This document shows positions 1 through 64,000 of a stretch of DNA of 64,000 nt, piece after piece (position 1 is the first letter of the stretch; each line of letters starts with the position of its first letter). Under the pieces are notes generated by a model. That model saw only the letters and a list, made by a program, of their open reading frames with translations, did not search any database and was not told the DNA's origin. Both the position numbers and the translations under genes were made by a program. The DNA comes from Herpetosiphonaceae bacterium (GTDB lineage: Bacteria > Chloroflexota > Chloroflexia > Chloroflexales > Kallotenuaceae): NCBI GenBank assembly GCA_036374795.1, contig DASUTC010000067.1, positions 1 to 64,000 of the forward strand, read 5' to 3'.

Positions 1-11
1 GTCTGTCAAAG

Positions 12-1010
12 CTAGGCGACCTGCTCGGCCTCGGTCGGCTCAAGGTAGAAGCCGTGGTCGTACAGATCCGCTACTCGCGCCATGTCGTCGGCGGTCAGCT
101 CGGCCTTGTCCGACGCGGCGGCAAACTCTTCGAGCTGCTCGACGTTATAGATGTTCGGCAGCGCCACGGCACACATCGGCGTTTGCCAGATGAACTTGAG
201 CGCCGCCTGGCCGATCGTGAGGTCGCGGTCCTCGTGCAGGAACGTCAGCTTTTCGAGCTTCTTGAGGCCGTTGATCAGCCACTCTTTGGGCCGGTGCATG
301 CGGTGATCGTTCTTCTCAAACTTCGTCTCGGCGGTGTACTTGCCCTCAAGCATGCCGCTTGAGTGCGGCACTCGCACCAGCAGCGCGACGCCCTCCTCCT
401 GCGCTACCCGCGACAGCTCGCGTCCCGGCTCCTGCTCGAGCATGTTGTAGATCATGTGCAGGCCGTCGATCTTGCGCGTGCGCATCGCCTTGACGCCCTC
501 ATCGAGCCAGCCGATCGCCGGGCCGAGCGCCACGCCGAACGCGCGGATCTTGCCCTCGTCTTTCAGCCGCTCCAGCACATCCCATAGCGCGTCGCTGTCG
601 ATCGCGTCCATCTTGGTGTTGTGCGCCTGCCAGAAGTCGATGCGATCGGTCTTGAGCCGTCGCAGGCTTTGCTCGACGCTGAAGCGAATAAACTCAGGAC
701 GCCAGTCCTGCGGTCGCTCCTGCTGGCCGCGTCGCTCCTTGTGCTCGTACCAGTTGTAGCCGCCCTTGGTCGCGATCACGATCTTGTCGCGCACGTCGCC
801 CAGCGCCTCGGCGACGATCTCCTCGCCGAAGCCCTCGCCGTAGGTGTCGGCGGTGTCGAAGAAGGTCACGCCCAGGTCGTATGCCCGCCGCAGCAGATCG
901 ATCCCCACCTGCTTATCGTTGATGCCCCACCACGTCGTGCCGACGGTCCAGACGCCGAAGCCAAGCTGTGAAACCTCTATGCCGGTCGTGCCAAAGGGTA
1001 CGTATCGCAT
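12..1010 (-). CDS. Aldo/keto reductase family oxidoreductase
   Basis: A 332-aa NAD(P)H-dependent oxidoreductase of the aldo/keto reductase (TIM-barrel) superfamily; the substrate cannot be told from sequence. Two residues of the catalytic tetrad are visible in FDTADTYG (Asp52, Tyr57), with the Lys segment IATKGG and the His segment FWQAHN following in the expected order. ATG 1010 was chosen because AGGAGT lies four bases upstream; an upstream in-frame start would have no such site. The gene is the last of the minus-strand heme gene run and is separated from the DUF1802 gene by an intercistronic repeat, so a link to heme metabolism is only positional. Confidence 0.9.
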   Translation of the reverse strand: MRYVPFGTTGIEVSQLGFGVWTVGTTWWGINDKQVGIDLLRRAYDLGVTFFDTADTYGEGFGEEIVAEALGDVRDKIVIATKGGYNWYEHKERRGQQERPQDWRPEFIRFSVEQSLRRLKTDRIDFWQAHNTKMDAIDSDALWDVLERLKDEGKIRAFGVALGPAIGWLDEGVKAMRTRKIDGLHMIYNMLEQEPGRELSRVAQEEGVALLVRVPHSSGMLEGKYTAETKFEKNDHRMHRPKEWLINGLKKLEKLTFLHEDRDLTIGQAALKFIWQTPMCAVALPNIYNVEQLEEFAAASDKAELTADDMARVADLYDHGFYLEPTEAEQVA

Positions 1011-1021
1011 AATTACTCCTT

Positions 1022-1111
1022 CGGAGGAACAAAAGAACAAGCGAACAAGGGAACAAACACAGATGACGTTCTTCCTATTTCTATTCCACCCTGCTTTGTT
1101 CCTTTGTTCTA
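1022..1111 (-). repeat. Modular intercistronic repeat, copy a
   Basis: In the direction of the flanking genes it starts at the TAG stop of the DUF1802 gene and continues with AACAAAGGAACAAAG. After a spacer it returns as the complement (TTTGTTCCCTTGTTC...) just before the AGGAGT site of the aldo/keto reductase gene. The two arms form an imperfect inverted repeat without a U-tract. Confidence 0.75.
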
Positions 1112-1696
1112 AGCCACTGTGCCTTGCTCTTCTGCAACAATCTCTCGAATCTCCGCCACCTGCCGCGCGTACTCGTCATCGCCAAGCACAGGCGTCATGC
1201 CGTCCAGCGCGATCGGCTCGACCAGCTCGATCCACGATTTGCAGCCGCCGTACTCGGCGCGATACGCGATCGTGTGCGCGCGCGGCAGCCTGTAGGCTCG
1301 CAGCAGCAGCACGTAGAGCGGAAAGCGCGGCTTCCAGCCGAAGCGCTCGGCGGCAAACTGCTCGTTCCAGATGTGATGCGGCAGCAGCGCCTCGACGGTT
1401 TCTTGTTCGCTGACCTGGAAAATATCGGTGATGCGCGCCCACGCGCCGATGCTCACCGTCTCAGGATGCCAGCCCGACGGCACCGGCTGTACCAGATCGG
1501 CGTACTGCGGCTTGAGCAGATGCGGCTGCTGATGCTCGTATGTCGGGTAGAGCAGCACCTCGTCGTACGCCACGCGAAAATGCTTGCCTTCCTCGCGGAT
1601 GCCGCCTTTGCGCAGCAGCAGGATCGTCTCGCCGCGCGCCAGCGCATCGGTCGCGACCGCCCACTCTTTGAGCGCGTGAATAGCAGGGTTGATCAT
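1109..1696 (-). CDS. DUF1802 family protein
   Basis: A 195-aa protein that I recognise as DUF1802 from its opening [12 protein letters not shown], the [12 protein letters not shown] block near residue 30 and the LLYPTYEHQ segment. The function of the family is unknown. ATG 1696 overlaps the hemB stop as ATGA, which implies translational coupling and fixes the start; AGGACAGG lies upstream. The TAG stop is the first triplet of an intercistronic repeat, so the end of the gene and the start of the repeat coincide. Its place at the tail of the heme operon suggests co-expression with tetrapyrrole synthesis. Confidence 0.8.
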
Positions 1697-2688
1697 CGCT
1701 GGTACCTGTCCTCGTGCAGCCACCGGGCTACCTCTTTCGCATAGTAGGTTAGAATCAGATCCGCTCCGGCGCGCTTGATCGACAGCAGGCTTTCGAGCGC
1801 GACCTGCCGCTCGTCGATCCAGCCGTTCTGCGCCGCCGCCTTGATCATCGCGTACTCGCCCGACACATGGTAGGCGGCAGTTGGTCGGTCGAAGCGCTGG
1901 CGGATGCTGGCGAGCACGTCCAGGTAGGGCAGCGCCGGCTTGACCATCAGCAGATCCGCGCCCTCGGCGGCGTCGAGCGCTACCTCAAGCAGCGCCTCGC
2001 GGGCGTTGGCCGGGTCCATCTGGTACTGCTTCCGATCGCCAAAAGCGGGCGGCGAGTCGGCGGCCTCGCGGAACGGGCCGTAAAAGCTCGACGCGAACTT
2101 CGCCGCGTAGGCCATGATCGCCACGTCGCGCGCGCCCACCCGATCCAGCTCCTCGCGGATCGCCGCGACCGCGCCATCCATCATCCCGCTCGGCGCGACG
2201 ATGTCCGCGCCCGCCTCGGCATGGGAGGCCACCACCCGCTGCAACACCTCGACCGTCGTGTCGTTGACGACGTAGCCGTGCTCGTCGAGCAGGCCGCAGT
2301 GACCGTGATCGGTGTACTCGCACATGCACACATCGGTGATCACCACCAGCTCGGGCACGGCGTCTTTGAGCGCGCGGATCGCCTGCTGCACGATGCCGTC
2401 GTCGGCGTAGTTCTCGCTCCCAGCGGCATCTTTGGTCGCTGGCAGCCCGAACATGATCACCGCTGGAATGCCGAGCGTGGCGATCTCCTCGGCCTGACGC
2501 GGCAGCAGGTCTACCGACCACTGGTGCTGGCCCGGCATCGAGCTGATCGGGCGCTGCTGCTTCTGCCCGTGGACCACAAAGAGCGGATAGATCAGATCAT
2601 CCGGTGTCAGCGCCGTCTCGCGCACCATCCGGCGCAGTGTCGGCGTGCGGCGCAGGCGGCGCGGACGCAGCGTTGGAAAACTAGACAT
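1693..2688 (-). CDS. hemB: Porphobilinogen synthase (delta-aminolevulinate dehydratase)
   Basis: A 331-aa cytosolic enzyme that condenses two 5-aminolevulinate molecules to porphobilinogen. The zinc-type cysteine cluster [14 protein letters not shown] and the two Schiff-base lysines ([15 protein letters not shown] and [10 protein letters not shown]) are present, and the length is normal. ATG 2688 is preceded by GGAGG and overlaps the end of cobA-hemD by eight bases; its own stop overlaps the DUF1802 start. These overlaps place it inside a tightly packed heme operon (hemA-hemC-cobA/hemD-hemB). Confidence 0.97.
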
Positions 2689-4327
2689 AGCTTCGTTCCT
2701 CCGAAGGCGCGGCACCCAGCGTCGCGATCAGCGCGCTCATCAGCCCATCGATCGTATATTTCTCGGCCTCGATCGTCACCCTGAGGCCAAAGTCGCGGGC
2801 GGTCTGCGCCGTGATCGGGCCGATCGCCGCGATCGTCACCGGCTCCAGCAGCGCGCGCGCCTCGTCGTTCGCCACGCCCGACTGTTCCAGCCGCGCAAAA
2901 AAGTTCGTGACCGTCGACGAGGATGTAAACGTGACCGCATCGATCGCCCGGTCACGCAGCATCCCCACGACGCTATCGTTTCGAGCTTCGTGTTTCGGGT
3001 TTCGAGTTTCGAGGCCCTCACCATGCCCGGAGGGCGCCCGGCATCTTAGTTCTTGGTTCTCTTGTTCTTCCCCCGTTCCCAGCACCGTCCGATACGCGAC
3101 CACGTTATCGACGTGCGCGCCTTTGGCTTGCAGACCTTCGGCCAGCGTCTCGCGGGCAATATCGGCGCGCGGCAGCAGAATGCGCTGGCCCGCGACATCG
3201 CCGATCTGCTCGATCACCGCCTCGGCCACGAACTCGGTCGGCACGAACGTTGCGCGCAGCCCGGCCTCTTCGAGCGCCTGCGCCGTCGCGGGGCCGATCG
3301 CGCCGATGCGATGGTGATGCAGCAGCGACGGCTGCATGTCGAACGTTCGCATGCGATCGAGCATGAAGCGCACGCCGTTGACGCTGGTAAAGATGATCCA
3401 GTTGTACTCGTCGAGCTTGGCGAGCGCCTGATCGAGCGGCGTCCAGTCGGCGGGCGGCGCGAACGCGATCACCGGATACTCGATCGGCTGCGCGCCTGCC
3501 TCGCGGAGCCGGGCGCTGAGCGCGCTGGCCTGCTCGCGGGCGCGCGTCACGATGATGCGCCTGCCGCGCAGCGGACGATTATCGAACCAGCGCAGGCGCT
3601 CGCGCAGCCGCACCACATCGCCGACTACCGTAATCGCGGGCGGCTTGAGCGCGGCGGCGGCTACAGCGGCGGCGATCGTCTGGAGCGTGCCGGTGACAAC
3701 CTGCTGCTCCGGCTTGGTGCCCCAGCGGATCACCGCTACGGGCGTGTCCGGCCTGCGCCCGTTGACGATCAGCTTCTCGGCGATCTCCGGCAGATTGCCG
3801 ACGCCCATGTAGAACACCAGCGTATCGATCGCCGTCGCCAGCGTGTGCCAGTTGAGCGCCGTTTCGGGCTTGGCCGGGTCTTCGTGGCCGGTGATGAACG
3901 CGACCGACGAGGCCAGCTCGCGATGCGTCACCGGAATTCCGGCGTAGGCCGGCGCGGCCACGCCCGCCGTGATGCCGGGCACAACCTCCCACGGAATCCC
4001 GGCCTGTTGCAGCACATCGGCCTCCTCGCCGCCGCGACCGAAGATGTAGGGATCGCCGCCCTTGAGCCGCACCACGCGCCTGCCCGCGTGCCCGTGCTCG
4101 ACCAGCAGCGCGTTGATCTCGTCCTGCGAGAGCGTGTGCCGTCCCGCCTGCTTGCCGACGTAGATCCGCTCCACGTCGGGGCGGCAATGTTCGAGCAGCG
4201 CGGCATTCGCCAGATAATCGTAGATCACCACATCGGCCTCTTGCAGCCGCCGCAAGCCTTTGACCGTGATCAGGTCGGGATCGCCCGGACCGGCTCCGAC
4301 CAGCGAAACGAAACCTTGTCTCGTCAT
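2681..4327 (-). CDS. cobA-hemD: Fused uroporphyrinogen-III C-methyltransferase / uroporphyrinogen-III synthase
   Basis: A 548-aa fusion. Residues 1 to about 245 are a SUMT/CobA methyltransferase ([14 protein letters not shown] at the N-terminus, then [18 protein letters not shown] and [16 protein letters not shown]) that makes precorrin-2 for siroheme. Residues from about 255 are the HemD cyclase, with [24 protein letters not shown], and [12 protein letters not shown] near the end. Between about residues 415 and 446 the HemD domain carries an in-frame, charged, low-complexity insertion encoded by an intercistronic-type repeat. Such fusions are known in bacteria; the insertion is the odd part. 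ATG 4327 lies four bases after the hemC stop, with no strong Shine-Dalgarno site, so coupling is likely. Confidence 0.93.
2990..3082 (-). repeat. Modular repeat, copy b, inside the HemD reading frame
   Basis: Read along hemD it has the full composite order: AGAACAAGAGAACCAAGAACT, then a GC-rich core (CCGGGCGCCCTCCGGGCAT), then four GAAAC-type units (TCGAAACTCGAAACCCG...). It keeps the reading frame and adds about 30 residues. It matches copy j (40050-40140) in module order and in wording. Confidence 0.8.
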
Positions 4328-4330
4328 GGA

Positions 4331-5308
4331 TTAATCACAATCTGTATCAAAACCATGGTACGTTCGCGGCGGCTCCACGGCGGGAACCGCGCGGCTCAGC
4401 CGCTCCAGAATCGCCGCGCCGCCATCCGCCAGCAGCGCCTCGGCCAGCGTCACGCCGACCGTCGCCGGATCGTCGAGCGCTCCCGCGCGCTCGCCACGCA
4501 CCACCAGCGCGCCGTCGGGCGTGCCGATCAGCCCGTGGAGCCGCACCTGCCCGTAGGCGATCGTCGCGTGCGCCGCGATCGGCACCTGGCAGCCGCCCTC
4601 AAGCCGCGCGAGCAGCGCGCGCTCGGCCCGCACCGCGATCTCGGTCGCCGAGTCGTTGAGCGGCGCGAGAAGCTGGCGCACCTCGGCGTCGTCGGCGCGG
4701 CACTCGAGCGCCAGCGCGCCCTGCGCGACCGCAGGCAGCAGCAGGTCGGGGGTGAAGATCTCCGTCACCACGGCGGAAAGATCCAGCCGCTCCAATCCGG
4801 CGGCGGCCAGAATAATCGCGTCGTATGCTTCGGTCTGAGCCTTGCGCAGCCGCGTATCAACGTTGCCGCGCAGGTCGATCACCTGCACGTCGGGCCGCAG
4901 ATGGCGCACCTGGCAGGCGCGTCGCAGACTCGACGTGCCGACGATCGCGCCCTTTGGCAGTTCGCGCAGCCGCAGGTTGTGGCGTGAGATTAAAACATCG
5001 CGGGGATCGGCGCGGCGCGGGAAGGCCGCGAGAGTCAACTGCTCCGGCAGCGCCGAGGGCAGATCTTTGCAGGAGTGAACCGCGAGATCGGCCTGCCGGT
5101 CGAGGAGCGCCTGCTCGATCTCTTTGACGAACAGGCCCTTATCGCCGATCCGCGACAGCGCCCGATCCAGCACCAGATCGCCTTTCGTCTGGATGATTCG
5201 CAGCTCCACATCGAGGCCGGTATGTGCCTCCCGCAGCAGCGCCGCGACCATCTCGGCCTGCGCGAGCGCCAGCTTGCTCCCGCGCGTCGCCAGCACGAGC
5301 TTACGCAT
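4331..5308 (-). CDS. hemC: Hydroxymethylbilane synthase (porphobilinogen deaminase)
   Basis: A 325-aa enzyme that polymerises four porphobilinogens into hydroxymethylbilane. Visible family marks are LATRGSKLALAQ at the N-terminus, IQTKGD, VHSCKDLPS, GTSSLRR, and the cofactor-attachment cysteine in LEGGCQVPI at about residue 245. ATG 5308 overlaps the hemA stop by eight bases, and the stop lies four bases before cobA-hemD. Together with hemA, hemB and cobA-hemD it completes the route from glutamyl-tRNA to uroporphyrinogen III. Confidence 0.97.
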   Translation of the reverse strand: MRKLVLATRGSKLALAQAEMVAALLREAHTGLDVELRIIQTKGDLVLDRALSRIGDKGLFVKEIEQALLDRQADLAVHSCKDLPSALPEQLTLAAFPRRADPRDVLISRHNLRLRELPKGAIVGTSSLRRACQVRHLRPDVQVIDLRGNVDTRLRKAQTEAYDAIILAAAGLERLDLSAVVTEIFTPDLLLPAVAQGALALECRADDAEVRQLLAPLNDSATEIAVRAERALLARLEGGCQVPIAAHATIAYGQVRLHGLIGTPDGALVVRGERAGALDDPATVGVTLAEALLADGGAAILERLSRAVPAVEPPRTYHGFDTDCD

Positions 5309-6578
5309 CGACGTTCTCCAGCCCAAAGAGATCTTGCAGCGCCGTTGCGTAGGCCAGCGCCGAGCCGTCGCTGCTGTGCGCTTTCAGGCGCACCGTCGGC
5401 TGATGTAGCAGCTTGTTGACAATGCCCTGAGTCAGCGCCTCGATCGTCTGCTGCTCGCGCTCCGAGAGCGGACCCAGGCGACGCAGCGCCTTGGCGACCT
5501 CGTTCTGGCGGATGCGCTCGGCGTGCGCGCGCAGCTCATTGATCGTCGGCACGACCGCCCGCGTGCCAAGCCAGCGTATAAACTTCTCGGTTTCTTCCGC
5601 GACGATCGTCCATGCGGCGTCAAGCTCGCCTCGGCGGCGCTCGATGTTGTCGGCGACGACGCTGTGCAGATCGTCCACGTCGAAGACATGCGCGCCCGGA
5701 ATCTCGGCTACGTCCGCGTCGATGTCGCGCGGCACCGCCAGATCGATCAGGATCAGTGGCCGCCCACCACGCGCATCCAGCGCTGTCAGCGCGTGCTGCG
5801 CATGGATCACCGTGTGCGGCGCGGAGGTCGAGGAGATCACCACGTCGGCCTCGACGATCGCGGCCTGAAGCATATCGAAGGGCAGCGCCCGCCCGCCCCA
5901 TTGATCGGCGAGCTGCTGGGCGTGCTCGACCGTGCGGTTGACCAGCGTGATCGTCCGCGCGCCGTTGTCGAGCAGGTTCTTTGCCGCAAGCTCGCTCACC
6001 TTGCCGCTGCCGACCAGCAGCACATGCGCTGTCTCAAGGCTGCCCAGCAGGTTGCGCGCCAGCTCGACGCCCGCCTGACTGACGGATGCCGCGTGACGGC
6101 TGATGCCCGTCTCGGTGCGCACACGCTTGCCGCCTTCCAGGGCATTGCGGAAGAGGGTGTTGAGGATCGGGCCAAGCGCCTGGTGCGTGGATGCGTGCTG
6201 CGCTGCCGCGCGCACCTGGCCCTGGATCTGCGGCTCGCCCACGACGATCGAGTTGAGGCCGCTGATGGTGCCGAAGAGATGCGCCACCGCCGCCTGATCG
6301 ACGTGGATGTACAGCGCATCGTCGAGGCTGTGCTCCGGCAGGTGATGAAACCGATGCAGGAAGCTGCTCACGCCAGCCGCCGCGTGTGGATCGTCGGCGA
6401 CGCCATAGATCTCCACGCGGTTGCAGGTCGAGAGAATCGCCGCCTCGTGCAGCGGCGCACCGGGCGCGGACAACAGCGCCTCGAACGCCGCCGCGAACTG
6501 CGATGGCCGGAAGGCCACCTGCTCGCGCACCTCGACCGGTGATGTGTGATGATCAAGCCCGATAACAAGAATGTGCAT
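5301..6578 (-). CDS. hemA: Glutamyl-tRNA reductase
   Basis: A 425-aa NADPH-dependent enzyme that reduces glutamyl-tRNA(Glu) to glutamate-1-semialdehyde, the first committed step of C5-pathway tetrapyrrole synthesis. The catalytic cysteine is Cys52 in STCNRVEIYG. The signature SGLNSIVVGEPQIQGQV and the nucleotide-binding segment VLLVGSGKVSELAAKNL follow, then the C-terminal dimerisation helices. It sits 41 bases after the precorrin-2 dehydrogenase gene. hemL (the aminomutase) is not in the window. Confidence 0.97.
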   Translation of the reverse strand: MHILVIGLDHHTSPVEVREQVAFRPSQFAAAFEALLSAPGAPLHEAAILSTCNRVEIYGVADDPHAAAGVSSFLHRFHHLPEHSLDDALYIHVDQAAVAHLFGTISGLNSIVVGEPQIQGQVRAAAQHASTHQALGPILNTLFRNALEGGKRVRTETGISRHAASVSQAGVELARNLLGSLETAHVLLVGSGKVSELAAKNLLDNGARTITLVNRTVEHAQQLADQWGGRALPFDMLQAAIVEADVVISSTSAPHTVIHAQHALTALDARGGRPLILIDLAVPRDIDADVAEIPGAHVFDVDDLHSVVADNIERRRGELDAAWTIVAEETEKFIRWLGTRAVVPTINELRAHAERIRQNEVAKALRRLGPLSEREQQTIEALTQGIVNKLLHQPTVRLKAHSSDGSALAYATALQDLFGLENVDA

Positions 6579-6619
6579 GGTCGTATCTATCTACGAATAT
6601 GCCAGAACGCCATCAAATG

Positions 6620-7276
6620 CTATTGCTCGGACAGCTCGGCGATTAACGCTGCGATATAGCGCTCAAGCCGGTCGAGGTCGTCGCTACGAACCCACTCCAA
6701 CACCTCGTCGCTGACCAGCGCCCGCCACAGTCTCGCACGTGCCGCCGCTGGCAGCGTCGATCCGATCTCGCGGCGCAGCGCTCCCAGCCGGTGAGCCAGC
6801 ACGCCGTACTCAGGGCCGAAGGTTGCTTCGAGCTTGCGCCGAATATGCGCCGCCAGCGCGGGACTATCGCCGCCGGTTCCAACTGCCAGCAGCACATCGC
6901 CGCGCATCACCGCGCCGAGCGTGTGAAACGTACTCTCTGCGGGATCGTCGGCGATGTTACATAACATCCCGTGCTGCCGCGCTTCTTCTGCCACCGCCGC
7001 GTTGACCTCGCGCCGGTCGGTCGCGGCGATAGCAAGAAAAGCGCCGGAGAGATCGCCTGAGGTGTAGGGCCGCGCCACATGGACGAGCTGCCCGGCCTCG
7101 CGCCACTCCGCGATCTGCGGCTGCGCGTCGGGACTGATCACGATGACACGTGCGCCGCTGTCGAGCAGCGCGCGGATCTTGCGCACCGCGACCTCGCCGC
7201 CGCCCACCACGACGCACTTCACGCGGTCGAGCTGCGTCAGCACGATTGGGTAGGGCCGGTTGCGCGCCTCGTCCAT
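6620..7276 (-). CDS. Precorrin-2 dehydrogenase / sirohydrochlorin ferrochelatase-like protein
   Basis: A 218-aa protein matching the N-terminal CysG/Met8p module, which oxidises precorrin-2 to sirohydrochlorin with NAD+ and may insert iron. The Rossmann motif VVVGGGEVAVRKIRAL is at residues 22-37. LAIAATDRREVNAAV and LCNIADDPAESTFHTLGAV follow, as in this family, then the helical dimerisation region. It starts one base after the regulator gene ends and precedes hemA. Together with the CobA domain downstream it provides the siroheme branch. Confidence 0.9.
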   Translation of the reverse strand: MDEARNRPYPIVLTQLDRVKCVVVGGGEVAVRKIRALLDSGARVIVISPDAQPQIAEWREAGQLVHVARPYTSGDLSGAFLAIAATDRREVNAAVAEEARQHGMLCNIADDPAESTFHTLGAVMRGDVLLAVGTGGDSPALAAHIRRKLEATFGPEYGVLAHRLGALRREIGSTLPAAARARLWRALVSDEVLEWVRSDDLDRLERYIAALIAELSEQ

Positions 7277-7277
7277 C

Positions 7278-7925
7278 TTAGCCTTCCGCTCCTGGCGCTG
7301 CCGCGGTCTGCGCGTGCGCGTCCATCATCGCCCGCAGCACCTCATTGAGCAGGTCGTTGATGCGCCGGACGATCGCCAGGGTTTCGTCGCGATCGAGGCC
7401 GGTCGTCTCAGGCAGACTAAACACGGTTTCGAGCAGCGAGTCGCGGAAGAAGATGAAGGCCATCACCGCATCGGGCAGGCTATGGCCGGTACGCGCCATC
7501 ATCTCGCCGTACTCGCGGCCTAGCCGCTGCGCGATCTCGCGCTGCTCCGTCGTGGGCGTCCGCTTGCCGATGAGCTGCGTCGTCAGCGCGACCAACTGCC
7601 GCCCCGACTGGCGCTGCCGCTGCCGCTCGTCCTCGCCGATACCGCGCGCCCAGTTCTGCCCAAGCGCCCCCGGAAGCTCCTGGCGCGTACGCTCAAGCGC
7701 CTCGGTCATCAGGTACGACGAGAGTCCGGCGCCGCGCAGCGGCGTCACCTGGAGCATGCGCTCGATGTCGGCGTGCGAGAAGCGACGATGACCGCCGGGC
7801 GTGCGAAAGATGCGCACCTTGCCCTCATCGCTCCACTGCCGCAGCGTCGCGGGGTGTACGCCGAGCAGCTTGCTGGCCTCGCTCAGCGTGAGCCAATCTT
7901 GCTCATGTGATGGTGATTCTGCCAT
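7278..7925 (-). CDS. BldC/MerR-like helix-turn-helix regulator, first gene of the heme operon
   Basis: A 215-aa DNA-binding protein. Residues about 12-60 form a MerR-superfamily winged helix (LTLSEASKLLGVHPATLRQW, wing RTPGGHRRFSHADIERML). The rest is an all-helical domain with LGREYGEMMARTGHSLPDAVMAF, which I do not recognise as a metal or heme sensor. It lies directly upstream of, and one base from, the siroheme/heme genes behind a good sigma70 promoter, so autogenous control of the heme operon is the natural inference. Whether it senses heme, iron or an intermediate is unknown. Confidence 0.8.
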   Translation of the reverse strand: MAESPSHEQDWLTLSEASKLLGVHPATLRQWSDEGKVRIFRTPGGHRRFSHADIERMLQVTPLRGAGLSSYLMTEALERTRQELPGALGQNWARGIGEDERQRQRQSGRQLVALTTQLIGKRTPTTEQREIAQRLGREYGEMMARTGHSLPDAVMAFIFFRDSLLETVFSLPETTGLDRDETLAIVRRINDLLNEVLRAMMDAHAQTAAAPGAEG

Positions 7926-7929
7926 AAAA

Positions 7930-7946
7930 ATCTACAGAAATCTACA
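7930..7946 (-). promoter_or_regulatory. Direct repeat, possible operator in the heme operon leader
   Basis: On the minus strand CTGTAGATTT occurs twice in a row just before the regulator start codon, with a related CGTAGAAAA about 15 bases further upstream. BldC-type proteins are known to bind direct repeats, so this could be the regulator's own site between +1 and the start codon. The role is inferred from position. Confidence 0.4.
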
Positions 7947-7975
7947 GGCAATTTTGCTTTTCTACGTCCTTGTGG

Positions 7976-8004
7976 AGTATAGCACAGGTGAGAATCATAT
8001 TCAA
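7976..8004 (-). promoter_or_regulatory. Sigma70-type promoter of the heme operon
   Basis: Minus-strand -35 TTGAAT (7999-8004), a 17-base spacer and -10 TATACT (7976-7981). Transcription would start near 7968 and give a leader of about 43 bases before the regulator's ATG at 7925. Confidence 0.6.
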
Positions 8005-8111
8005 AACGTTCTGAACCCGATACTGCCCTACCATTTCAACCTGAGGCGCGGTCGGGTCTGGGGCGAGTCTGCCAGGACCTTTGTTGGCGGCGTGCCGGTG
8101 CCGGGTTGGGG

Positions 8112-8117
8112 TATAAT
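8112..8117 (+). promoter_or_regulatory. Possible -10 box for the serA leader
   Basis: A perfect TATAAT with no convincing -35 at 16-18 bases. It would give a leader of about 290 bases before serA that contains the hairpin at 8221-8246. Confidence 0.35.
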
Positions 8118-8218
8118 GCGCCCACCTGGGGACGGATATGCAGGCGATGCAGGATGCGCTGCGGGAGAGACATCGGCAGCCCTGGATCTGCTGCGCAGGT
8201 CCACGATCGTTACGACAA

Positions 8219-8258
8219 GGGCGTCGGCGAGGGAGCTTGCTGACGCTCTTTTTCTTTG
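8219..8258 (+). terminator. Terminator-like hairpin in the serA leader (possible attenuator)
   Basis: The stem GCGTCGGC / GCTGACGC (8221-8228 with 8239-8246, one G-U pair) has a ten-base loop and is followed by TCTTTTTCTTT. It lies between the putative promoter and serA, where read-through could be regulated. A 43-codon frame from ATG 8138 crosses the hairpin but contains no run of serine codons. Confidence 0.5.
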
Positions 8259-8274
8259 CCTCCAGGTAGAGAAC

Positions 8275-8400
8275 AACGCGCCGTCAGGCCGGGCGTGTAG
8301 GGTGTTCCCCATCCTCCCTTTGCTCCGCCTGACGGAGCAAAAAGAAACAGGAGAACCAGGGACCGGAAACTTGGAACTCGAAACTTGGAACTTGAAACCA
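8275..8400 (+). repeat. Modular repeat, copy c, with GC-rich core, upstream of serA
   Basis: The core 8281-8326 (GCCGTCAGGCCGGGCGTG...) closely matches 32327-32373. It is followed by GAACCAGGGACC and three GAAACTTG/GAACTCG-type units, which end 16 bases before the serA start codon. Confidence 0.7.
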
Positions 8401-8415
8401 ATGAGGAGCATAATC

Positions 8416-9993
8416 ATGGCTCGTATTCTTGTAACGGAAAAGATCGGCGCGGAGGGCCTGGAGGCGCTCAAGCAGGCGTTCGATGTCGACATGCGCCTCG
8501 ATCTCACGCCGGACGCGCTGAAGGATGTGCTGCCGAGCTACGATGCGCTGGTGGTGCGCTCGCAGACCAAGGTGACGGCGGACGTGCTGGCGCACGGCAC
8601 GCAGCTCAAGGTAGTAGGGCGGGCCGGGACGGGCGTGGACAATATCGACCTCGACGCGGCGACACGCGCCGGGATTCTGGTGGTGAACGCGCCCGCGTCC
8701 AACAGCATCGCGGTGGCTGAGCTGACGATCGGGCTGCTGCTGAGCATGGCGCGCTGGGTGCCGCAGGCGCACGGCTCGATGCAAAACGGCAAGTGGGAGC
8801 GCGGCAAGTTCATGGGCTGGGAGGTGCGCGGTAAGACGCTGGGGCTGCTCGGCTTTGGCCGGATCGCCTCGGAGGTGGCGCGGCGGGCGCGAGCGCTGGA
8901 GATGCATATTCTGGCTTACGATCCGTTCATCTCGCAGGAGCGCGCCCATCAGCTCGGCGTGCAGGCTGTCACGCTCGACACGCTGCTGCGCGAGTCCGAC
9001 ATTGTTTCGATCCACACGCCGCTGATCGAATCGACGCGCAATCTGCTTAACGCCGAGCGGCTGGGGCAGATGCGACGCGGCGCGTATATCGTCAACTGCG
9101 CGCGCGGCGGTATTATCGACGAGGCCGCGCTTTACACCGCGCTCGAAAGCGGCCAGATCGGCGGCGCAGCGCTGGACGTGTGGGCCAAAGAGCCGCCGGT
9201 CGATAATCCGCTGGTCAGCCATCCACGGGTGATCGCGCTGCCGCACCTTGGTGCCTCAACCGAGGAGGCGCAGGCACTGACGGCGGCGGACGTGGCCGAG
9301 GGCGTGCTCGATGCGCTTCAGAATCGCACGCCGCGCTATGCCGTGAATGCGCCGTTTGTCGCGCCGGAGGCCTGGCAGGTGGTCGCGCCCTACGTCCGGC
9401 TGGGCCGCCTCCTGGCGCGGCTGGCAACGCAGCTTGTGCAATCGCCCGCCAGCACCTACGAGATCGTGTATAGCGGCGAGTTGGCGGAGACGACGACCGA
9501 GCCGATCCGCCTGGCGACGATCGCCGGCCTGCTCGAAGGCGTGAGCGAGGAGCGGGTCACGCCCGTGAACGCGGCGCTGCTGGCCCGCGAGCGCGGATTG
9601 GTCGTCAACCAGCGCACGCAGCCTGAGGCCGAGCGCTACGCGGCGCTGCTTGAGCTGCGTGTCACGACCAGCGACGATCGCGTCCATACCTTTGGCGGCA
9701 CGGCGGTGCAGGACGAGCCGCATATCGTGGAGGTCGATGGCTACTGGCTCGATCTGGTGCCGTCTCAGGCGATGCTCTTCACCTTCCACCAGGATCGTCC
9801 CGGCCTGATCGGCCACGTCGGCACGATCCTGGGCGAGGCCGATATTAACATCTCGTCGATGCACGTGGGTCGGCAGACGCCGCGCGGCCAGGCGATCATG
9901 GTGCTGACGGTCGACGAGCCGGTGCCGGGCGAGGTGCTGCATAAGATCGAGGCCGAGACGAACATCGATCGGGCGTTCAGCGTCCAGCTCTAG
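8416..9993 (+). CDS. serA: D-3-phosphoglycerate dehydrogenase
   Basis: A 525-aa long-type SerA that oxidises 3-phosphoglycerate to 3-phosphohydroxypyruvate, the first step of serine synthesis. Residues about 1-310 are the catalytic and NAD-binding domains, with VVGRAGTGVDNIDLDAAT, the Rossmann LGLLGFGRIASEVARRA, VNCARGGIIDEAAL, and the catalytic His in ALPHLGASTEEAQ. An intervening domain follows, then a C-terminal ACT domain (HQDRPGLIGHVGTILGEADINI) that usually binds serine for feedback control. ATG 8416 follows GAGGAGC; an in-frame ATG at 8401 is less well placed. It is preceded by a leader with a possible attenuator. Confidence 0.96.
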   Translation: MARILVTEKIGAEGLEALKQAFDVDMRLDLTPDALKDVLPSYDALVVRSQTKVTADVLAHGTQLKVVGRAGTGVDNIDLDAATRAGILVVNAPASNSIAVAELTIGLLLSMARWVPQAHGSMQNGKWERGKFMGWEVRGKTLGLLGFGRIASEVARRARALEMHILAYDPFISQERAHQLGVQAVTLDTLLRESDIVSIHTPLIESTRNLLNAERLGQMRRGAYIVNCARGGIIDEAALYTALESGQIGGAALDVWAKEPPVDNPLVSHPRVIALPHLGASTEEAQALTAADVAEGVLDALQNRTPRYAVNAPFVAPEAWQVVAPYVRLGRLLARLATQLVQSPASTYEIVYSGELAETTTEPIRLATIAGLLEGVSEERVTPVNAALLARERGLVVNQRTQPEAERYAALLELRVTTSDDRVHTFGGTAVQDEPHIVEVDGYWLDLVPSQAMLFTFHQDRPGLIGHVGTILGEADINISSMHVGRQTPRGQAIMVLTVDEPVPGEVLHKIEAETNIDRAFSVQL

Positions 9994-10133
9994 CCCGCTG
10001 CCATGATCGGCCCGCCCTGCTCGCGGCGGGTGCGGGCTGCGCTCCTGCTCCGCGCCCGCCGCGTTGACGTTGCGTGGTACCATATGCAGGCGGATCGCTT
10101 TGCATCAGGCAGCTTCCTGCTGCTCCTCAAGTT

Positions 10134-10172
10134 TAGGTTGTGCAACCTCGCGATACGGAATCGCGTACAACC
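10134..10172 (+). other. Imperfect hairpin in the serA to substrate-binding gene spacer
   Basis: GGTTGT pairs with ACAACC, and CGCGAT with AATCGCG, around an ACGG loop, with a seven-base bulge on the left side. It lies about 55 bases before the GTG start at 10227. The remainder of 9994-10226 shows only a GC-rich stem (GCCCGCC ... GGCGGG) just after serA that may act as its terminator. Confidence 0.3.
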
Positions 10173-10226
10173 CATTGCCCGCACCCGACAAACGAAGCAT
10201 AACAGGCCCCAAATCAAGGAGTACCT

Positions 10227-11396
10227 GTGCGTCCACTACGACTAGCGATCACAATTGGATACCTGCTGCTGGTCATCGCTACCGCCGCAATGCCGCTGCT
10301 GGGCTGGCAACGACCATACGCGCCGCTGTCGGTGCTGCCACGGCCCGCGCCCGTTACGCTCACGATCGTCTATGGCACCGAGAAGCAGCGCTGGCTGGAG
10401 GATGCGGCGGCGGCCTTCGAGGCGAGCGGCATCACGGCCAACGGAGCGTCGATCGATATTGAGCTGCGCGGCCTTGGCTCCCGCGAGTCGATGCAGGGAT
10501 TGCTCGACGGCTCCCTCAAGCCCGATGTGTGGAGTCCGGCCAGCGATCTGTGGCTGGCGCTGCTCAACCAGGAGTGGCAGCAGCGCGCCGGTCGTCCGCT
10601 CGTTCCCACGAGCGGCAGCGACGCACCCCAGATGTTGGTGCTGACACCCATAGTGCTGGCGGCGTGGCAGCAGCGCGCGGCGGCGCTCAGCGACGGCGGT
10701 CAGAGCGCCTGGCAAAACTTACACGCCTCGATCGTCGCGCCTGAGGGCTGGGGCGCGAAAGGCCATCCCGAATGGGGCACGGTCAAATGGGGCCATGCCA
10801 CGCCGACTGTCTCCAACAACGGCCTGCAAGCGCTGCTGCTGATGGCCTACGACTACCATCGCAAGAGCAGCGGCCTGACCGTCGCGGATGTGCAAGATCC
10901 AGAGTTTCTGGGCTGGCTGAGCGAGATGGAGCGTGCGGCGTCGTTCAACGACAGCAGCGCAACGCTGATGAACGACATGATCGCCTTTGGCCCGTCGCGG
11001 TACGATGCCGTGGCGACCTACGAGAATCTGGCGCTTGCGCAGATGGCGAATGCCCGCAGCCGATGGAACGATAACCTTGTGCTGATCTACCCGCCCGCGA
11101 ACCTGTGGAGCAACCACCCGTACGCGATCCTTGACGCCGAGTGGGTCACGCCCACGGATCGCGAGGCCGCCCGCCAGTTTCGCGATTTTCTGCTCAGCCG
11201 TGCGCAGCAGGAGCAGGCCGTTCAGCTCGGCTTTCGTCCGGCGCTCCGCGATGTGCCGCTGGATGGCGCTGCCTCGCCGTTTACCCGCAATGCGTCGGCG
11301 GGGGTGCGGCTGGATGTGCCGACGCTGGTGGAGGTGCCGGAGGCCGCCGTGCTCGACGCGCTGCTCGACGCCTGGAAGCGTGCTGCTCAACGCTAA
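10227..11396 (+). CDS. Extracellular substrate-binding protein, membrane-anchored
   Basis: A 389-aa exported protein. Residues about 5-28 form a signal anchor without a lipobox cysteine. The rest resembles a bacterial solute-binding protein (TIVYGTEKQRWLEDAAAAFE at the start, WSPASDLWLALLNQEW, then PEGWGAKGHPEWGTVKWGH). Its GTG start at 10227 has AAGGAG six bases upstream. It is a paralogue of the N-terminal two thirds of the next gene, which it precedes by nine bases. No permease or ATPase is adjacent, so it may be a sensor or adhesion component rather than part of a transporter. The ligand is unknown. Confidence 0.8.
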   Translation: MRPLRLAITIGYLLLVIATAAMPLLGWQRPYAPLSVLPRPAPVTLTIVYGTEKQRWLEDAAAAFEASGITANGASIDIELRGLGSRESMQGLLDGSLKPDVWSPASDLWLALLNQEWQQRAGRPLVPTSGSDAPQMLVLTPIVLAAWQQRAAALSDGGQSAWQNLHASIVAPEGWGAKGHPEWGTVKWGHATPTVSNNGLQALLLMAYDYHRKSSGLTVADVQDPEFLGWLSEMERAASFNDSSATLMNDMIAFGPSRYDAVATYENLALAQMANARSRWNDNLVLIYPPANLWSNHPYAILDAEWVTPTDREAARQFRDFLLSRAQQEQAVQLGFRPALRDVPLDGAASPFTRNASAGVRLDVPTLVEVPEAAVLDALLDAWKRAAQR

Positions 11397-11405
11397 GGAG
11401 ATACT

Positions 11406-13040
11406 ATGATGAAACCAATCCGCTTACTGTTGCTACTGGCGCTGCTGCTGACCGCGTGCGGCCCGACAACCGCGTCTCCCCCCGGCGAGGCCAGCGAGGC
11501 CCCCGCCAACGCCGTCAAGATCACGCTCGCGTACTCTCCGGAAAAAGAGGCCTGGCTGAATGATCGGCTGGCTGAGTTCAACCGCAGCGGCGCGAAGGTC
11601 AACAATCGTCCGATTTTCGCCGAGGGCGTCAACAAATCGTCGGGGGCGGCGCGCACCGAGATCAAGCAGGGCTCGCTCCAGCCGACGATCTGGTCGCCGT
11701 CGTCGAGCGTGTGGCTGGAGGTGCTCAAGCAGGAGAGCGGCAATCCCAACGTAGCCGTGTCGAGCCGCCCGATGCTGCTGACGCCGGTGGTGATCTCGAT
11801 GTGGAAGCCGATGGCCGAGGCGCTCGGCTGGCCCAACAAGCAGATTGGCTGGAATGATCTGCTGGCGCTGGTCAACGAGCCGGAGGGCTGGGGCAAGTAC
11901 GGGCATCCTGAGTGGGGCCGCTTCTCGTGGGGCCATACTGATCCTGAGATTAGCACCACCGCGCTGTCGACGGTGCTGGCCGAGTTTTACGCCGCGACCA
12001 ATAAGTCGCGCGGCCTGACCGAGGCCGACGTACAGGCGGAGTCCAGCCAGAAGTTTCTGCGCGATCTCGGCCTGGCGATCAAGCACTATGGCTATAATAC
12101 GCTGGTCTTCTCCGAAAACATGAAGAAGTACGGCACGTCGTATATCTCGGCGTTTCCAATGGAGGAGATCACGCTGATCGAGTTCAACAAGAGCGCGCCG
12201 CCAACGCCGCTGGTGGCGATCTATCCGCGTGAGGGCACGTTCTGGCACGATAATCCCTTCATCGTGATGGCCTCCGCCTCGCAGGAGGAGCAGCAGGCCG
12301 CCCAGCAGCTCTTCGATTTTCTGAACTCGCCCGAAAGCCAGACCGCCGCGATGCAGTTCGGCTTCCGCCCGGCCAATACGGCGGTCGCGATCGGCGATCC
12401 GATCTCGCCGCAGTTCGGTGCTGATCCGAACCAGCCGCAGACGCTCCTTGAGGTGCCGCCGGGCAATGTGCTGGTGGCGGCCAAGAACGCCTGGGCCGCG
12501 AACCGCAAGCGCGCGAATATCGTGCTGGTCGTCGATACCTCAGGCTCGATGCGCGGCGATAAGATCGAAGAGGCCAAAGCGGGGCTTGAGCTATTCCTCA
12601 GCCGCCTGCTGCCAGAAGATCGCGTCGCGATGGTGACGTTCTCGGATACCGCTGAGGTAGTCGTGCCGCTCGGCGTGCTGAGCGAGAACCGCATCCAGCT
12701 TCAAAGCGCGGTGCAGAATATCGAGGTCGAGGGCAAGACCGCGATGTACGATGCGCTGCGCGAGGCGCGCAAGGTGCTGGAAGCCGACATCGACGATCGC
12801 AACCGGATCAACGCGATCGTGCTGCTGAGCGACGGCGAAGATACCGCGCAGACAAGCACCTTCGAGGATGTCAGGGCCGACTACAACGAAACCGACATCT
12901 CGATCTTCCCGATCGCCTACGGCGAGGACGCTGCCAAGGATGCGCTTCAGCAGATCGCCGATTTCACCCGCACGATCGTGATCTCCGGCAGCACGGGCGA
13001 CATCAACAAGGTCTTCGAGAATCTGAGCCGGTATTTCTGA
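11406..13040 (+). CDS. Substrate-binding and VWA domain lipoprotein
   Basis: A 544-aa lipoprotein with a signal peptide ending in LLTAC. Residues about 35-350 are a solute-binding domain paralogous to the previous gene (WSPSSSVWLEVLKQES, PEGWGKYGHPEWGRFSWGH). Residues from about 365 are a von Willebrand factor A domain with an intact MIDAS: DTSGSM beginning at Asp377, then the Thr in GKTAMYDAL and the Asp in LLSDGEDT. A metal-dependent protein-protein interaction on the cell surface is the expected role. AAGGAG lies five bases before ATG 11406 and eight before the second ATG. The three genes from 10227 to 13842 look like one operon. Confidence 0.88.
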   Translation: MMKPIRLLLLLALLLTACGPTTASPPGEASEAPANAVKITLAYSPEKEAWLNDRLAEFNRSGAKVNNRPIFAEGVNKSSGAARTEIKQGSLQPTIWSPSSSVWLEVLKQESGNPNVAVSSRPMLLTPVVISMWKPMAEALGWPNKQIGWNDLLALVNEPEGWGKYGHPEWGRFSWGHTDPEISTTALSTVLAEFYAATNKSRGLTEADVQAESSQKFLRDLGLAIKHYGYNTLVFSENMKKYGTSYISAFPMEEITLIEFNKSAPPTPLVAIYPREGTFWHDNPFIVMASASQEEQQAAQQLFDFLNSPESQTAAMQFGFRPANTAVAIGDPISPQFGADPNQPQTLLEVPPGNVLVAAKNAWAANRKRANIVLVVDTSGSMRGDKIEEAKAGLELFLSRLLPEDRVAMVTFSDTAEVVVPLGVLSENRIQLQSAVQNIEVEGKTAMYDALREARKVLEADIDDRNRINAIVLLSDGEDTAQTSTFEDVRADYNETDISIFPIAYGEDAAKDALQQIADFTRTIVISGSTGDINKVFENLSRYF

Positions 13041-13101
13041 GCTTTATCGTGTGCTGTGGCGGCGCGCTCAGAAGCGCCGCTGCGGCCATCGTGGAAGTGA
13101 T

Positions 13102-13842
13102 ATGCGCGTTTCAATTGTCACCGCCGCAACCCGTCCGCTGAATCTGCTGATCGCGCTGGTCGCGATCGGCGCTGGCCTGACGATCGCGCTCTGGCTGCTG
13201 CCAGTGGGCTTGCTCGCCTACGCGGCGCTGGTCGCGCTGACGGTGCTCGATCCCAAGGCCGCGCAAAAGGCCCAGGCTCGTCCGCGCGTGCTGCGTCCGC
13301 CGCGCGGCACGCCGTTCCAGGCGCAGCTCGACGCTATCGCGCGGGTCCAGGCCCAGATCGCCCAGTCGGTCGCATCGACCGAGGGGGCGCTGCGCGCGAC
13401 GCTGGAGCGGGTGACGGGCCAGGTGGATAGTATCGTCGAGGAAGCGTACGCGCTGGCGGTCAAAGGCCAGACCGTCGTCTCGTACCTGCAACAGACCAAT
13501 ACGTCCGAGCTGAATGTGCAGCTGGTGCGGCTCGACAGCCAGATCAAGACCACGCACGATCCGATGCTGCGCCAGCAGTATCAGGAAACGCGCGACGCGG
13601 TTGCCGAGCGGCTCAACCATGCGCAGGCGCTCGGCACCTATCATCAGCGCATCGTCGCGCAGCTCGAAAATATCTGCGCCAATCTCGATAATGTGCTGGC
13701 TGAGACGGTGCGCCTGCGCGCCGCGCCCGCCGTGGATGCCACGATTAGCACCGACAGCGTTTCCTCGCGGCTGGCCGATGTGCGCGCCGATATGGATGCG
13801 CTGGGCCATATGCTCGATAGCGCGCTGACTGGCGTGACCTGA
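13102..13842 (+). CDS. Membrane-anchored coiled-coil protein
   Basis: A 246-aa protein of unknown function. Residues about 12-50 form two close membrane helices (LNLLIALVAIGAGLTIALWL and LPVGLLAYAALVALTVL), followed by a long alpha-helical, Gln/Ala-rich cytoplasmic region that looks like a coiled coil. It vaguely recalls XpaC-type proteins found beside TelA/VWA genes, but I cannot confirm that. ATG 13102 was preferred over an upstream in-frame ATG because GGAAGTG precedes it and the upstream extension is very basic. It lies 61 bases after the VWA lipoprotein and probably belongs to the same unit. Confidence 0.65.
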   Translation: MRVSIVTAATRPLNLLIALVAIGAGLTIALWLLPVGLLAYAALVALTVLDPKAAQKAQARPRVLRPPRGTPFQAQLDAIARVQAQIAQSVASTEGALRATLERVTGQVDSIVEEAYALAVKGQTVVSYLQQTNTSELNVQLVRLDSQIKTTHDPMLRQQYQETRDAVAERLNHAQALGTYHQRIVAQLENICANLDNVLAETVRLRAAPAVDATISTDSVSSRLADVRADMDALGHMLDSALTGVT

Positions 13843-13853
13843 GATGAACACGA

Positions 13854-13880
13854 CGGCTGCTGGTATCGAGCCAGCAGCCG
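13854..13880. terminator. Bidirectional terminator-like hairpin
   Basis: A ten-base-pair perfect stem, CGGCTGCTGG / CCAGCAGCCG, with a seven-base loop between two convergent genes. There is no U-run on either side, so it may only slow polymerase or protect 3' ends. Confidence 0.55.
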
Positions 13881-13911
13881 TTGCGTCAAGCGCTTCTCCA
13901 TAGGAGCGCCG

Positions 13912-14712
13912 CTACACGCCGCAGCCGCCGCTCAGCACGCCTGTCACCTTACTCCCCTGCACGCTGTATAGCTCAGCGCCGCTGCCTTCGTAGTATCCCC
14001 AGTTGACCATAATCTCCATCGTGCCATCGCCGTTCGCGTCCACGATCGCGGGGACGCTAAACGTGTTGGGCGCGATGAAATCCTCGGCTTTGGGATAATA
14101 GTTCTCGTCGATCGGAATCGTCTGGACCTTGCCATTGATGATTTTACGGAGCACGACGAGCGAGTAGTCGCCTGCGCTAGCTGAAGGCAATTGGGAACTA
14201 AACCGTGTGGCGCTGATCACAACCTCATCCACGCCGTCGCCCTCAAGGTCGATCCGCACGATCTTAGTGATGCGAACATCAGGATTGGCGATGCCGTGCG
14301 CCCTGAGAATGTCGGCGACAGCCTGGCGATAGACCGCAGTATTGGGGCTGTGCAGACGCGGCTTGCGTGGCAAAGGATTGTGGGTTCCTCCAACCGCGAC
14401 GAACTCAGCCGCCGAAGGGTAAGGCTTGAACTCGACCTGCCACATATCGGGGCAGATGACCTCCACTGCTTTCGCCTTGCCTGTGCTGGTGCCGATCTGC
14501 CCGGCAGTGGTGTAGATCCGGTAGCGCTGATTGCCGCGCAACTGCCGGGCCGTGGTCGCGGCGTCGATCCACTTTCCGTTGACTGATCCGCCCAACAAAA
14601 AGCCGCCGCCAACGATCGGTGTGATACGCGGCGCGGCGGCGATCGGTTGGTGTAGGGTGGTCAGCAGCAGCGCCGCGAAAATCAACCCCGCCAGTCTTGT
14701 CAGCATCGCCAT
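13912..14712 (-). CDS. Secreted protein with VCBS/FG-GAP-like motifs
   Basis: A 266-aa exported protein. Residues 1-27 are a signal peptide ending at AAA. Two short Asp-rich segments, IDLEGDGVDEVVISA (near residue 165) and VDANGDGTMEIMVNWG (near residue 230), resemble calcium-binding FG-GAP/VCBS blades, too few for a full propeller. The protein ends GGCGV. ATG 14712 is preceded by AAGGAG at eight bases; a TATACT -10 lies about 30 bases further upstream with a weak -35. It is transcribed alone. The function is unknown. Confidence 0.75.
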   Translation of the reverse strand: MAMLTRLAGLIFAALLLTTLHQPIAAAPRITPIVGGGFLLGGSVNGKWIDAATTARQLRGNQRYRIYTTAGQIGTSTGKAKAVEVICPDMWQVEFKPYPSAAEFVAVGGTHNPLPRKPRLHSPNTAVYRQAVADILRAHGIANPDVRITKIVRIDLEGDGVDEVVISATRFSSQLPSASAGDYSLVVLRKIINGKVQTIPIDENYYPKAEDFIAPNTFSVPAIVDANGDGTMEIMVNWGYYEGSGAELYSVQGSKVTGVLSGGCGV

Positions 14713-14814
14713 AGATCGTTCTCCTTAAGAATTGCTGAGATGAGTATAGGATTGTGGAGCGGTCACTGGAATGACCAGGGTGTGAAAAATATGTGATGAC
14801 GTTCGCGCGCCGCT

Positions 14815-15291
14815 CTATGACTCGTGTTTGTGGTCTGGGTGGGGAACAGACCGGACTAGCAGCACATACCAGCCGTAGCCGAGCAGCGCGCCGACGACGT
14901 TCAGGATAATATCGTCCACATCGGCGACGCGGCGGGCGAGAAACCACTGCGCTACCTCGATCGACGTACTGGTGAGCAGGCCGCACAAGACGATCCCGCT
15001 CGCGCTGGCGCGTCTGCTGACGGCTGGCACGAGCAAGCCGAGCGGCGCGAACGCGGCGATGTTGCCAAGCACGTTGACGTTGAGCAGCCAGCCGCCGCGC
15101 CGGATGCCAGCCAGGATACTTTTGAATGGGATCAGATTGACGAGCTGGGCGGGCTCGCGCGGGTGCGGGGCCATTGTCAGGCCGAGGAGCACGAGCAGGT
15201 AGAGCAGCAAGAGCACCGCCGCGACGAGCGAACGGCGCGCCGCCCGATGAGCAACGCGCCGTGGTGCTGGCTCGTGAGCCTGCGCCGACAA
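14815..15291 (-). CDS. VanZ-like membrane protein
   Basis: A 158-aa integral membrane protein with about four helices. The VanZ family core is visible in NVNVLGNIAAFAPLGLLVP and VADVDDIILNVVGALLGYG. In glycopeptide-resistance operons VanZ lowers teicoplanin susceptibility, but most chromosomal homologues have no known role. No ATG precedes the first membrane helix, so TTG 15291 is taken as the start; it lies two bases after the TAG of the lipoprotein gene, which suggests coupling. It is the last gene of an operon that begins with ftsY. Confidence 0.75.
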   Translation of the reverse strand: MSAQAHEPAPRRVAHRAARRSLVAAVLLLLYLLVLLGLTMAPHPREPAQLVNLIPFKSILAGIRRGGWLLNVNVLGNIAAFAPLGLLVPAVSRRASASGIVLCGLLTSTSIEVAQWFLARRVADVDDIILNVVGALLGYGWYVLLVRSVPHPDHKHES

Positions 15292-15293
15292 GC

Positions 15294-15746
15294 CTAGCCG
15301 CCTGTCGGCTGGTAGAGGATCTGGAACTCGCCGCGCTGCGCGCCCGTAGCTCGCACGCGGTAGCGGAACTCGCCCGCCGCGTTGGTCTGCACCTGGCCGG
15401 GCCGCACCTGCTCCTGAGCCGTCCCCTCGACCGACAGCACCACGCTGCCGCGATCGTCGAGCACCTCGATCCGCATCTGGCCGCGCTCGTTGCGCGCAAA
15501 GACCGTCAGATCGAGCGTCTGGCCCGGAAAGTTGGTCTGTACGATGCGCGTATCGTTGCCCTCGGCGCTCACAAAGCTGACGTACACGTTGCCGCCCTCG
15601 CCCGTGCTATCGGCGGACTGGTTCGCGCCTGAGATCAGCAGGCAGCCGGTGAGCGAGAGAACAGAGAACAAAGCACAGAGAACAAAGCATAAGCGACGAA
15701 CTGCTCTCTGTGCTTTGTTCCTTGTTTGTGGTACGTGACTACGCAT
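15294..15746 (-). CDS. Lipoprotein with a signal peptide encoded by a repeat
   Basis: A 150-aa predicted lipoprotein. Residues 1-18 are basic, 19-31 hydrophobic, and SLTGC (31-35) is an acceptable lipobox. The mature part is a small beta-rich domain with FPGQTLDLTVFARNERGQMRIEVLDD-like wording, which I do not assign to a family. Residues 6-31 are encoded by an intercistronic repeat (15655-15729), so the export signal is literally repeat sequence. ATG 15746 overlaps the stop of the zinc-ribbon gene by eight bases, which supports that start. If translation began later the protein would lose its signal peptide. Confidence 0.7.
   Translation of the reverse strand: MRSHVPQTRNKAQRAVRRLCFVLCALFSVLSLTGCLLISGANQSADSTGEGGNVYVSFVSAEGNDTRIVQTNFPGQTLDLTVFARNERGQMRIEVLDDRGSVVLSVEGTAQEQVRPGQVQTNAAGEFRYRVRATGAQRGEFQILYQPTGG
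15655..15729 (-). repeat. Modular repeat, copy d, forming a signal-peptide coding region
   Basis: Read along the genes: ACAAGGAACAAAGCACAGAG, a short spacer, then TTTGTTCTCTGTGCTTTGTTC. The second arm translates to the hydrophobic FVLCALFSVL of the lipoprotein signal peptide. Confidence 0.75.
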
Positions 15747-15924
15747 AGCTTTCGGGCTTGCCTTCGGCGTTGAGCGTTTCTTCTTCGGGCACGGCCTCCA
15801 CGCGCTCTGGATCGCGGCTGGTGATGCGCAGGTCGGTGTCGCACTTGGGACAGACCACCAACGAGCCGACCAGCATGGTGAAGCTCAGCATCAGTTTTTG
15901 CCCACAGACCGGACACGCTAGCAT
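15739..15924 (-). CDS. LysW-like small zinc-ribbon protein
   Basis: A 61-aa protein with two CxxC knuckles (CPVCGQK at residues 4-10 and CPKCDTD near 25-31) spaced as in LysW, the amino-group carrier protein of lysine/arginine synthesis, and in related zinc ribbons. It lacks the C-terminal EDWGE tail whose last Glu carries the substrate in true LysW, ending instead in PESYA. No lysX/argX gene is adjacent, so it is probably a structural or regulatory zinc ribbon. ATG 15924 follows AAGGAG at six bases and lies ten bases after the ftsY stop. Confidence 0.75.
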   Translation of the reverse strand: MLACPVCGQKLMLSFTMLVGSLVVCPKCDTDLRITSRDPERVEAVPEEETLNAEGKPESYA

Positions 15925-15933
15925 AGTTGCTCC

Positions 15934-17091
15934 TTAGTCTTCAAACAATGCATCGACAAAGGCATCGGGATCGAAGATCGCCACATCGTCGACCTTCTCG
16001 CCGGTGCCGATGTATTTGATCGGTCGCTCGATCTCCTGCACCATCGCGAAGGCAATCCCGCCTTTCGCCGTGCTGTCGAGCTTCGTCAGCGCCAGATGCG
16101 TCACATCGGCGGCCTCCATGAACGCGCGTGCCTGCTGGATACCGTTCTGCCCGGTGGTCGCGTCGATCACCAGCAGCACCTCGTGCGGCGCCCACTCGAC
16201 ACGCTTGCGCACGATGTTTTTGATCTTTTGCAACTCCTGCATCAGGTTATACTTCGATTGCAGGCGGCCCGCCGTGTCGATGATCAGGATGTCGGAGCTG
16301 CGCGCGTAGGTTGCCTGCACGGCGTCGAACGCGACCGCGCCCGGATCTGCGCCCTGGCCCTGGGTGATCACCGGCACATCGATGCGCTCGGCCCAGGTCT
16401 GCAACTGCTCGACGGCGGCGGCGCGGAAGGTATCGGCAGCGCCCAGGATCACGTTCTTGCCCATCTCGCGCTTGTAGCGGTTGGCGATCTTGGCGATCAG
16501 CGTGGTCTTGCCAGCACCGTTGACGCCGATCACCAGCACGACGTACGGCTTGGTCGAGCGCTCGGAGTACTGCGGCGTGTCCACCTTGAGCAGCTTGACC
16601 ATCTCCTGCTTGAGCAGCGCGCGGGCCTCGCTGGCGCGGCGAACGTTGTTGCGCTCGACTTTCTTTTGCACGCGCTCGATCAGATGGAGCGTCGTGTCGA
16701 TGCCCACATCACCGGCGATCATCAGATCTTCCAGCTCTTCCCACAGCTCGGGCGTGATCGGCTCGTCGGCCTTGAAGATCTCGGAGATGCGCCCGAACAT
16801 GCCCGACCGCGTCTTTTGCACGGCGGCGGTGGTCTTCTGCACCTCGCGCTGAATCTCCTGCTCGTCGCGCTCCTCGCCGCCAAAGAAGCGGCGGAGGCCA
16901 CCGCTGGCACGGCGGCGCTCCGCCTCGGCCTGCGCGATCCGCTGCGCCTCGATGTCGATCTCGTCTACCCGCCGAAAAAGCTGTGTGGTCGGCTGGGGCG
17001 CTGGCTCTACAGGCTCTTCGGCCTGCGGCTGCGGCGGCTTCTCTTCCTGCTCCGGCTTGCGGTCATCTCCTCCAAAAAATCGTCGAAACAT
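15934..17091 (-). CDS. ftsY: Signal recognition particle receptor FtsY
   Basis: A 385-aa SRP receptor GTPase that docks ribosome-SRP complexes at the membrane. After an acidic N-terminal A region comes the NG domain: [16 protein letters not shown] (N), then [19 protein letters not shown] (P-loop), [18 protein letters not shown], and [10 protein letters not shown]. The N-terminal motif [15 protein letters not shown] (residues 3-17) recurs as [13 protein letters not shown] near residues 67-79, a likely internal duplication. ATG 17091 has AAGGA upstream. Three small genes follow in the same direction with short overlaps. Confidence 0.97.
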
Positions 17092-17243
17092 ACCCGTCCT
17101 TAGATGCGCTCACCCACATCCGCTGGCACGATCGGCACCTGTGTGCCCTGAGCGGATGCGGGCGCTGTCGTTAATCATACATATGTTGCACGCGGCTGAT
17201 GGCCCGTACCTATGAATGATACCATCTACGGCCCGTCGCTGCG

Positions 17244-17618
17244 CTATCCCCAGCCGAGATCCTGCGACTGATCAGGTGCCGCGCTGCCGCCTTCGCCGCT
17301 CATCTCTTCTTCGAGCATCTGATCGACCATCTCGTCCCAATCGTCGCCCGCCTCGTCGCCCAGCTCTTTGCCCATCTTCTTGGCCCAGCGCGCGACCGAC
17401 GCCGGATCGTTTTCGTCGAGGCCGCCCAGCGTGGACGGATCGGAGAGCGACTCAAGCCGCGCCTCCTCCGATTGCACGACGGCAAAGCGCGACACGGCCT
17501 TGCGCACATCGGCATGGCCGCAGCGCGGACAGGTCAGGCCAGCGGGCGCGCTGAAGCCGCTGACGAGCTTCTGGAAGCGACCGTTGCAGTTGGCACAGAT
17601 ATATTCGTAGATCGGCAT
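17244..17618 (-). CDS. FmdB family zinc-ribbon protein
   Basis: A 124-aa protein beginning MPIYEYICANCNGRF, the diagnostic N-terminus of the FmdB/regulatory zinc-ribbon family, with the second knuckle CPRCGH near residue 32. The C-terminal half is acidic and disordered-looking (EMVDQMLEEEMSGEGG). The family is widespread; a regulatory role was proposed for FmdB itself but is not established generally. It lies 26 bases after the pyrimidine nucleoside phosphorylase gene and about 150 bases before ftsY. Confidence 0.88.
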   Translation of the reverse strand: MPIYEYICANCNGRFQKLVSGFSAPAGLTCPRCGHADVRKAVSRFAVVQSEEARLESLSDPSTLGGLDENDPASVARWAKKMGKELGDEAGDDWDEMVDQMLEEEMSGEGGSAAPDQSQDLGWG

Positions 17619-17644
17619 TGGCTCGATACTTTCTCCGGCAGGCG

Positions 17645-18949
17645 CTAGCGCACGACCTCGTACACCAGCGGCGGCGGCGCTGGCGCATCGGCGGTCAGGT
17701 GGAACGCGGCCCGCACGCGATCGTGGACCCGCCCAACGTCCTCGATCCGGCTGGCGTGGATCGTCGCCAGCGGCGCGCCCTGCGCCACGAACTCGCCGAC
17801 CTTATGCTCCAGCACAATGCCGACGCTGTGGTCGATCGGATCGTCTTTTTTCTGCCGCCCGCCGCCCAGATCGCCAACGACGAGCCCAAGCTCCAGCGCG
17901 TCGATCCGCGCGATGTAGCCGTCATGCGGCGCGTAGACCGGCTCGACGACTGTGGCCTCAGGCAGCAGACGCGGCTCGTCGATCACGCCGACATCGCCGC
18001 CCTGGTTGGCGATGAACGCCCTGAAGACGCGCCAGGCCGCGCCGCTCTCAAGCGCCTCGCGGAGCTGCGCCTCGGCCTCGGCTGCGCTGGACGCTGTTCC
18101 GGCCAGCAGCATAAGCTGCGTGCCAAGCGCCACACACAGCTCGACGAAATCGGAGGGGCCGTGCCCATGCAGCGTCGCGATTGCCTCTTTGATCTCAAGC
18201 GCGTTGCCGATCGCGTGGCCGAGCGGCTGATCCATCGAGGTGATCACCGCCGCGACCTTGCGACCGGCGTGGCGTCCGATCGCGACCATGCGCTCCGCCA
18301 GCGAGCGCGCATCGTCCACGGTCTTCATGAACGCGCCCTGGCCCGCCTTCACGTCCAGCACGATACAGTCCGCGCCCGCCGCCAGCTTCTTGCTCATCAC
18401 GCTCGCGGCGATCAGCGGGATGCTCTCGACCGTGCCGGTCACGTCGCGCAGCGCGTAGAGCTGCTTGTCGGCGGGCGCGAGATCGGCGCTCTGCCCCGCG
18501 ATCACCAGGCCAACGTCGCGCACTGCCTGCCGAAACTCGTCGATCGACAGATCGACCCGAAAGCCGGGGATCGACTCCAGCTTGTCGAGCGTGCCGCCGG
18601 TAAAGCCCAGTCCGCGCCCCGACATCTTGGCGACGCGCAGGCCAACGGCGGCGACGAGCGGCCCTAGCACCAGGCTGGTCTTATCGCCGACGCCGCCCGT
18701 CGAGTGCTTGTCGACCGTGCTCGGCGCGACATCGTGGAGATCGAGCATATCGCCAGATCGGGCCATCGCCAGCGTCAGATCGGCTGTCTCGCGGTCGTCC
18801 ATGCCGCGCAAGAGCACCGCCATCGCCCACGCCGCCATCTGGTAATCGGGAACGTCGCCGCTGGTGTAGTGCTCGATCAGCCAGGCGATCTCCTCGCCGG
18901 TGAGCGCTCCGCCGTCGCGTTTTTTGATGATCAGGTCAACAGTATGCAT
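17645..18949 (-). CDS. pdp: Pyrimidine-nucleoside phosphorylase
   Basis: A 434-aa enzyme that phosphorolyses uridine/thymidine/deoxyuridine to base plus (deoxy)ribose-1-phosphate in nucleoside salvage. The family opening [18 protein letters not shown], the signature [20 protein letters not shown], and the phosphate-binding segment [17 protein letters not shown] are present. The length fits the Pdp/DeoA class. ATG 18949 is the first Met of the conserved domain; upstream in-frame codons lie in an intercistronic repeat. It follows nnr, separated only by that repeat. Confidence 0.94.
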
Positions 18950-18954
18950 ACATG

Positions 18955-19021
18955 TAAGAGCAAAGAACAAAGAACAGAGAAGATCGCATTTGTTCTTTGT
19001 TCCGTTGTTCTTTGTTCTCTA
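18955..19021 (-). repeat. Modular repeat, copy e, between nnr and pdp
   Basis: In gene direction it begins at the nnr TAG with AGAACAAAGAACAACGGAAC, passes through a short GC spacer, and returns as CTCTGTTCTTTGTTCTTTGC just before the pdp start. The two arms can pair over most of their length. Confidence 0.8.
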
Positions 19022-20752
19022 ACTATTCCGCAACTCGCCGATGACGCGCGGCAGCCGCAGGAGCAGATCCCCTGCCACCGCGCCCGCCTCGCCGATCTCA
19101 CGGCGAACGAGCTGGCCTGCCTGGGCATGGAGGAAGACGCCAAGCCGCGCCGCGTCGAATGCCTCGACGCCCTGCGCGATCAGGCCGCCGATCACGCCCG
19201 CCAGCACGTCGCCGGTGCCTGCGGTTGCCAGCGCCGGATTGCCAGCCGGGCCGATGCTGGTCTTGCCGTCGGGCGCTGCGATCACTGTCTCCGCGCCTTT
19301 GAGCACGACGATCTGCTGCCACTCCTGGGCCGCCCGCAGCGCCGCGCCCGCGCGATCGGCGTTGACCTCGCCCGGATTCTCAAGCTTGAGCAGACGGGCC
19401 ATCTCGCCAGGATGCGGCGTGAGCACCAGCCGCCCGGCGGGCACTTTCGTCCACCACTCGTCGATCTCGCTGAGCAGATTCAAGCCATCGGCGTCCAGCA
19501 CCAGCGGCGGTAGCTCAACCTCGCCAGGCTTCTGCTCCTCGGCCTTTGTCTCGGTGCTCTCGGCGGCAGGGGTGGCGCGGCGGAATCCAACGCTGCCGCC
19601 GGTCTTGCGGGCGCGCTCCGCTACCACGGGTGCGGCGGCCTTCAAGAAGCCGACGCCGCCCGCCGTTTTCGATGCCTCGATCTTGAGCAGCCGCTCTAAA
19701 AACTTTCTGGTTTCTTCCTCGCGGCCCAGGCCCGGCCCGACCACCAGCGCTTTGTAGCCCTCAAGGTTTTGCAGCACTTCCTGAGCTGCGCTTGCGCCGA
19801 GCACGCCCCAATCCTCTTCGGGCAGCGGCAGGAAGGTCGCCTCGTGCAGCGAGGCTGCCAGCGCGCCAAAGATCGAGCGACCGCACGCCAGAGTTGCCAG
19901 CCCGACGCCAGCCCGCAGCGCGCCGCTGGTGGTCAGAAACGCCGCGCCGGGGTAGCGCCCGGCTCCGGCCACAACCATCACTTTGCCGAAGGTGCCCTTA
20001 TGTGAGTCTGCCGGACGTGCAGGAAGCAGGGCGCGTAGCGCCTGTGGATTAAGCGACTCCGCCATTCTTGTCTCCTCGTGTGTATCAGGTAGGCCAATCG
20101 GCACGCAGGTGACATCGCCCGAATAGCGACGCCCCGGCTCGCGTAGATGCCCGTGTTTACGAATCCCGGTCGCGATCGTGACATCCGCCATCAGCGCATG
20201 GCCCATCACCGCGCCGCTATCGGCGTTGATGCCGGTCGGCACGTCGATCGCCACCACCAGCGGCGAGCTGCCGGACCGCGCGGCACGCACGCCGTTGATC
20301 GTCTCGACCATCTGCGCGACGGGCGGCTCCAGCGGTCGATCGACGCCCATGCCGAGCAGCGCATCCACGACCGCCGCCGCGCGCTGCGCTGCCTGCCGCA
20401 GCGATTGCCCCCCGTGGTCGGCCTGCGCTTGCAGCTCAGGAATGCCGCGCTCACGGCAGGCACGCCACGGCTGATCGTCGGCGCGCTCCCGGCGCTTCCA
20501 GATGTACAGCGCGACTTTCGCGCCCGCGTCGTGGAGATAGCGCGCAGCAACCAGCCCGTCGCCGCCGTTGTTGCCCGGCCCGACCAGCACCAGGATGCGC
20601 GCGTCGCGTACCGCTTCGAGCCGCCGCATGACCTCCTGGGCCACGCCGCGCCCGGCTCGTTCCATCAGCTCGGCCCAGCTTACGCCGCCGGCGACCGCTG
20701 CGGCTTCGAGCTGTCGTGTTTCTTCAACCGAAGCAACGGTGATGTTCTGCAT
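19019..20752 (-). CDS. nnr: Bifunctional NAD(P)H-hydrate epimerase / ADP-dependent NAD(P)H-hydrate dehydratase
   Basis: A 577-aa repair enzyme. The N-terminal YjeF_N domain (VGPGNNGGDGLVAARYL near residue 55, VDALLGMGVDRPL) epimerises damaged NAD(P)HX. The C-terminal carbohydrate-kinase-like domain (KGTFGKVMVVAGAGRYPGAA, VLTPHPGEMARLL, GTGDVLAGVIGGLIAQG) dehydrates it with ADP. Between about residues 355 and 410 there is an extra linker containing two related segments, KTAGGVGFLKAAAP and KTGGSVGFRRATPA, then a Glu/Lys-rich stretch; homologues normally lack this. No Shine-Dalgarno site is visible before ATG 20752. The stop codon is the first triplet of repeat copy e. Confidence 0.93.
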   Translation of the reverse strand: MQNITVASVEETRQLEAAAVAGGVSWAELMERAGRGVAQEVMRRLEAVRDARILVLVGPGNNGGDGLVAARYLHDAGAKVALYIWKRRERADDQPWRACRERGIPELQAQADHGGQSLRQAAQRAAAVVDALLGMGVDRPLEPPVAQMVETINGVRAARSGSSPLVVAIDVPTGINADSGAVMGHALMADVTIATGIRKHGHLREPGRRYSGDVTCVPIGLPDTHEETRMAESLNPQALRALLPARPADSHKGTFGKVMVVAGAGRYPGAAFLTTSGALRAGVGLATLACGRSIFGALAASLHEATFLPLPEEDWGVLGASAAQEVLQNLEGYKALVVGPGLGREEETRKFLERLLKIEASKTAGGVGFLKAAAPVVAERARKTGGSVGFRRATPAAESTETKAEEQKPGEVELPPLVLDADGLNLLSEIDEWWTKVPAGRLVLTPHPGEMARLLKLENPGEVNADRAGAALRAAQEWQQIVVLKGAETVIAAPDGKTSIGPAGNPALATAGTGDVLAGVIGGLIAQGVEAFDAARLGVFLHAQAGQLVRREIGEAGAVAGDLLLRLPRVIGELRNS

Positions 20753-20817
20753 AGTTGCGCGTCAAAAAAATACTCTGTAGCCCATTCTACCACAGCCCGA
20801 TCAACACAACTTTAACA

Positions 20818-20985
20818 GGAAAACAAAGAACAACGGAGAAGAACACAGGAGCAGAGGGAGAACCGAGAACCAGGCACCGCACACAGATGTGCCCCCTCTC
20901 CTATGCCAGGAGAGAGGGCGGGCGACAGACCGGGTGCGGCCATCGCCAGGCGCAGCGCAGGCCGGGGATGTGGGGTGGCCGCACA
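20818..20985 (-). repeat. Modular repeat, copy f, with adjacent GC-rich core
   Basis: The A part (20818-20874) contains AACAAAGAACAACGGAGAAG and AGAACCGAGAACCAGG. It is followed by a GC-rich palindromic part (CCCTCTCCTATGCCAGGAGA, then GACCGGGTGCGGCC and GGCCGGGGATGTGG). It fills the spacer between the nnr and queA-like genes. Confidence 0.6.
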
Positions 20986-21007
20986 ATGCTTGTGTTTGCC
21001 TGGTGCG

Positions 21008-22129
21008 CTACGGCAGGATCAGATGCAGATCGCCGAACTCGTGCCACAAGTATCCCTCGCGCAGCGCCTCGGCGTATGTCACCTGTAAATGCTCGATCCC
21101 GGCCAGCGCTTCGAGCATTGCCAGATGGGTCGCGCGCGGCTCGTGCAGCCCGGTCAGCAGCCCGTTGATCGCGCGAATGCCCCGCTCCGGCGTGATGATC
21201 TCGCGGGTCCAGCCCTCGCCGGGATGCGTCACGCCGTCGACGTCGGTTACGGTTTCAAGCGCTCGTACCACCGTCGTTCCTACCGCGATGACGCGCCTGC
21301 CCAGGGCGCGCGCGCTATTGACGGCGCGGGCTGTCTCGACCGGCACCCGATAAAATTCCTCGTAGGGCGGCTCGTGATCTTCCAGGCTGGCAACGCCCGT
21401 GTGCAGCAGCAGCGGCACGATCTGCACGCCGCGAGCCACAAGCCGCGTCAGCAGCTCCGGCGTAAAGGCCCTGCCCGCCGAGGGCATCTCGGCGCTGCCG
21501 ACCTCGGTCGCGTACACCGTCTGATAGTACTCGGTCGGCCAGTCCTGATTGACGTAACCGTAGCGGATCGGGAAGCCGTAGCGCTCAAGGTACGTATGCA
21601 GCGGACCGGGCAGATTCAGCGTCGCGATCCAGAGCCGTGTCGGGCCGCCGCGATATGCCGTGCGGTCGCTCAGGTACGGCATGTGCAGCGTTGCGGTCGC
21701 GCCGTTGGGCAGCGCGAGCGTCTCGCCAGCGCTCGCATCGTAGAACGCGACGGTCGCGTTGTCGGCGGGCAGCCGCACCTCGACGATCCACAGATCGGCG
21801 GGCAGATGCGTCGAGAGATGGAGCTCGACCGCCGTGCCATCCGCGCGGCGCGCATCGATCGCCGCGTTCATCGTGCCGCTGGTGTTGATCGCCAGCACGT
21901 CGCCTGCGTGCAGGAAGCGCGGCAGATCACGGAACTGCGTGTGTATGACGCGATCGTCGGCGTGGTACGATACCATCAGTCGCACCTCGTCGCGGGCCAG
22001 ACCGCGCGCCTCAGGCGGCGCGCTGGCCTCAAGCTCCGGCGGCAAGGAAAAATCCAGGCCGCCGACGTTCGGGATCGCCGAGGTGGACAGTCGTCGCAGG
22101 ACCTCGTTCTTGCTCGACACGGCCATCAT
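21008..22129 (-). CDS. QueA-like S-adenosylmethionine:tRNA ribosyltransferase-isomerase
   Basis: A 373-aa protein of the QueA family, which transfers and isomerises the ribosyl moiety of SAM onto preQ1 in tRNA to form epoxyqueuosine. The fold-defining order is present: FSLPPELEASAPPEARGLAR, a FRDLPRFLHAGDVLAINTSG segment, LHTGVASLEDHEPPYEEFYRV, and GRRVIAVGTTVVRALE near the end. It departs from canonical QueA around the N-terminal PxR..SRL block, so it may be a divergent paralogue rather than QueA itself. ATG 22129 overlaps the SDR stop as ATGA. A tgt gene lies about 2 kb away on the other strand. Confidence 0.82.
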   Translation of the reverse strand: MMAVSSKNEVLRRLSTSAIPNVGGLDFSLPPELEASAPPEARGLARDEVRLMVSYHADDRVIHTQFRDLPRFLHAGDVLAINTSGTMNAAIDARRADGTAVELHLSTHLPADLWIVEVRLPADNATVAFYDASAGETLALPNGATATLHMPYLSDRTAYRGGPTRLWIATLNLPGPLHTYLERYGFPIRYGYVNQDWPTEYYQTVYATEVGSAEMPSAGRAFTPELLTRLVARGVQIVPLLLHTGVASLEDHEPPYEEFYRVPVETARAVNSARALGRRVIAVGTTVVRALETVTDVDGVTHPGEGWTREIITPERGIRAINGLLTGLHEPRATHLAMLEALAGIEHLQVTYAEALREGYLWHEFGDLHLILP

Positions 22130-22836
22130 GCGGCCACCTCCTCCGCCAGCGCCCGCGCGGCGTAGCGTCCGCTCGGCTGCGCGCCCTCCAGCAGCGCGAT
22201 CAGACCGGGCACGCTTGTCTCCGGCAGCGGTCGATCGCTGATGTCCTCGCCCGGAAACGCATCCTGATGCATCTGCGTGCGCATATCGCCCGGATCGACC
22301 CAGTAGATGCGTAGCGCTGGGTTTTCGGCAGCCAGGATCGCCGAGAGCTGCTCCAGCGCGGCCTTGCTCGATCCGTAGCCACCCCAGCCAGCATACGGCT
22401 CGACCGCCGCGTCGCTGGTGATGTTGATGATCCGCGCGTCCGGCTTCAGCGTCGGCTGCACAGCCTGAAGGATACCCAGCGGCGCGATCACGTTGGCACG
22501 ATAGACCTGCTCCAGCACGTCGAGCGGATAGCTCAACAGCTCAGGCTGCGGGCTGGGGCCAAGGATGCCCGCGTTGTTGACGACCGCATCCAGCCCGCCA
22601 AGCGATTGGGCGGCGGCGGCCAGTGTCTGGCGGTGAGCCGGATCGGTGACATCGCCGGGCAGCGCGATCACCTGCGTATGGGCGGCAAGCTCGGCGCGCG
22701 CGGCTTCGAGCGTCTCGGCTCCCCGCGCATCGAGGATGAGAGTCCAGCCACGCCGTGCCAGCTCGCGGGCGAGTGCCAAACCAAGACCGCGCGACGCGCC
22801 AGTGATCAAAATCGTGCGAGAGTTTTGCGAAGTCAT
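22126..22836 (-). CDS. Short-chain dehydrogenase/reductase
   Basis: A 236-aa classical SDR: cofactor motif TGASRGLG at residues 13-20, NNAG in DAVVNNAGILG, a Ser in the NITSD segment, and the catalytic YGSSK. Substrate unknown. It is translationally coupled to the queA-like gene (ATGA), so a linked function in nucleoside or pteridine chemistry is possible but unproven. The upstream region has a TATAGT -10 on the minus strand without a clear -35. Confidence 0.88.
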   Translation of the reverse strand: MTSQNSRTILITGASRGLGLALARELARRGWTLILDARGAETLEAARAELAAHTQVIALPGDVTDPAHRQTLAAAAQSLGGLDAVVNNAGILGPSPQPELLSYPLDVLEQVYRANVIAPLGILQAVQPTLKPDARIINITSDAAVEPYAGWGGYGSSKAALEQLSAILAAENPALRIYWVDPGDMRTQMHQDAFPGEDISDRPLPETSVPGLIALLEGAQPSGRYAARALAEEVAA

Positions 22837-23077
22837 CGGGGTTCCCTCCGTCTATCAAAAGGATCTGTGATCGTCTTGCTGATTCGACTATACGCCGCCG
22901 CGCCGCGCGCCACATTAGGCGATTGGTCGGTCTGCTGCTCGTCAAACCGTCCAGGCTGCGCGCCTGTCCTTCTGGACAGTGGGTGGAATGCGTGGGCGGC
23001 TCAACGGCGGGATCGCGGCTGGCATGTAGATTGAGGCCGGATGGCGGCGCATGGCGCTTGAGCGCGAGGAAGGCTGC

Positions 23078-25305
<2,228 letters not shown>

Positions 25306-25308
25306 GCG

Positions 25309-26667
25309 ATGCTGAAAACCGAGCGTACGGCGACACATTCGGTAGCGGCGAAACGTCCAGAGCGTCTGGCCTGGGCAATTCTGCTGTGTTCGTTCGCGCT
25401 CTTTTGTTTCATTTCTACCTCAAGCGGATTGTACATCTATCGCTGGTGGTCGCAGCCGACGATCGGTGTGCTGACGGCCAGCGTCGTGCAGCCGCTTGCC
25501 GTTCAGGTCCAGCCCGCCGGGCTGGTCCAGCCGGTGGTGCTGCAAGATGGGCGGCTCAACCAGGGCGATCGGGTGATCGTGCGCCAGGAGGCCACGCCCG
25601 GCCTCGCGACGACGCTCCGCTTCGACTCGGCGACGATCGGGCTGTGGGCTGGGACGACCCTCCAAATCGGGCGCTTCGGCCAGGAGTGGAACGATCCCGC
25701 GCACGCACGCTTTCGCCTTGAGAGCGGCCAGATGATGGTCGATTTGACCGGCGATGACGTGCAGCTTCAGATCGAAACCAGTGTGTCGCGTACGCCGGTG
25801 GTGCTGCAAAGCCCTGGACGCTACCGCATTCGCATTCTGAACGAAAGCACGCCGACGGTGGCGACCGCCGAACGACCGGAGCAGCCGCTCCTGGAAGTGG
25901 CGACCGAGCGCGGCGCTGCCGCTGTCGGCAAGACCGTGATCGATCGCGGGTTTCGGCTGCTGCAAACCGTCGATGGGCAGCAGGACTTGAAGCTGACCAG
26001 CTGGGATCTGCTGCGCGACGGCAGCTTCCAGCAGCTTGTGGACTCGGTCTTTGGCAGCTCGCCGACCGATCCGCTGCCGTGGATCTATACGGTCAAGCCG
26101 ACCGCCGAGGGCGCTGCCGATAGCGGGCTGGTGATTCCGGCTCAGGATTGCGCCAACTCGCTGGAGCGCAAGGATTGCCAGTTGCCCTATGTGCGTCTGG
26201 TGCGGCGCGGCGGCAACGATAAAGGCTTTCTCACCGCGATTGCGCAGCAGGTCGATGCGGATGTCGCCTCGTACCAGCACCTGCGTCTGAAAGCCGATGT
26301 CAAGATCGTGCATCAATCGCTCAGCAAGGCAGGCCAGACCGGGACCGAGTGCCCGCTGCTGATCCGGGTGGTCTATACCAATCATATCGCGGCAAATTTA
26401 CATAAGGATTTTTGCTTCTGGGCTTTTGAATATCAGAACCAGAATGGCGTCGTCTCCAACGAGCCGCAGATCGAGACGACGCAGCTTGCGCCCAATACGT
26501 GGCGCTCGCTCGACATCGACCTGAAGCAGGAGCTAGAGCGGCTGGTCGAGGTGCAAGAGATCTCGTTTCAGGCCAACGGCCATGATTACGAGTCGCAGGT
26601 GCGCGGCGCGCGGCTGGTGGGCGAGGGCCTGGCCGACCTCAACGCGCCGGAGAACGCGCCAAAATAA
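25309..26667 (+). CDS. Membrane-anchored extracytoplasmic protein of unknown function
   Basis: A 452-aa protein with one N-terminal membrane helix (residues about 20-45, ending SSGLYIYRWW) and a large extracytoplasmic part. Residues about 85-210 have the feel of a FecR-like beta domain (a repeated TLRFDSATIGLWAGTTLQIG pattern followed by RFRLESGQMMVDLTG). The C-terminal part may be a carbohydrate-binding-like beta sandwich (LRLKADVKIVHQSL). I do not assign a function. It starts three bases after tgt and is probably co-transcribed, although a shared role with tRNA modification is not obvious. Confidence 0.6.
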   Translation: MLKTERTATHSVAAKRPERLAWAILLCSFALFCFISTSSGLYIYRWWSQPTIGVLTASVVQPLAVQVQPAGLVQPVVLQDGRLNQGDRVIVRQEATPGLATTLRFDSATIGLWAGTTLQIGRFGQEWNDPAHARFRLESGQMMVDLTGDDVQLQIETSVSRTPVVLQSPGRYRIRILNESTPTVATAERPEQPLLEVATERGAAAVGKTVIDRGFRLLQTVDGQQDLKLTSWDLLRDGSFQQLVDSVFGSSPTDPLPWIYTVKPTAEGAADSGLVIPAQDCANSLERKDCQLPYVRLVRRGGNDKGFLTAIAQQVDADVASYQHLRLKADVKIVHQSLSKAGQTGTECPLLIRVVYTNHIAANLHKDFCFWAFEYQNQNGVVSNEPQIETTQLAPNTWRSLDIDLKQELERLVEVQEISFQANGHDYESQVRGARLVGEGLADLNAPENAPK

Positions 26668-26849
26668 CATAACCAACTGAGGGTATGGGACTTGGTAGGT
26701 CTTGTAGCCCGCGACAACATCGCAATACCAGGCAAGAGCGTGCTGGTTGTCGTCCTGTATGAGGCGTGAGCTTGCGGTGCCGTAACGAAGCCGCATGTTG
26801 CAACGTTTAGCCTTATAAGTTCGGCTCATCACACGCAGGAGGATCATTC

Positions 26850-28214
26850 GTGAAAAAGATTTGTGTCGTCGGCACCGGCTATGTTGGTCTGGTGACTGGC
26901 GTATGTTTTGCAGATTTGGGCAATGATGTTACATGTATCGAGATCGATCAGCGCAAGCTCGACATGCTCCGCTCCGGCAAATCGCCGATCTACGAGCCGG
27001 GCCTTGAAGAGCTGCTTAAGCGTAATCTCGACGCGGGCCGCCTGCGCTTTACCGATAACTATGACCTGGGTGTGCCCGAAGCCGATTTTGTGTTTATTAC
27101 CGTGGGCACGCCGATGGGTGACAATGGCGCGGCTGATCTGGGCTATGTCGAGACGGCGGCCAAATCGATCGGCAGGGCGATGCGCAGGCGGACGATTATT
27201 ATCGATAAATCGACGGTGCCGGTCGGAACCGGCGACTGGGTGACGGATCTGATCGCGCAGGAGGCGCACGGCATTGCGTTCGCAGTCGTGTCGAATCCTG
27301 AGTTTTTGCGCGAGGGCTCGGCGGTCAACGACTTCAACAAGCCCGACCGGATCGTGCTTGGCTCGCTCGACCGCGAGGCCGCCGAGAAAGTGGCCGAGCT
27401 GCACGCGCCGCTGGATGCGCCCGTCATCATCACCGATCTGCGCACCGCCGAGATGATCAAGTATGCGTCCAACGCCTTTCTTGCGACGCGCATCAGCTTC
27501 ATCAACGAGATCGCGTCGATCTGCGAGCAACTGGGCGCGGATGTTAAGGAAGTGGCGCGCGGCATGGGCGCGGATAAGCGCATCGGCCCGCACTTCCTCG
27601 ATGCCGGGATCGGCTACGGCGGCTCGTGCTTCCCCAAGGACGTGCTCGCGCTGCACCACATGGCGGCGTCGGCGGGCTGCCACCCGCAGCTGCTCCAGGC
27701 GGTGATGGACATCAACGCCGACGCGCGCCGGTCGTTCGTCAAGAAGCTGGAAGATGTGCTGGGCGATGTGAAGGACAAGACGATCGGCGTGCTGGGTCTG
27801 TCGTTCAAGCCCAACACCGACGACATGCGCGAGGCGGCGTCGCTCACGGTGATCCAGTCGCTGATCGAGCGCGGCGCGCATATTCGGGCGTACGACCCGG
27901 TGGCGATGCATGTTGCCGAGACGTATATGCCCGATGTGCTCTACTGCGCAACGGCGTACGATGTCGCCAAGCACGCCGACGCGCTGCTGGTCGTCACCGA
28001 GTGGAACGAGTTCAAGCAGCTCGACTTCGATAAGATTAAGCGGCTGATGAACCAACCGATCGTGCTGGATGGCCGCAACATCTACGATCCGGATGACATG
28101 CAGGAGCGCGGCTTTATCTATCGTGGCATTGGTCGCGGCGTGCCTCGTCCGCAGCGCGCTGCCAACGACTCGAACGGTGAGGTCAGCCCGGAAGTGCTGG
28201 AAGCGTCGATGTAG
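26850..28214 (+). CDS. ugd: UDP-glucose 6-dehydrogenase
   Basis: A 454-aa cytosolic enzyme that oxidises UDP-glucose to UDP-glucuronate for surface polysaccharides. The Rossmann motif [19 protein letters not shown] opens the protein, [10 protein letters not shown] follows, and the catalytic cysteine lies in [10 protein letters not shown]. The C-terminal domain has [16 protein letters not shown]. The start is GTG 26850 with AGGAGG seven bases upstream. The preceding 26668-26849 region holds no other gene. It is followed by a strong hairpin. Confidence 0.96.
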
Positions 28215-28248
28215 CGTTTCACAGGCGAGGACGACGTGAGTGAGCATA

Positions 28249-28273
28249 GGGGTAGTCCGCTGCGGGCTACCCC
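28249..28273 (+). terminator. Hairpin after ugd
   Basis: The stem GGGGTAGTCCG / CGGGCTACCCC (one G-U pair) has a very short loop and is followed by ATGTTG, without a full U-tract. It separates ugd from acpS and probably acts as a weak terminator or 3'-end stabiliser. Confidence 0.5.
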
Positions 28274-28301
28274 ATGTTGATCGCCCGCTTTCAGGAGGCG
28301 T

Positions 28302-28718
28302 ATGCTATACACGGGTGTGGACATCGTCGAGGTGACGCGGATTGAGCTGGCCGTTCGCCGCTGGGGCGAGCGCTTTCTGGCTCGCGTGTTCACGCCCGGC
28401 GAGCGGCACGACAGCGGCGATCGGATTCGCTCGCTCGCGGCGCGCTGGGCGGCCAAGGAGGCGGCGTCGAAGGCGCTGGGCATCGGGTTGCAGGGCGTCG
28501 GCGCTGCGGCAACCGTGGGCAGCGGCAACGCGGTGCGCTGGCTGGATCTTGAGGTGCGGCGCGCTTCCACAGGCCAGCCGACGCTGGTGCTGCACGGCAG
28601 CGCCGCCGAGCGTGCTCAGTCGCTTGGCTGGCGCTCGATCGCGCTCTCGCTCTCGCATGGTCACGATTATGCGATTGCGCTGGTCGTCGCGCAGGGCGCG
28701 CCGAGCTCCGAGCTCTGA
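28302..28718 (+). CDS. acpS: Holo-[acyl-carrier-protein] synthase
   Basis: A 138-aa 4'-phosphopantetheinyl transferase that activates acyl carrier protein. The AcpS signature GVDIVEVTRIE (residues 5-15, metal-binding Asp) and the FTPGER ... ARWAAKEAASKALG block (second acidic ligand) are intact, and SLSHGHDYAIA closes the fold. AGGAGG lies just upstream of ATG 28302. The stop codon is embedded at the start of repeat copy g. Confidence 0.94.
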   Translation: MLYTGVDIVEVTRIELAVRRWGERFLARVFTPGERHDSGDRIRSLAARWAAKEAASKALGIGLQGVGAAATVGSGNAVRWLDLEVRRASTGQPTLVLHGSAAERAQSLGWRSIALSLSHGHDYAIALVVAQGAPSSEL

Positions 28719-28807
28719 GTTCAAAGTTTCAAGTTTCAAGTTTCAAGTTCAACGTTTCAAGTTCTCTGCTCTTTGCTCTTCGTTTGGTTCTTGGTTCTTG
28801 GTTCTAA
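28716..28807 (+). repeat. Modular repeat, copy g
   Basis: It begins at the acpS TGA with GTTCAAAGTTTCAAG, repeats TTTCAAG four more times, then continues CTCTGCTCTTTGCTC and three GGTTCTT units. It ends nine bases before the AGGAGAGG site of the next gene. Confidence 0.85.
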
Positions 28808-28828
28808 GCTGTAAGGAGAGGGGAAGCT

Positions 28829-29728
28829 ATGGCTGAGCGGGTCGGCTTTATTGGCCTGGGGATCATGGGGCGCGGCATGGCGCATAATCTGCTCAAAGCC
28901 GAATTCGAGGTGCTGGTCTGGAATCGAACCGCCAGCCGCATGGATGAGCTGGTGCAGGCGGGCGCGACCGCCACGGACAGCCCCGCCGATCTGGCCGCAC
29001 AGAGCGATGTGATCATCATCTGTGTGAGCGATACGCCCGATGTGGTCGAGGTGATCCTGGGCGATCAGGGCGTGATCCACGGGGCGCAGCAGGGCGCGCT
29101 GGTGATCGATATGAGCACGATCAGCCCGCAGGTGACGCAGGAGCTCGCGGCGAAGCTGGCGGACAAGAGCATCGAGATGCTGGATGCGCCCGTCAGCGGC
29201 GGCAGCGAGGGCGCGGCGCGCGGCACGCTGAGCATCATGATCGGCGGCAAGGCGGCTCAGGTCGAGCGGGCGCTGCCGATGCTCCAGGCGATGGGCAAGA
29301 CGATTACTCATGTCGGCGATCACGGCAGCGGCCAGACCGTCAAGCTGGTGAATCAAATCCTGGTGGTCGGCCACGCGCTGGCGATGAGCGAGGCGCTCCT
29401 GTTTGCACAGGCGGGCGGCGTCGATCTGCAAAAGGCGCTGAGCGCCGTGAGCCAGGGAGCCGCCGGAAGCTGGATGCTCAGCAACCGAGGTCCGCAGATT
29501 ATGGAGCGCGACTGGCGGCCCGGCTTTACGATCGACCTTCAGCAGAAAGATCTGCGCCTGGTGCTCGCCGCAGCCGATCAGATGGGCGTGCCTGTCGTGG
29601 CGACCAGCCTGGTCTTCCATCTCTACCGGACGCTGCAAGCGCGCGGCCTGGGCGCCGAGGGCAACCACGCGCTGATCAAGGCGCTGGAAGAGCTGGCCGG
29701 GTTTGAGGTTGGGCGGCAGAGCGGCTGA
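28829..29728 (+). CDS. NAD(P)-dependent beta-hydroxyacid dehydrogenase (tartronate-semialdehyde reductase-like)
   Basis: A 299-aa member of the 3-hydroxyisobutyrate dehydrogenase family. The cofactor motif VGFIGLGIMGRGMAHNLL opens the protein, DAPVSGGSEGAARGTL is the substrate-binding signature, and the catalytic Lys lies in GQTVKLVNQIL. It could reduce tartronate semialdehyde (GarR/GlxR) or oxidise 3-hydroxyisobutyrate. Convergent malate synthase next door favours glyoxylate metabolism, weakly. A good AGGAGAGG site precedes ATG 28829. Confidence 0.88.
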   Translation: MAERVGFIGLGIMGRGMAHNLLKAEFEVLVWNRTASRMDELVQAGATATDSPADLAAQSDVIIICVSDTPDVVEVILGDQGVIHGAQQGALVIDMSTISPQVTQELAAKLADKSIEMLDAPVSGGSEGAARGTLSIMIGGKAAQVERALPMLQAMGKTITHVGDHGSGQTVKLVNQILVVGHALAMSEALLFAQAGGVDLQKALSAVSQGAAGSWMLSNRGPQIMERDWRPGFTIDLQQKDLRLVLAAADQMGVPVVATSLVFHLYRTLQARGLGAEGNHALIKALEELAGFEVGRQSG

Positions 29729-29810
29729 TTACTCTCATGTGTGGGGCGGCGTGTTTTCGAGGCGTAGGCAGTACACCCGATGCCGATCGATCTGCCCGAC
29801 GCCGCAAACG

Positions 29811-29836
29811 ACAGGACGCGCCGAAGCGCGCCCTGT
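29811..29836. terminator. Bidirectional terminator between convergent genes
   Basis: The stem ACAGGACGCGC / GCGCGCCCTGT (one mismatch) has a CGAA tetraloop, followed by TTTGTG on the plus strand. It serves the dehydrogenase gene and the oppositely oriented malate synthase gene. Confidence 0.6.
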
Positions 29837-29859
29837 TTGTGTGCGATGTAGCTTGTCTG

Positions 29860-31467
29860 CTAATCCAGGTACTCGTAGGCGGGCAGCGTCAAAAATTCGA
29901 CGAACTGATCGCTGGTGGTGATACGATCGAAGATCTGGCTGGCTAGCTCGTAGCGTCCGCGCGCGTACTGCTCAGCGCCTACCGTTGCGCGAATCTTGTC
30001 CAGCTCTTCGGCCAGCACCTGCCGGAAAAGGTCGACGCTCACTTTGCGCCCATCGGTGAGCACGCCTTTGGGATGGCGAATCCACTGCCAGACCTGCGCC
30101 CGCGAGATCTCACAGGTCGCTGCGTCCTCCATCAAGTTGTTGATCGGCACCGCGCCCGATCCGCCGAGCCAGGCGGCGAGATACTGCACGCCGACGCTGA
30201 CGTTGGTGCGCAGCCCGGCCTCGGTGATCGTCCCATCGGGCACGCGCAGCAGGTCGGCGGCGCTGATCTGCACGTCGTCGCGGGTCCTGTCGATCTGATT
30301 GGGCTGCGGCATCTCGCGGTCGAAGACCTCCAGCGCCACCGGAACCAGGCCGGGATGCGCCACCCATGTGCCGTCATGGCCGTCGCTGGCCTCGCGCTGC
30401 TTGTCGGCGCGGACCTGCTCGAAGGCGCGCTCGTTGGCTTCGAGATCGCTCTTGACCGGGATGAACGCCGACATGCCGCCGACCGCGTGCGCGCTGCGGC
30501 GGTGACAGGTTTTGATCGCCAGCAGCGAGTACGAGCGCATGAAATGCGTGGTCATCGTCACCTGGGCACGATCGGGCAGGATAAAATCGGGCCGGTTGCG
30601 GAACTTTTTGATGCAGCTAAAGATATAATCCCAGCGTCCGCAGTTCAGCCCAGCCGAGTGCTCGCGCAGCTCGTAGAGGATCTCATCCATCTCGAACGCC
30701 GCGAGGATCGTCTCGATCAGCACCGTGGCCTTGATCGTGCCGCGTGGAAGGCCAAGCTCCTGCTGCGCCAGCACGAACAGATCGTTCCAGAGCCGCGCTT
30801 CGAGATGGCTTTCGAGCTTCGGCAGGTAGAAATACGGCCCGGTGCCCTTCTCGATCAGCCGGTGGGCGTTGTGGAACATAAAGAGGCCGAAGTCGAGCAC
30901 GCCGCCGGGGATTGGCCTGCCGTCGAGCGTGACGTGCTTATCGTGGAGATGCCAGCCGCGCGGACGAACCAGCAGCGTGGCGATTGTCTCGTTGAGCTTG
31001 TAGCGCTTGCCCTCCGGGCTGGTGAAATCGATCGTGCCGTTGATCGCGTCGCGCAAGTTGATCTGGCCCTGGATCGTGTTCTCCCAGTTGGGCGCGTTGG
31101 CGTCCTCGAAGTCGGCCATAAAGACCTTCGCGCCGGAGTTGAGCGCGTTGATGATCATCTTGCGGTCGACCGGCCCGGTGATCTCCACGCGCCGATCTGC
31201 AAGATCGGCGGGAATCGGCGCGATCGTCCAGTCGCCCGCGCGGACATGGGAAGTCTCCGGCAGAAAATCCGGCATCATCCCCGCGTCGATCTCCTGCTGG
31301 CGCTCGGTCCGCCGCCGCAAGAGTGCCTCGCGTGTCGGCTCGCAGGCGCGAACCAGCGTAGCCACAAAGCTGAGCGCCTCCGGTGTAAGAATTTCGGCAA
31401 ATGCAGACGAAACCGGCGCTAGCACCTCGATGCTCTGGCCGTCGTTTTGAAGCTGTGAACGAGCCAT
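29860..31467 (-). CDS. aceB: Malate synthase A
   Basis: A 535-aa enzyme that condenses glyoxylate with acetyl-CoA to malate. The class A signature [18 protein letters not shown], the [12 protein letters not shown] block, and the segment with catalytic residues around [14 protein letters not shown] are present, then [12 protein letters not shown] 31467 has AAGGGAG nine to ten bases upstream; the in-frame extension upstream lacks family similarity. No isocitrate lyase is in the window, so glyoxylate may come from another route or locus. Confidence 0.95.
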
Positions 31468-31646
31468 ATGTATGCGCTCCCTTCTGCGATCACCTTCCCA
31501 AGTTGAACCAGAAGCCAATCGACTGGCGTTACGATTCGTTATCGGATCGTGGAAGATCTGTTACCCGCCGAACTGCCGCCAATCATAGCGCCTTTTGTTC
31601 CGGTTGTCACACAATGGAGCGGCGATGGCGCAGCCTGGTCTTGCCT

Positions 31647-31693
31647 TAAACAAAAGCACAGCAGTTGGGCCGATTGAAGCCCGTCTGCTGTGC
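31647..31693 (-). terminator. Rho-independent terminator of the Gly/Ser/Met-rich gene
   Basis: On the minus strand GCACAGCAG ... CTGCTGTGC (31685-31693 with 31656-31664) encloses an inner GGGC/GCCC pair and is followed by TTTTGTTT. It lies 35 bases after the stop of the gene at 31729. The rest of 31468-31728 shows no gene. Confidence 0.75.
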
Positions 31694-31728
31694 CTGGAGC
31701 CGGTGATGATTGCTAACAGGTTGTCATG

Positions 31729-32232
31729 CTAGAAGCTTGAGCCGCCTGTCGACGAGGAGCCGCCCGAAGAGGAACCGCCTGATGAGGTGTCACCCATCGT
31801 GGAGCCGCCGCCCATCGTGGAGCCGCCGCCCATTGAGGAGCCGCCGCCCATCGTGGAGCCCCCGCCCATCGTGGAGCCCCCGCCCATTGAGGAGCCCCCG
31901 CCCATCGTGGAGCCGCCGACGGCGCGGCTGCTCAAGCCACCCTGGCTGCCGATCAGTTGAGCGAGATGCTGCTGGAGCTGCTGGATATGCTGCTCGTCTT
32001 GGCGGCGGATCTGCTGCAACAGGTTGCTGATCTCCTGATTGCCCTGGGCGTCGCGCTGGTACTTATCGTATGCCTCAAGAGCTTTCGACTTCTCGTAGAG
32101 AATCGTGATCAGATCGTAGGTCAGGTTGTCGAGCGGGAAGCTGCCACCCGATCCCGATCCCATGCCGCTCGATCCCATGCCGCTCGATCCCATGCCACTC
32201 GATCCCATGCCACCTTGATTCGACATTGACAT
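31729..32232 (-). CDS. Gly/Ser/Met-rich repeat protein with a central helical domain
   Basis: A 167-aa protein of unknown function with three parts. Residues about 6-30 repeat GMGSS. Residues about 32-95 are a helical hairpin (PLDNLTYDLITILYEKSKAL, then a Gln-rich helix QQIRRQDEQHIQQLQQHLAQ) that recalls ferritin-like or stress proteins. Residues about 105-150 are seven GGGSTM/GGGSSM units followed by a Ser/Gly tail. A signal peptide is absent. It follows the baeRF gene on the same strand and has its own terminator. Flexible glycine tails suggest multivalent assembly; that is inference. Confidence 0.7.
   Translation of the reverse strand: MSMSNQGGMGSSGMGSSGMGSSGMGSGSGGSFPLDNLTYDLITILYEKSKALEAYDKYQRDAQGNQEISNLLQQIRRQDEQHIQQLQQHLAQLIGSQGGLSSRAVGGSTMGGGSSMGGGSTMGGGSTMGGGSSMGGGSTMGGGSTMGDTSSGGSSSGGSSSTGGSSF
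31793..31918 (-). repeat. 18-base tandem repeat within the coding region
   Basis: Seven head-to-tail copies of an 18-base unit (CCCATCGTGGAGCCGCCG on the plus strand), each encoding GGGS(T/S)M. Units with ATT GAG instead of ATC GTG recur every third copy, so the array also has a 54-base period and probably grew by duplication of a trimer. Confidence 0.9.
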
Positions 32233-32318
32233 CTTTGTCCTCCTTACCTACCTCGTTCTACTCCGGTCAGCGGCTCCGTTATGCCGCGTGCAACAAACGT
32301 GCCAGGGTGGGAGGATGA

Positions 32319-32507
32319 AAGAACAAACCGCCGTGAGGCCGGGGGTTTGGGGCGTCCCCCATCATTTCTCTTCCTCTCGTAGTTGTGCGGAGAACAAAGA
32401 ACAAAGAACAAAGGAGAGCCAACAAAAGAACAAGAGCACAAGAGCACAAAGGCATTAGCCCATTGTGCTCTTGTGCTCTTGCTCCCTCGGACTTGGAACT
32501 CGGAGCG
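32319..32507 (-). repeat. Modular repeat, copy h, the longest
   Basis: In gene direction it follows the TAA of the baeRF gene: CGAGTTCCAAGTCCGAGG, a GAGCAAGAGCACAAG arm, its inverted TTGTGCTCTTG partner, then three TTTGTTC units. After a 40-base AT-richer spacer comes the GC-rich core (CCCCCGGCCTCACGGCGG) and another TTTGTTC. The core matches 8281-8326. Confidence 0.8.
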
Positions 32508-32508
32508 T

Positions 32509-33684
32509 TTAGCCTGGCTGATGCCTGCTCGCGTTGACTTCCTGCGCCTGCTCGGTGTCGCTATAGCGCAGGATCGCGCCGACGCCCTCATGCTGATCGA
32601 GGTACGCGCTTTCCTCCACGATCTGAACCGTCGCGCTCTGCTGCAGGGCACGCGAGGTAAAGATTTCGCGCAGGTTGACCTGCTGCATCTCCGCGCCGTC
32701 GTATGGACAGTTCGCGCGCATGCCGGGCCGCAAGGTGCCGCAGTTAGGACACTCGCCGCCGGTGGCGTTGAAGCCCTGATGCATGATCAGCGTCATCACC
32801 TGGCCTTTGGTCAGCGCCAGCGCGGTATCGGCGATACCGACCACGCCGTGACCGCCCTTGGTGTTGACCTGCGCCTCAAGCGTGTCGAGGTCGTCGGCCT
32901 CCTGCTGCTGCTCGACCTCGCGCATGCGCGGCTCGATCGTCTCCATGATCGATTTGATGTTGCTCTGGATGTCCAGGTTAATGAGATCGACGAGCCTGCC
33001 CTTAACGTGCTCCGGCAGCGTTCCCATCACCGTGCCTTTGACCGAGTCGTTGGCCGCGATGATCACGTGCTGGACATCGTAGCGCTTGATGATACGGCTC
33101 AGCTTATCGGCGATGTCCTTGGTGTGGGCCTTAATCACGTTCTCGGTGCGGCGCTGGAAGAGCATCTGGCCCCAGCCACCAGCATCGAAGCGCTTGATCT
33201 TTTCGTCGGCCTCTGTCTCGCCTGCTTTTTCGGCCTGGTTGAGCGAGATCACGAAGATCCGCGACTCCTGGCTATCGGCCAGGACGACCGCATACGTCTC
33301 GTAGTCGTCTAGGATGCGCGCGAGGTTGAACACATGCGGATAGCGATCTTCGGCGATCTGGGTATCGACCGGCGCTTGCAGCGGCAGTGTCTCCCAGATC
33401 CCCTCGGCGTCGCATGCAAAGATCGCCAGCCCAGTGGCGTCTTTGGGCGCGTCGCGGTTCAGGTAATCCATGATGCGCTGCCGATCGGCCTCAAAGCTTT
33501 TGAGATTGCCGTCACGCCCCTTGATCTGCCCCGCGACCAGCTCGAAGTCTTGCTCCAGCACTTGCAGCGCTTGCCGCTGGCCGGTGCCGTCGGGTCGCCA
33601 GTCCACATAGACGCTCAAGAAAGGCTGCTCCGTGCTTGGCAGCGCCGTTAGTTCCTGGAGCTTAGTTTGTAGGTCAGTAGCCAT
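32509..33684 (-). CDS. Bacterial eRF1-like (baeRF family) protein
   Basis: A 391-aa cytosolic protein that I place in the bacterial archaeo-eukaryotic release factor (baeRF/VLRF1-like) group. The N-terminal domain opens with TALPSTEQPFLSVYVDWRP. Near residue 185 the stretch DAGGWGQMLFQRRTENVIKAH occupies the place of the eRF1 GGQ loop and the following RFxRxRxE helix. The central domain has HVIIAANDSVKGTVM, and the C-terminus holds a zinc ribbon (CPNCG ... NCPYDG). Relatives are proposed to act in ribosome rescue or peptidyl-tRNA hydrolysis. Whether the GGWGQ loop is catalytic is unknown. Confidence 0.78.
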   Translation of the reverse strand: MATDLQTKLQELTALPSTEQPFLSVYVDWRPDGTGQRQALQVLEQDFELVAGQIKGRDGNLKSFEADRQRIMDYLNRDAPKDATGLAIFACDAEGIWETLPLQAPVDTQIAEDRYPHVFNLARILDDYETYAVVLADSQESRIFVISLNQAEKAGETEADEKIKRFDAGGWGQMLFQRRTENVIKAHTKDIADKLSRIIKRYDVQHVIIAANDSVKGTVMGTLPEHVKGRLVDLINLDIQSNIKSIMETIEPRMREVEQQQEADDLDTLEAQVNTKGGHGVVGIADTALALTKGQVMTLIMHQGFNATGGECPNCGTLRPGMRANCPYDGAEMQQVNLREIFTSRALQQSATVQIVEESAYLDQHEGVGAILRYSDTEQAQEVNASRHQPG

Positions 33685-33751
33685 GAATGCTCCTTTCGCA
33701 TCATCGCGCTCAGAGAGTTATGAGCAGGCGGTGCCTGCCGACATGCGCCGA

Positions 33752-33931
33752 TTAGTCCTTGCGGCTACCCTGGTCTTTGTTGCCTGGCGGCACCCAGTCT
33801 TGATCCTGCGGCTGGCCCTCGATCTCCGACTCCTGCTGCCGCATGTTGGCTTTATCCTCTTCCGCCAGCTCGCTGGGGCTGATTCGATCCTTCTTAGCAT
33901 TCACATCATGTGGAAGCTGCAAATTAGACAT
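33752..33931 (-). CDS. Small hydrophilic protein
   Basis: A 59-aa, highly charged, probably disordered protein (MSNLQLPHDV ... PSELAEEDKANMRQQESEI ... DQDWVPPGNK). I do not recognise it. The start is well supported: GGAGGAGGATCTCA directly precedes ATG 33931. It lies 67 bases upstream of the baeRF gene on the same strand and may be co-transcribed with it. The composition is reminiscent of small stress-induced proteins, which is only an impression. Confidence 0.6.
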   Translation of the reverse strand: MSNLQLPHDVNAKKDRISPSELAEEDKANMRQQESEIEGQPQDQDWVPPGNKDQGSRKD

Positions 33932-34145
33932 TGAGATCCTCCTCCGATATGTGCGCAGTACGACATAGGACGCGCGAGACGCCGCGGGCTGCGCACAATG
34001 GGCTTTGAGACTCTCGTGAGCAACCTCCATGCCGCGACCAAGAATCAGCCGGGCCGCGCCCATCGCTGTTGCCTAGGGCCATGCTTTGCCGCGTGGCAAG
34101 GAATGAGCGGAAATAGAGCGTGGAGAGCCGAATCTATTTTTAACC

Positions 34146-34175
34146 TTGACAAAACTATTTACTCTGGCGTAAGAT
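34146..34175 (+). promoter_or_regulatory. Sigma70-type promoter upstream of the secreted-protein island
   Basis: A consensus TTGACA (34146-34151), an 18-base spacer and TAAGAT (34170-34175) in AT-rich surroundings. It points toward the three secreted-protein genes, leaving a leader of about 350 bases that contains the iteron-like array. Confidence 0.55.
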
Positions 34176-34253
34176 GGTAAATAATGGTAATCAACCCTTC
34201 CAGGGTGTTATGCTGTAGCCACCTGCATTATGAAGCCAAATGTAGTTGGCTTT

Positions 34254-34316
34254 ATCTCGAAAAATAATCTGGAAGTCGCCCCCCGAATCTCGAAATAACC
34301 CCCCTTATCTAGAAGT
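34254..34316. repeat. Iteron-like direct repeat array
   Basis: Four ATCT(C/G/A)GAA units begin at 34254, 34267, 34287 and 34307. The last three are exactly 20 bases apart, and two of them carry a CCCCCC run eight bases further on. It lies in the roughly 600-base gene-free stretch 33932-34538. It could be a protein-binding array or the end of a lost mobile element; no gene was recognised in the stretch. Confidence 0.6.
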
Positions 34317-34538
34317 TTGTAAAGCGTTTCAATCGGCCTGGATCTGGCAAGCCAGCGCTGGCCCATTGTAGTTAGGCGCTCGTGTTCTTTCACAGGGCAT
34401 ATTCGGAACCAAGGCGACCAGAAACGAAGCAGAGCTTTCTGAAGCCGTGGAGCGCTGGCTAGCGCATCTCCGCTCATGCTTCTTAGAGACAACACAAGCA
34501 CATGTTCTGGACGCTAGTCCAAGTGAAAGGGGGGTATT

Positions 34539-35834
34539 ATGCTACGACGCCGACTCCATCTGCTCCTGTTGGCGGTCGTCACCATCGCGCTCAGCGGCTT
34601 CGCTTCCATTCCCACAAGCGCAACGACGAGGATCACCACCCTCACCGATGGAGCGCTGGGCATTTCTCTCTCCTACCCGTCAGCGTGGACCATCTACCGC
34701 GACCCCGTCCTCAAGGATACCTATGGCTTTTTGCTGTATGGTCCGAGCGAAGACTCCTCCGACGCGCATCATGAGATGCCGGTAGCGCGCATTGCGCTGG
34801 ACTATAACGCCAAACCAGCGCAGCTCGAATCGCTGGTACAGGCCAGGCTAGGTGAGTTCCCTAACATCCCGCTCGTCCGGTCCAACGTGCGGGTAGGCCA
34901 GGGCCTCGAGGGCGTGGCAATTGGACCAATGCCGGGTCAATATCTTTCGACCCTCGTGTATGTAGCGGCCAATCATCAGGTGTACCAAATCCGGATCTAT
35001 GGCAAGACGCTGGATACTCATGGCAAGAACCTCCTGGCGGGCCTGCGCTTCCACCCGCCGACTCAATCGATCGCGTCGCTGGGATTGTTGACGGCGGAGG
35101 AGGACATCGCGCGCCAGCAGGCTGCTGCACAGTCCATGATGAATCATCAGCGCGAGGCGGCGGCGCAGCAGGCCATGAAAAACACCGCTCCTCAGCAGGA
35201 GGATGTCAGCATCAACGCCTGCGGTGCGACGCAATGGGGCTCGTTGTTCTGGCAGGTCCAGTGGGACGATACCGCCAACTTCTACGGCTACCCCGGCTGG
35301 AGCATCTTGTCTGGGAATGGTGGCAGCTTCTGGGGCGAAGGCTACCACGTCGGCCTGTGCTGGACAGACTACGCCAATAGCTACTATGCCATCGACTATC
35401 CGCTCCAGCGGGGAGCCTATGTCTACGCGGCCTTCTCAGGCTATGTCACCTATGCGGGCTGGGGCTCGAATGGATGGGATACCCTGGGCAAGCATGTGGA
35501 TGTGCGCAGTAGCCAGAGCAGCTATGTGTATAACGTCTCAGCGCATCTGGACAGCATCTGGGTTTCCAATGGTCAGTATGTCTCCGCAGGCACGATCATC
35601 GGCACCGCAGGCTCTACGGGAGGTAACTGGGCGCCTCACTTACACACAAAGGTTGATTACACGCCGTCCATGCATTGGACCGGGCAGCTTTACGGCGGCC
35701 ACTCGATGAAGCCTACATGGCTCCGCTGCTTTAATTGCACCTCCGGCAGCTATGGCTACGATCAGCCGGCAACCGACGGCTACGGCGGCGGATATTACAC
35801 GTCGTTCTGGAAGGACAGATGGATCATGTGGTAA
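34539..35834 (+). CDS. Secreted M23-like (LytM domain) peptidase
   Basis: A 431-aa exported protein with a signal peptide (residues 1-28). Residues about 30-175 form a PsbP-like or unknown beta domain (LGISLSYPSAWTIYRDP). A Gln/Ala-rich linker follows, then a C-terminal M23/LytM fold: AIDYPLQRGAYVYAAFSGYVTYAG, and the HxH motif in GNWAPHLHTKVDY. The usual His four residues before the Asp of AID is Tyr; the first zinc ligand might instead be the His in EGYHVG, giving a longer spacing as in LasA-like members. It probably acts on peptidoglycan or extracellular peptides. It heads a secreted-protein operon. Confidence 0.8.
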   Translation: MLRRRLHLLLLAVVTIALSGFASIPTSATTRITTLTDGALGISLSYPSAWTIYRDPVLKDTYGFLLYGPSEDSSDAHHEMPVARIALDYNAKPAQLESLVQARLGEFPNIPLVRSNVRVGQGLEGVAIGPMPGQYLSTLVYVAANHQVYQIRIYGKTLDTHGKNLLAGLRFHPPTQSIASLGLLTAEEDIARQQAAAQSMMNHQREAAAQQAMKNTAPQQEDVSINACGATQWGSLFWQVQWDDTANFYGYPGWSILSGNGGSFWGEGYHVGLCWTDYANSYYAIDYPLQRGAYVYAAFSGYVTYAGWGSNGWDTLGKHVDVRSSQSSYVYNVSAHLDSIWVSNGQYVSAGTIIGTAGSTGGNWAPHLHTKVDYTPSMHWTGQLYGGHSMKPTWLRCFNCTSGSYGYDQPATDGYGGGYYTSFWKDRWIMW

Positions 35835-35864
35835 TGGCTGGCAGTTGGCGTGGTGACGATACTT

Positions 35865-35892
35865 CGGAGGGACGCGCTGTGTAGTCCCTCCG
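35865..35892 (+). other. Hairpin between the first two secreted-protein genes
   Basis: A perfect nine-base-pair stem, CGGAGGGAC / GTCCCTCCG, with a ten-base loop and no U-tract. It lies in the 129-base spacer before the metzincin-like gene and may tune read-through or mRNA stability. Confidence 0.4.
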
Positions 35893-35963
35893 CCCTCCGC
35901 ATAAAGCGTATCAACAAACCGGCAGCTAAGTATCGTACGGAGGTAGCTGTGAAGGAGGCATTC

Positions 35964-36557
35964 ATGAAACGACGGCTCGGCACATTCTTCAACCGACGTC
36001 TCAGCGCCCCTGGCAAACGACGCCTGAGCATAGGCATCGTGCTCCTGCTGTTGGCGGCCAATCTGCTGGTCGGGACCCGCGTCTTTGCGCATCAGTGGGC
36101 GAACTACCACATCAACACCTATGGGGCAAACGCCTATGTAGGAGTGTATAACTACGCCTACTACTGGTACGAAGCAAACGATGGACTCTACGATTGGCAC
36201 TACAACACCGTCATGGACCTCTGGTATGTGGACTACAACAGCTCCACGCTGGTCGTCTACGATGGCAACTGGGGCAACACTGGCTGGGCCGGTCTTGCAA
36301 CGTTGCACGGGATCGACGGCTATGGGCACATTAGCTGGGGCTCTGCCGTCTACAACTGGTACTACGACTACGCCTTCACCTACTACGGCAAACAGGCGAT
36401 CTTCTGCCAGGAGGCAGGCCACGTTTTCGGCCTCGATCACTCCAATGACGGCGGCTGCATGGGCGCTGGCTACTGGTACAACGCCAACTACTACTACTAT
36501 ACTGTGGCCCACAACTGGAACGACCTCTGGTACATGTATCGCTATAGCCATCACTAA
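35964..36557 (+). CDS. Secreted metzincin-like protein with an altered zinc motif
   Basis: A 197-aa exported protein. After a basic N-terminus, residues about 20-42 form a membrane-spanning signal ending VFA. The mature part is rich in Tyr/Trp/Asn. Near the end it carries QEAGHVFGLDH (residues 149-159), which aligns with the metzincin zinc motif HExxHxxGxxH except that the first His is Gln149; Glu150, His153, Gly156 and His159 are kept, and GGCMG could be the Met-turn. It could be a protease variant or an inactive binding protein. ATG 35964 has AAGGAGG at six bases. Confidence 0.7.
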   Translation: MKRRLGTFFNRRLSAPGKRRLSIGIVLLLLAANLLVGTRVFAHQWANYHINTYGANAYVGVYNYAYYWYEANDGLYDWHYNTVMDLWYVDYNSSTLVVYDGNWGNTGWAGLATLHGIDGYGHISWGSAVYNWYYDYAFTYYGKQAIFCQEAGHVFGLDHSNDGGCMGAGYWYNANYYYYTVAHNWNDLWYMYRYSHH

Positions 36558-36580
36558 TCTAGGAGAGGAGGTAGATCACG

Positions 36581-37255
36581 ATGAGAACGCTACGCATCAT
36601 GATGGGGACGTTGAGTGCTTCTCTGCTCATCCTCTCCTTCCTGGCCTTCGCGCCGCAGCAACATACGCATCATCAGGCCACGCATCATGGCGGCGCAACC
36701 TGGCACGCTACCTGGCTCAACCACCCCGAGTCCCTGGCGCAGGCTGAGGATCTGGCGACGGCCATTGTGGTGGCGCAAGTCACCAAGGTGACACAGGCAC
36801 CCGATATTGTGCCGCAGACCAAAGGGGACGCAGCGCAGGGACAGCCAAAGGATGGCACGCACAAGGAGCTGCCGAAGCGCGAAGGCGAGGCCGCTGTGCA
36901 GCACGGTGCTCCAGACGCGAAGGTAGCCAATGACCCACTGCGCCAGCTCCCCAACCAGCGCATTAGCTTCAAGGTGTTACAGTCCTTGAAGGGCGATGTC
37001 GGGGAAACGCTGCGGCTCTTCCATACCGGGAACGATACGCAGTTTATTGAGGGCGACCCACCGTACAAGGCGGGGGAGATCTATGTGCTGTTTGTGCAGC
37101 CCAGGCAGCATGAGGCTGCGACATATCGGGTGATTTCCCCTGAAGGACGTTACCAGGTTGTGGACGGCAAGCTGCAACCGATGGTCACGGAGGGCTTCGC
37201 AGCGCAGCTCGAAGGAACCAGCGTGGACAGCCTGGCAGCGGAGCTGGCGCGCTGA
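36581..37255 (+). CDS. Secreted His-rich protein of unknown function
   Basis: A 224-aa exported protein. A signal peptide (residues 1-26) is followed by a His cluster (QQHTHHQATHHGG) that could bind metal. A Lys/Gln/Pro-rich linker and a beta domain with RISFKVLQSLKGDVGETLRL and EGDPPYKAGEIYVLFVQPR come next. I recognise the general look of this C-terminal domain from other secreted bacterial proteins but cannot name it. It starts 23 bases after the metzincin-like gene with AGGAGAGGAGG upstream, and a strong hairpin follows. Confidence 0.65.
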   Translation: MRTLRIMMGTLSASLLILSFLAFAPQQHTHHQATHHGGATWHATWLNHPESLAQAEDLATAIVVAQVTKVTQAPDIVPQTKGDAAQGQPKDGTHKELPKREGEAAVQHGAPDAKVANDPLRQLPNQRISFKVLQSLKGDVGETLRLFHTGNDTQFIEGDPPYKAGEIYVLFVQPRQHEAATYRVISPEGRYQVVDGKLQPMVTEGFAAQLEGTSVDSLAAELAR

Positions 37256-37303
37256 TCGAAGAGCGGCGGGGAAGGATATAGACTCGTAGGCGCGGACGGA
37301 AAG

Positions 37304-37336
37304 GGGGAAGGTGGCTATGATACAGCCGCCTTCCCC
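37304..37336 (+). terminator. Terminator-like hairpin after the secreted-protein operon
   Basis: The stem GGGGAAGGTGGCT / AGCCGCCTTCCCC (13 pairs, one T-G) has a seven-base loop and is followed by GTCTGGCTTC. It ends the plus-strand island, opposite the end of the glycerophosphodiesterase gene. Confidence 0.6.
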
Positions 37337-37454
37337 GTCTGGCTTCAGCCAGTGGGCAGCGCTGACACCCGTCGAGTAGCAAGCGCTACCCTCCCTGCGA
37401 TCGTTGATTTTTGGCAAAGAATGAGCAGGAGTCGTGGCAAAGCTATCAGGTACG

Positions 37455-38858
37455 TCACCCTCGCGCCGCGACAGCGCGCAGCAGGTCGAGCCGATCGGTA
37501 CAGATCGCCGAGACGCCGAGCTTAAGCAGCGCATCCAGCACATCGGGCCGCTCCTCGTGCCAGCAGACGATGCCCAGACCGGCGCTGCGCACCCGCGCCA
37601 GCCAGTCGGCTGTGAGCAGCGTGTGCGGCGCGTCGTGGCGCTCCCAGCATGGATGGACGTAGGTGGCACCGCAGCTCCGCGCCAGCGCGATTGGATCGGC
37701 GTCGAACGCGCCGAACAGAATCGATGTGGGGATCTGCGGCGCGCGATCGGTGGCGCGCGCGACCCACGCGGGCTGGAACGAGCCGATCACGCTATAGCGT
37801 CCCAGATCGCGGGCACAGAGCTGCCCGACCGTCGGAAGCACCGCCTCGCCCTCCTTGATCTCCAGATAGGGCGCGACACCGACCGCTTCGCACACGTCCA
37901 GCGCATCGGCCAGCGTCGGCACCGAGCGCTCGTAGTCCTCACCGACGCGGCCAAGCTCTGCGGCGGTCAGCCGGCCGATCGGCACGTTGCCACATCCTGC
38001 GAGCGCGACATCGGCATCATGGCACAGCACCGGCACGGCATCGGCGCTCATGCGCACGTCAAGCTCGACCATGTGCGCGCCTAGCTCGGCGGCTTTGCGG
38101 ATCGCCATGAGCGTATTTTCGGGCGCGTGCGCGCTTGCCCCGCGATGGCCGACATGCAAGACATGACGCTCCGAGCGCGGAATCTCCGCATCCAGCCCGG
38201 CTACACGCTGAGCCACAAGCGCCGGAATCGCGGCGTCGAGCGACGGCCAGGGCACCAGCGGCAGTTCGGCAACATCGACCTGCTGCGTCCACACCCAGGC
38301 CGGGACGAACGCATAACGGCGCAAAAACGTGCGCACAAGCTGATCGGCGTCCGGCGTTCTGGCGATCCGGCCACGAAACAGCGGCGTTACCCACACGCCG
38401 CCCATCCCGGCACGCCGACCGCAGGATCGCTCGGTATGGGCCTGACGTTCGACAAAGCCCTCAGGATCGTAGGTCATGGCGTGCTTGCCGGGCTCGGCAA
38501 ACAGCACGGGTCGTCCCTGCTCCTGCACGAACGTGCCGCCAGTAGTAGCGCCGTGCTGGCTCGACTCGACGCGGACGATCGCGCCGTCCCGATCGACAAA
38601 CACCCAGACATGCTCAAGCTCGTACAAATGCTGAATGTCCCAGTCCCACCACAGCGCGTACTCGATCGCCACCGTCCCAGGCGCGTCGACCTGCACGTAG
38701 CGCGGAAACGACGGCGACGCCGCCGACTCGTGGAACACGGTGTATCCGACGATCGAGGGGAGAAACGGCTCGCGGGCGTCGAAGCGGACGATCGGCGCGT
38801 GGCGGCGGGCCAGGGCTAGATCGGCCACGTGGCTGGCCGGTAATCTGGTAGAGGTCAC
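37455..38858 (-). CDS. Glycerophosphodiester phosphodiesterase with an extra N-terminal domain
   Basis: A 467-aa protein if GTG 38858 is the start. The C-terminal half (from about residue 225) is a GDPD barrel: HVGHRGASAHAPENTL, the catalytic pair in ELDVRMSADAVPVLCHD, and PYLEIKEG. It would cleave glycerophosphodiesters to glycerol-3-phosphate. Residues about 15-160 form an unrecognised domain (EPFLPSIVGYTVFHES, EYALWWDWDIQHLYELEHVW). The frame stays open upstream through a repeat to GTG 38957, overlapping the ABC ATPase gene, so a 33-residue longer form is possible. As last gene of a Ugp-like operon it mirrors E. coli ugpQ. Confidence 0.87.
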   Translation of the reverse strand: MTSTRLPASHVADLALARRHAPIVRFDAREPFLPSIVGYTVFHESAASPSFPRYVQVDAPGTVAIEYALWWDWDIQHLYELEHVWVFVDRDGAIVRVESSQHGATTGGTFVQEQGRPVLFAEPGKHAMTYDPEGFVERQAHTERSCGRRAGMGGVWVTPLFRGRIARTPDADQLVRTFLRRYAFVPAWVWTQQVDVAELPLVPWPSLDAAIPALVAQRVAGLDAEIPRSERHVLHVGHRGASAHAPENTLMAIRKAAELGAHMVELDVRMSADAVPVLCHDADVALAGCGNVPIGRLTAAELGRVGEDYERSVPTLADALDVCEAVGVAPYLEIKEGEAVLPTVGQLCARDLGRYSVIGSFQPAWVARATDRAPQIPTSILFGAFDADPIALARSCGATYVHPCWERHDAPHTLLTADWLARVRSAGLGIVCWHEERPDVLDALLKLGVSAICTDRLDLLRAVAARG

Positions 38859-38865
38859 AGTGCTA

Positions 38866-38947
38866 GCTTTCGTAGTTTCAAGTTTCAAGTTGCGAGTTCT
38901 CGCACCTTGCTCCTCGGTTCTTGATTCTTGGTTCCATTGTTCTTTGA
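38866..38947 (-). repeat. Modular repeat, copy i
   Basis: In gene direction it follows the TAA of the ABC ATPase gene: CAAAGAACAATGGAACCAAG, AATCAAGAACCGAGGAGCAAG, then two CAACTTGAAACTTG-type units. It contains no stop in the frame of the following gene, which makes that gene's start uncertain. Confidence 0.75.
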
Positions 38948-40033
38948 TTAGCGCCACAGCAGCGACCGGTCGGTCTGCGGATCGAACAGATGGAGCCGCT
39001 CGGCATTGAAGCGGAGGCGAACGGTGCTGCCGGTGGCAAGGCCGGAGCCGGTCGGCGCAAGCGCATGGATCTGCACGCTGCCGTGGCGCACCGTCAGCAG
39101 CTCCTCGCGGCCCAGCGGCTCGACCAGATCGACCTCGCCGGGAAGCTGGCCCTCGGCGGCAGGCATAACATCTTCGGGACGAATGCCCATCAGCACCTCG
39201 CGCCCACCGCCGTTCAGGTCGACCTGCTGCGCCAGACGCGGCGGCACGACGACATCGGTTCCAGCCAGGTGCAGCGTGATCGCTCCGTTCTGGCGTTCCA
39301 GCGTGGCCGGGAGCAAATTCATCGGCGGATGCCCGATAAAGGCGGCCACAAACCGGCTCTGCGGACGCTCGTACAGCTCGCCGGGCGAGCCGTAGGCCTC
39401 GAGCTTGCCGCCGCGCAGCACGGCGATCCGATCGGCCATGGTCAGCGCCTCGCTCTGATCGTGGGTGACATATACGCTGGTGATGCGCAGATCGCGCTGC
39501 AAGCGCTTGATCTCGCTACGGGTCGACAGGCGCAGGCGCGCATCGAGGTTCGACAGCGGCTCGTCGAACAGCAAAAGATCGGGCTCCTTGACCAGCGCGC
39601 GGGCCAGCGCTACACGCTGCTGCTGGCCGCCTGAGAGCTGGCCGGGCCGTCGATCGAGCAGATTGCCGATCTCAAGCCGATCGGCGGCGCGCTGCACGCG
39701 CTCGCGCAGCTCCTTGTCGGGCGTGCGCCGCAGCCGCAGCGGATACGCGATATTCTGGTATGCGGTCATGTGCGGGTAGAGCGCGTAGCTCTGGAAGACC
39801 ATGCCGATGTTGCGCTCCTGCGGCGGCACAAGATTAACCACGCGCTGGCCGAAGCGAATCGTGCCGCCGGTAGGCCGCAGAATACCGGCGAGCATCAGCA
39901 GCGTCGTCGTCTTGCCGCAGCCGCTAGGTCCGAGCAGCGCGACGAACTCGCCCTCACGCACATCGAGGCTGAGATCGTCAACCGCCGCAACTGTGCCGTA
40001 GTGCTTGGACAGATGATCGAGCGTAATCTCCAT
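38948..40033 (-). CDS. ugpC: ABC transporter ATP-binding protein, UgpC/MalK type
   Basis: A 361-aa ATPase of the carbohydrate-uptake type 1 family. Walker A GPSGCGKTT, Q-loop NIGMVFQSYALYPHM, signature LSGGQQQRVALARAL, Walker B LLLFDEP and the switch His in VTHDQSEAL are intact, followed by the C-terminal TOBE region. ATG 40033 has GGAG seven bases upstream and fits homologues. The gene lies between the permeases and the glycerophosphodiesterase, so glycerol-3-phosphate or glycerophosphodiester uptake is the likely role. Such ATPases can also serve several sugar systems. Confidence 0.92.
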   Translation of the reverse strand: MEITLDHLSKHYGTVAAVDDLSLDVREGEFVALLGPSGCGKTTTLLMLAGILRPTGGTIRFGQRVVNLVPPQERNIGMVFQSYALYPHMTAYQNIAYPLRLRRTPDKELRERVQRAADRLEIGNLLDRRPGQLSGGQQQRVALARALVKEPDLLLFDEPLSNLDARLRLSTRSEIKRLQRDLRITSVYVTHDQSEALTMADRIAVLRGGKLEAYGSPGELYERPQSRFVAAFIGHPPMNLLPATLERQNGAITLHLAGTDVVVPPRLAQQVDLNGGGREVLMGIRPEDVMPAAEGQLPGEVDLVEPLGREELLTVRHGSVQIHALAPTGSGLATGSTVRLRFNAERLHLFDPQTDRSLLWR

Positions 40034-40049
40034 CGTATGCTCCAACCCC

Positions 40050-40140
40050 TACCAATGGGTTCCAGGTTTCAAGTTTCCGGCTCTCAGTACGCCCAGAGGA
40101 CACCCAGTTCTTGGTTCTCTGTTCTGTGCCCAGAGGCCCA
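40050..40140 (-). repeat. Modular repeat, copy j
   Basis: In gene direction it follows the TAG of the permease gene: GGGTGGGCCTCTGGGC, then AGAACAGAGAACCAAGAACT, a core CCTCTGGGCGTACTGAGAGC, and GAAACTTGAAACCTGGAAC. It is nearly the same composite as the copy inside hemD. Confidence 0.8.
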
Positions 40141-40143
40141 CCC

Positions 40144-40980
40144 CTACGCCCCGCCTTTGACGCCGCCCGCGTAGATGTTGAGGAGATAGCGCTGCGTAAA
40201 CAGGAAGAAGAGCAGCACCGGCAGCATTTGGAATAGCCCGATCGCGGCGACCTGTCCATAGTCGACGAAGCGCGAATCGCCCACGAGCTGCTGGAGGTAC
40301 ACCGCCAGCGTGGCGCGCTGCCGACTGAGAATAAAGGTGTACGGGATCAGAAACTCGTTCCAGCCTGAGATGAATGAGAAGATTGCCAGCGCGGCGATGC
40401 CGGGCCGGATCAGCGGCAGGACGATCTGCCACCAGATCCGCAGCCGACTCGCGCCGTCGACCATGGCCGCACGCTCGATGTCCCACGGCACGTTATCGAA
40501 AAAGCCCTTCATCAGCCACATGCCCAGCGGCATCTCCAGCGCGACCTTCACCAGGATGACCCCGGCGATCGTGTTATACAGCCGTAGCTCGCGCAGCACG
40601 AAATAGATCGCGATCAGCAGCGTGACGCTTGGAAAAGCGTGCAGCACCAGCGTCAGCGACATGAACGCCCGCCGCCCGATAAAGTCGAGCCGCGACAGTG
40701 CGTAGCCCGCCAGCGACGACAGCGCGACGACCACGATCGCGAGGCCAGCCGCGAGCAGCAAGGTGTTGAGCGTCACGGCCCAAATGCTGCCCTGCCAGGT
40801 GTCGAAGTTCCACAAGAATTGCCAGTTTGCCAGCGTCAGGCTATCCGGTTGGAGCCCGAAGGTGCGCCGCGAGAACGTGGCGATGATCAGCCACAGGTAG
40901 CCTACCAGCAGCGGCGAGGTCAGCAGCAGCAGCAGGAGATACGGCAGTATATTCCGGGCACGAAAACGTTCTTCGATCAT
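40144..40980 (-). CDS. ABC transporter permease (UgpE/MalG type)
   Basis: A 278-aa membrane protein with six predicted helices. The cytoplasmic EAA loop that contacts the ATPase is clear: DIERAAMVDGASRLRIWWQI followed by VLPLIRPG. It pairs with the other permease upstream to form the channel of a type 1 carbohydrate or glycerol-3-phosphate importer. The ATG at 40980 lies 60 bases after the preceding permease gene. Confidence 0.9.
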   Translation of the reverse strand: MIEERFRARNILPYLLLLLLTSPLLVGYLWLIIATFSRRTFGLQPDSLTLANWQFLWNFDTWQGSIWAVTLNTLLLAAGLAIVVVALSSLAGYALSRLDFIGRRAFMSLTLVLHAFPSVTLLIAIYFVLRELRLYNTIAGVILVKVALEMPLGMWLMKGFFDNVPWDIERAAMVDGASRLRIWWQIVLPLIRPGIAALAIFSFISGWNEFLIPYTFILSRQRATLAVYLQQLVGDSRFVDYGQVAAIGLFQMLPVLLFFLFTQRYLLNIYAGGVKGGA

Positions 40981-41040
40981 GTCAACATTCCTTCGACGAA
41001 TGCCAGGAAACGCTCCTCACGTTGCCGTCTGTCTATCGCC

Positions 41041-42015
41041 TCACAGCGTTTCGATCTTGGGCTCCTGCACCAGCTCGCCGAAGCGGAACACGCGCAAGTA
41101 GACGATCGCCAGGATCACGCCGATGAGCACCAGCACCGCCGCCAGCGCCGCGCCGAGGCCAAAGTTGACGTTGCCGAAGTAGTTGGACAGCGCGCGATGG
41201 TAGGCCTGGAGCGCCCAGGTTTCGGTGGTGTAGTAGCCCGGCCCGCCATCGGTCAGCAGCAGAATTTGCTCGAAGCTGGTCATCAGCGACAACGTCTGGT
41301 AGGTCATCACGAAGAGCAGCGGCCAGCGCAGCAGCGGCAGAATGACATACCGAATCGTCTGGAGCGCGGTCGCGCCGTCGACCCGCGAGGCGTGGAGGTA
41401 GGATTCGGGGATCGACTCGATCGCCGAGGTGAAGATGATCATGCCGAACGAGGCGCCGATAAAGCCATTGACCAGAATCACCATCGTCCAGGGCGCGGCG
41501 AGCACCCAGTTCTCAGGCGCGATGCCGAGTGGTTGTAGCACCTGATTGAAGACGCCAAAGGGCGCGTCGGCGGCGAGGTATTTCCAGATCATGATATAGA
41601 CCACCGACGGCGTAATCCGGGGCAGCAGCCAGAGCGCGCGAAAGAACGCGCCCGATCGCCGGGGAATATGCGTCGTCAGCAGGGCGATCACCAGCGCCAT
41701 GCCGACGTTGAACAGCGCCAGCGTCGTGCCGACATAGAAGACCGTGTTGCGAACGATCTTGCCCATCGCGCCGCTGCGGAACATCCGGCTGTAGTTTTGG
41801 AGGCCAATAAAGTTTGGATCGCTGAACGTCGAGGTGCTCATGTCGGTCATGCTGATGTACAGCGTGATGATCACCGGCACGATAAAAAAGGTGATCACGA
41901 GCGCCGCCGCAGGCAGCAAAAAGAGCAGCGCCGTCGCCGATGCGCGCAACCGGTGGCTCAGCGTCGGCTGCGCGACGAGCGCCTTTGATGGAGGGTGAAC
42001 AGTGGACTCAGCCAT
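41041..42015 (-). CDS. ABC transporter permease (UgpA/MalF type)
   Basis: A 324-aa membrane protein with about six helices (the first around residues 28-50) and the EAA loop YLHASRVDGATALQTIRYV followed by ILPLLRWP. ATG 42015 is preferred. Codons further upstream belong to repeat copy k and translate to a Phe/Cys-rich stretch unlike permease N-termini. The Shine-Dalgarno site is weak (TGGAAA). It follows the binding-protein gene and partners the permease at 40144. Confidence 0.9.
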   Translation of the reverse strand: MAESTVHPPSKALVAQPTLSHRLRASATALLFLLPAAALVITFFIVPVIITLYISMTDMSTSTFSDPNFIGLQNYSRMFRSGAMGKIVRNTVFYVGTTLALFNVGMALVIALLTTHIPRRSGAFFRALWLLPRITPSVVYIMIWKYLAADAPFGVFNQVLQPLGIAPENWVLAAPWTMVILVNGFIGASFGMIIFTSAIESIPESYLHASRVDGATALQTIRYVILPLLRWPLLFVMTYQTLSLMTSFEQILLLTDGGPGYYTTETWALQAYHRALSNYFGNVNFGLGAALAAVLVLIGVILAIVYLRVFRFGELVQEPKIETL

Positions 42016-42021
42016 AAGGTA

Positions 42022-42147
42022 TTTCCAGAGAACAAAGCACAAAGGGCCGAACGCAGGCCGAGGGTGTCGGACGAAAGAACAAAGGAACAAAGGAACAACA
42101 GCTTACGTTCCTTGTTCCCTTGTTCTCTTGCTCCGTTGTTTCCTTAT
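42022..42147 (-). repeat. Modular repeat, copy k, with internal GC-rich core
   Basis: In gene direction it starts about 11 bases after the TAG of the binding-protein gene: GGAAACAACGGAGCAAGAGA, AACAAGGGAACAAGGAAC, the inverted arm (TTGTTCCTTTGTTCC), a core (CGACACCCTCGGCCTGCG), and TTTGTGCTTTGTTCTCTGG. It ends at the weak ribosome site of the next gene. Confidence 0.8.
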
Positions 42148-42157
42148 TCCCCGACCG

Positions 42158-43597
42158 CTATTTGATCACAACCTTGTCGCCCAGCTCGGTCTGAAGCTCG
42201 TCGGCGACCATGCTGACCGCCTCTGCCGGACTCATCTCGCCGTTCTCGGCTGCGGACATCGCGCGGAAAACAATGTCGTCGTACGTGCCGAAGTCGGCGT
42301 TATTGGGCAGGAATCGCGTATACTCCAGCATGTAGGCCGTGCCCTGAAGGATCTTGTTGGCCTTATAGTCCGGCGTATCGAGCTGGGTGGTGAGAATCGC
42401 CAGGTGCGCGCTGCCAAGCGCGTGCTTGTTGTTCAGCTCCGGCGTGGTGGCGGCAGTGACCGCCTTGAATGCGTCCTGCTGCTGCTGCTCGCCCGAAGCC
42501 TTCTCCGATGTCACCATATAGACCAGCGGATGCGACAGGGTTACGCCGGGCTTGCCCTTCTCACCGCTCGGCTGGAGCGCCCAGCCCACGAAGCCGTACA
42601 GGTACTCCTCGCCGCCTTTATCCTTGGTATAGTTTTTGGCCCAGTCGGCGAAGTTCCACACGCCGCCGTTGAAGAAGAGCACCTCGCCGCTGGTGACGGT
42701 TTCGTGCCAGATCTTGGACTCGGTGCCGATGAAGTTCTTGGGCGTGATCCCTTCCTCGACGACGCGGCGCTGGAAGGCAAACCATTTCTCGGCTGCGGCT
42801 TTGTCGAAGAGCAGCTTGCCGCTGCCGTCGTCCAGCGCGCCGCCATACGCGAAGTAGTACTGGTAGAAGTCGCTGCCCTTCGTCGGGCGGTGCCAGTAGC
42901 CGTGGCCTTCCTTGACGACGCCTTTTTCGACCGCCTGCTTGGCCGTGGCGATCATGTCGTCGAGGGTAAACTCGCCGCTCTTGATCCGATCGGGCAGGCT
43001 ATCGATCTCCTGCTGCGACCAGCCCAGATCGGCCAGCTTCTGCTTGTTGTACCACAGCGGTCGGGCCTCGGTATCCTGCGGAATGCCCCAGCGCTTGCCG
43101 TTCCACTCGACCGACTTCCACAGCTCAGGGATGATGTTCTTAAAGGTTTCCTGATTGGCATTGATCAGATCGTCGAGCGGGATGATATAGCCCGCCTGGC
43201 CCCAGGGCGCGATGTCCTCGTGGCCCGATAGGATGATGTCGGGCGCCTGGCCGGAGTCCGCCGCCAGCAGGAATTTCTTCTTGTAGTCGCCCCAGCCGGT
43301 CGGATCGGCGATGGCCTCGGCTTTGAATCCGAGCTGCTGTGCTGCCGAATCGATGTTCTCTGCGCGCGCCGTTTCGACATTGTTGGCCTGTGCCCACACG
43401 CTGATCGCCGACTTGTCGCCTTTGGCAGGTGGGACAACCTCGGTTGGACTTGCCGACGCCGCCGGTGATGCTCCACCGCTGGCAGCCGCGCTTGGCGCGG
43501 GCACGCCGCCAACCGTCGGCGGTGCTCCGCTGGTGCCGCACGCCGCCAGCAGCAGCAGCATAGCCAGTAGTAGCCCGCTTACGTGCTTTCTGTACAT
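42158..43597 (-). CDS. ABC transporter substrate-binding lipoprotein
   Basis: A 479-aa lipoprotein with a signal peptide and lipobox LLAAC, a Ser/Ala/Pro-rich linker (residues about 25-60), and a type 1 extracellular solute-binding domain (TGWGDYKKKFLLAADSGQAP, GIPQDTEARPLWYNKQKLADLGW). The ATG has TTAGGAGG upstream. It heads the operon of two permeases, an ATPase and a glycerophosphodiesterase, which points to glycerol-3-phosphate or glycerophosphodiesters. A sugar ligand remains possible because family assignment by eye is not ligand-specific. Confidence 0.9.
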   Translation of the reverse strand: MYRKHVSGLLLAMLLLLAACGTSGAPPTVGGVPAPSAAASGGASPAASASPTEVVPPAKGDKSAISVWAQANNVETARAENIDSAAQQLGFKAEAIADPTGWGDYKKKFLLAADSGQAPDIILSGHEDIAPWGQAGYIIPLDDLINANQETFKNIIPELWKSVEWNGKRWGIPQDTEARPLWYNKQKLADLGWSQQEIDSLPDRIKSGEFTLDDMIATAKQAVEKGVVKEGHGYWHRPTKGSDFYQYYFAYGGALDDGSGKLLFDKAAAEKWFAFQRRVVEEGITPKNFIGTESKIWHETVTSGEVLFFNGGVWNFADWAKNYTKDKGGEEYLYGFVGWALQPSGEKGKPGVTLSHPLVYMVTSEKASGEQQQQDAFKAVTAATTPELNNKHALGSAHLAILTTQLDTPDYKANKILQGTAYMLEYTRFLPNNADFGTYDDIVFRAMSAAENGEMSPAEAVSMVADELQTELGDKVVIK

Positions 43598-43890
43598 GGC
43601 TTTCCTCCTAACAGAATCTCAGGGACCTAGCTCAGGACACCGATAGCCGTGTCGTTACTGCTCGTTCGCTACAGATGACTCAGACGGAGTCCAGGCTGTG
43701 CTGTGTTCGGCTAACGACCTCGCGTGGTGCCAGTCATCGAGCGCTGGACGCACGGCAATCAGGATCATCAGAAGATTTGCAGCAAGCGCTTGCTGGTCTG
43801 GGTGGCACGCAAAGGGGGCCGCGCCATCATCAGTACACCACAACGAGTTCAATCTGTCAATTGCATCCGGGCTGGCGAGTCAGCGCTAGC
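43598..43890. other. Gene-free upstream region of the ABC operon
   Basis: About 290 bases between the start of the binding-protein gene and repeat copy l. No gene, RNA or convincing sigma70 promoter was recognised; the operon promoter should lie here on the minus strand. Confidence 0.4.
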
Positions 43891-43942
43891 TCCGAGTTCC
43901 AGGTTCAAAGTTTGTTCTCTGTTCTTTGTTCTGTTCCTTCGA
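43891..43942 (-). repeat. Modular repeat, copy l, overlapping a gene end
   Basis: In gene direction GGAACAGAACAAAGAACAGA, then GAACAAACTTTGAACCTGG and AACTCGGAG. The nucleotidyltransferase stop (TGA, 43905-43907) lies inside it, so the last residues (TEQRTENKL) are repeat-encoded. Confidence 0.75.
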
Positions 43943-44699
43943 GCGTGTATCGAATAAAGTCCAGCGTCTCGCTCAGATGGTCGGGCTGCGGGTTGCACGG
44001 CCACGCCAGCGCGCGCTCGATCATGGCGCTCCACGGCTCGCCCAAGGTTTGCCGCGCCCAGCGCGCCGCGACTGGCTTCGAGGCCAGGCTGCCGTGCTGG
44101 AGCGTATAGAGCGCCCGGCACATCGTCAGCACGGCAAAGACTTGATACTCGCGGCTATGGAGCCGGGCGGGATCGTCGAGCAACTGCGACCACCACTCAC
44201 GTAAGGTTGCGAGCACCGCGCGCCGGAGATCATCGGGGCCGACCGGATCGATCAAAAGCTGCGGATCTGGTCCCGCCACGACGATCCCATGCTCGCGCAT
44301 GATCTGGCGCTGAATGACCCAGTCGCTGCCGTGCCCGCCGACGTAGAAACGCCTCTCATTGATCGAGGGATAGCGCTCATAGCTCGGATCATAGCGCCGC
44401 AGGAGGCGCTGCGGAATGTAGGAGCCTTCCAGCTTCTTCGCCCAGCGCGGCCCGCTCGCCGCAATCCGATCATGCATGGCCGCCAGCGCGGCGATCACCT
44501 TATCCGAAAGCTCGTCGGCGGTGACGATCACGAAATCAATATCGCTGCTTTGGCGATTAAAATCGCCGCTCGCAAGCGAGCCGCAGAGATACATGCCGAG
44601 GAAATCATGCTTGAGGATCGTCTGCGCGCTTGAGAGCAGCAGGTGAAGCACGGCGTTGATGTCGGGGTACGGCGTGGGATGTAGTATATGATCTGCCAT
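43905..44699 (-). CDS. AadA-like nucleotidyltransferase
   Basis: A 264-aa protein of the aminoglycoside nucleotidyltransferase (ANT(3'')/ANT(9)-like) fold. The polymerase-beta motif is intact: CGSLASGDFNRQSSDIDFV (residues about 39-57), with the two catalytic aspartates in SDID. A helical C-terminal domain follows (YQVFAVLTMCRALYTLQHG). A resistance role cannot be assumed, as many chromosomal homologues have unknown substrates. The C-terminal nine or so residues come from a repeat. It is transcribed divergently from glgE. Confidence 0.8.
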   Translation of the reverse strand: MADHILHPTPYPDINAVLHLLLSSAQTILKHDFLGMYLCGSLASGDFNRQSSDIDFVIVTADELSDKVIAALAAMHDRIAASGPRWAKKLEGSYIPQRLLRRYDPSYERYPSINERRFYVGGHGSDWVIQRQIMREHGIVVAGPDPQLLIDPVGPDDLRRAVLATLREWWSQLLDDPARLHSREYQVFAVLTMCRALYTLQHGSLASKPVAARWARQTLGEPWSAMIERALAWPCNPQPDHLSETLDFIRYTLEGTEQRTENKL

Positions 44700-44859
44700 G
44701 ACGTAGCATCCTGCAAAACGAATAGCGCAATGTTAGCATAACGCCGTTCGCGCTGGCGAGTGTTCGCGATCAAAGGGCATTTCTCCCAGGGCAAACCAGG
44801 GTTGATGGTACGCGAAATGATGCAACCGCGTTGGACGGGCAGTTTTCAAGAGGAATGAC

Positions 44860-46842
44860 ATGACGTACGATAACAGCCAGATGCCAGGTGAGCAAACCCG
44901 CATCGTGATCGAGGCGATCTATCCCACCATCGAATGCGGACGCTTTCCGACCAAACGGGTGATCGGCGATAGCGTCGGGGTATACGCCGATATTTTTCGC
45001 GACGGTCACGATCTCCTTGCGGCGGTAGTAAAGTACCGGAAATGTGGTCAGCGCGCGTGGCAGGAAGCGCCGATGACGCTAATCGACAACGACCGCTGGG
45101 GTGGTAGCTTTGTGGTGCATGAAGATGGCCGCTACGAACTCACGGTCGAAGCCTGGACCGATGCCTATCGCTCGTGGCATCGTGACATGCAGAAGCGTCT
45201 CGCGGCGGCGCAGGATGTCTCGGCGGAGATTCTGGAAGGGCTGCGGCTGATCGAGCAGGCGCAGCAGCGCGCCAGGGGCGAGGACCAGCAGCGGCTGGCG
45301 GCGGCGGTCGCCGAGATCCGAGGCCCGGATCAGACAGCGGCGCTCGATCTGATGATGAATCCCGACTTTGCCGAGCTGGTCGAGCGCTACCCCGACCGCA
45401 GCAGCGCCTCGGTCTACGAGCCGCTGCTCCCGCTGTTCGTCGATCGTGTCAGGGCACGCTTCAGCGCGTGGTACGAGCTATTTCCGCGTAGCTACGCCAA
45501 AGAGCCGGGCGCGCACGGCACCTTCCGAGACGCCGCCGAGCGGCTACCGGCGGTGCGCGAGATGGGCTTCGATGTGGTCTATCTGCCGCCGATCCATCCG
45601 ATAGGGCGGACCAACCGCAAGGGACGCAACAATACGCTGGTGGCGGAGCCGAGCGATGTCGGCAGCCCGTGGGCGATCGGCGGGCCTGAGGGCGGCCACG
45701 ACGCGATCCATCCGCAGCTGGGCGACGAAGATGATTTTGCCTACTTCGTGGACGCGACGCATCGGCTGGGCATGGAGGTCGCGCTCGATTTCGCGATCCA
45801 GTGCTCGCCCGACCACCCGTGGGTGACGCAGCATCCCGACTGGTTCTACCAGCGGCCCGACGGCTCGATCCGCTTCGCCGAAAATCCGCCCAAGAAGTAC
45901 GAGGACATCTATCCGGTCAATTTCTACGGCCCGCACCAGCAGGAGCTATGGAACGAGCTGCTGCGGATCGTGCGGCTGTGGGTTTCGCGCGGCGTGCGGA
46001 TCTTCCGCGTGGATAATCCGCACACCAAGAGCGTGCCGTTCTGGGGCTGGCTGATCGAGCAGATCCAGCGGGACGATCCCGGCGTGATCTTCCTGGCGGA
46101 GGCGTTCACCCGTCCCAAGATGATGCGCGCCCTCGCCAAGGCCGGCTTTACGCAGAGCTACACCTACTTCACGTGGCGCACCACCAAGGCCGAGCTGATC
46201 GAGTATCTGACCGAGCTGACGACCAGTGACATGAAGGAGTATTACCGGCCCAACTTCTGGCCGAACACGCCCGACATTCTCCACGAGTTCTTGCAGCACG
46301 CCGGGCCACCGGCCTTTAAGCAGCGGCTGGTGCTCGCCGCGACGCTCAGCTCAAACTACGGCATCTACAGCGGCTATGAGCTCTGCGAGAACGAGCCACG
46401 GCCCGGCGCGGAGGAGTATCTCGACAACGAGAAGTATGAGCTTAGGCAGCGCAACTGGGATCAGCCACACAGCATCGCGCCGTACATCCGGCGGATCAAC
46501 CAGATCCGGCACGAGCACGCCGCGCTTCAGTACACCAATAATCTGCGCTTCGTCCACGCCGACAACGACGCGATCCTGGCATACGTCAAGCAATCGCCCG
46601 ATCGCAGCGATACGATTCTGACGGTCGTCAATCTCGATCCGCATCATGTGCAGGAAGCGACGGTCGAGGTGCCCGCCTGGGAGCTGGGCCTGCCCACCAG
46701 CGGTCGCTCGTTTGTGGCCGAGGATCTTGTCACCGGCGCGCACTACACCTGGCACGAGGGCCGCAACTACGTGCGGCTTGATCCGCACCACGAGCCGGCA
46801 CATGTGCTGTGGCTGCATCGCCAGGGAGAGATTCCGTCATGA
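44860..46842 (+). CDS. glgE: Alpha-1,4-glucan:maltose-1-phosphate maltosyltransferase
   Basis: A 660-aa GH13_3 enzyme that extends alpha-glucans with maltose-1-phosphate. After an N-terminal beta domain (IVIEAIYPTIECGRFPTKRV) and helical insert comes the barrel: WYELFPRSY, VYLPPIHPIGRTNRKG, ALDFAIQCSPDHPW, nucleophile Asp in IFRVDNPHTK, acid Glu in IFLAEAFTRPKMM. The C-terminal beta domain closes the protein. AGAGGA precedes ATG 44860. It overlaps the maltokinase gene, giving the GlgE pathway; trehalose synthase is not in the window. Confidence 0.96.
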   Translation: MTYDNSQMPGEQTRIVIEAIYPTIECGRFPTKRVIGDSVGVYADIFRDGHDLLAAVVKYRKCGQRAWQEAPMTLIDNDRWGGSFVVHEDGRYELTVEAWTDAYRSWHRDMQKRLAAAQDVSAEILEGLRLIEQAQQRARGEDQQRLAAAVAEIRGPDQTAALDLMMNPDFAELVERYPDRSSASVYEPLLPLFVDRVRARFSAWYELFPRSYAKEPGAHGTFRDAAERLPAVREMGFDVVYLPPIHPIGRTNRKGRNNTLVAEPSDVGSPWAIGGPEGGHDAIHPQLGDEDDFAYFVDATHRLGMEVALDFAIQCSPDHPWVTQHPDWFYQRPDGSIRFAENPPKKYEDIYPVNFYGPHQQELWNELLRIVRLWVSRGVRIFRVDNPHTKSVPFWGWLIEQIQRDDPGVIFLAEAFTRPKMMRALAKAGFTQSYTYFTWRTTKAELIEYLTELTTSDMKEYYRPNFWPNTPDILHEFLQHAGPPAFKQRLVLAATLSSNYGIYSGYELCENEPRPGAEEYLDNEKYELRQRNWDQPHSIAPYIRRINQIRHEHAALQYTNNLRFVHADNDAILAYVKQSPDRSDTILTVVNLDPHHVQEATVEVPAWELGLPTSGRSFVAEDLVTGAHYTWHEGRNYVRLDPHHEPAHVLWLHRQGEIPS

Positions 46843-48389
46843 GCGCGCTCCCGGTCACGGCGATCGTCGAGGCGATCCCCAGGCTCTCGCCCGACTGGCT
46901 GCGCGAGCGGCGCTGGTTTAGCAGCAAAGGCCGCGCGTTGGAGTCGCTGACGGTCAACGATTGGGGCGCGCTGCCGCTCTCAGTGCCGGGCGTGGTCGCG
47001 CTGGTCGAGGCACGCTATACCAGCGGTCGGGCTGAGCAATACTTCTTGCCGCTGATCGCATCGCCGGAGGCACAGCCCGCCGAGACGCGCACGCCGCCCG
47101 CGCTGACGCTGACGCACGCCGACACGACGTGGTATCTCCACGATGCGTTTCAGTTCGGCGCGTTCCAGCGGCTACTAATGGAGCGGCTGCTCGCGGGCAC
47201 GACGCTGGATCTTCAGCATGGGCGGCTGGTCTTTGGCCTTGAGGAGGCCCTGCGCCGATCACCGCCGCCGTTGCAGCAGACGCGCCTGGTCACTGCCGAG
47301 CAGAGCAATAGCTCGATCATCTACGATCGGGCGGCGATCCTGAAGTGCTTTCGGCGCGTCGTGGCCGGGCTGAATCCCGATGTCGAGGTGTCGCGTTTTC
47401 TGACGTCTCACGCGGGCTTTCAGCACACGCCCGCGATGCTCGGCAGCATCGACTATGTGGCGACGGGCGATGTCGGGCATTCGCTCGGTCTGTTGCAGGA
47501 GTTCGTTCCTAACCAGGGCGATGCCTGGGAGCATACACTGCTGCGGCTCGCCGACATGCTATCCGCCGCTCACACCAAGCGGCCAGCCGACGACCTTGCG
47601 GGCGAGACGCGGCGGCTGGCGGCGGAGCAGTTATCCGAGATGCGGCAGCTTGGCGCGCTGACCGGCGAGCTGCATCTGGCGCTGTCGAGCGATCCCGACG
47701 ATCCGGCTTTCGCGCCGCGTCCCCTATCGCCGCAGCACGTCAGCGCGTGGCAGGCGGCGATCCGCGACGAGGGCACAGCGGTGCTCGACGATCTTGAGCA
47801 GCGCGCGGCTCAGCTTCCTGCCGAGCAGCAGCGCGCGGTGCGTGTCCTGCTCGACGATCGCGCCGGGATCGAGCGGCGGATCGCGGGTCTTGCGCCGCTG
47901 GGCCAGGCCGGAGTCACGATCACGCGCTTCCACGGCGACTATCACCTTGGTCAGGTGCTTGTCAGCGAGCGTGGCTTTCTGATCCTGGATTTCGAGGGCG
48001 AGCCGCTGCGCAGCCTGCAAGAGCGCCGGGCGCATAGCTCGCCGCTCAAGGATGTCGCGGGCATGCTGCGCTCGTTCAGCTACGCGGCGCACGCGGGTCT
48101 GCTCGCGGCGCGGGATAAGGCAGAGGATGCGGAGGCGCGGCGAGCGCTTGAGACGACTCTCGCTCCGTGGGCCGCAGCCTGGGAGCGCTGCGCGCGCGAG
48201 GCGTTTCTGGATGGCTACGTGCAGACGACGCGCGGCGCGGCGTTTGTGCCCAGGCAGCCCGAACTGCTCCAGACGGCGCTCGCGGTCTTTGAGCTGGAGA
48301 AGGCGCTCTACGAGCTGCGCTACGAGCTGAACAATCGTCCCGACTGGCTGCTGATCCCGCTGCGTGGCATCCAGCAGACGTTAGGGTGA
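46839..48389 (+). CDS. Maltokinase
   Basis: A 516-aa kinase-like protein that would phosphorylate maltose to maltose-1-phosphate for GlgE. The N-terminal cap opens LSPDWLRERRWFSSKGR, typical of maltokinases. The eukaryotic-kinase-like core has AEQSNSSIIYDRAAILKCFR, the catalytic HGDYHLGQVL (near residue 368) and the metal-binding ILDFEGEP. ATG 46839 overlaps the glgE stop as ATGA, with GGGAGAG upstream. The overlap ensures paired expression with GlgE. Confidence 0.92.
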   Translation: MSALPVTAIVEAIPRLSPDWLRERRWFSSKGRALESLTVNDWGALPLSVPGVVALVEARYTSGRAEQYFLPLIASPEAQPAETRTPPALTLTHADTTWYLHDAFQFGAFQRLLMERLLAGTTLDLQHGRLVFGLEEALRRSPPPLQQTRLVTAEQSNSSIIYDRAAILKCFRRVVAGLNPDVEVSRFLTSHAGFQHTPAMLGSIDYVATGDVGHSLGLLQEFVPNQGDAWEHTLLRLADMLSAAHTKRPADDLAGETRRLAAEQLSEMRQLGALTGELHLALSSDPDDPAFAPRPLSPQHVSAWQAAIRDEGTAVLDDLEQRAAQLPAEQQRAVRVLLDDRAGIERRIAGLAPLGQAGVTITRFHGDYHLGQVLVSERGFLILDFEGEPLRSLQERRAHSSPLKDVAGMLRSFSYAAHAGLLAARDKAEDAEARRALETTLAPWAAAWERCAREAFLDGYVQTTRGAAFVPRQPELLQTALAVFELEKALYELRYELNNRPDWLLIPLRGIQQTLG

Positions 48390-48390
48390 A

Positions 48391-48486
48391 AGTAGGCCCT
48401 CACCTCGCCGGGCGTCCTTTGGGCATGGCACCCAGTCTGGCACCCGCCCTCTCCCATTGCCATAGGCGAGGGGTGTCGTGGTAGCA
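48391..48486. repeat. Free-standing GC-rich palindromic repeat (core type)
   Basis: It contains CCCTCACCTCGCCGGGCG near the left and CATAGGCGAGGGG near the right, which can pair, plus GGCACCCAGTCTGGCACCC in between. The wording resembles the cores of the composite repeats (for example at 3030-3050) but the A arms are absent. It fills the spacer between two convergent genes and may also terminate transcription. Confidence 0.5.
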
Positions 48487-48493
48487 TGGAATC

Positions 48494-49285
48494 CTACACC
48501 AGCAGAATCCGCGCGCCATGCGTCCGCTGCGGGTCGAGCATGGAGCTGCCGCCTGTCGCCGTGGCGATCTCCACCTCGCATGGTCCCAGGCCGATCGTCT
48601 CGATCTGGTGCTGGATCGGGCTGAACGGATTGGCGGGCTCGGCGAAAGTCAGCGTGTGTCCGCCAAGTGCAAGCGCCGCAATCTGCGCGTCGCGGCGACG
48701 ATCGGGGCTGAACGCCGTACCCGCGCTGCCGGTGAGCGCGCCCATGCTCCGGCTGATCCGATCGAGGTTGGCGGTGGCGATCGTCAGGTCGCGGATGCCG
48801 GTCGCGCCGTTTGGGTGATGTGTCGCGTTACCGCCGGGCACGCGCAGCTCGCGCGGCGTGAGATCCTGGATCAGAAACGGCAGCTCGCGACCAGCCTGCC
48901 AGAAGCTAGCGCTGAGCCAGCGTAGCTCCACGCCGTCAGGCCGCTTGCGACCGCCCGGCGTCGGCCCCTGCACGGTGAAGCCGCGCGCCTGAAACGCCTG
49001 CACGTCCGCCGCCAGATCGTCGGATGCTACGCAGTAGTCGATCAGGCCGCCGCCCGTGGCGAGGAAGCGCCGCCAGCCCCAGGTGTTATCGCGCCGGTCG
49101 TCCGGATCGACGAACGCGATCAGCTCAAGGTATGTCCCATCGGCGAAGGCGATCAGCGCGTTGCGGGTCAGGCCGTCGGCGTGGGTGCCGCCTGGCGTGA
49201 CGGTAAAGCCAAGCTGCTGGTAGTCGCCGACCGCCTGGGCCAGGTCGCGCACCAGGATAACAAGATGATCGAGGTGGGTCAGCAT
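48494..49285 (-). CDS. VOC superfamily (glyoxalase-like) protein
   Basis: A 263-aa protein of the glyoxalase_3/VOC type: LDHLVILVRDLAQAVGDYQQLGF at the N-terminus, GTYLELIAFVDP, and a second half beginning TGIRDLTIATANLDR. The N-terminal His and Glu could bind metal; substrate unknown. ATG 49285 has GGAGAGGAG upstream; an upstream in-frame start would overlap the GNAT gene. It follows the GNAT gene by 26 bases on the same strand. Confidence 0.85.
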   Translation of the reverse strand: MLTHLDHLVILVRDLAQAVGDYQQLGFTVTPGGTHADGLTRNALIAFADGTYLELIAFVDPDDRRDNTWGWRRFLATGGGLIDYCVASDDLAADVQAFQARGFTVQGPTPGGRKRPDGVELRWLSASFWQAGRELPFLIQDLTPRELRVPGGNATHHPNGATGIRDLTIATANLDRISRSMGALTGSAGTAFSPDRRRDAQIAALALGGHTLTFAEPANPFSPIQHQIETIGLGPCEVEIATATGGSSMLDPQRTHGARILLV

Positions 49286-49311
49286 GGTCGCTCCTCTCCG
49301 CCGCGCTCTGA

Positions 49312-50106
49312 TCACAGCAGCACGCGGTTTTCAAATGTATGTACCTTGCCAGCCGCTTTGAAGCCCGCCTTTTCGTAGATCCTGATGCCATCCGGCGATG
49401 CCTGGAGGATGGCATGCCTGTGCTGGAAGCGCCGAGCTTCGTTGAGCAGATAGGCGAACATAGCGCTGCCGATGCCCTGCTGACGATATGGGGCCTGCGT
49501 CACAATATCGTAGATGCCCACAGTGTCGCTGCCGACGAACAGGCTGCCTGTCGCCACGACCCGATCGTGATACGCTCCGATGTAGTACCGCAGCGCTGGC
49601 AGGTGGCTCATGCCGTACTCGCTCAGCAGGTTATGGTAGGCGCTCACCTGCCGCCCCTCGTCCGAGTCGCCGAACAGCGCCGCGATGACGGAGCCGTAGT
49701 GTCGGATGTGGTCGGGCTGCACGGCAGGGCTGATCGTAAGATCTGCGGGCACAGGAGCCGCCACACATGCCTGCGCGATATCGGCGTACATGGCGATATG
49801 TGTCTCGGTATGCGCTAAACCATACGCCGCAAGCGCGGCCATCCCCTGGCGATCAGCCTCGTCTTCCCAGTACCAGAGTGCCACGGGAAAGCGCTTCGCC
49901 ATAAACGGTTCGACGCCAGCCCGCAACAGGTGATCGGGCGTCGACAGGTGGCGCGCGACGACGAGGTTAAAGGTGTCGCTGGGCAGGCCGCAATCGACGG
50001 CGACAAAGCTCTCGTCATCGGTGACGGTCATGCCCGGCATCACGCGCGCGACATACGCGGCTTTTTCGGCAAAGTTGTCGCGTACGGCCTGGTGCAAGGT
50101 CTGCAT
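49312..50106 (-). CDS. GNAT family N-acetyltransferase
   Basis: A 264-aa protein with a C-terminal GNAT domain. The acetyl-CoA pyrophosphate-binding motif is visible as PYRQQGIGSAMFAYLL, preceded by GIYDIVTQAPYRQQG and followed by ILQASPDGIRIYEKAGFK. The N-terminal 110 residues are a second, weaker GNAT-like half. The acceptor is unknown. ATG 50106 has GAGGG upstream. It forms a two-gene unit with the VOC gene. Confidence 0.87.
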   Translation of the reverse strand: MQTLHQAVRDNFAEKAAYVARVMPGMTVTDDESFVAVDCGLPSDTFNLVVARHLSTPDHLLRAGVEPFMAKRFPVALWYWEDEADRQGMAALAAYGLAHTETHIAMYADIAQACVAAPVPADLTISPAVQPDHIRHYGSVIAALFGDSDEGRQVSAYHNLLSEYGMSHLPALRYYIGAYHDRVVATGSLFVGSDTVGIYDIVTQAPYRQQGIGSAMFAYLLNEARRFQHRHAILQASPDGIRIYEKAGFKAAGKVHTFENRVLL

Positions 50107-50325
50107 GGCTGCGCCCTCAAGATACGGATGATGAAGTGATGATACCAGATGCGGGAGGGTCACGAGCCGAGGCTCATGCTGGTGGAAACGTGGAGATCTC
50201 TGGATTGCGAGGCGCGTGGGCGACCTGGCTTGCTCGCCTGCACCTGATTTGACAGTCAACCCAGAAGTGACGACGGTGCGTATCGTATAATCAGCAACGT
50301 GCGCATGGAACGCGAGGGGATATTT

Positions 50326-50580
50326 ATGACCATGGTTACACTAGAGGGCGTGTTAGCCCAGGCGCGACAACTTACCCCAAGTGATCAAGCCCAGCTCATC
50401 CAAGCACTAACCTATATCCAACAATCTCAAGTCGTCTCTAAATTACCTCTGTCCGTAGACGATGAAGACACTGAGGACGCGGCAGAACAACAGGAAACGT
50501 GGGCGTACTTACAACGCGCGCTAGATCAAGATCGCCTATCATCACGCCCGCTCTTTGCGCCAGAGACGGACCAAGTATGA
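50326..50580 (+). CDS. Antitoxin-like small protein
   Basis: An 84-aa protein resembling antitoxins of VapB/DUF2281-type families: N-terminal TLEGVLAQARQLTPSDQAQLIQAL helix-rich region and an acidic C-terminus (DDEDTEDAAEQQE) that would wrap a PIN toxin. ATG 50326 has GAGGGG six bases upstream; a TATAAT lies at 50286-50291. Its stop overlaps the start of a broken PIN gene as ATGA, the usual arrangement in toxin-antitoxin pairs. The base composition is AT-richer than that of its neighbours. Confidence 0.7.
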   Translation: MTMVTLEGVLAQARQLTPSDQAQLIQALTYIQQSQVVSKLPLSVDDEDTEDAAEQQETWAYLQRALDQDRLSSRPLFAPETDQV

Positions 50581-50781
50581 GTCTGCACATTATTATGGGC
50601 ACAGATGCGGCAGCAAGGACAACCAACAGCGACGGATGCGGCTCTGGATGGTGATGTGCTTCTGGCTGCCCAAGCCCTGTCCCTCGTAACGCCGCAAGAC
50701 ACCGTCGTGGTTGCAACCACGAATGTTGGTAACTTATTGCGCATGGTACCAGCCAACATGTGGCATGATATTTCCTACTGA
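50577..50781 (+). pseudogene. Truncated and frameshifted PIN-domain toxin
   Basis: The reading frame that starts at ATG 50577 stops after 25 codons. In the next frame, from 50605 to TGA 50779-50781, the sequence gives MRQQGQPTATDAAL, VLLAAQALSL and VVATTNVGNLLRMVPANMW, the typical C-terminus of a PIN RNase. The central part with most catalytic aspartates is missing. The toxin is therefore dead while the antitoxin frame is intact. Confidence 0.75.
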
Positions 50782-50873
50782 GGCGGCTCCCAGCAAGGCC
50801 AAAAGCATGATCAGCTCTATACCCTGAGATCCCCCGCTGGCATACGTGATCCAGAACCGCCTTTCCATTTTTC

Positions 50874-50902
50874 TTGACAATCCTACTCATGGAACTTAAT
50901 AT
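50874..50902 (+). promoter_or_regulatory. Sigma70-type promoter for the JAMM/Ubl/E1 operon
   Basis: TTGACA (50874-50879), a 17-base spacer and TAATAT (50897-50902). Transcription would start near 50909, about 95 bases before the JAMM gene. A GCGATCGGACGATCGC hairpin lies just after the start. A second candidate -10 (TACAAT, 50992-50997) six bases before ATG 51004 could give a leaderless message. Confidence 0.55.
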
Positions 50903-51003
50903 TCAGCAAGCGATCGGACGATCGCGGAGTGGAAGCCAGTGAGCGGACAGGCTAAACGACGGCGCTGCCGACCTGCCGCCGATGTGAAGTGTACAATAAC
51001 GCT

Positions 51004-51477
51004 ATGCTGATCGTATCGCGAGCGACGCTTGAGACGATTCATGCCCAGGGCCGCGCGAGCTATCCCGACGAGTGCTGCGGCCTGCTGATCGGGCGCTGCG
51101 AGGCCGAGCGCCGGGTGGCGCTGCAAGTCTGGCCCGTGCCTAACGAGTGGACCGCCGAGGTGCCTCTGACGGAGAGCGAGGGCGAGCACTCGCTGCGCGA
51201 TCGGTTTTACATCCCGCCACGGGCCTATCTTCAGGCCCAGCGCGCGGCGGCGCGACACGATCTGGACGTGATTGGCTGCTACCATACGCATCCCGACGAC
51301 CGCGCGTGGCCCTCGGAGCGCGACCGGGTGGGCGCTGCGGGCGTGGGCGGCGGCCCCGATTTTTCGTTTATGATTGTATCGATACTCCAGGGCACGCCTG
51401 CCGATGTCGCCAGCGCGCTGCTCTCAGCCGACGGCCAGCAATGGCTGCCGGAAGAGCTTTTGATCGAGGAGGCATAG
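51004..51477 (+). CDS. JAMM/MPN+ family metalloprotease (Mec-like)
   Basis: A 157-aa zinc isopeptidase/peptidase of the M67 family. The JAMM motif is complete: Glu in DECCGLLIG (residues about 19-27) and HTHP with the following Ser and Asp at the correct spacing (HxHx7SxxD, in HTHPDDRAWPSERD). Homologues such as Mec remove amino acids from the C-terminus of ubiquitin-like sulfur carriers. It directly abuts such a carrier gene here. No Shine-Dalgarno site is evident before ATG 51004. Confidence 0.92.
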   Translation: MLIVSRATLETIHAQGRASYPDECCGLLIGRCEAERRVALQVWPVPNEWTAEVPLTESEGEHSLRDRFYIPPRAYLQAQRAAARHDLDVIGCYHTHPDDRAWPSERDRVGAAGVGGGPDFSFMIVSILQGTPADVASALLSADGQQWLPEELLIEEA

Positions 51478-51756
51478 ATGGCGGTAACGGTGATCATCCC
51501 GACGGCCTTGCGACAGTACGCCGCCGGGCAGCGCGAAGTAGTGGCCGAGGGCACGACGATCGGTGAGGTGCTACAGCAGATCACGACGCAGCACGCCGAT
51601 TTTGGCAGGCAGATCTTTGGCGACGACGGCAATCTGCGCTCGTTCGTCAACGTCTATCGCAACGACGACGACGTGCGCTACCTCGACGGCCTGGCAACGC
51701 CCGTCGCGGATGGCGACGAGGTGAGTATCATCCCGGCGATTGCAGGGGGGAAGTAG
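51478..51756 (+). CDS. MoaD/ThiS-like ubiquitin-fold sulfur carrier
   Basis: A 92-aa beta-grasp protein (TVIIPTALRQYAAGQREVVA, then GTTIGEVLQQI, ending SIIPAIAGGK). Sulfur carriers normally end in Gly-Gly, which the E1-like enzyme adenylates. Here a Lys follows the Gly-Gly and would have to be removed, plausibly by the JAMM protease encoded directly upstream (adjacent codons, no gap). The stop TAG coincides with the start of repeat copy m, so the extra Lys may have arisen when the repeat inserted. It resembles the CysO arrangement of actinobacteria, without cysM here. Confidence 0.9.
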   Translation: MAVTVIIPTALRQYAAGQREVVAEGTTIGEVLQQITTQHADFGRQIFGDDGNLRSFVNVYRNDDDVRYLDGLATPVADGDEVSIIPAIAGGK

Positions 51757-51829
51757 AACAAAGAACAAAGAACAGAGAACCAAGCAGTTAGCATGTGCCC
51801 GGTTCTTGGTTCTCGGTTCCTGGTTCTTC
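51754..51829 (+). repeat. Modular repeat, copy m
   Basis: It begins at the TAG of the sulfur-carrier gene: AACAAAGAACAAAGAACAGA, GAACCAAG, a short spacer, then the inverted arm GGTTCTTGGTTCTCGG followed by TTCCTGGTTCTT. It is one of the cleanest copies, with arms that pair over about 25 bases. It ends 12 bases before the next start codon. Confidence 0.85.
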
Positions 51830-51840
51830 ATGAGTGGCTT

Positions 51841-52992
51841 ATGCTTGATACACAGGTTCTTTCCAACGACGAGATTCGTCGCTACAGCCGCCACCTGATC
51901 ATGCCTGAGGTGGGCATGGCCGGGCAGACGGCGCTCAAACAGGCGAGCGTGCTGCTGATCGGCGCGGGCGGGCTGGGCTCGCCACTGGCGCTCTACCTCG
52001 CGGCGGCGGGCGTAGGACAGCTCGGCCTCGTCGACTTCGACGTGGTCGACGAGTCGAATTTGCAGCGCCAGGTGATCCACGGCACCGGCACGCTGGGCAT
52101 CTCCAAGCTCGAATCGGCGCGGCGGCGCATCGCCGATCTCAATCCACACGTCGAGGTGACAACCTACAACACGGGCCTGACCTCGGAGAACGCCTTTGAG
52201 ATCCTGCGTCCGTACGACATCGTGATCGACGGCACCGACAACTTCCCGACGCGCTATCTGGTCAACGATGCCTGCGTGATGCTGGGCAAGCCCAACGTCT
52301 ACGGCTCGATCTTCCGCTTCGAGGGCCAGGCTTCCGTCTTTGGCGTGCGCGAGGGTCCCTGCTACCGCTGCCTGTATCCTGAGCCGCCGCCGCCGGGCCT
52401 GGTGCCAAGCTGCGCCGAGGGCGGCGTCTTCGGCGTGCTGCCGGGCATCATCGGCACGATCCAGGCGACCGAGGCGATCAAGCTGATCATCGGCAAGGGC
52501 GATCCGCTGATCGGGCGGCTGCTGCTCTTCGACGCGCTTGAGATGCGCTTTCGCGAGCTGAAGCTGCGCAAGAATAGCGACTGTCCCGCCTGCGGCGATC
52601 ACCCGACTGTCACCGAGCTGATCGACTACCAGATGTTCTGCGGCATCGTGCCTGAGCAGATCGGCCTGCCCGCCGAGAATCGCACCACGCCCTCAGAGCT
52701 GATCGCCGCGCTGGGCAGCACGACGCCGCCGCGGGTGATCGACGTGCGCGAGCCGCACGAGTGGGAGATCGTCCGCCTTGAGCAGGCGCGGCTGATCCCG
52801 CTGGCGACGCTGCCCGCGCATCTCCACGAGTACGATCGCGACGCGCCGATCGTGGTCCACTGCAAGAGCGGCGCACGCTCGGCCAAGGCGACGCAGTTGC
52901 TCAAGGACGCGGGCTTTCGCGATGTCAAGAACCTGGAGGGCGGCATTCTGCGCTGGGCGCAGGAGATCGATCCCTCGCTCCCGACCTACTAG
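51841..52992 (+). CDS. E1-like adenylyltransferase/sulfurtransferase (MoeB/ThiF with rhodanese)
   Basis: A 383-aa fusion. Residues about 1-250 are the ThiF/MoeB fold: NDEIRRYSRHLIMPEVGM, the ATP-binding GAGGLGSPLALYLAAAGVG, the DGTDNFPTRYLVND catalytic Asp, and zinc cysteines (CYRC ... CPAC). Residues about 285-383 are a rhodanese domain with the active Cys in VVHCKSGARSAKA. It would adenylate and thiolate the adjacent ubiquitin-like carrier. ATG 51841 has only a weak ribosome site because a repeat occupies the spacer. Confidence 0.93.
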   Translation: MLDTQVLSNDEIRRYSRHLIMPEVGMAGQTALKQASVLLIGAGGLGSPLALYLAAAGVGQLGLVDFDVVDESNLQRQVIHGTGTLGISKLESARRRIADLNPHVEVTTYNTGLTSENAFEILRPYDIVIDGTDNFPTRYLVNDACVMLGKPNVYGSIFRFEGQASVFGVREGPCYRCLYPEPPPPGLVPSCAEGGVFGVLPGIIGTIQATEAIKLIIGKGDPLIGRLLLFDALEMRFRELKLRKNSDCPACGDHPTVTELIDYQMFCGIVPEQIGLPAENRTTPSELIAALGSTTPPRVIDVREPHEWEIVRLEQARLIPLATLPAHLHEYDRDAPIVVHCKSGARSAKATQLLKDAGFRDVKNLEGGILRWAQEIDPSLPTY

Positions 52993-53013
52993 CGGTTCAC
53001 GTCTCGTCAAATG

Positions 53014-53046
53014 CCGCCGGATCATGCGATCCGGCGGTGTTTGTTT
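53014..53046 (+). terminator. Rho-independent terminator of the JAMM/Ubl/E1 operon
   Basis: A perfect stem CCGCCGGATC / GATCCGGCGG with an ATGC loop, followed by TGTTTGTTT. It lies 22 bases after the E1 gene. Confidence 0.8.
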
Positions 53047-53155
53047 GACCTGATCGGCGATTCGGCGCTGGCATATTATGTGCGGATCGAAAGGGGTAAC
53101 TTCGTTTATACTAAAGGACACACATGATCTTAGCGATCAACAATGGAGTTGATGT

Positions 53156-54076
<921 letters not shown>

Positions 54077-54107
54077 CGTCGTGCCCTGCCTGGGGCTTTC
54101 ATAGACA

Positions 54108-54142
54108 TAACGCGGGGCGTCCGTGAGGATGTCCTCGCGTTG
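54108..54142 (+). terminator. Hairpin after proline dehydrogenase
   Basis: AACGCGGGGC pairs imperfectly with GTCCTCGCGTT and is followed by GTCGTT. A weak terminator is possible. The remainder of 54143-54354 shows no gene. Confidence 0.4.
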
Positions 54143-54360
54143 TCGTTAGCAGCCCTACGATCCGTGGTTGCGCGATTGCGGCACATACTGCAAAATCTCT
54201 ATCACCCGGGCGCGATCAAGGCACGCCGCTTGCTGCGAGCTTCTGGGCATACGTTGCTCCCCGCTGATGTTGCCTGCATCCCTGCGCGCTCAGACGTACG
54301 CACTTTCGACAGTGTCGCAGCTAGCCGAGGTTGCAGACATCTAACCATTTCTGGATGCCG

Positions 54361-54735
54361 ATGAGTACACAACCACCACTACCGAGCGCCATTTTGGTCG
54401 ATCTCGCAGCGCTGGCCGTCGCCGCCCATCAGAGCGGCCCGCGCTGGAGCCACGAGAGCGCCGATCTGGATCTGACGCTGTTGAGCTGGCCGTCGCCGCA
54501 GCAGATCGCGCCACATGTCAACGACGAGGTCGATGTGCTGCTGATCGGCGTGCAGGGCAGCGGCGAGGTAACGGTCAACGCCGCGACCTATCGGCTCGTG
54601 CCGGGTATGGCGCTGCTGATCCCCAAAGGCGCGCAGCGCTCGATGCGCTCGACCGACGACGGCTGGAGCTACCTGAGCGTTCATCGACGGCGGCGCGGCC
54701 TCTGGCCGACCGTTCGCGGCGAGCCGCTGCGGTAG
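54361..54735 (+). CDS. Cupin domain protein
   Basis: A 124-aa small beta-barrel protein. The cupin core is recognisable in NDEVDVLLIGVQGSGEVTVN, where the usual first motif G(X)5HXH is altered, and in LVPGMALLIPKGAQRSMRS, the second motif. Most metal-binding histidines are missing, so it may bind a small ligand without catalysis. The start could be ATG 54355 or 54361; neither has a strong ribosome site. Confidence 0.75.
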   Translation: MSTQPPLPSAILVDLAALAVAAHQSGPRWSHESADLDLTLLSWPSPQQIAPHVNDEVDVLLIGVQGSGEVTVNAATYRLVPGMALLIPKGAQRSMRSTDDGWSYLSVHRRRRGLWPTVRGEPLR

Positions 54736-54799
54736 GGCAACTTGGCGGATTGGCCTGTCAATGCCCTGAATATTGGTCAGGTGATGCGAGGAGGAGGAG

Positions 54800-54934
54800 A
54801 TGCGAAGGCGCGCGTTGCCCGCCACGACGATCGACATGGGCCTGCTGACCACCCAGCGCTTCGGCTACGATCTGGTGCCGCATGGTCGCTCGGGTGGACC
54901 CCCATTCATTCTGCTCGATCCACGCAGGTGGTGA
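54800..54934 (+). CDS. Possible small protein, unrecognised
   Basis: A 44-codon frame with an unusually good ribosome site (GGAGGAG just before ATG 54800), encoding a basic N-terminus and TTQRFGYDLVPHGRSGGP. It may be a fragment of a larger lost gene. It ends at the TGA where repeat copy n begins. Confidence 0.3.
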   Translation: MRRRALPATTIDMGLLTTQRFGYDLVPHGRSGGPPFILLDPRRW

Positions 54935-54996
54935 ACACAGCACAGAGAACAAAGAGCAAAGAACAAGGGAAATCCCGAACTCGAAACTTTGAACAC
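54932..54996 (+). repeat. Modular repeat, copy n
   Basis: From the TGA of the small frame: ACACAGCACAGAGAACAAAG, AGCAAAGAACAAGGG, then CCCGAACTCGAAACTTTGAAC. It has A1 and A2 arms without a GC-rich core. Confidence 0.75.
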
Positions 54997-55074
54997 GGCC
55001 TGGCGCGACGAGCCTGATACTCCTCGTGGCACCTGCGCCGCGCTGCGCGCTGGATCGTGCGTTGCGCGACGTGC

Positions 55075-55272
55075 CAGCCGCATGGTGTTGCCCAGGATCA
55101 TGCTGATCACGAAGCCGACGAACACCGCGTGTAAGATTGCGTCGTAGATAGGGCCAGCCATTACGCCGCCGACGATCAGCGCACCCAGGCCGCCTGCTCC
55201 CAGCCAGCCATAGCCCGACCGCAGCGCCAGCGCGATGAAGCGCGGCAGCCGCGACCGTAGCGCCGCATTCAT
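55075..55272 (-). pseudogene. Fragment of a polytopic membrane protein
   Basis: From ATG 55272 the minus strand encodes GYGWLGAGGLGALIVGGVMAG and GPIYDAILHAVFVGFVISMI, which look like two adjacent helices near the C-terminus of a larger membrane protein of an NnrS-like type that I recall only in outline. Both the N-terminal and C-terminal remainder are missing, and the frame runs on into unrelated repeat sequence. It is taken as a gene remnant. Confidence 0.4.
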
Positions 55273-55477
55273 GCTCATCCTCCCGATCATGCGCCGCGCA
55301 CAAAACAAGCGCAAGCTCGTATGAGCGACGATAGCCAGTGCAAGGTTGCGACTCCTTCAGGTGGCAGGTCGAATGCGTTCCGAGCCGAACATTGCGGATC
55401 GAGAGATTCGGGTTGAGGATTGACGTTGTAGTGTCATATGGCATACGCTCTGGGTACACCGATGACCGACCGATCCG

Positions 55478-56068
55478 TCAATGCTGCTCGTCGGCGCTGC
55501 GGTAGTAGGCGTCTCCGGCGCAGCTTTGGCAGAGCACCGCTCCGGCGCGCAGCACCTCGCGCTCGTTGATGATCTCCTCGGCGCAGCGCTGGCACATGAC
55601 GCGCACATCGGGGCGGCTGATGATCTTCGCCATCTCGACCGTCAGCACCACGGGCTGAGCGTCCAGTAGATCGGTCGTCGGCATCGTCTGGTAGGCGTCG
55701 AGGTAGGCGTGCCAGCGACTTGCCGCGTGCGGCGCGTGCTGCATGGCTCGATCGCGCGCATAAGGTGAGGGGCGAATCCGCACCGCGCGCCCGGTCTGCG
55801 TGTCGACGAACGTCGCCGCGATCTTGCCCAGATCCACCAGGCGCAGGGTGCGCCGTCCCAGCCAGCAGCCGGTCGCCGCCGCGACGCCGTCGGCGAAGCA
55901 GCCGTCGCTCTCGACGAAGGTCCACAGGCGCTTGTCGCGCTGCGGCAGATCGAGGCCGAGCAGCTCCCCGGCGTAGACCCCGATGCGCACCCCAAGCACC
56001 TGGCGCGGGCACAGGTGATCGTGCAGCGCGGCGGCTGCTTCGAGCATGGCCTGGAGTTGCGCGGGCAT
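55478..56068 (-). CDS. FmdE family protein with C-terminal zinc finger
   Basis: A 196-aa cytosolic protein related to subunit E of formylmethanofuran dehydrogenase, found in many non-methanogens. The FmdE signature appears in HDHLCPRQVLGVRIGVYAGELLGLD and ESDGCFADGVAAATGCWLGRRTL. The C-terminal 40 residues form a zinc finger of the DksA/TraR-like kind (CQRCAEEI ... CQSCAGDAYY). The function is unknown; metal or molybdopterin handling has been suggested for the family. ATG 56068 has GAGGG eight bases upstream. Confidence 0.83.
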   Translation of the reverse strand: MPAQLQAMLEAAAALHDHLCPRQVLGVRIGVYAGELLGLDLPQRDKRLWTFVESDGCFADGVAAATGCWLGRRTLRLVDLGKIAATFVDTQTGRAVRIRPSPYARDRAMQHAPHAASRWHAYLDAYQTMPTTDLLDAQPVVLTVEMAKIISRPDVRVMCQRCAEEIINEREVLRAGAVLCQSCAGDAYYRSADEQH

Positions 56069-56247
56069 AGCGTTTCCCTCGTGTATCTCGCTGGTGCGAC
56101 AAACAGCGATACCTTCTGCGGCACGCACACCATCATCCTACCACGGCGGCGTAACCTTTTCGGTATGAGCGCGTTTGACTATTGCAGACATATGTTACAC
56201 TAACGCTGCTATGTTACTCTTTAGCCCCACCCCCAGGAGTTGTTCAC

Positions 56248-57339
56248 ATGGACTTTATTGACAAAATTCGCGAACTGTCGGCTCGTATCCAAAAACAGTT
56301 ACCTCATATTCAAACTGAAGAGGCGACGAAAAATGCTTTGATTATGCCGTTCATCAGTGCCCTTGGCTACAACGTCTTCGATCCCACAGAGGTTACACCT
56401 GAACTGCATGCCGATGTTGGCTTGAAAAAGGGCGAGAAGGTGGATTATGCCATCTTGAAAGATGGAAAGCCTATCATCCTCTTTGAGTGTAAATGGCATG
56501 GCGCGGACCTCAATAAAGAACATGCGTCGCAATTGTACCGTTATTTCAGTGTTACCGAAGCACGTTTTGGTGTACTCACAAATGGCATCTCGTATCGCTT
56601 CTTCACTGACCTTGAAGCTCCCAATAAAATGGATGCCAGACCCTTCTTTGAGTTCAACATGCTTGATATACGTGAGCAAGATGTTGAGGAACTGAAGAAG
56701 TTTACCAAGTCTGCTTATGATCTCAATGGCATCTTGACAACTGCTAGTGAGTTGAAATATAGCCGTGAAATCCAACGTATCATGGCGGACCAACTACAAC
56801 AGCCATCCGAAGAGTTTGTTAAATTCTTCGCATCACAAGTGTATAGCGGGCGTCTAACACCCGCTATCCGAGATCAGTTTACGCAAATAACGCGACGTGC
56901 TCTCAAACGTTTCATCAATGATCAAATCAATGAGCGTCTGAAATCAGCGCTTGGTACAGATACACAGCTCACTCCAGCAGAGCAGCAAATAACTGCACCA
57001 CTCCCAGCCGAAGAAAGCAAAACAGCTCAGGAGCAACTTTCTGTCGTCACTACAGCGGATGAAATGCAGGCATATTACGTCGTCAAAGCTGTATTGTATG
57101 GTGTCGTTGATGCCAAGCGTGTTGTCCTGCGTGATGTGCAGAGTTATTGTAGCGTACTGCTTGATGACAACAATAGAAGACCTATTTGTCGCCTTTACTT
57201 CAACGGTCCGCAAAAATATCTAGGGTTGTTTGATAACGAGCAGCGGAAGGAAACAAAAATACAGATTGGAGGCATCGACGAAATCTACCAATACTCAGAT
57301 CGATTACGATCTACGATCGGCGTGTACGAGAAGAAGTAG
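56248..57339 (+). CDS. HsdR-N type nuclease-domain protein
   Basis: A 363-aa protein whose N-terminal 150 residues match the type I restriction endonuclease HsdR N-terminal domain: EEATKNALIMPFISALGYNVF, then VDYAILKDGKPIILFECKWHG, where the Asp and the ECK triad form a PD-(D/E)xK nuclease site. The helicase half of HsdR is absent and no methylase or specificity gene is near. The codon use is AT-rich compared with all neighbours, which points to recent transfer. ATG 56248 has AGGAG upstream. It may be a solitary defence nuclease. Confidence 0.82.
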   Translation: MDFIDKIRELSARIQKQLPHIQTEEATKNALIMPFISALGYNVFDPTEVTPELHADVGLKKGEKVDYAILKDGKPIILFECKWHGADLNKEHASQLYRYFSVTEARFGVLTNGISYRFFTDLEAPNKMDARPFFEFNMLDIREQDVEELKKFTKSAYDLNGILTTASELKYSREIQRIMADQLQQPSEEFVKFFASQVYSGRLTPAIRDQFTQITRRALKRFINDQINERLKSALGTDTQLTPAEQQITAPLPAEESKTAQEQLSVVTTADEMQAYYVVKAVLYGVVDAKRVVLRDVQSYCSVLLDDNNRRPICRLYFNGPQKYLGLFDNEQRKETKIQIGGIDEIYQYSDRLRSTIGVYEKK

Positions 57340-57430
57340 ACTATAGCAGCAGTGTATGTAGCAATATGCTGCTGCAAAGCGTCGGATTCACGCTGCGAAT
57401 GCCCTTGGCTTTTAAGATTAGCACACCTCG

Positions 57431-57459
57431 TTGACAGCGTAGACGTGTGATGCTATAGT
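57431..57459 (+). promoter_or_regulatory. Sigma70 promoter of the uracil/xanthine permease gene
   Basis: TTGACA (57431-57436), exactly 17 bases, then TATAGT (57454-57459) with a TG extended -10 (TGC before it). Transcription would start near 57466, leaving a leader of about 136 bases that includes a terminator hairpin. Confidence 0.75.
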
Positions 57460-57550
57460 GCGCGCACCATGCCCGCCCGGCTCGTAGATCGGCAGCCTGC
57501 CGCTGGTTGCAGGTGCAATCTGCTTGTGCTCTCCAGTACTGTGTAGTTCG

Positions 57551-57576
57551 AAGCTTCCCGCCGTGGGAAGCTTTTT
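57551..57576 (+). terminator. Attenuator-like terminator in the permease leader
   Basis: A perfect stem AAGCTTCCC / GGGAAGCTT with a GCCGT loop and TTTTT directly after, located 25 bases before the AGGAGG ribosome site. Upstream of it, CGGCAGCCTGCCG and TTGCAGGTGCAA can form other hairpins. This arrangement suggests control by transcription attenuation, for example by a pyrimidine- or purine-sensing leader, which I could not classify. Confidence 0.7.
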
Positions 57577-57601
57577 CGCAGCCTGCTCTAGGAGGATCTC
57601 C

Positions 57602-58975
57602 ATGGCCCGCCCGCTTGTCCAAGGCTACCTCCCGCAAGATCGCCCCGCTGCTCCCGCGATGATCAGCCTCGGCTTGCAGCATGTGGTGACGATGTTTCCG
57701 GCCACGGTGTTGGTTGCCATCCTGACCGGCTTCGATGTCGGCGTGACGCTCTTTGCCAGCGGCCTGGCGACGGTGCTCGCGCTCCTGCTGTCCAGGGGCC
57801 GCATCCCGCTGTACTACGGCTCCAGCTTCGCCTATATCGTGCCCGTCGCGGCGATCGTCAAGCTCTACGGCGTGCCCGTCGCGCAGGCGGGCATCATCGC
57901 CACCGCGTTCGTGTCGATCCTGACTGGCCTGCTGATCCGCCAGGTTGGTCGCGGCGTGCTCGATCGCATTCTGCCGCCGATCATCACCGGCTCGATGGCG
58001 ATCGTGATCGGCATTGCGCTGGCAAAGGCCGCGCTCGACATGGCGACGGGCGCGTGCTGCCTGGGCGATAATCTCACGGCGCAGGGCGGCTCCTGGTTCG
58101 TGGTGGCGCTGGCGACGCTGCTGATCACGGTCTGCGCCTCGGTCTATTTGCAGGGCCGTGGCCTGCTGGGCATGCTGCCCGTGCTGATCGGCGCGCTGAG
58201 CGGCTACGCAATCGCCTTCGCCGTCGGGCTGGTGGACTTCAGCAACGTTGCCACCGCGCCCTGGTTTGCGGTGCCCAACTTCAGCCTGCCGGACTTTACC
58301 CATCCCCAGGCGCTCACCGCGATGCTGGCGATTGCGCCGATCGCGATTGCGACGATCCCCGAATCGACAGCGCATCTCTACCAGATCAGCCTGTACGTCG
58401 ATAAGCTGGCCGAGGAGCTGCACCGACCGCCGCTTGGCATTCGGCGGCTGATCGGCCTCAACCTGATGCTCGACGGCCTGGGCGACTTCGTCAACGGCGC
58501 GCTTGGCGGCTGCGCCGGGACCAACTACGGCGAGAACAATTCGCTGATGGCGATCACCCGCAACTACTCGGCCCCGGTGCTGATGACTGCGGGCGTGATC
58601 GCGATGCTGCTGGGCTTTATCGGCAAGCTGGCCGCGCTCGTCGGCACGATCCCGACGGCGGTCGTCGGCGGCCTGGCGATCTACCTCTTCGGCGTGATCG
58701 GCCTGCAAGGTGTGGCCCTGATGCAATCGGAGCGGGTCGATCTGTTCAATCCGCGCCAGCTTGCGATCGGCGCGACGATCCTGGTGATCGGCATCGGCGG
58801 CAGCGCCTTCGCCAACGGCTCGATCCCAGTCGGCAGCTATAACCTTCCAGCCATCGCCACGGCAGCGCTCTTCGGCATCGTGCTCAATCTGCTGTTTATG
58901 TTCGCGCCTGGTCGGAGCGCGCCCGTCGAAGGCATCGACGAGCCTGTCGCCGCCGCGCCGCAGCACTCGGCATAA
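57602..58975 (+). CDS. Uracil-xanthine permease (NCS2 family)
   Basis: A 457-aa inner-membrane nucleobase:cation symporter with about 14 helices. The family marks are GLQHVVTMFPATVLVAIL near residue 24, LYYGSSFAYIVP, the key acidic residue in ATIPESTAHLYQIS, and the signature GGCAGTNYGENNSLMAITRNYS. Sequence near GTNYGENN fits the uracil (UraA/PyrP) branch more than xanthine carriers. ATG 57602 has AGGAGG at seven bases. Expression is probably set by the attenuator-like leader. Confidence 0.92.
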   Translation: MARPLVQGYLPQDRPAAPAMISLGLQHVVTMFPATVLVAILTGFDVGVTLFASGLATVLALLLSRGRIPLYYGSSFAYIVPVAAIVKLYGVPVAQAGIIATAFVSILTGLLIRQVGRGVLDRILPPIITGSMAIVIGIALAKAALDMATGACCLGDNLTAQGGSWFVVALATLLITVCASVYLQGRGLLGMLPVLIGALSGYAIAFAVGLVDFSNVATAPWFAVPNFSLPDFTHPQALTAMLAIAPIAIATIPESTAHLYQISLYVDKLAEELHRPPLGIRRLIGLNLMLDGLGDFVNGALGGCAGTNYGENNSLMAITRNYSAPVLMTAGVIAMLLGFIGKLAALVGTIPTAVVGGLAIYLFGVIGLQGVALMQSERVDLFNPRQLAIGATILVIGIGGSAFANGSIPVGSYNLPAIATAALFGIVLNLLFMFAPGRSAPVEGIDEPVAAAPQHSA

Positions 58976-58999
58976 TATTTCACTCCTGCAGCACACCAA

Positions 59000-59026
59000 C
59001 GACCTGCCCGGCTTCAGGGCAGGTCG
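59000..59026. terminator. Bidirectional hairpin between convergent genes
   Basis: A perfect ten-base-pair stem, CGACCTGCCC / GGGCAGGTCG, with a GGCTTCA loop between the permease gene and the oppositely oriented protease gene. No U-tract follows on the plus strand. Confidence 0.55.
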
Positions 59027-59047
59027 CGGCCTGTCGTCGAGTCGCCG

Positions 59048-60166
59048 CTACTGAATCAGCCGCAGCGGTTCGGGCATGAACAACAGCACAAAGGTGATCA
59101 GCCCGACGACTCCCAGCACGATATGAGCTGGCCGCAGCTTGACCAGGTCGTTGAAGGGCGGCGGGTGTCGCGGCCCCATCAGGCCGATCAGCAGCACCCA
59201 GATCAGCCAGGTCGTCGCCCCGGTAAGCCCCAGGCCCAGGCACAGCAGCATGATCGCGTACGCCAACCACTCGGCTCGCTTGCCAAAGAGCGCGTAGGCG
59301 ATATGTCCGCCGTCGAGCTGCCCGGCGGGCAGCAGATTGAACATCGTCACCAGCAGCCCGATCCACGCGCCCCACGCCACGGGGTTGAGCTGGACATCCA
59401 CTCTGCCGTTCGGCAGCCATTGCCCAAAGACCAGATACTTCGCCGCCGCGTACAAGAGCGAGTTGCCTTCGAGGTAGTACGGCCCATCCGGCGCGGGCGC
59501 GACTGTCGAGGTCGCCAGGCCGTAGAAGAGCAGCGGGATCGCCACCGCCAGCCCGGCCAGCGGACCCGCTACGGCCACCTCCAGCAGCGTCCGCCGATCT
59601 TCAAACGGCTCGCGCTGCACGATCACCGCGCCCATCGTGCCCGTGAGCGAAAGCGGCATTGGGATGAAGTAGGGCAGGCTCGCGGGCGCGCCCCGCAGCC
59701 GGCTGACAACATAATGTCCCATCTCGTGCGTCGCCAGAATCCCGATCACCGTTGCGGTGAAGGGAATGCCCAGGCCAAGCAATCTGGGATCGCGCAGCAC
59801 AGCGCTCAGCTCAAGGCCAGCCGCGCCGATCTCGTTCAGCGCGCCGATCAGCAGCACGCTCAGCACCGTAGCGATAAACAGCACAAGATTGAGGCGCCAG
59901 CGCAACGGCTGTCGCTCGATCACGCCCGGCGCGGCGATCAGCTCTACGCCGTCGGCGTGCGGACGGATAAACGGTGTGTAGCCAAGCGTCTCGAAGCGCG
60001 CTCGCAGCGGGCGATACACGCGCTCGGCGCTGGTCAGCAGCCTCCCGCGCACGACGATCGTTCCGTTTGGCTGCCGATTGATGGCCTGAGGCTCGATCAG
60101 CCCGGCCATGACAGGCAAAATATGATCATCGACAACTGGATGATCGTTGATCTGTTCCAAGCTCAT
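59048..60166 (-). CDS. Site-2 protease family (M50) membrane metalloprotease
   Basis: A 372-aa polytopic protein. After a cytosolic N-terminal domain (about 95 residues) come membrane helices with the zinc motif HEMGH (in GILATHEMGHYVVSRLRG) and the third ligand in LLPAGQLDGGHIAYAL. Segment YFIPMPLSLTGTMGAVI is typical of the chloroplast EGY1/Sll0862-like branch of M50. It probably cleaves membrane-bound regulators. ATG 60166 is preceded by AGGA at seven bases. Confidence 0.9.
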   Translation of the reverse strand: MSLEQINDHPVVDDHILPVMAGLIEPQAINRQPNGTIVVRGRLLTSAERVYRPLRARFETLGYTPFIRPHADGVELIAAPGVIERQPLRWRLNLVLFIATVLSVLLIGALNEIGAAGLELSAVLRDPRLLGLGIPFTATVIGILATHEMGHYVVSRLRGAPASLPYFIPMPLSLTGTMGAVIVQREPFEDRRTLLEVAVAGPLAGLAVAIPLLFYGLATSTVAPAPDGPYYLEGNSLLYAAAKYLVFGQWLPNGRVDVQLNPVAWGAWIGLLVTMFNLLPAGQLDGGHIAYALFGKRAEWLAYAIMLLCLGLGLTGATTWLIWVLLIGLMGPRHPPPFNDLVKLRPAHIVLGVVGLITFVLLFMPEPLRLIQ

Positions 60167-60299
60167 TGAGGGTTCCTGACTCCTGTTCTGTAATCATCAT
60201 ACCCGCATTTGACCGCTTTAAGTTGAGCATGGCACAGGCGCATAAGCGAGAGGCTGGACGGTAGCGCGCTTGCGGCCCGATGAGTATAGCCGCTCGGTC

Positions 60300-60375
60300 G
60301 GCTGTGTCGCCATTTACCAAATCTAGATTTTTACCAAATTTAAATTGACAGGACATTTATACTTTATTTAACCAT
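60300..60375. other. AT-rich spacer with a short direct repeat
   Basis: TTTACCAAATCTAGA and TTTTACCAAATTTAAA are near-direct repeats, followed by TTGACA and TATACT that are too close together to be one promoter. It stands out from the GC-rich surroundings and lies within the roughly 985-base gap 60167-61152. Confidence 0.4.
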
Positions 60376-60391
60376 CTGCGACCTACCATGC

Positions 60392-60544
60392 ATGGCAGTT
60401 CTAGATGCAGAGCTACTCAACCGGTCATTGGTACAAGGCCTACCTTTTGGGTACTATCATCCAGGCAACAACCAGGATCATCTGGCGCTGACAGAGTATG
60501 TCGGCGATAGGGCGCTGATCGGGTTGTTGCCCGAAATCCACTGA
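60392..60544 (+). CDS. Possible small protein or gene fragment
   Basis: A 50-residue frame (MAVLDAELLNRSLVQ ... GYYHPGNNQDHLALTEYVGD) whose composition looks protein-like, but it lacks a ribosome site. I do not recognise it; it may be the end of a lost gene. The rest of 60545-61152 shows only a short core-type repeat (CCCTCACCTCGCCCTGG near 60817) and nothing else supportable. Confidence 0.25.
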   Translation: MAVLDAELLNRSLVQGLPFGYYHPGNNQDHLALTEYVGDRALIGLLPEIH

Positions 60545-61152
60545 GGGTCAGTGCCGACCTGCAAGCGGATCGACCGCTTATCAATTCATGGCAAAGGTTC
60601 GAGGCCGCATCACGACGCGCACGCGGTGGCGGATTGGGGTGTGTGACACAATCGTACCTGGCTGATCGGCGCGTGAGGCGAGCGACCTTGCCCTGTGCCA
60701 TGCCCAGGCGGTCATGCGGATCGTGCATTGCCCGGCGCGTGCCACCATCGGCTCGCGGACGCCAGCAGCACGGCGACGACAGGACCTTGCTGGCGTTGGC
60801 TGGTATCATCATGTCCCTCACCTCGCCCTGGGATGAGTCGCCTCTATCGGTAGATGGTGCTATACTCTTTCCGGATCGTATATGTGCGGCAGATATGCCG
60901 AAGTCGGTGGGCGCGTATAGCCTGATCTTGAATTCGCCCTTGTTCGGATCGATTCCCAGACGTTGGAATAGACGCTCTGTGTAGCCTGCGGAGGTCGCTG
61001 CCGCACCTTAACAATCGGCCCCGATCGTGGATTTACTCGGTCGATGCCCGGCAGAGCAATAAAAAGCGCCTGCGCGGGATTAATCCTACGAACGAGGTGA
61101 TGACGGCATCATCTCCATTTCCGAAAATCTACACACTTATGGAGGTCCCCCC

Positions 61153-62280
61153 ATGACAGTCGCGCAGCTTGAGGAGATCGCAGCACAGCCACATAACGTG
61201 CTGAAGCTGAAATACTTTGACTACGTTGAACTCTACGTCGGCAATCCGGTCCAGGCAGCGCACTATTATCAGACGGTCTTTGGCTTCACGCCGGTAGCCT
61301 ACGCCGGCCTGGAAACCAAAGTTCGCGACAAGGCTTCGTATGTGCTCACCCAGGGCGATATTCGCCTGGTGCTGACCGGCTCGCTGGACGGCAATAGCCC
61401 GATCGCCGAGCACGTCAAGATCCATGGCGATAGCGTCAAAGATATTGCCTTTGAGGTCGATGATGCCACGGCTGTCTTTGAAGCTGCGGTGCGTCACGGC
61501 GCAAGGCCGGTGCTGGAGCCGACGGTCTTCGAGGGCCAGAAGGGCCGCGTGATCAAAGCGACGATCGCAGCCTACGGCGATACCGTTCACTCGTTCGTGC
61601 AGCGCAACGAGTACGAGGGCATCTTCTTCCCCGGCTACCATAAGTTTAGCAGCGCGCTGGCAACCGAGCCGACGGGCCTGGTCGAGATCGATCACGTCGC
61701 GGTCGGCATCGAGCCCGGACAGCTAGACTATTGGGTTGATTTCTACAAGAAGGTGCTCAGCTTCCACGAGATGCTTGAAGAGATGATCTCGACCGAGCAC
61801 AGCGCGATGAACTCCAAGGTGGTCGAGGATAGCGGCCAGCGTATCAAGTTTCCGCTGGTCGAGCCCGCACCGTCGATGTCGGAGCGGAAGTCGCAGATCG
61901 AGGAGTACCTGCACTATCACAACGGCGCGGGCACGCAGCACCTCGCGTTTTTGACCAATGATATTGTCACGACGATGCGCGCCTGGCAAGCGCGCGGTAT
62001 CCGCTTCCTGCGCACGCCAGGCGCGTACTACGATCTGCTGGAAGATCGCGTCGGGAAGCTGGACCCCGCGCTGATGACTAACCTGCGCGAGCTAAGCATT
62101 CTGGTCGATCGCGATGACTGGGGCTCGCTGATGCAGATCTTTACCAAGCCGGTGACGAGCCGCCCGACGATGTTCTTGGAGCTGATCCAGCGCAATGGCG
62201 CGCGCGGCTTTGGCGGCGGCAACATCAAGGCGCTCTTCCAGGCCGTCGAGCGCGAGCAAGAGCTACGTGGAACATTCTAG
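61153..62280 (+). CDS. hpd: 4-Hydroxyphenylpyruvate dioxygenase
   Basis: A 375-aa Fe(II) oxygenase that converts 4-hydroxyphenylpyruvate to homogentisate in tyrosine breakdown or quinone synthesis. Two VOC halves are visible: FDYVELYVGNPVQAAHYYQT at the N-terminus, then the iron ligands His in IDHVAVGIEPG, His in GTQHLAFLTND and Glu in MFLELIQRNG near the end, followed by GFGGGNIKALF. TGGAGG lies upstream of ATG 61153. The aminotransferase gene follows after 11 bases and could supply its substrate. Confidence 0.96.
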   Translation: MTVAQLEEIAAQPHNVLKLKYFDYVELYVGNPVQAAHYYQTVFGFTPVAYAGLETKVRDKASYVLTQGDIRLVLTGSLDGNSPIAEHVKIHGDSVKDIAFEVDDATAVFEAAVRHGARPVLEPTVFEGQKGRVIKATIAAYGDTVHSFVQRNEYEGIFFPGYHKFSSALATEPTGLVEIDHVAVGIEPGQLDYWVDFYKKVLSFHEMLEEMISTEHSAMNSKVVEDSGQRIKFPLVEPAPSMSERKSQIEEYLHYHNGAGTQHLAFLTNDIVTTMRAWQARGIRFLRTPGAYYDLLEDRVGKLDPALMTNLRELSILVDRDDWGSLMQIFTKPVTSRPTMFLELIQRNGARGFGGGNIKALFQAVEREQELRGTF

Positions 62281-62291
62281 GAGAATGCTCG

Positions 62292-63497
62292 ATGCTTGAT
62301 ACAGTCTCGCCTTCGACGGAACCGATCCCGCTGGCTGGCTGGGCTCGATCGCTTCAGCCGTCGGCGATCCAGGACATGCTGGCGCTGTTAGCGCGTCCCG
62401 GCCTGCTCTCGTTTGCGCTGGGCCTTCCGGCGGCAGAATTGTTCCCAAAGGAGCATTTCGCGCAGGCCGTGGCGCAGGTCGTGAGCAACGATCCGGTTGC
62501 GTTTCAGTACCAGCCGACTCTGCGGCCACTCAAGACGCATATCGTCAGGCTGATGCAGCAGCGCGGCGTTACCTGCTGCGAAGAGCAGGTCTTCATCACC
62601 ACAGGCGCTCAGCAGGCGATGAATCTGCTGATCCATCTGCTGCTGGACCCCGGCGGGCAGGTGTTGACCGAGGAGATTATTTATAGCGGCCTCCAGCAGG
62701 CGATTGCGCCGTTCCAGCCTGAGATCTTGACCGTTTCGACGGATCTTGAAACCGGGGTGGACGTCGACGCGGTCGAGGCGCTGCTGGCGTCGGGCGCGCG
62801 GCCTGCGTTCATGTATGCGATGAGCGCGGGCCACAATCCGCTGAGCATCAGCATGAGCGCCGAGAAGCGGTCGCGCCTGGTGGAGCTAGCCCGCCGATAC
62901 CACATGCCGATCCTCGAAGACGATGCCTACGGCTTCCTCTACTACGATGGGCAGGGCGCGCCGCCGATGCGCGCGCTCGACGATCAGTGGGTCTTCTACC
63001 TGGGCTCCTTCTCCAAAACGCTGATGCCGACGTTGCGCGTCGGCTGGCTGATCGTGCCCGAAGAGCTGATCGAAAAGCTCAGCGTGATCAAGGAGTCGAG
63101 CGACATCAACACGTCGACCTTTACCCAGCGCGCGATCTGCGCCTACCTGGATGCGGGCCATCTGCCCGCGCATCTCGACACGCTGCGCCAAGAGTACGGC
63201 ATCCGGCGCGACGCGATGCACGCTGCGCTTGAGCGGCACTTTCCCCGCGAGGCGCGCTGGAAGAAGCCATCGCACGGCATGTTCTTCTGGGTTGAGCTGC
63301 CGTCGACGGTGGATACCGGCGAGGCGCTCAGGGTTGCCGTCGAGCAGGAGAACGTCGCGTTCATCCCCGGCCATGCGTTCGCCGTCGGCAATAGCCGCCA
63401 GGGTGCCAACTGTATGCGCCTGAATTTCTCGAACTGCCCGCCGGAGCTGATCGAAGAGGGTATCGGGCGGCTGGGGCGAGTGCTCCGATCGTTGTAG
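62292..63497 (+). CDS. PLP-dependent aminotransferase (class I, aromatic/2-aminoadipate type)
   Basis: A 401-aa fold-type I aminotransferase of the MocR/LysN-like class. ISFALGLPAAELFP-type wording near residue 40, FITTGAQQAMNLLIHLLLDPGG, the PLP-contacting ILEDDAYGFLYYD, and the Schiff-base lysine in GSFSKTLMPTLRVGW are visible. The usual QNPTG motif is replaced by HNPLS. It lies directly after hpd, so transamination of tyrosine (or phenylalanine) to the hydroxyphenylpyruvate substrate of HPPD is the likely job. Other amino acids are possible. Confidence 0.9.
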   Translation: MLDTVSPSTEPIPLAGWARSLQPSAIQDMLALLARPGLLSFALGLPAAELFPKEHFAQAVAQVVSNDPVAFQYQPTLRPLKTHIVRLMQQRGVTCCEEQVFITTGAQQAMNLLIHLLLDPGGQVLTEEIIYSGLQQAIAPFQPEILTVSTDLETGVDVDAVEALLASGARPAFMYAMSAGHNPLSISMSAEKRSRLVELARRYHMPILEDDAYGFLYYDGQGAPPMRALDDQWVFYLGSFSKTLMPTLRVGWLIVPEELIEKLSVIKESSDINTSTFTQRAICAYLDAGHLPAHLDTLRQEYGIRRDAMHAALERHFPREARWKKPSHGMFFWVELPSTVDTGEALRVAVEQENVAFIPGHAFAVGNSRQGANCMRLNFSNCPPELIEEGIGRLGRVLRSL

Positions 63498-63547
63498 GGT
63501 ATACTCGGCAGTTTTTTCGTACTATTCACGACGACACAGAATACGAG

Positions 63548-63574
63548 GGGCGTCATCCACACCGGATGACGCCC
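63548..63574. terminator. Bidirectional terminator between convergent genes
   Basis: A perfect 11-base-pair stem, GGGCGTCATCC / GGATGACGCCC, with an ACACC loop and TTCTCT downstream on the plus strand. It separates the aminotransferase gene from the DUF1980 gene. Confidence 0.7.
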
Positions 63575-63610
63575 TTCTCTATCTTGGTAGCGCCGTCGCC
63601 GACTGGGCGG

Positions 63611-64000
63611 CTACGGGTACAGATACGGCTCGCTCGGCTGCGGCACGGCCTCGACCCGCGCCTCGGTGACGACAAACTCCGGCGGCCCCTCGCCAGGGCG
63701 CAGGTCGATCTTGCCCGTGACGCGCACCCACTGGTCGTTGGGCAGCGTGGTCGCGTCGGACCACTTCACCGGCAGCGAGACGTTGGTACGGTCGGCGACG
63801 CAGCAGGCCAGCGTGTAGCGCACGACATAAAACTCGTCGGCGGCTGTCTGCTGGCCGTTGGGATCGCGATACACAAAGCCGACCACATCCACCGCCTTGC
63901 CCCTGGCCTCGTCGGGCTTGAGCGTGTAGCGCGCGAAAAGCCAGTCGTACAGCGTCCACTTGGTCGAGTCGTCGTTCGCCAGCGCGCTTGGCTTGGTGTA
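63611..64000 (-). CDS. DUF1980 / TIGR03943-like protein, 3' part only
   Basis: The last 129 codons of a minus-strand gene that continues beyond the window edge. GFVYRDPNGQQTAADEFYVV and RYTLACCVADRTNVSLPVKW match the C-terminal domain of the YcgQ/TIGR03943 (DUF1980) family, which is usually encoded beside a YcgR/DUF318 permease and proposed to help in metal handling. The paired permease would lie outside the window. The first base of a codon coincides with position 64000, so the start is not included. Confidence 0.8.
   Translation of the reverse strand, partial: YTKPSALANDDSTKWTLYDWLFARYTLKPDEARGKAVDVVGFVYRDPNGQQTAADEFYVVRYTLACCVADRTNVSLPVKWSDATTLPNDQWVRVTGKIDLRPGEGPPEFVVTEARVEAVPQPSEPYLYP

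Follow-up and report, generated by a model that had tools for sequence, protein, structure and literature searches.

The window (the whole stretch of DNA analysed, 64,000 nucleotides) carries a gene pair in which a LysW-like zinc-ribbon gene is followed by an ORF for a predicted lipoprotein (Table 1). The zinc-ribbon ORF matched Pfam Zn_ribbon_LysW at 1.4e-09 and scored below the NCBIfam lysW cut-off. As described in the initial annotation, the lipoprotein start overlaps the upstream stop, its ATG sitting within the last codons of the zinc-ribbon gene. The lipoprotein N-terminus reads MRSHVPQTRNKAQRAVRRLCFVLCALFSVLSLTGC; the mature part comprises 115 residues and gave only weak, sub-threshold matches to Ig-like families. 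The stretch from the start to the lipobox is occupied by a heptad-repeat hairpin, whose A-rich and T-rich arms are separated by a nine-base loop. That the T-rich arm translates to FVLCALFSVL and forms the hydrophobic core, with SLTGC directly after the repeat, was already recognised in the initial annotation and was confirmed. Only this arm had been reported, however; the second arm, which encodes RNKAQRA, was overlooked. Because the A-rich arm is also coding, the hairpin spans nearly all of the n- and h-regions.

Table 1. Positions of the lipoprotein locus and of other repeat copies in the window.
Feature	Position	Strand	Remarks
LysW-like zinc-ribbon gene, upstream	15739..15924	-	stop overlaps lipoprotein start (ATGCGTAG)
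Predicted lipoprotein ORF, 150 aa	15294..15746	-	mature domain conserved across the order
A-rich hairpin arm	15702..15729	-	encodes basic n-region (..TRNKAQRA..)
T-rich hairpin arm	15656..15692	-	encodes hydrophobic core LCFVLCALFSVLS
Lipobox SLTGC	15642..15656	-	abuts repeat end; position conserved among orthologues
Intergenic hairpin copy, usual arrangement	18956..19020	.	
In-frame repeat insertion, 30 aa, HemD part of ORF 2684-4330(-)	2972..3061	-	missing in G002, G003 and G004 orthologues

The signal peptide, laid out as MRSHVPQTRNKAQRAVRR / LCFVLCALFSVLS / LTGC, has the sequence features of a Sec/SPII substrate: a basic n-region, a hydrophobic h-region and a lipobox of the form L-[AST]-[GA]-C. 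The lipobox is common to the orthologues, and the hydropathy of the h-region (2.93) falls inside the range of the orthologues, 1.16-3.18. The arms reached 35 and 50 bits against a profile of the unit derived from the other copies. The heptad scores of the start-to-lipobox segment (123 bases up to the Cys) were reached by none of 300 shuffles. The repeat encodes the signal peptide of the lipoprotein, and the encoded peptide is predicted to be exported and lipidated.

Translation most likely starts upstream of the repeat, since the lipobox and the region preceding it are conserved and, upstream of the mature domain, the reading frame offers a single alternative start, a TTG within the repeat arm. 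This TTG, at 15671, was preferred by a codon-usage gene caller, as would be expected if the frame ahead of the repeat were untranslated and the protein began within the repeat or beyond it. Such a start would, however, yield a core without a basic n-region; the lipobox and upstream signal peptide are conserved across the order, and the same overlapping ATG is used by family relatives. A downstream start is therefore hardly credible.

The repeat consists of dispersed (TTTGTTC)n hairpins, each with an A-rich arm, a short loop and a T-rich arm. Allowing one mismatch, 22 matches to TTTGTTCTTTG were counted in the window against 0.19 expected; allowing two, TTTGTTCTTTGTTC gave 1025 matches genome-wide against 94 for the reversed control. 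Counted per genome, repeat matches numbered 546 in the genome of the window (G000), 349 in G048, 310 in G001 and 198 in G068, and 0 to 3 in most others. The spread across the order is patchy: two distantly related members, G048 and G068, have the heptad in abundance, and most other genomes almost lack it. Where arms of opposite sense were adjacent, the A-rich arm preceded the T-rich one 42 times and never followed it. The median hairpin is 74.5 bp, unit number is variable and all frames are usable. The arms are inverted and, compared with MITEs, lack an obvious fixed end sequence. Genome statistics were derived from pattern counts and from a sample of stretches that were selected in part because they contain the repeat; within 1.05 Mb so sampled, ~85% of it coding according to a simple gene caller, 115 of 135 elements were intergenic. 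Most copies end before reaching the native start codon of the following gene. In G000, TTTGTTC copies have another heptad-like family beside them, AAGTTTC, which reads FQVSSFK or LETRNLK.

Tandem TTTGTTC is free of stops in every frame on both strands. Because seven and three share no factor, every frame gives the same amino-acid cycle, the hydrophobic FVLCSLF on one strand and the basic NKEQRTK on the complement. This double property is found in 38 of 2340 possible heptads (1.6%). Real hairpins, read on both strands and in all frames, were stop-free in 73% of readings. A basic-then-hydrophobic reading was defined as a hydrophobic ten-residue stretch following a net charge of at least +2, and was given by 45% of the open hairpin frames, as compared with 1-2% for shuffled, intergenic and random controls and 0% with the arms swapped. 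Either strand reads in this order because the arms are always A-rich then T-rich. The order is the layout of a signal peptide's n- and h-regions, or of a cytoplasmic loop followed by a membrane helix.

Relatives of the mature domain were present in 61 of 100 related genomes searched, and nearly all have basic and hydrophobic stretches together with a lipobox. The genomes compared were multi-contig assemblies. A start overlapping the zinc-ribbon stop was also found in G002, G003, G004 and G005. The idea that all orthologues carry the repeat was rejected, as it is confined to G000, G001 and G068. The initial annotation had proposed comparing the N-terminus with orthologues lacking the repeat. 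Three such orthologues, in G002 (same genus) and in G004 and G005 (same family), share the overlapping start and have a lipoprotein signal peptide. The Cys is residue 35 in G000, 40 in G001, 35 in G002, 32 in G003 and G005, and 27 in G004. The signal peptide of the repeat-free orthologues and the little-changed distance from start to Cys indicate that the signal peptide predates the repeat, and that an existing, ancestral one was rebuilt or replaced at nearly unchanged length. The earlier suggestion that the repeat created or replaced an export signal thus stands for replacement, and creation is not supported.

In G001, of the same genus as G000, a diverged hairpin lies at the same place and in frame (MLSKLKTKNLEPRTKRATGTKRRFLLVLSSLFAVLSLTGC); over the last 14 codons before LTGC the two align ungapped, with mostly hydrophobic or small replacements. 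In-frame retention at this locus was seen in one pair (G000/G001) plus G068. G003 has at most a trace of the repeat. Its core, LCSLFGVL before LTGC, resembles that of G000 and matches the heptad only weakly (16.8 bits; shuffle p 0.017 for the sense strand, 0.05 for both arms together); it may be what is left of a decayed repeat, or it may be native and repeat-like. Since hydrophobic residues have T-rich codons, a native core could mimic the heptad, and the similar core of G003, with its weak heptad signal, suggests that the native core may already have done so. The T-rich arm of G000 would then merely look like repeat, and the repeat proper would be the upstream A-rich arm and loop alone. This is improbable, because among 60 orthologous signal peptides strong T-arms were confined to G000 and G001 (41-50 bits) and G068 (22-30 bits), the very three that have A-arms (31-37 bits), and because the G000 arms pair into a long stem.

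In G068, which belongs to another family, a hairpin lies in the signal peptide of the same gene, before LSGC. Its A-arm (36.8 bits) encodes PGTKRNEQSAQKR and its weaker T-arm encodes FVCSWSVLGMLFLVLL. The genus mate of G068, G055, has an ordinary signal peptide from which the repeat is absent, and the G068 hairpin is apparently independent of that in G000. The orthologues of G048, G065 and G075 appear to have other repeats, limited to the n-region; apparent repeats of other kinds were noted in the n-region of this lipoprotein, upstream of the lipobox, in other genera (L008, L013, L073, L076 and L082). As other orthologues appear to carry different repeats, the gene junction seems to accept repeats readily.

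Among 191 elements in 1.35 Mb, 10 further copies were in frame inside confident coding regions, a small count that comes from a simple in-house gene caller. Copies with the T-arm read in sense fell in membrane proteins, namely three PMT_2 glycosyltransferase paralogues and one Wzy_C protein. Each of the three PMT_2 copies lies where a loop and a membrane helix precede PW[ST]xxN, and the G001 PMT_2 relatives L215, L228 and L229 have repeats at the same place. These loop/helix repeats were thus observed in paralogues from two genomes of the genus (L125:15854-19999, L174:14274-16430, L215, L228 and L229). At this site a native helix is present in orthologues and homologues that lack the repeat, so the segment was rebuilt rather than created. 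Copies read through the A-arm alone fell in hydrophilic stretches: in NRPS adenylation domains and in the HemD part of the window ORF, where they form loops, in a further PMT_2 protein and in an ORF that Pfam did not match. Three NRPS modules (L162, L178 and L180) share the position of their A-arm insertion, a hinge that follows YVV. The idea that many lipoproteins owe their signal peptide to the repeat was not borne out; 1.35 Mb of this genome gave only the present one with a lipobox and a clear need for the upstream start.

These observations suggest that, in an ancestral lipoprotein gene with a fixed start codon and a fixed lipobox, a heptad hairpin came to occupy the gap between the two and would now encode the signal peptide. 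It would be tolerated there because of its translation, which is stop-free and basic then hydrophobic in any frame. Genic copies would mostly have been lost, the survivors marking sites where a basic-then-hydrophobic peptide is acceptable, and we infer that selection kept copies where such a reading is harmless or useful. We regard this account of the lipoprotein locus, takeover of the start-lipobox stretch by a hairpin tolerated through its translation, as probable with good confidence. Alternatively, the hairpin may have been kept for a role in RNA, in mRNA stability or in tuning translation of the second gene, with the coding of a signal peptide as a tolerated by-product. As mRNA the lipoprotein hairpin folds at -41.8 kcal/mol (z = -5.4), a very stable stem from ~20 nt past the AUG, and copies of the repeat are mostly intergenic. 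Against this, the two arms of one element do not complement each other better than arms drawn from separate elements do (8.5 against 9.0), so that maintained arm pairing was rejected and the stem is not a demonstrated target of selection. No Rfam family matched at gathering score in 13000-20000, and in all lineages examined the peptide has properties that suit the site. The stem may act in the mRNA, but that such a role is what retained the hairpin seems unlikely.

The preferred reading, replacement of a signal peptide by a hairpin tolerated for its translation, offers a concrete route from a non-coding repeat to a protein targeting signal without a reading-frame barrier, since the length and composition of the repeat allow it to be read in any frame. 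Related genomes with and without the repeat then permit a direct test of how signal peptides originate and turn over. It also carries a warning for annotation, as ORFs extended through such repeats can mimic secreted proteins. More speculatively, the hairpin might serve as a portable supply of targeting and membrane segments, indifferent to frame and strand, that provides a basic and then a hydrophobic stretch in whatever gene it enters. In lineages with hundreds of copies it might repeatedly have remodelled signal peptides and membrane loops, affecting which proteins are exported and how. We put this forward as a tentative and rather unlikely proposal.

No report of this Chloroflexota repeat, or of any repeat serving as a signal peptide, was found in the open literature; a frame- and strand-indifferent repeat in this role therefore appears to be new, whereas in-frame palindromic repeats are already known. 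Heptameric simple sequence repeats of Xanthomonas and Nostoc occur genome-wide and are enriched in non-coding DNA (PMC4692102), and differ in being G-rich, quadruplex-forming and under-represented in genes. The TAACTGA heptads of Beggiatoaceae are likewise abundant and intergenic, often just upstream of start codons (PMC4679880). They are direct repeats, mostly confined to gene ends because every frame of their forward strand contains stops, and show neither the inverted pairs nor a peptide reading comparable to those of the TTTGTTC hairpins. PARCELs are palindromic coding repeats in proteins that often bear membrane-targeting sequences (PMC2996958), but they form a 25-residue tandem protein motif that is neither an intergenic heptad hairpin nor itself a targeting signal. 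Rickettsia palindromic elements (RPEs) are short, dispersed palindromic repeats found in frame within protein genes (review, PMC10969869), and the heptad hairpins resemble them in being palindromic and in frame in ORFs (10 of 191 elements internal, plus the lipoprotein). RPEs, which are about 100-150 bp long, are grouped into families, specify a conserved peptide and lie in ORFs in nearly half of cases; the heptad hairpins have neither this length nor one conserved peptide. Unlike RPEs, the Chloroflexota repeat is a heptad array usable in any frame and mostly intergenic, and its copy in the lipoprotein gene is a signal peptide.
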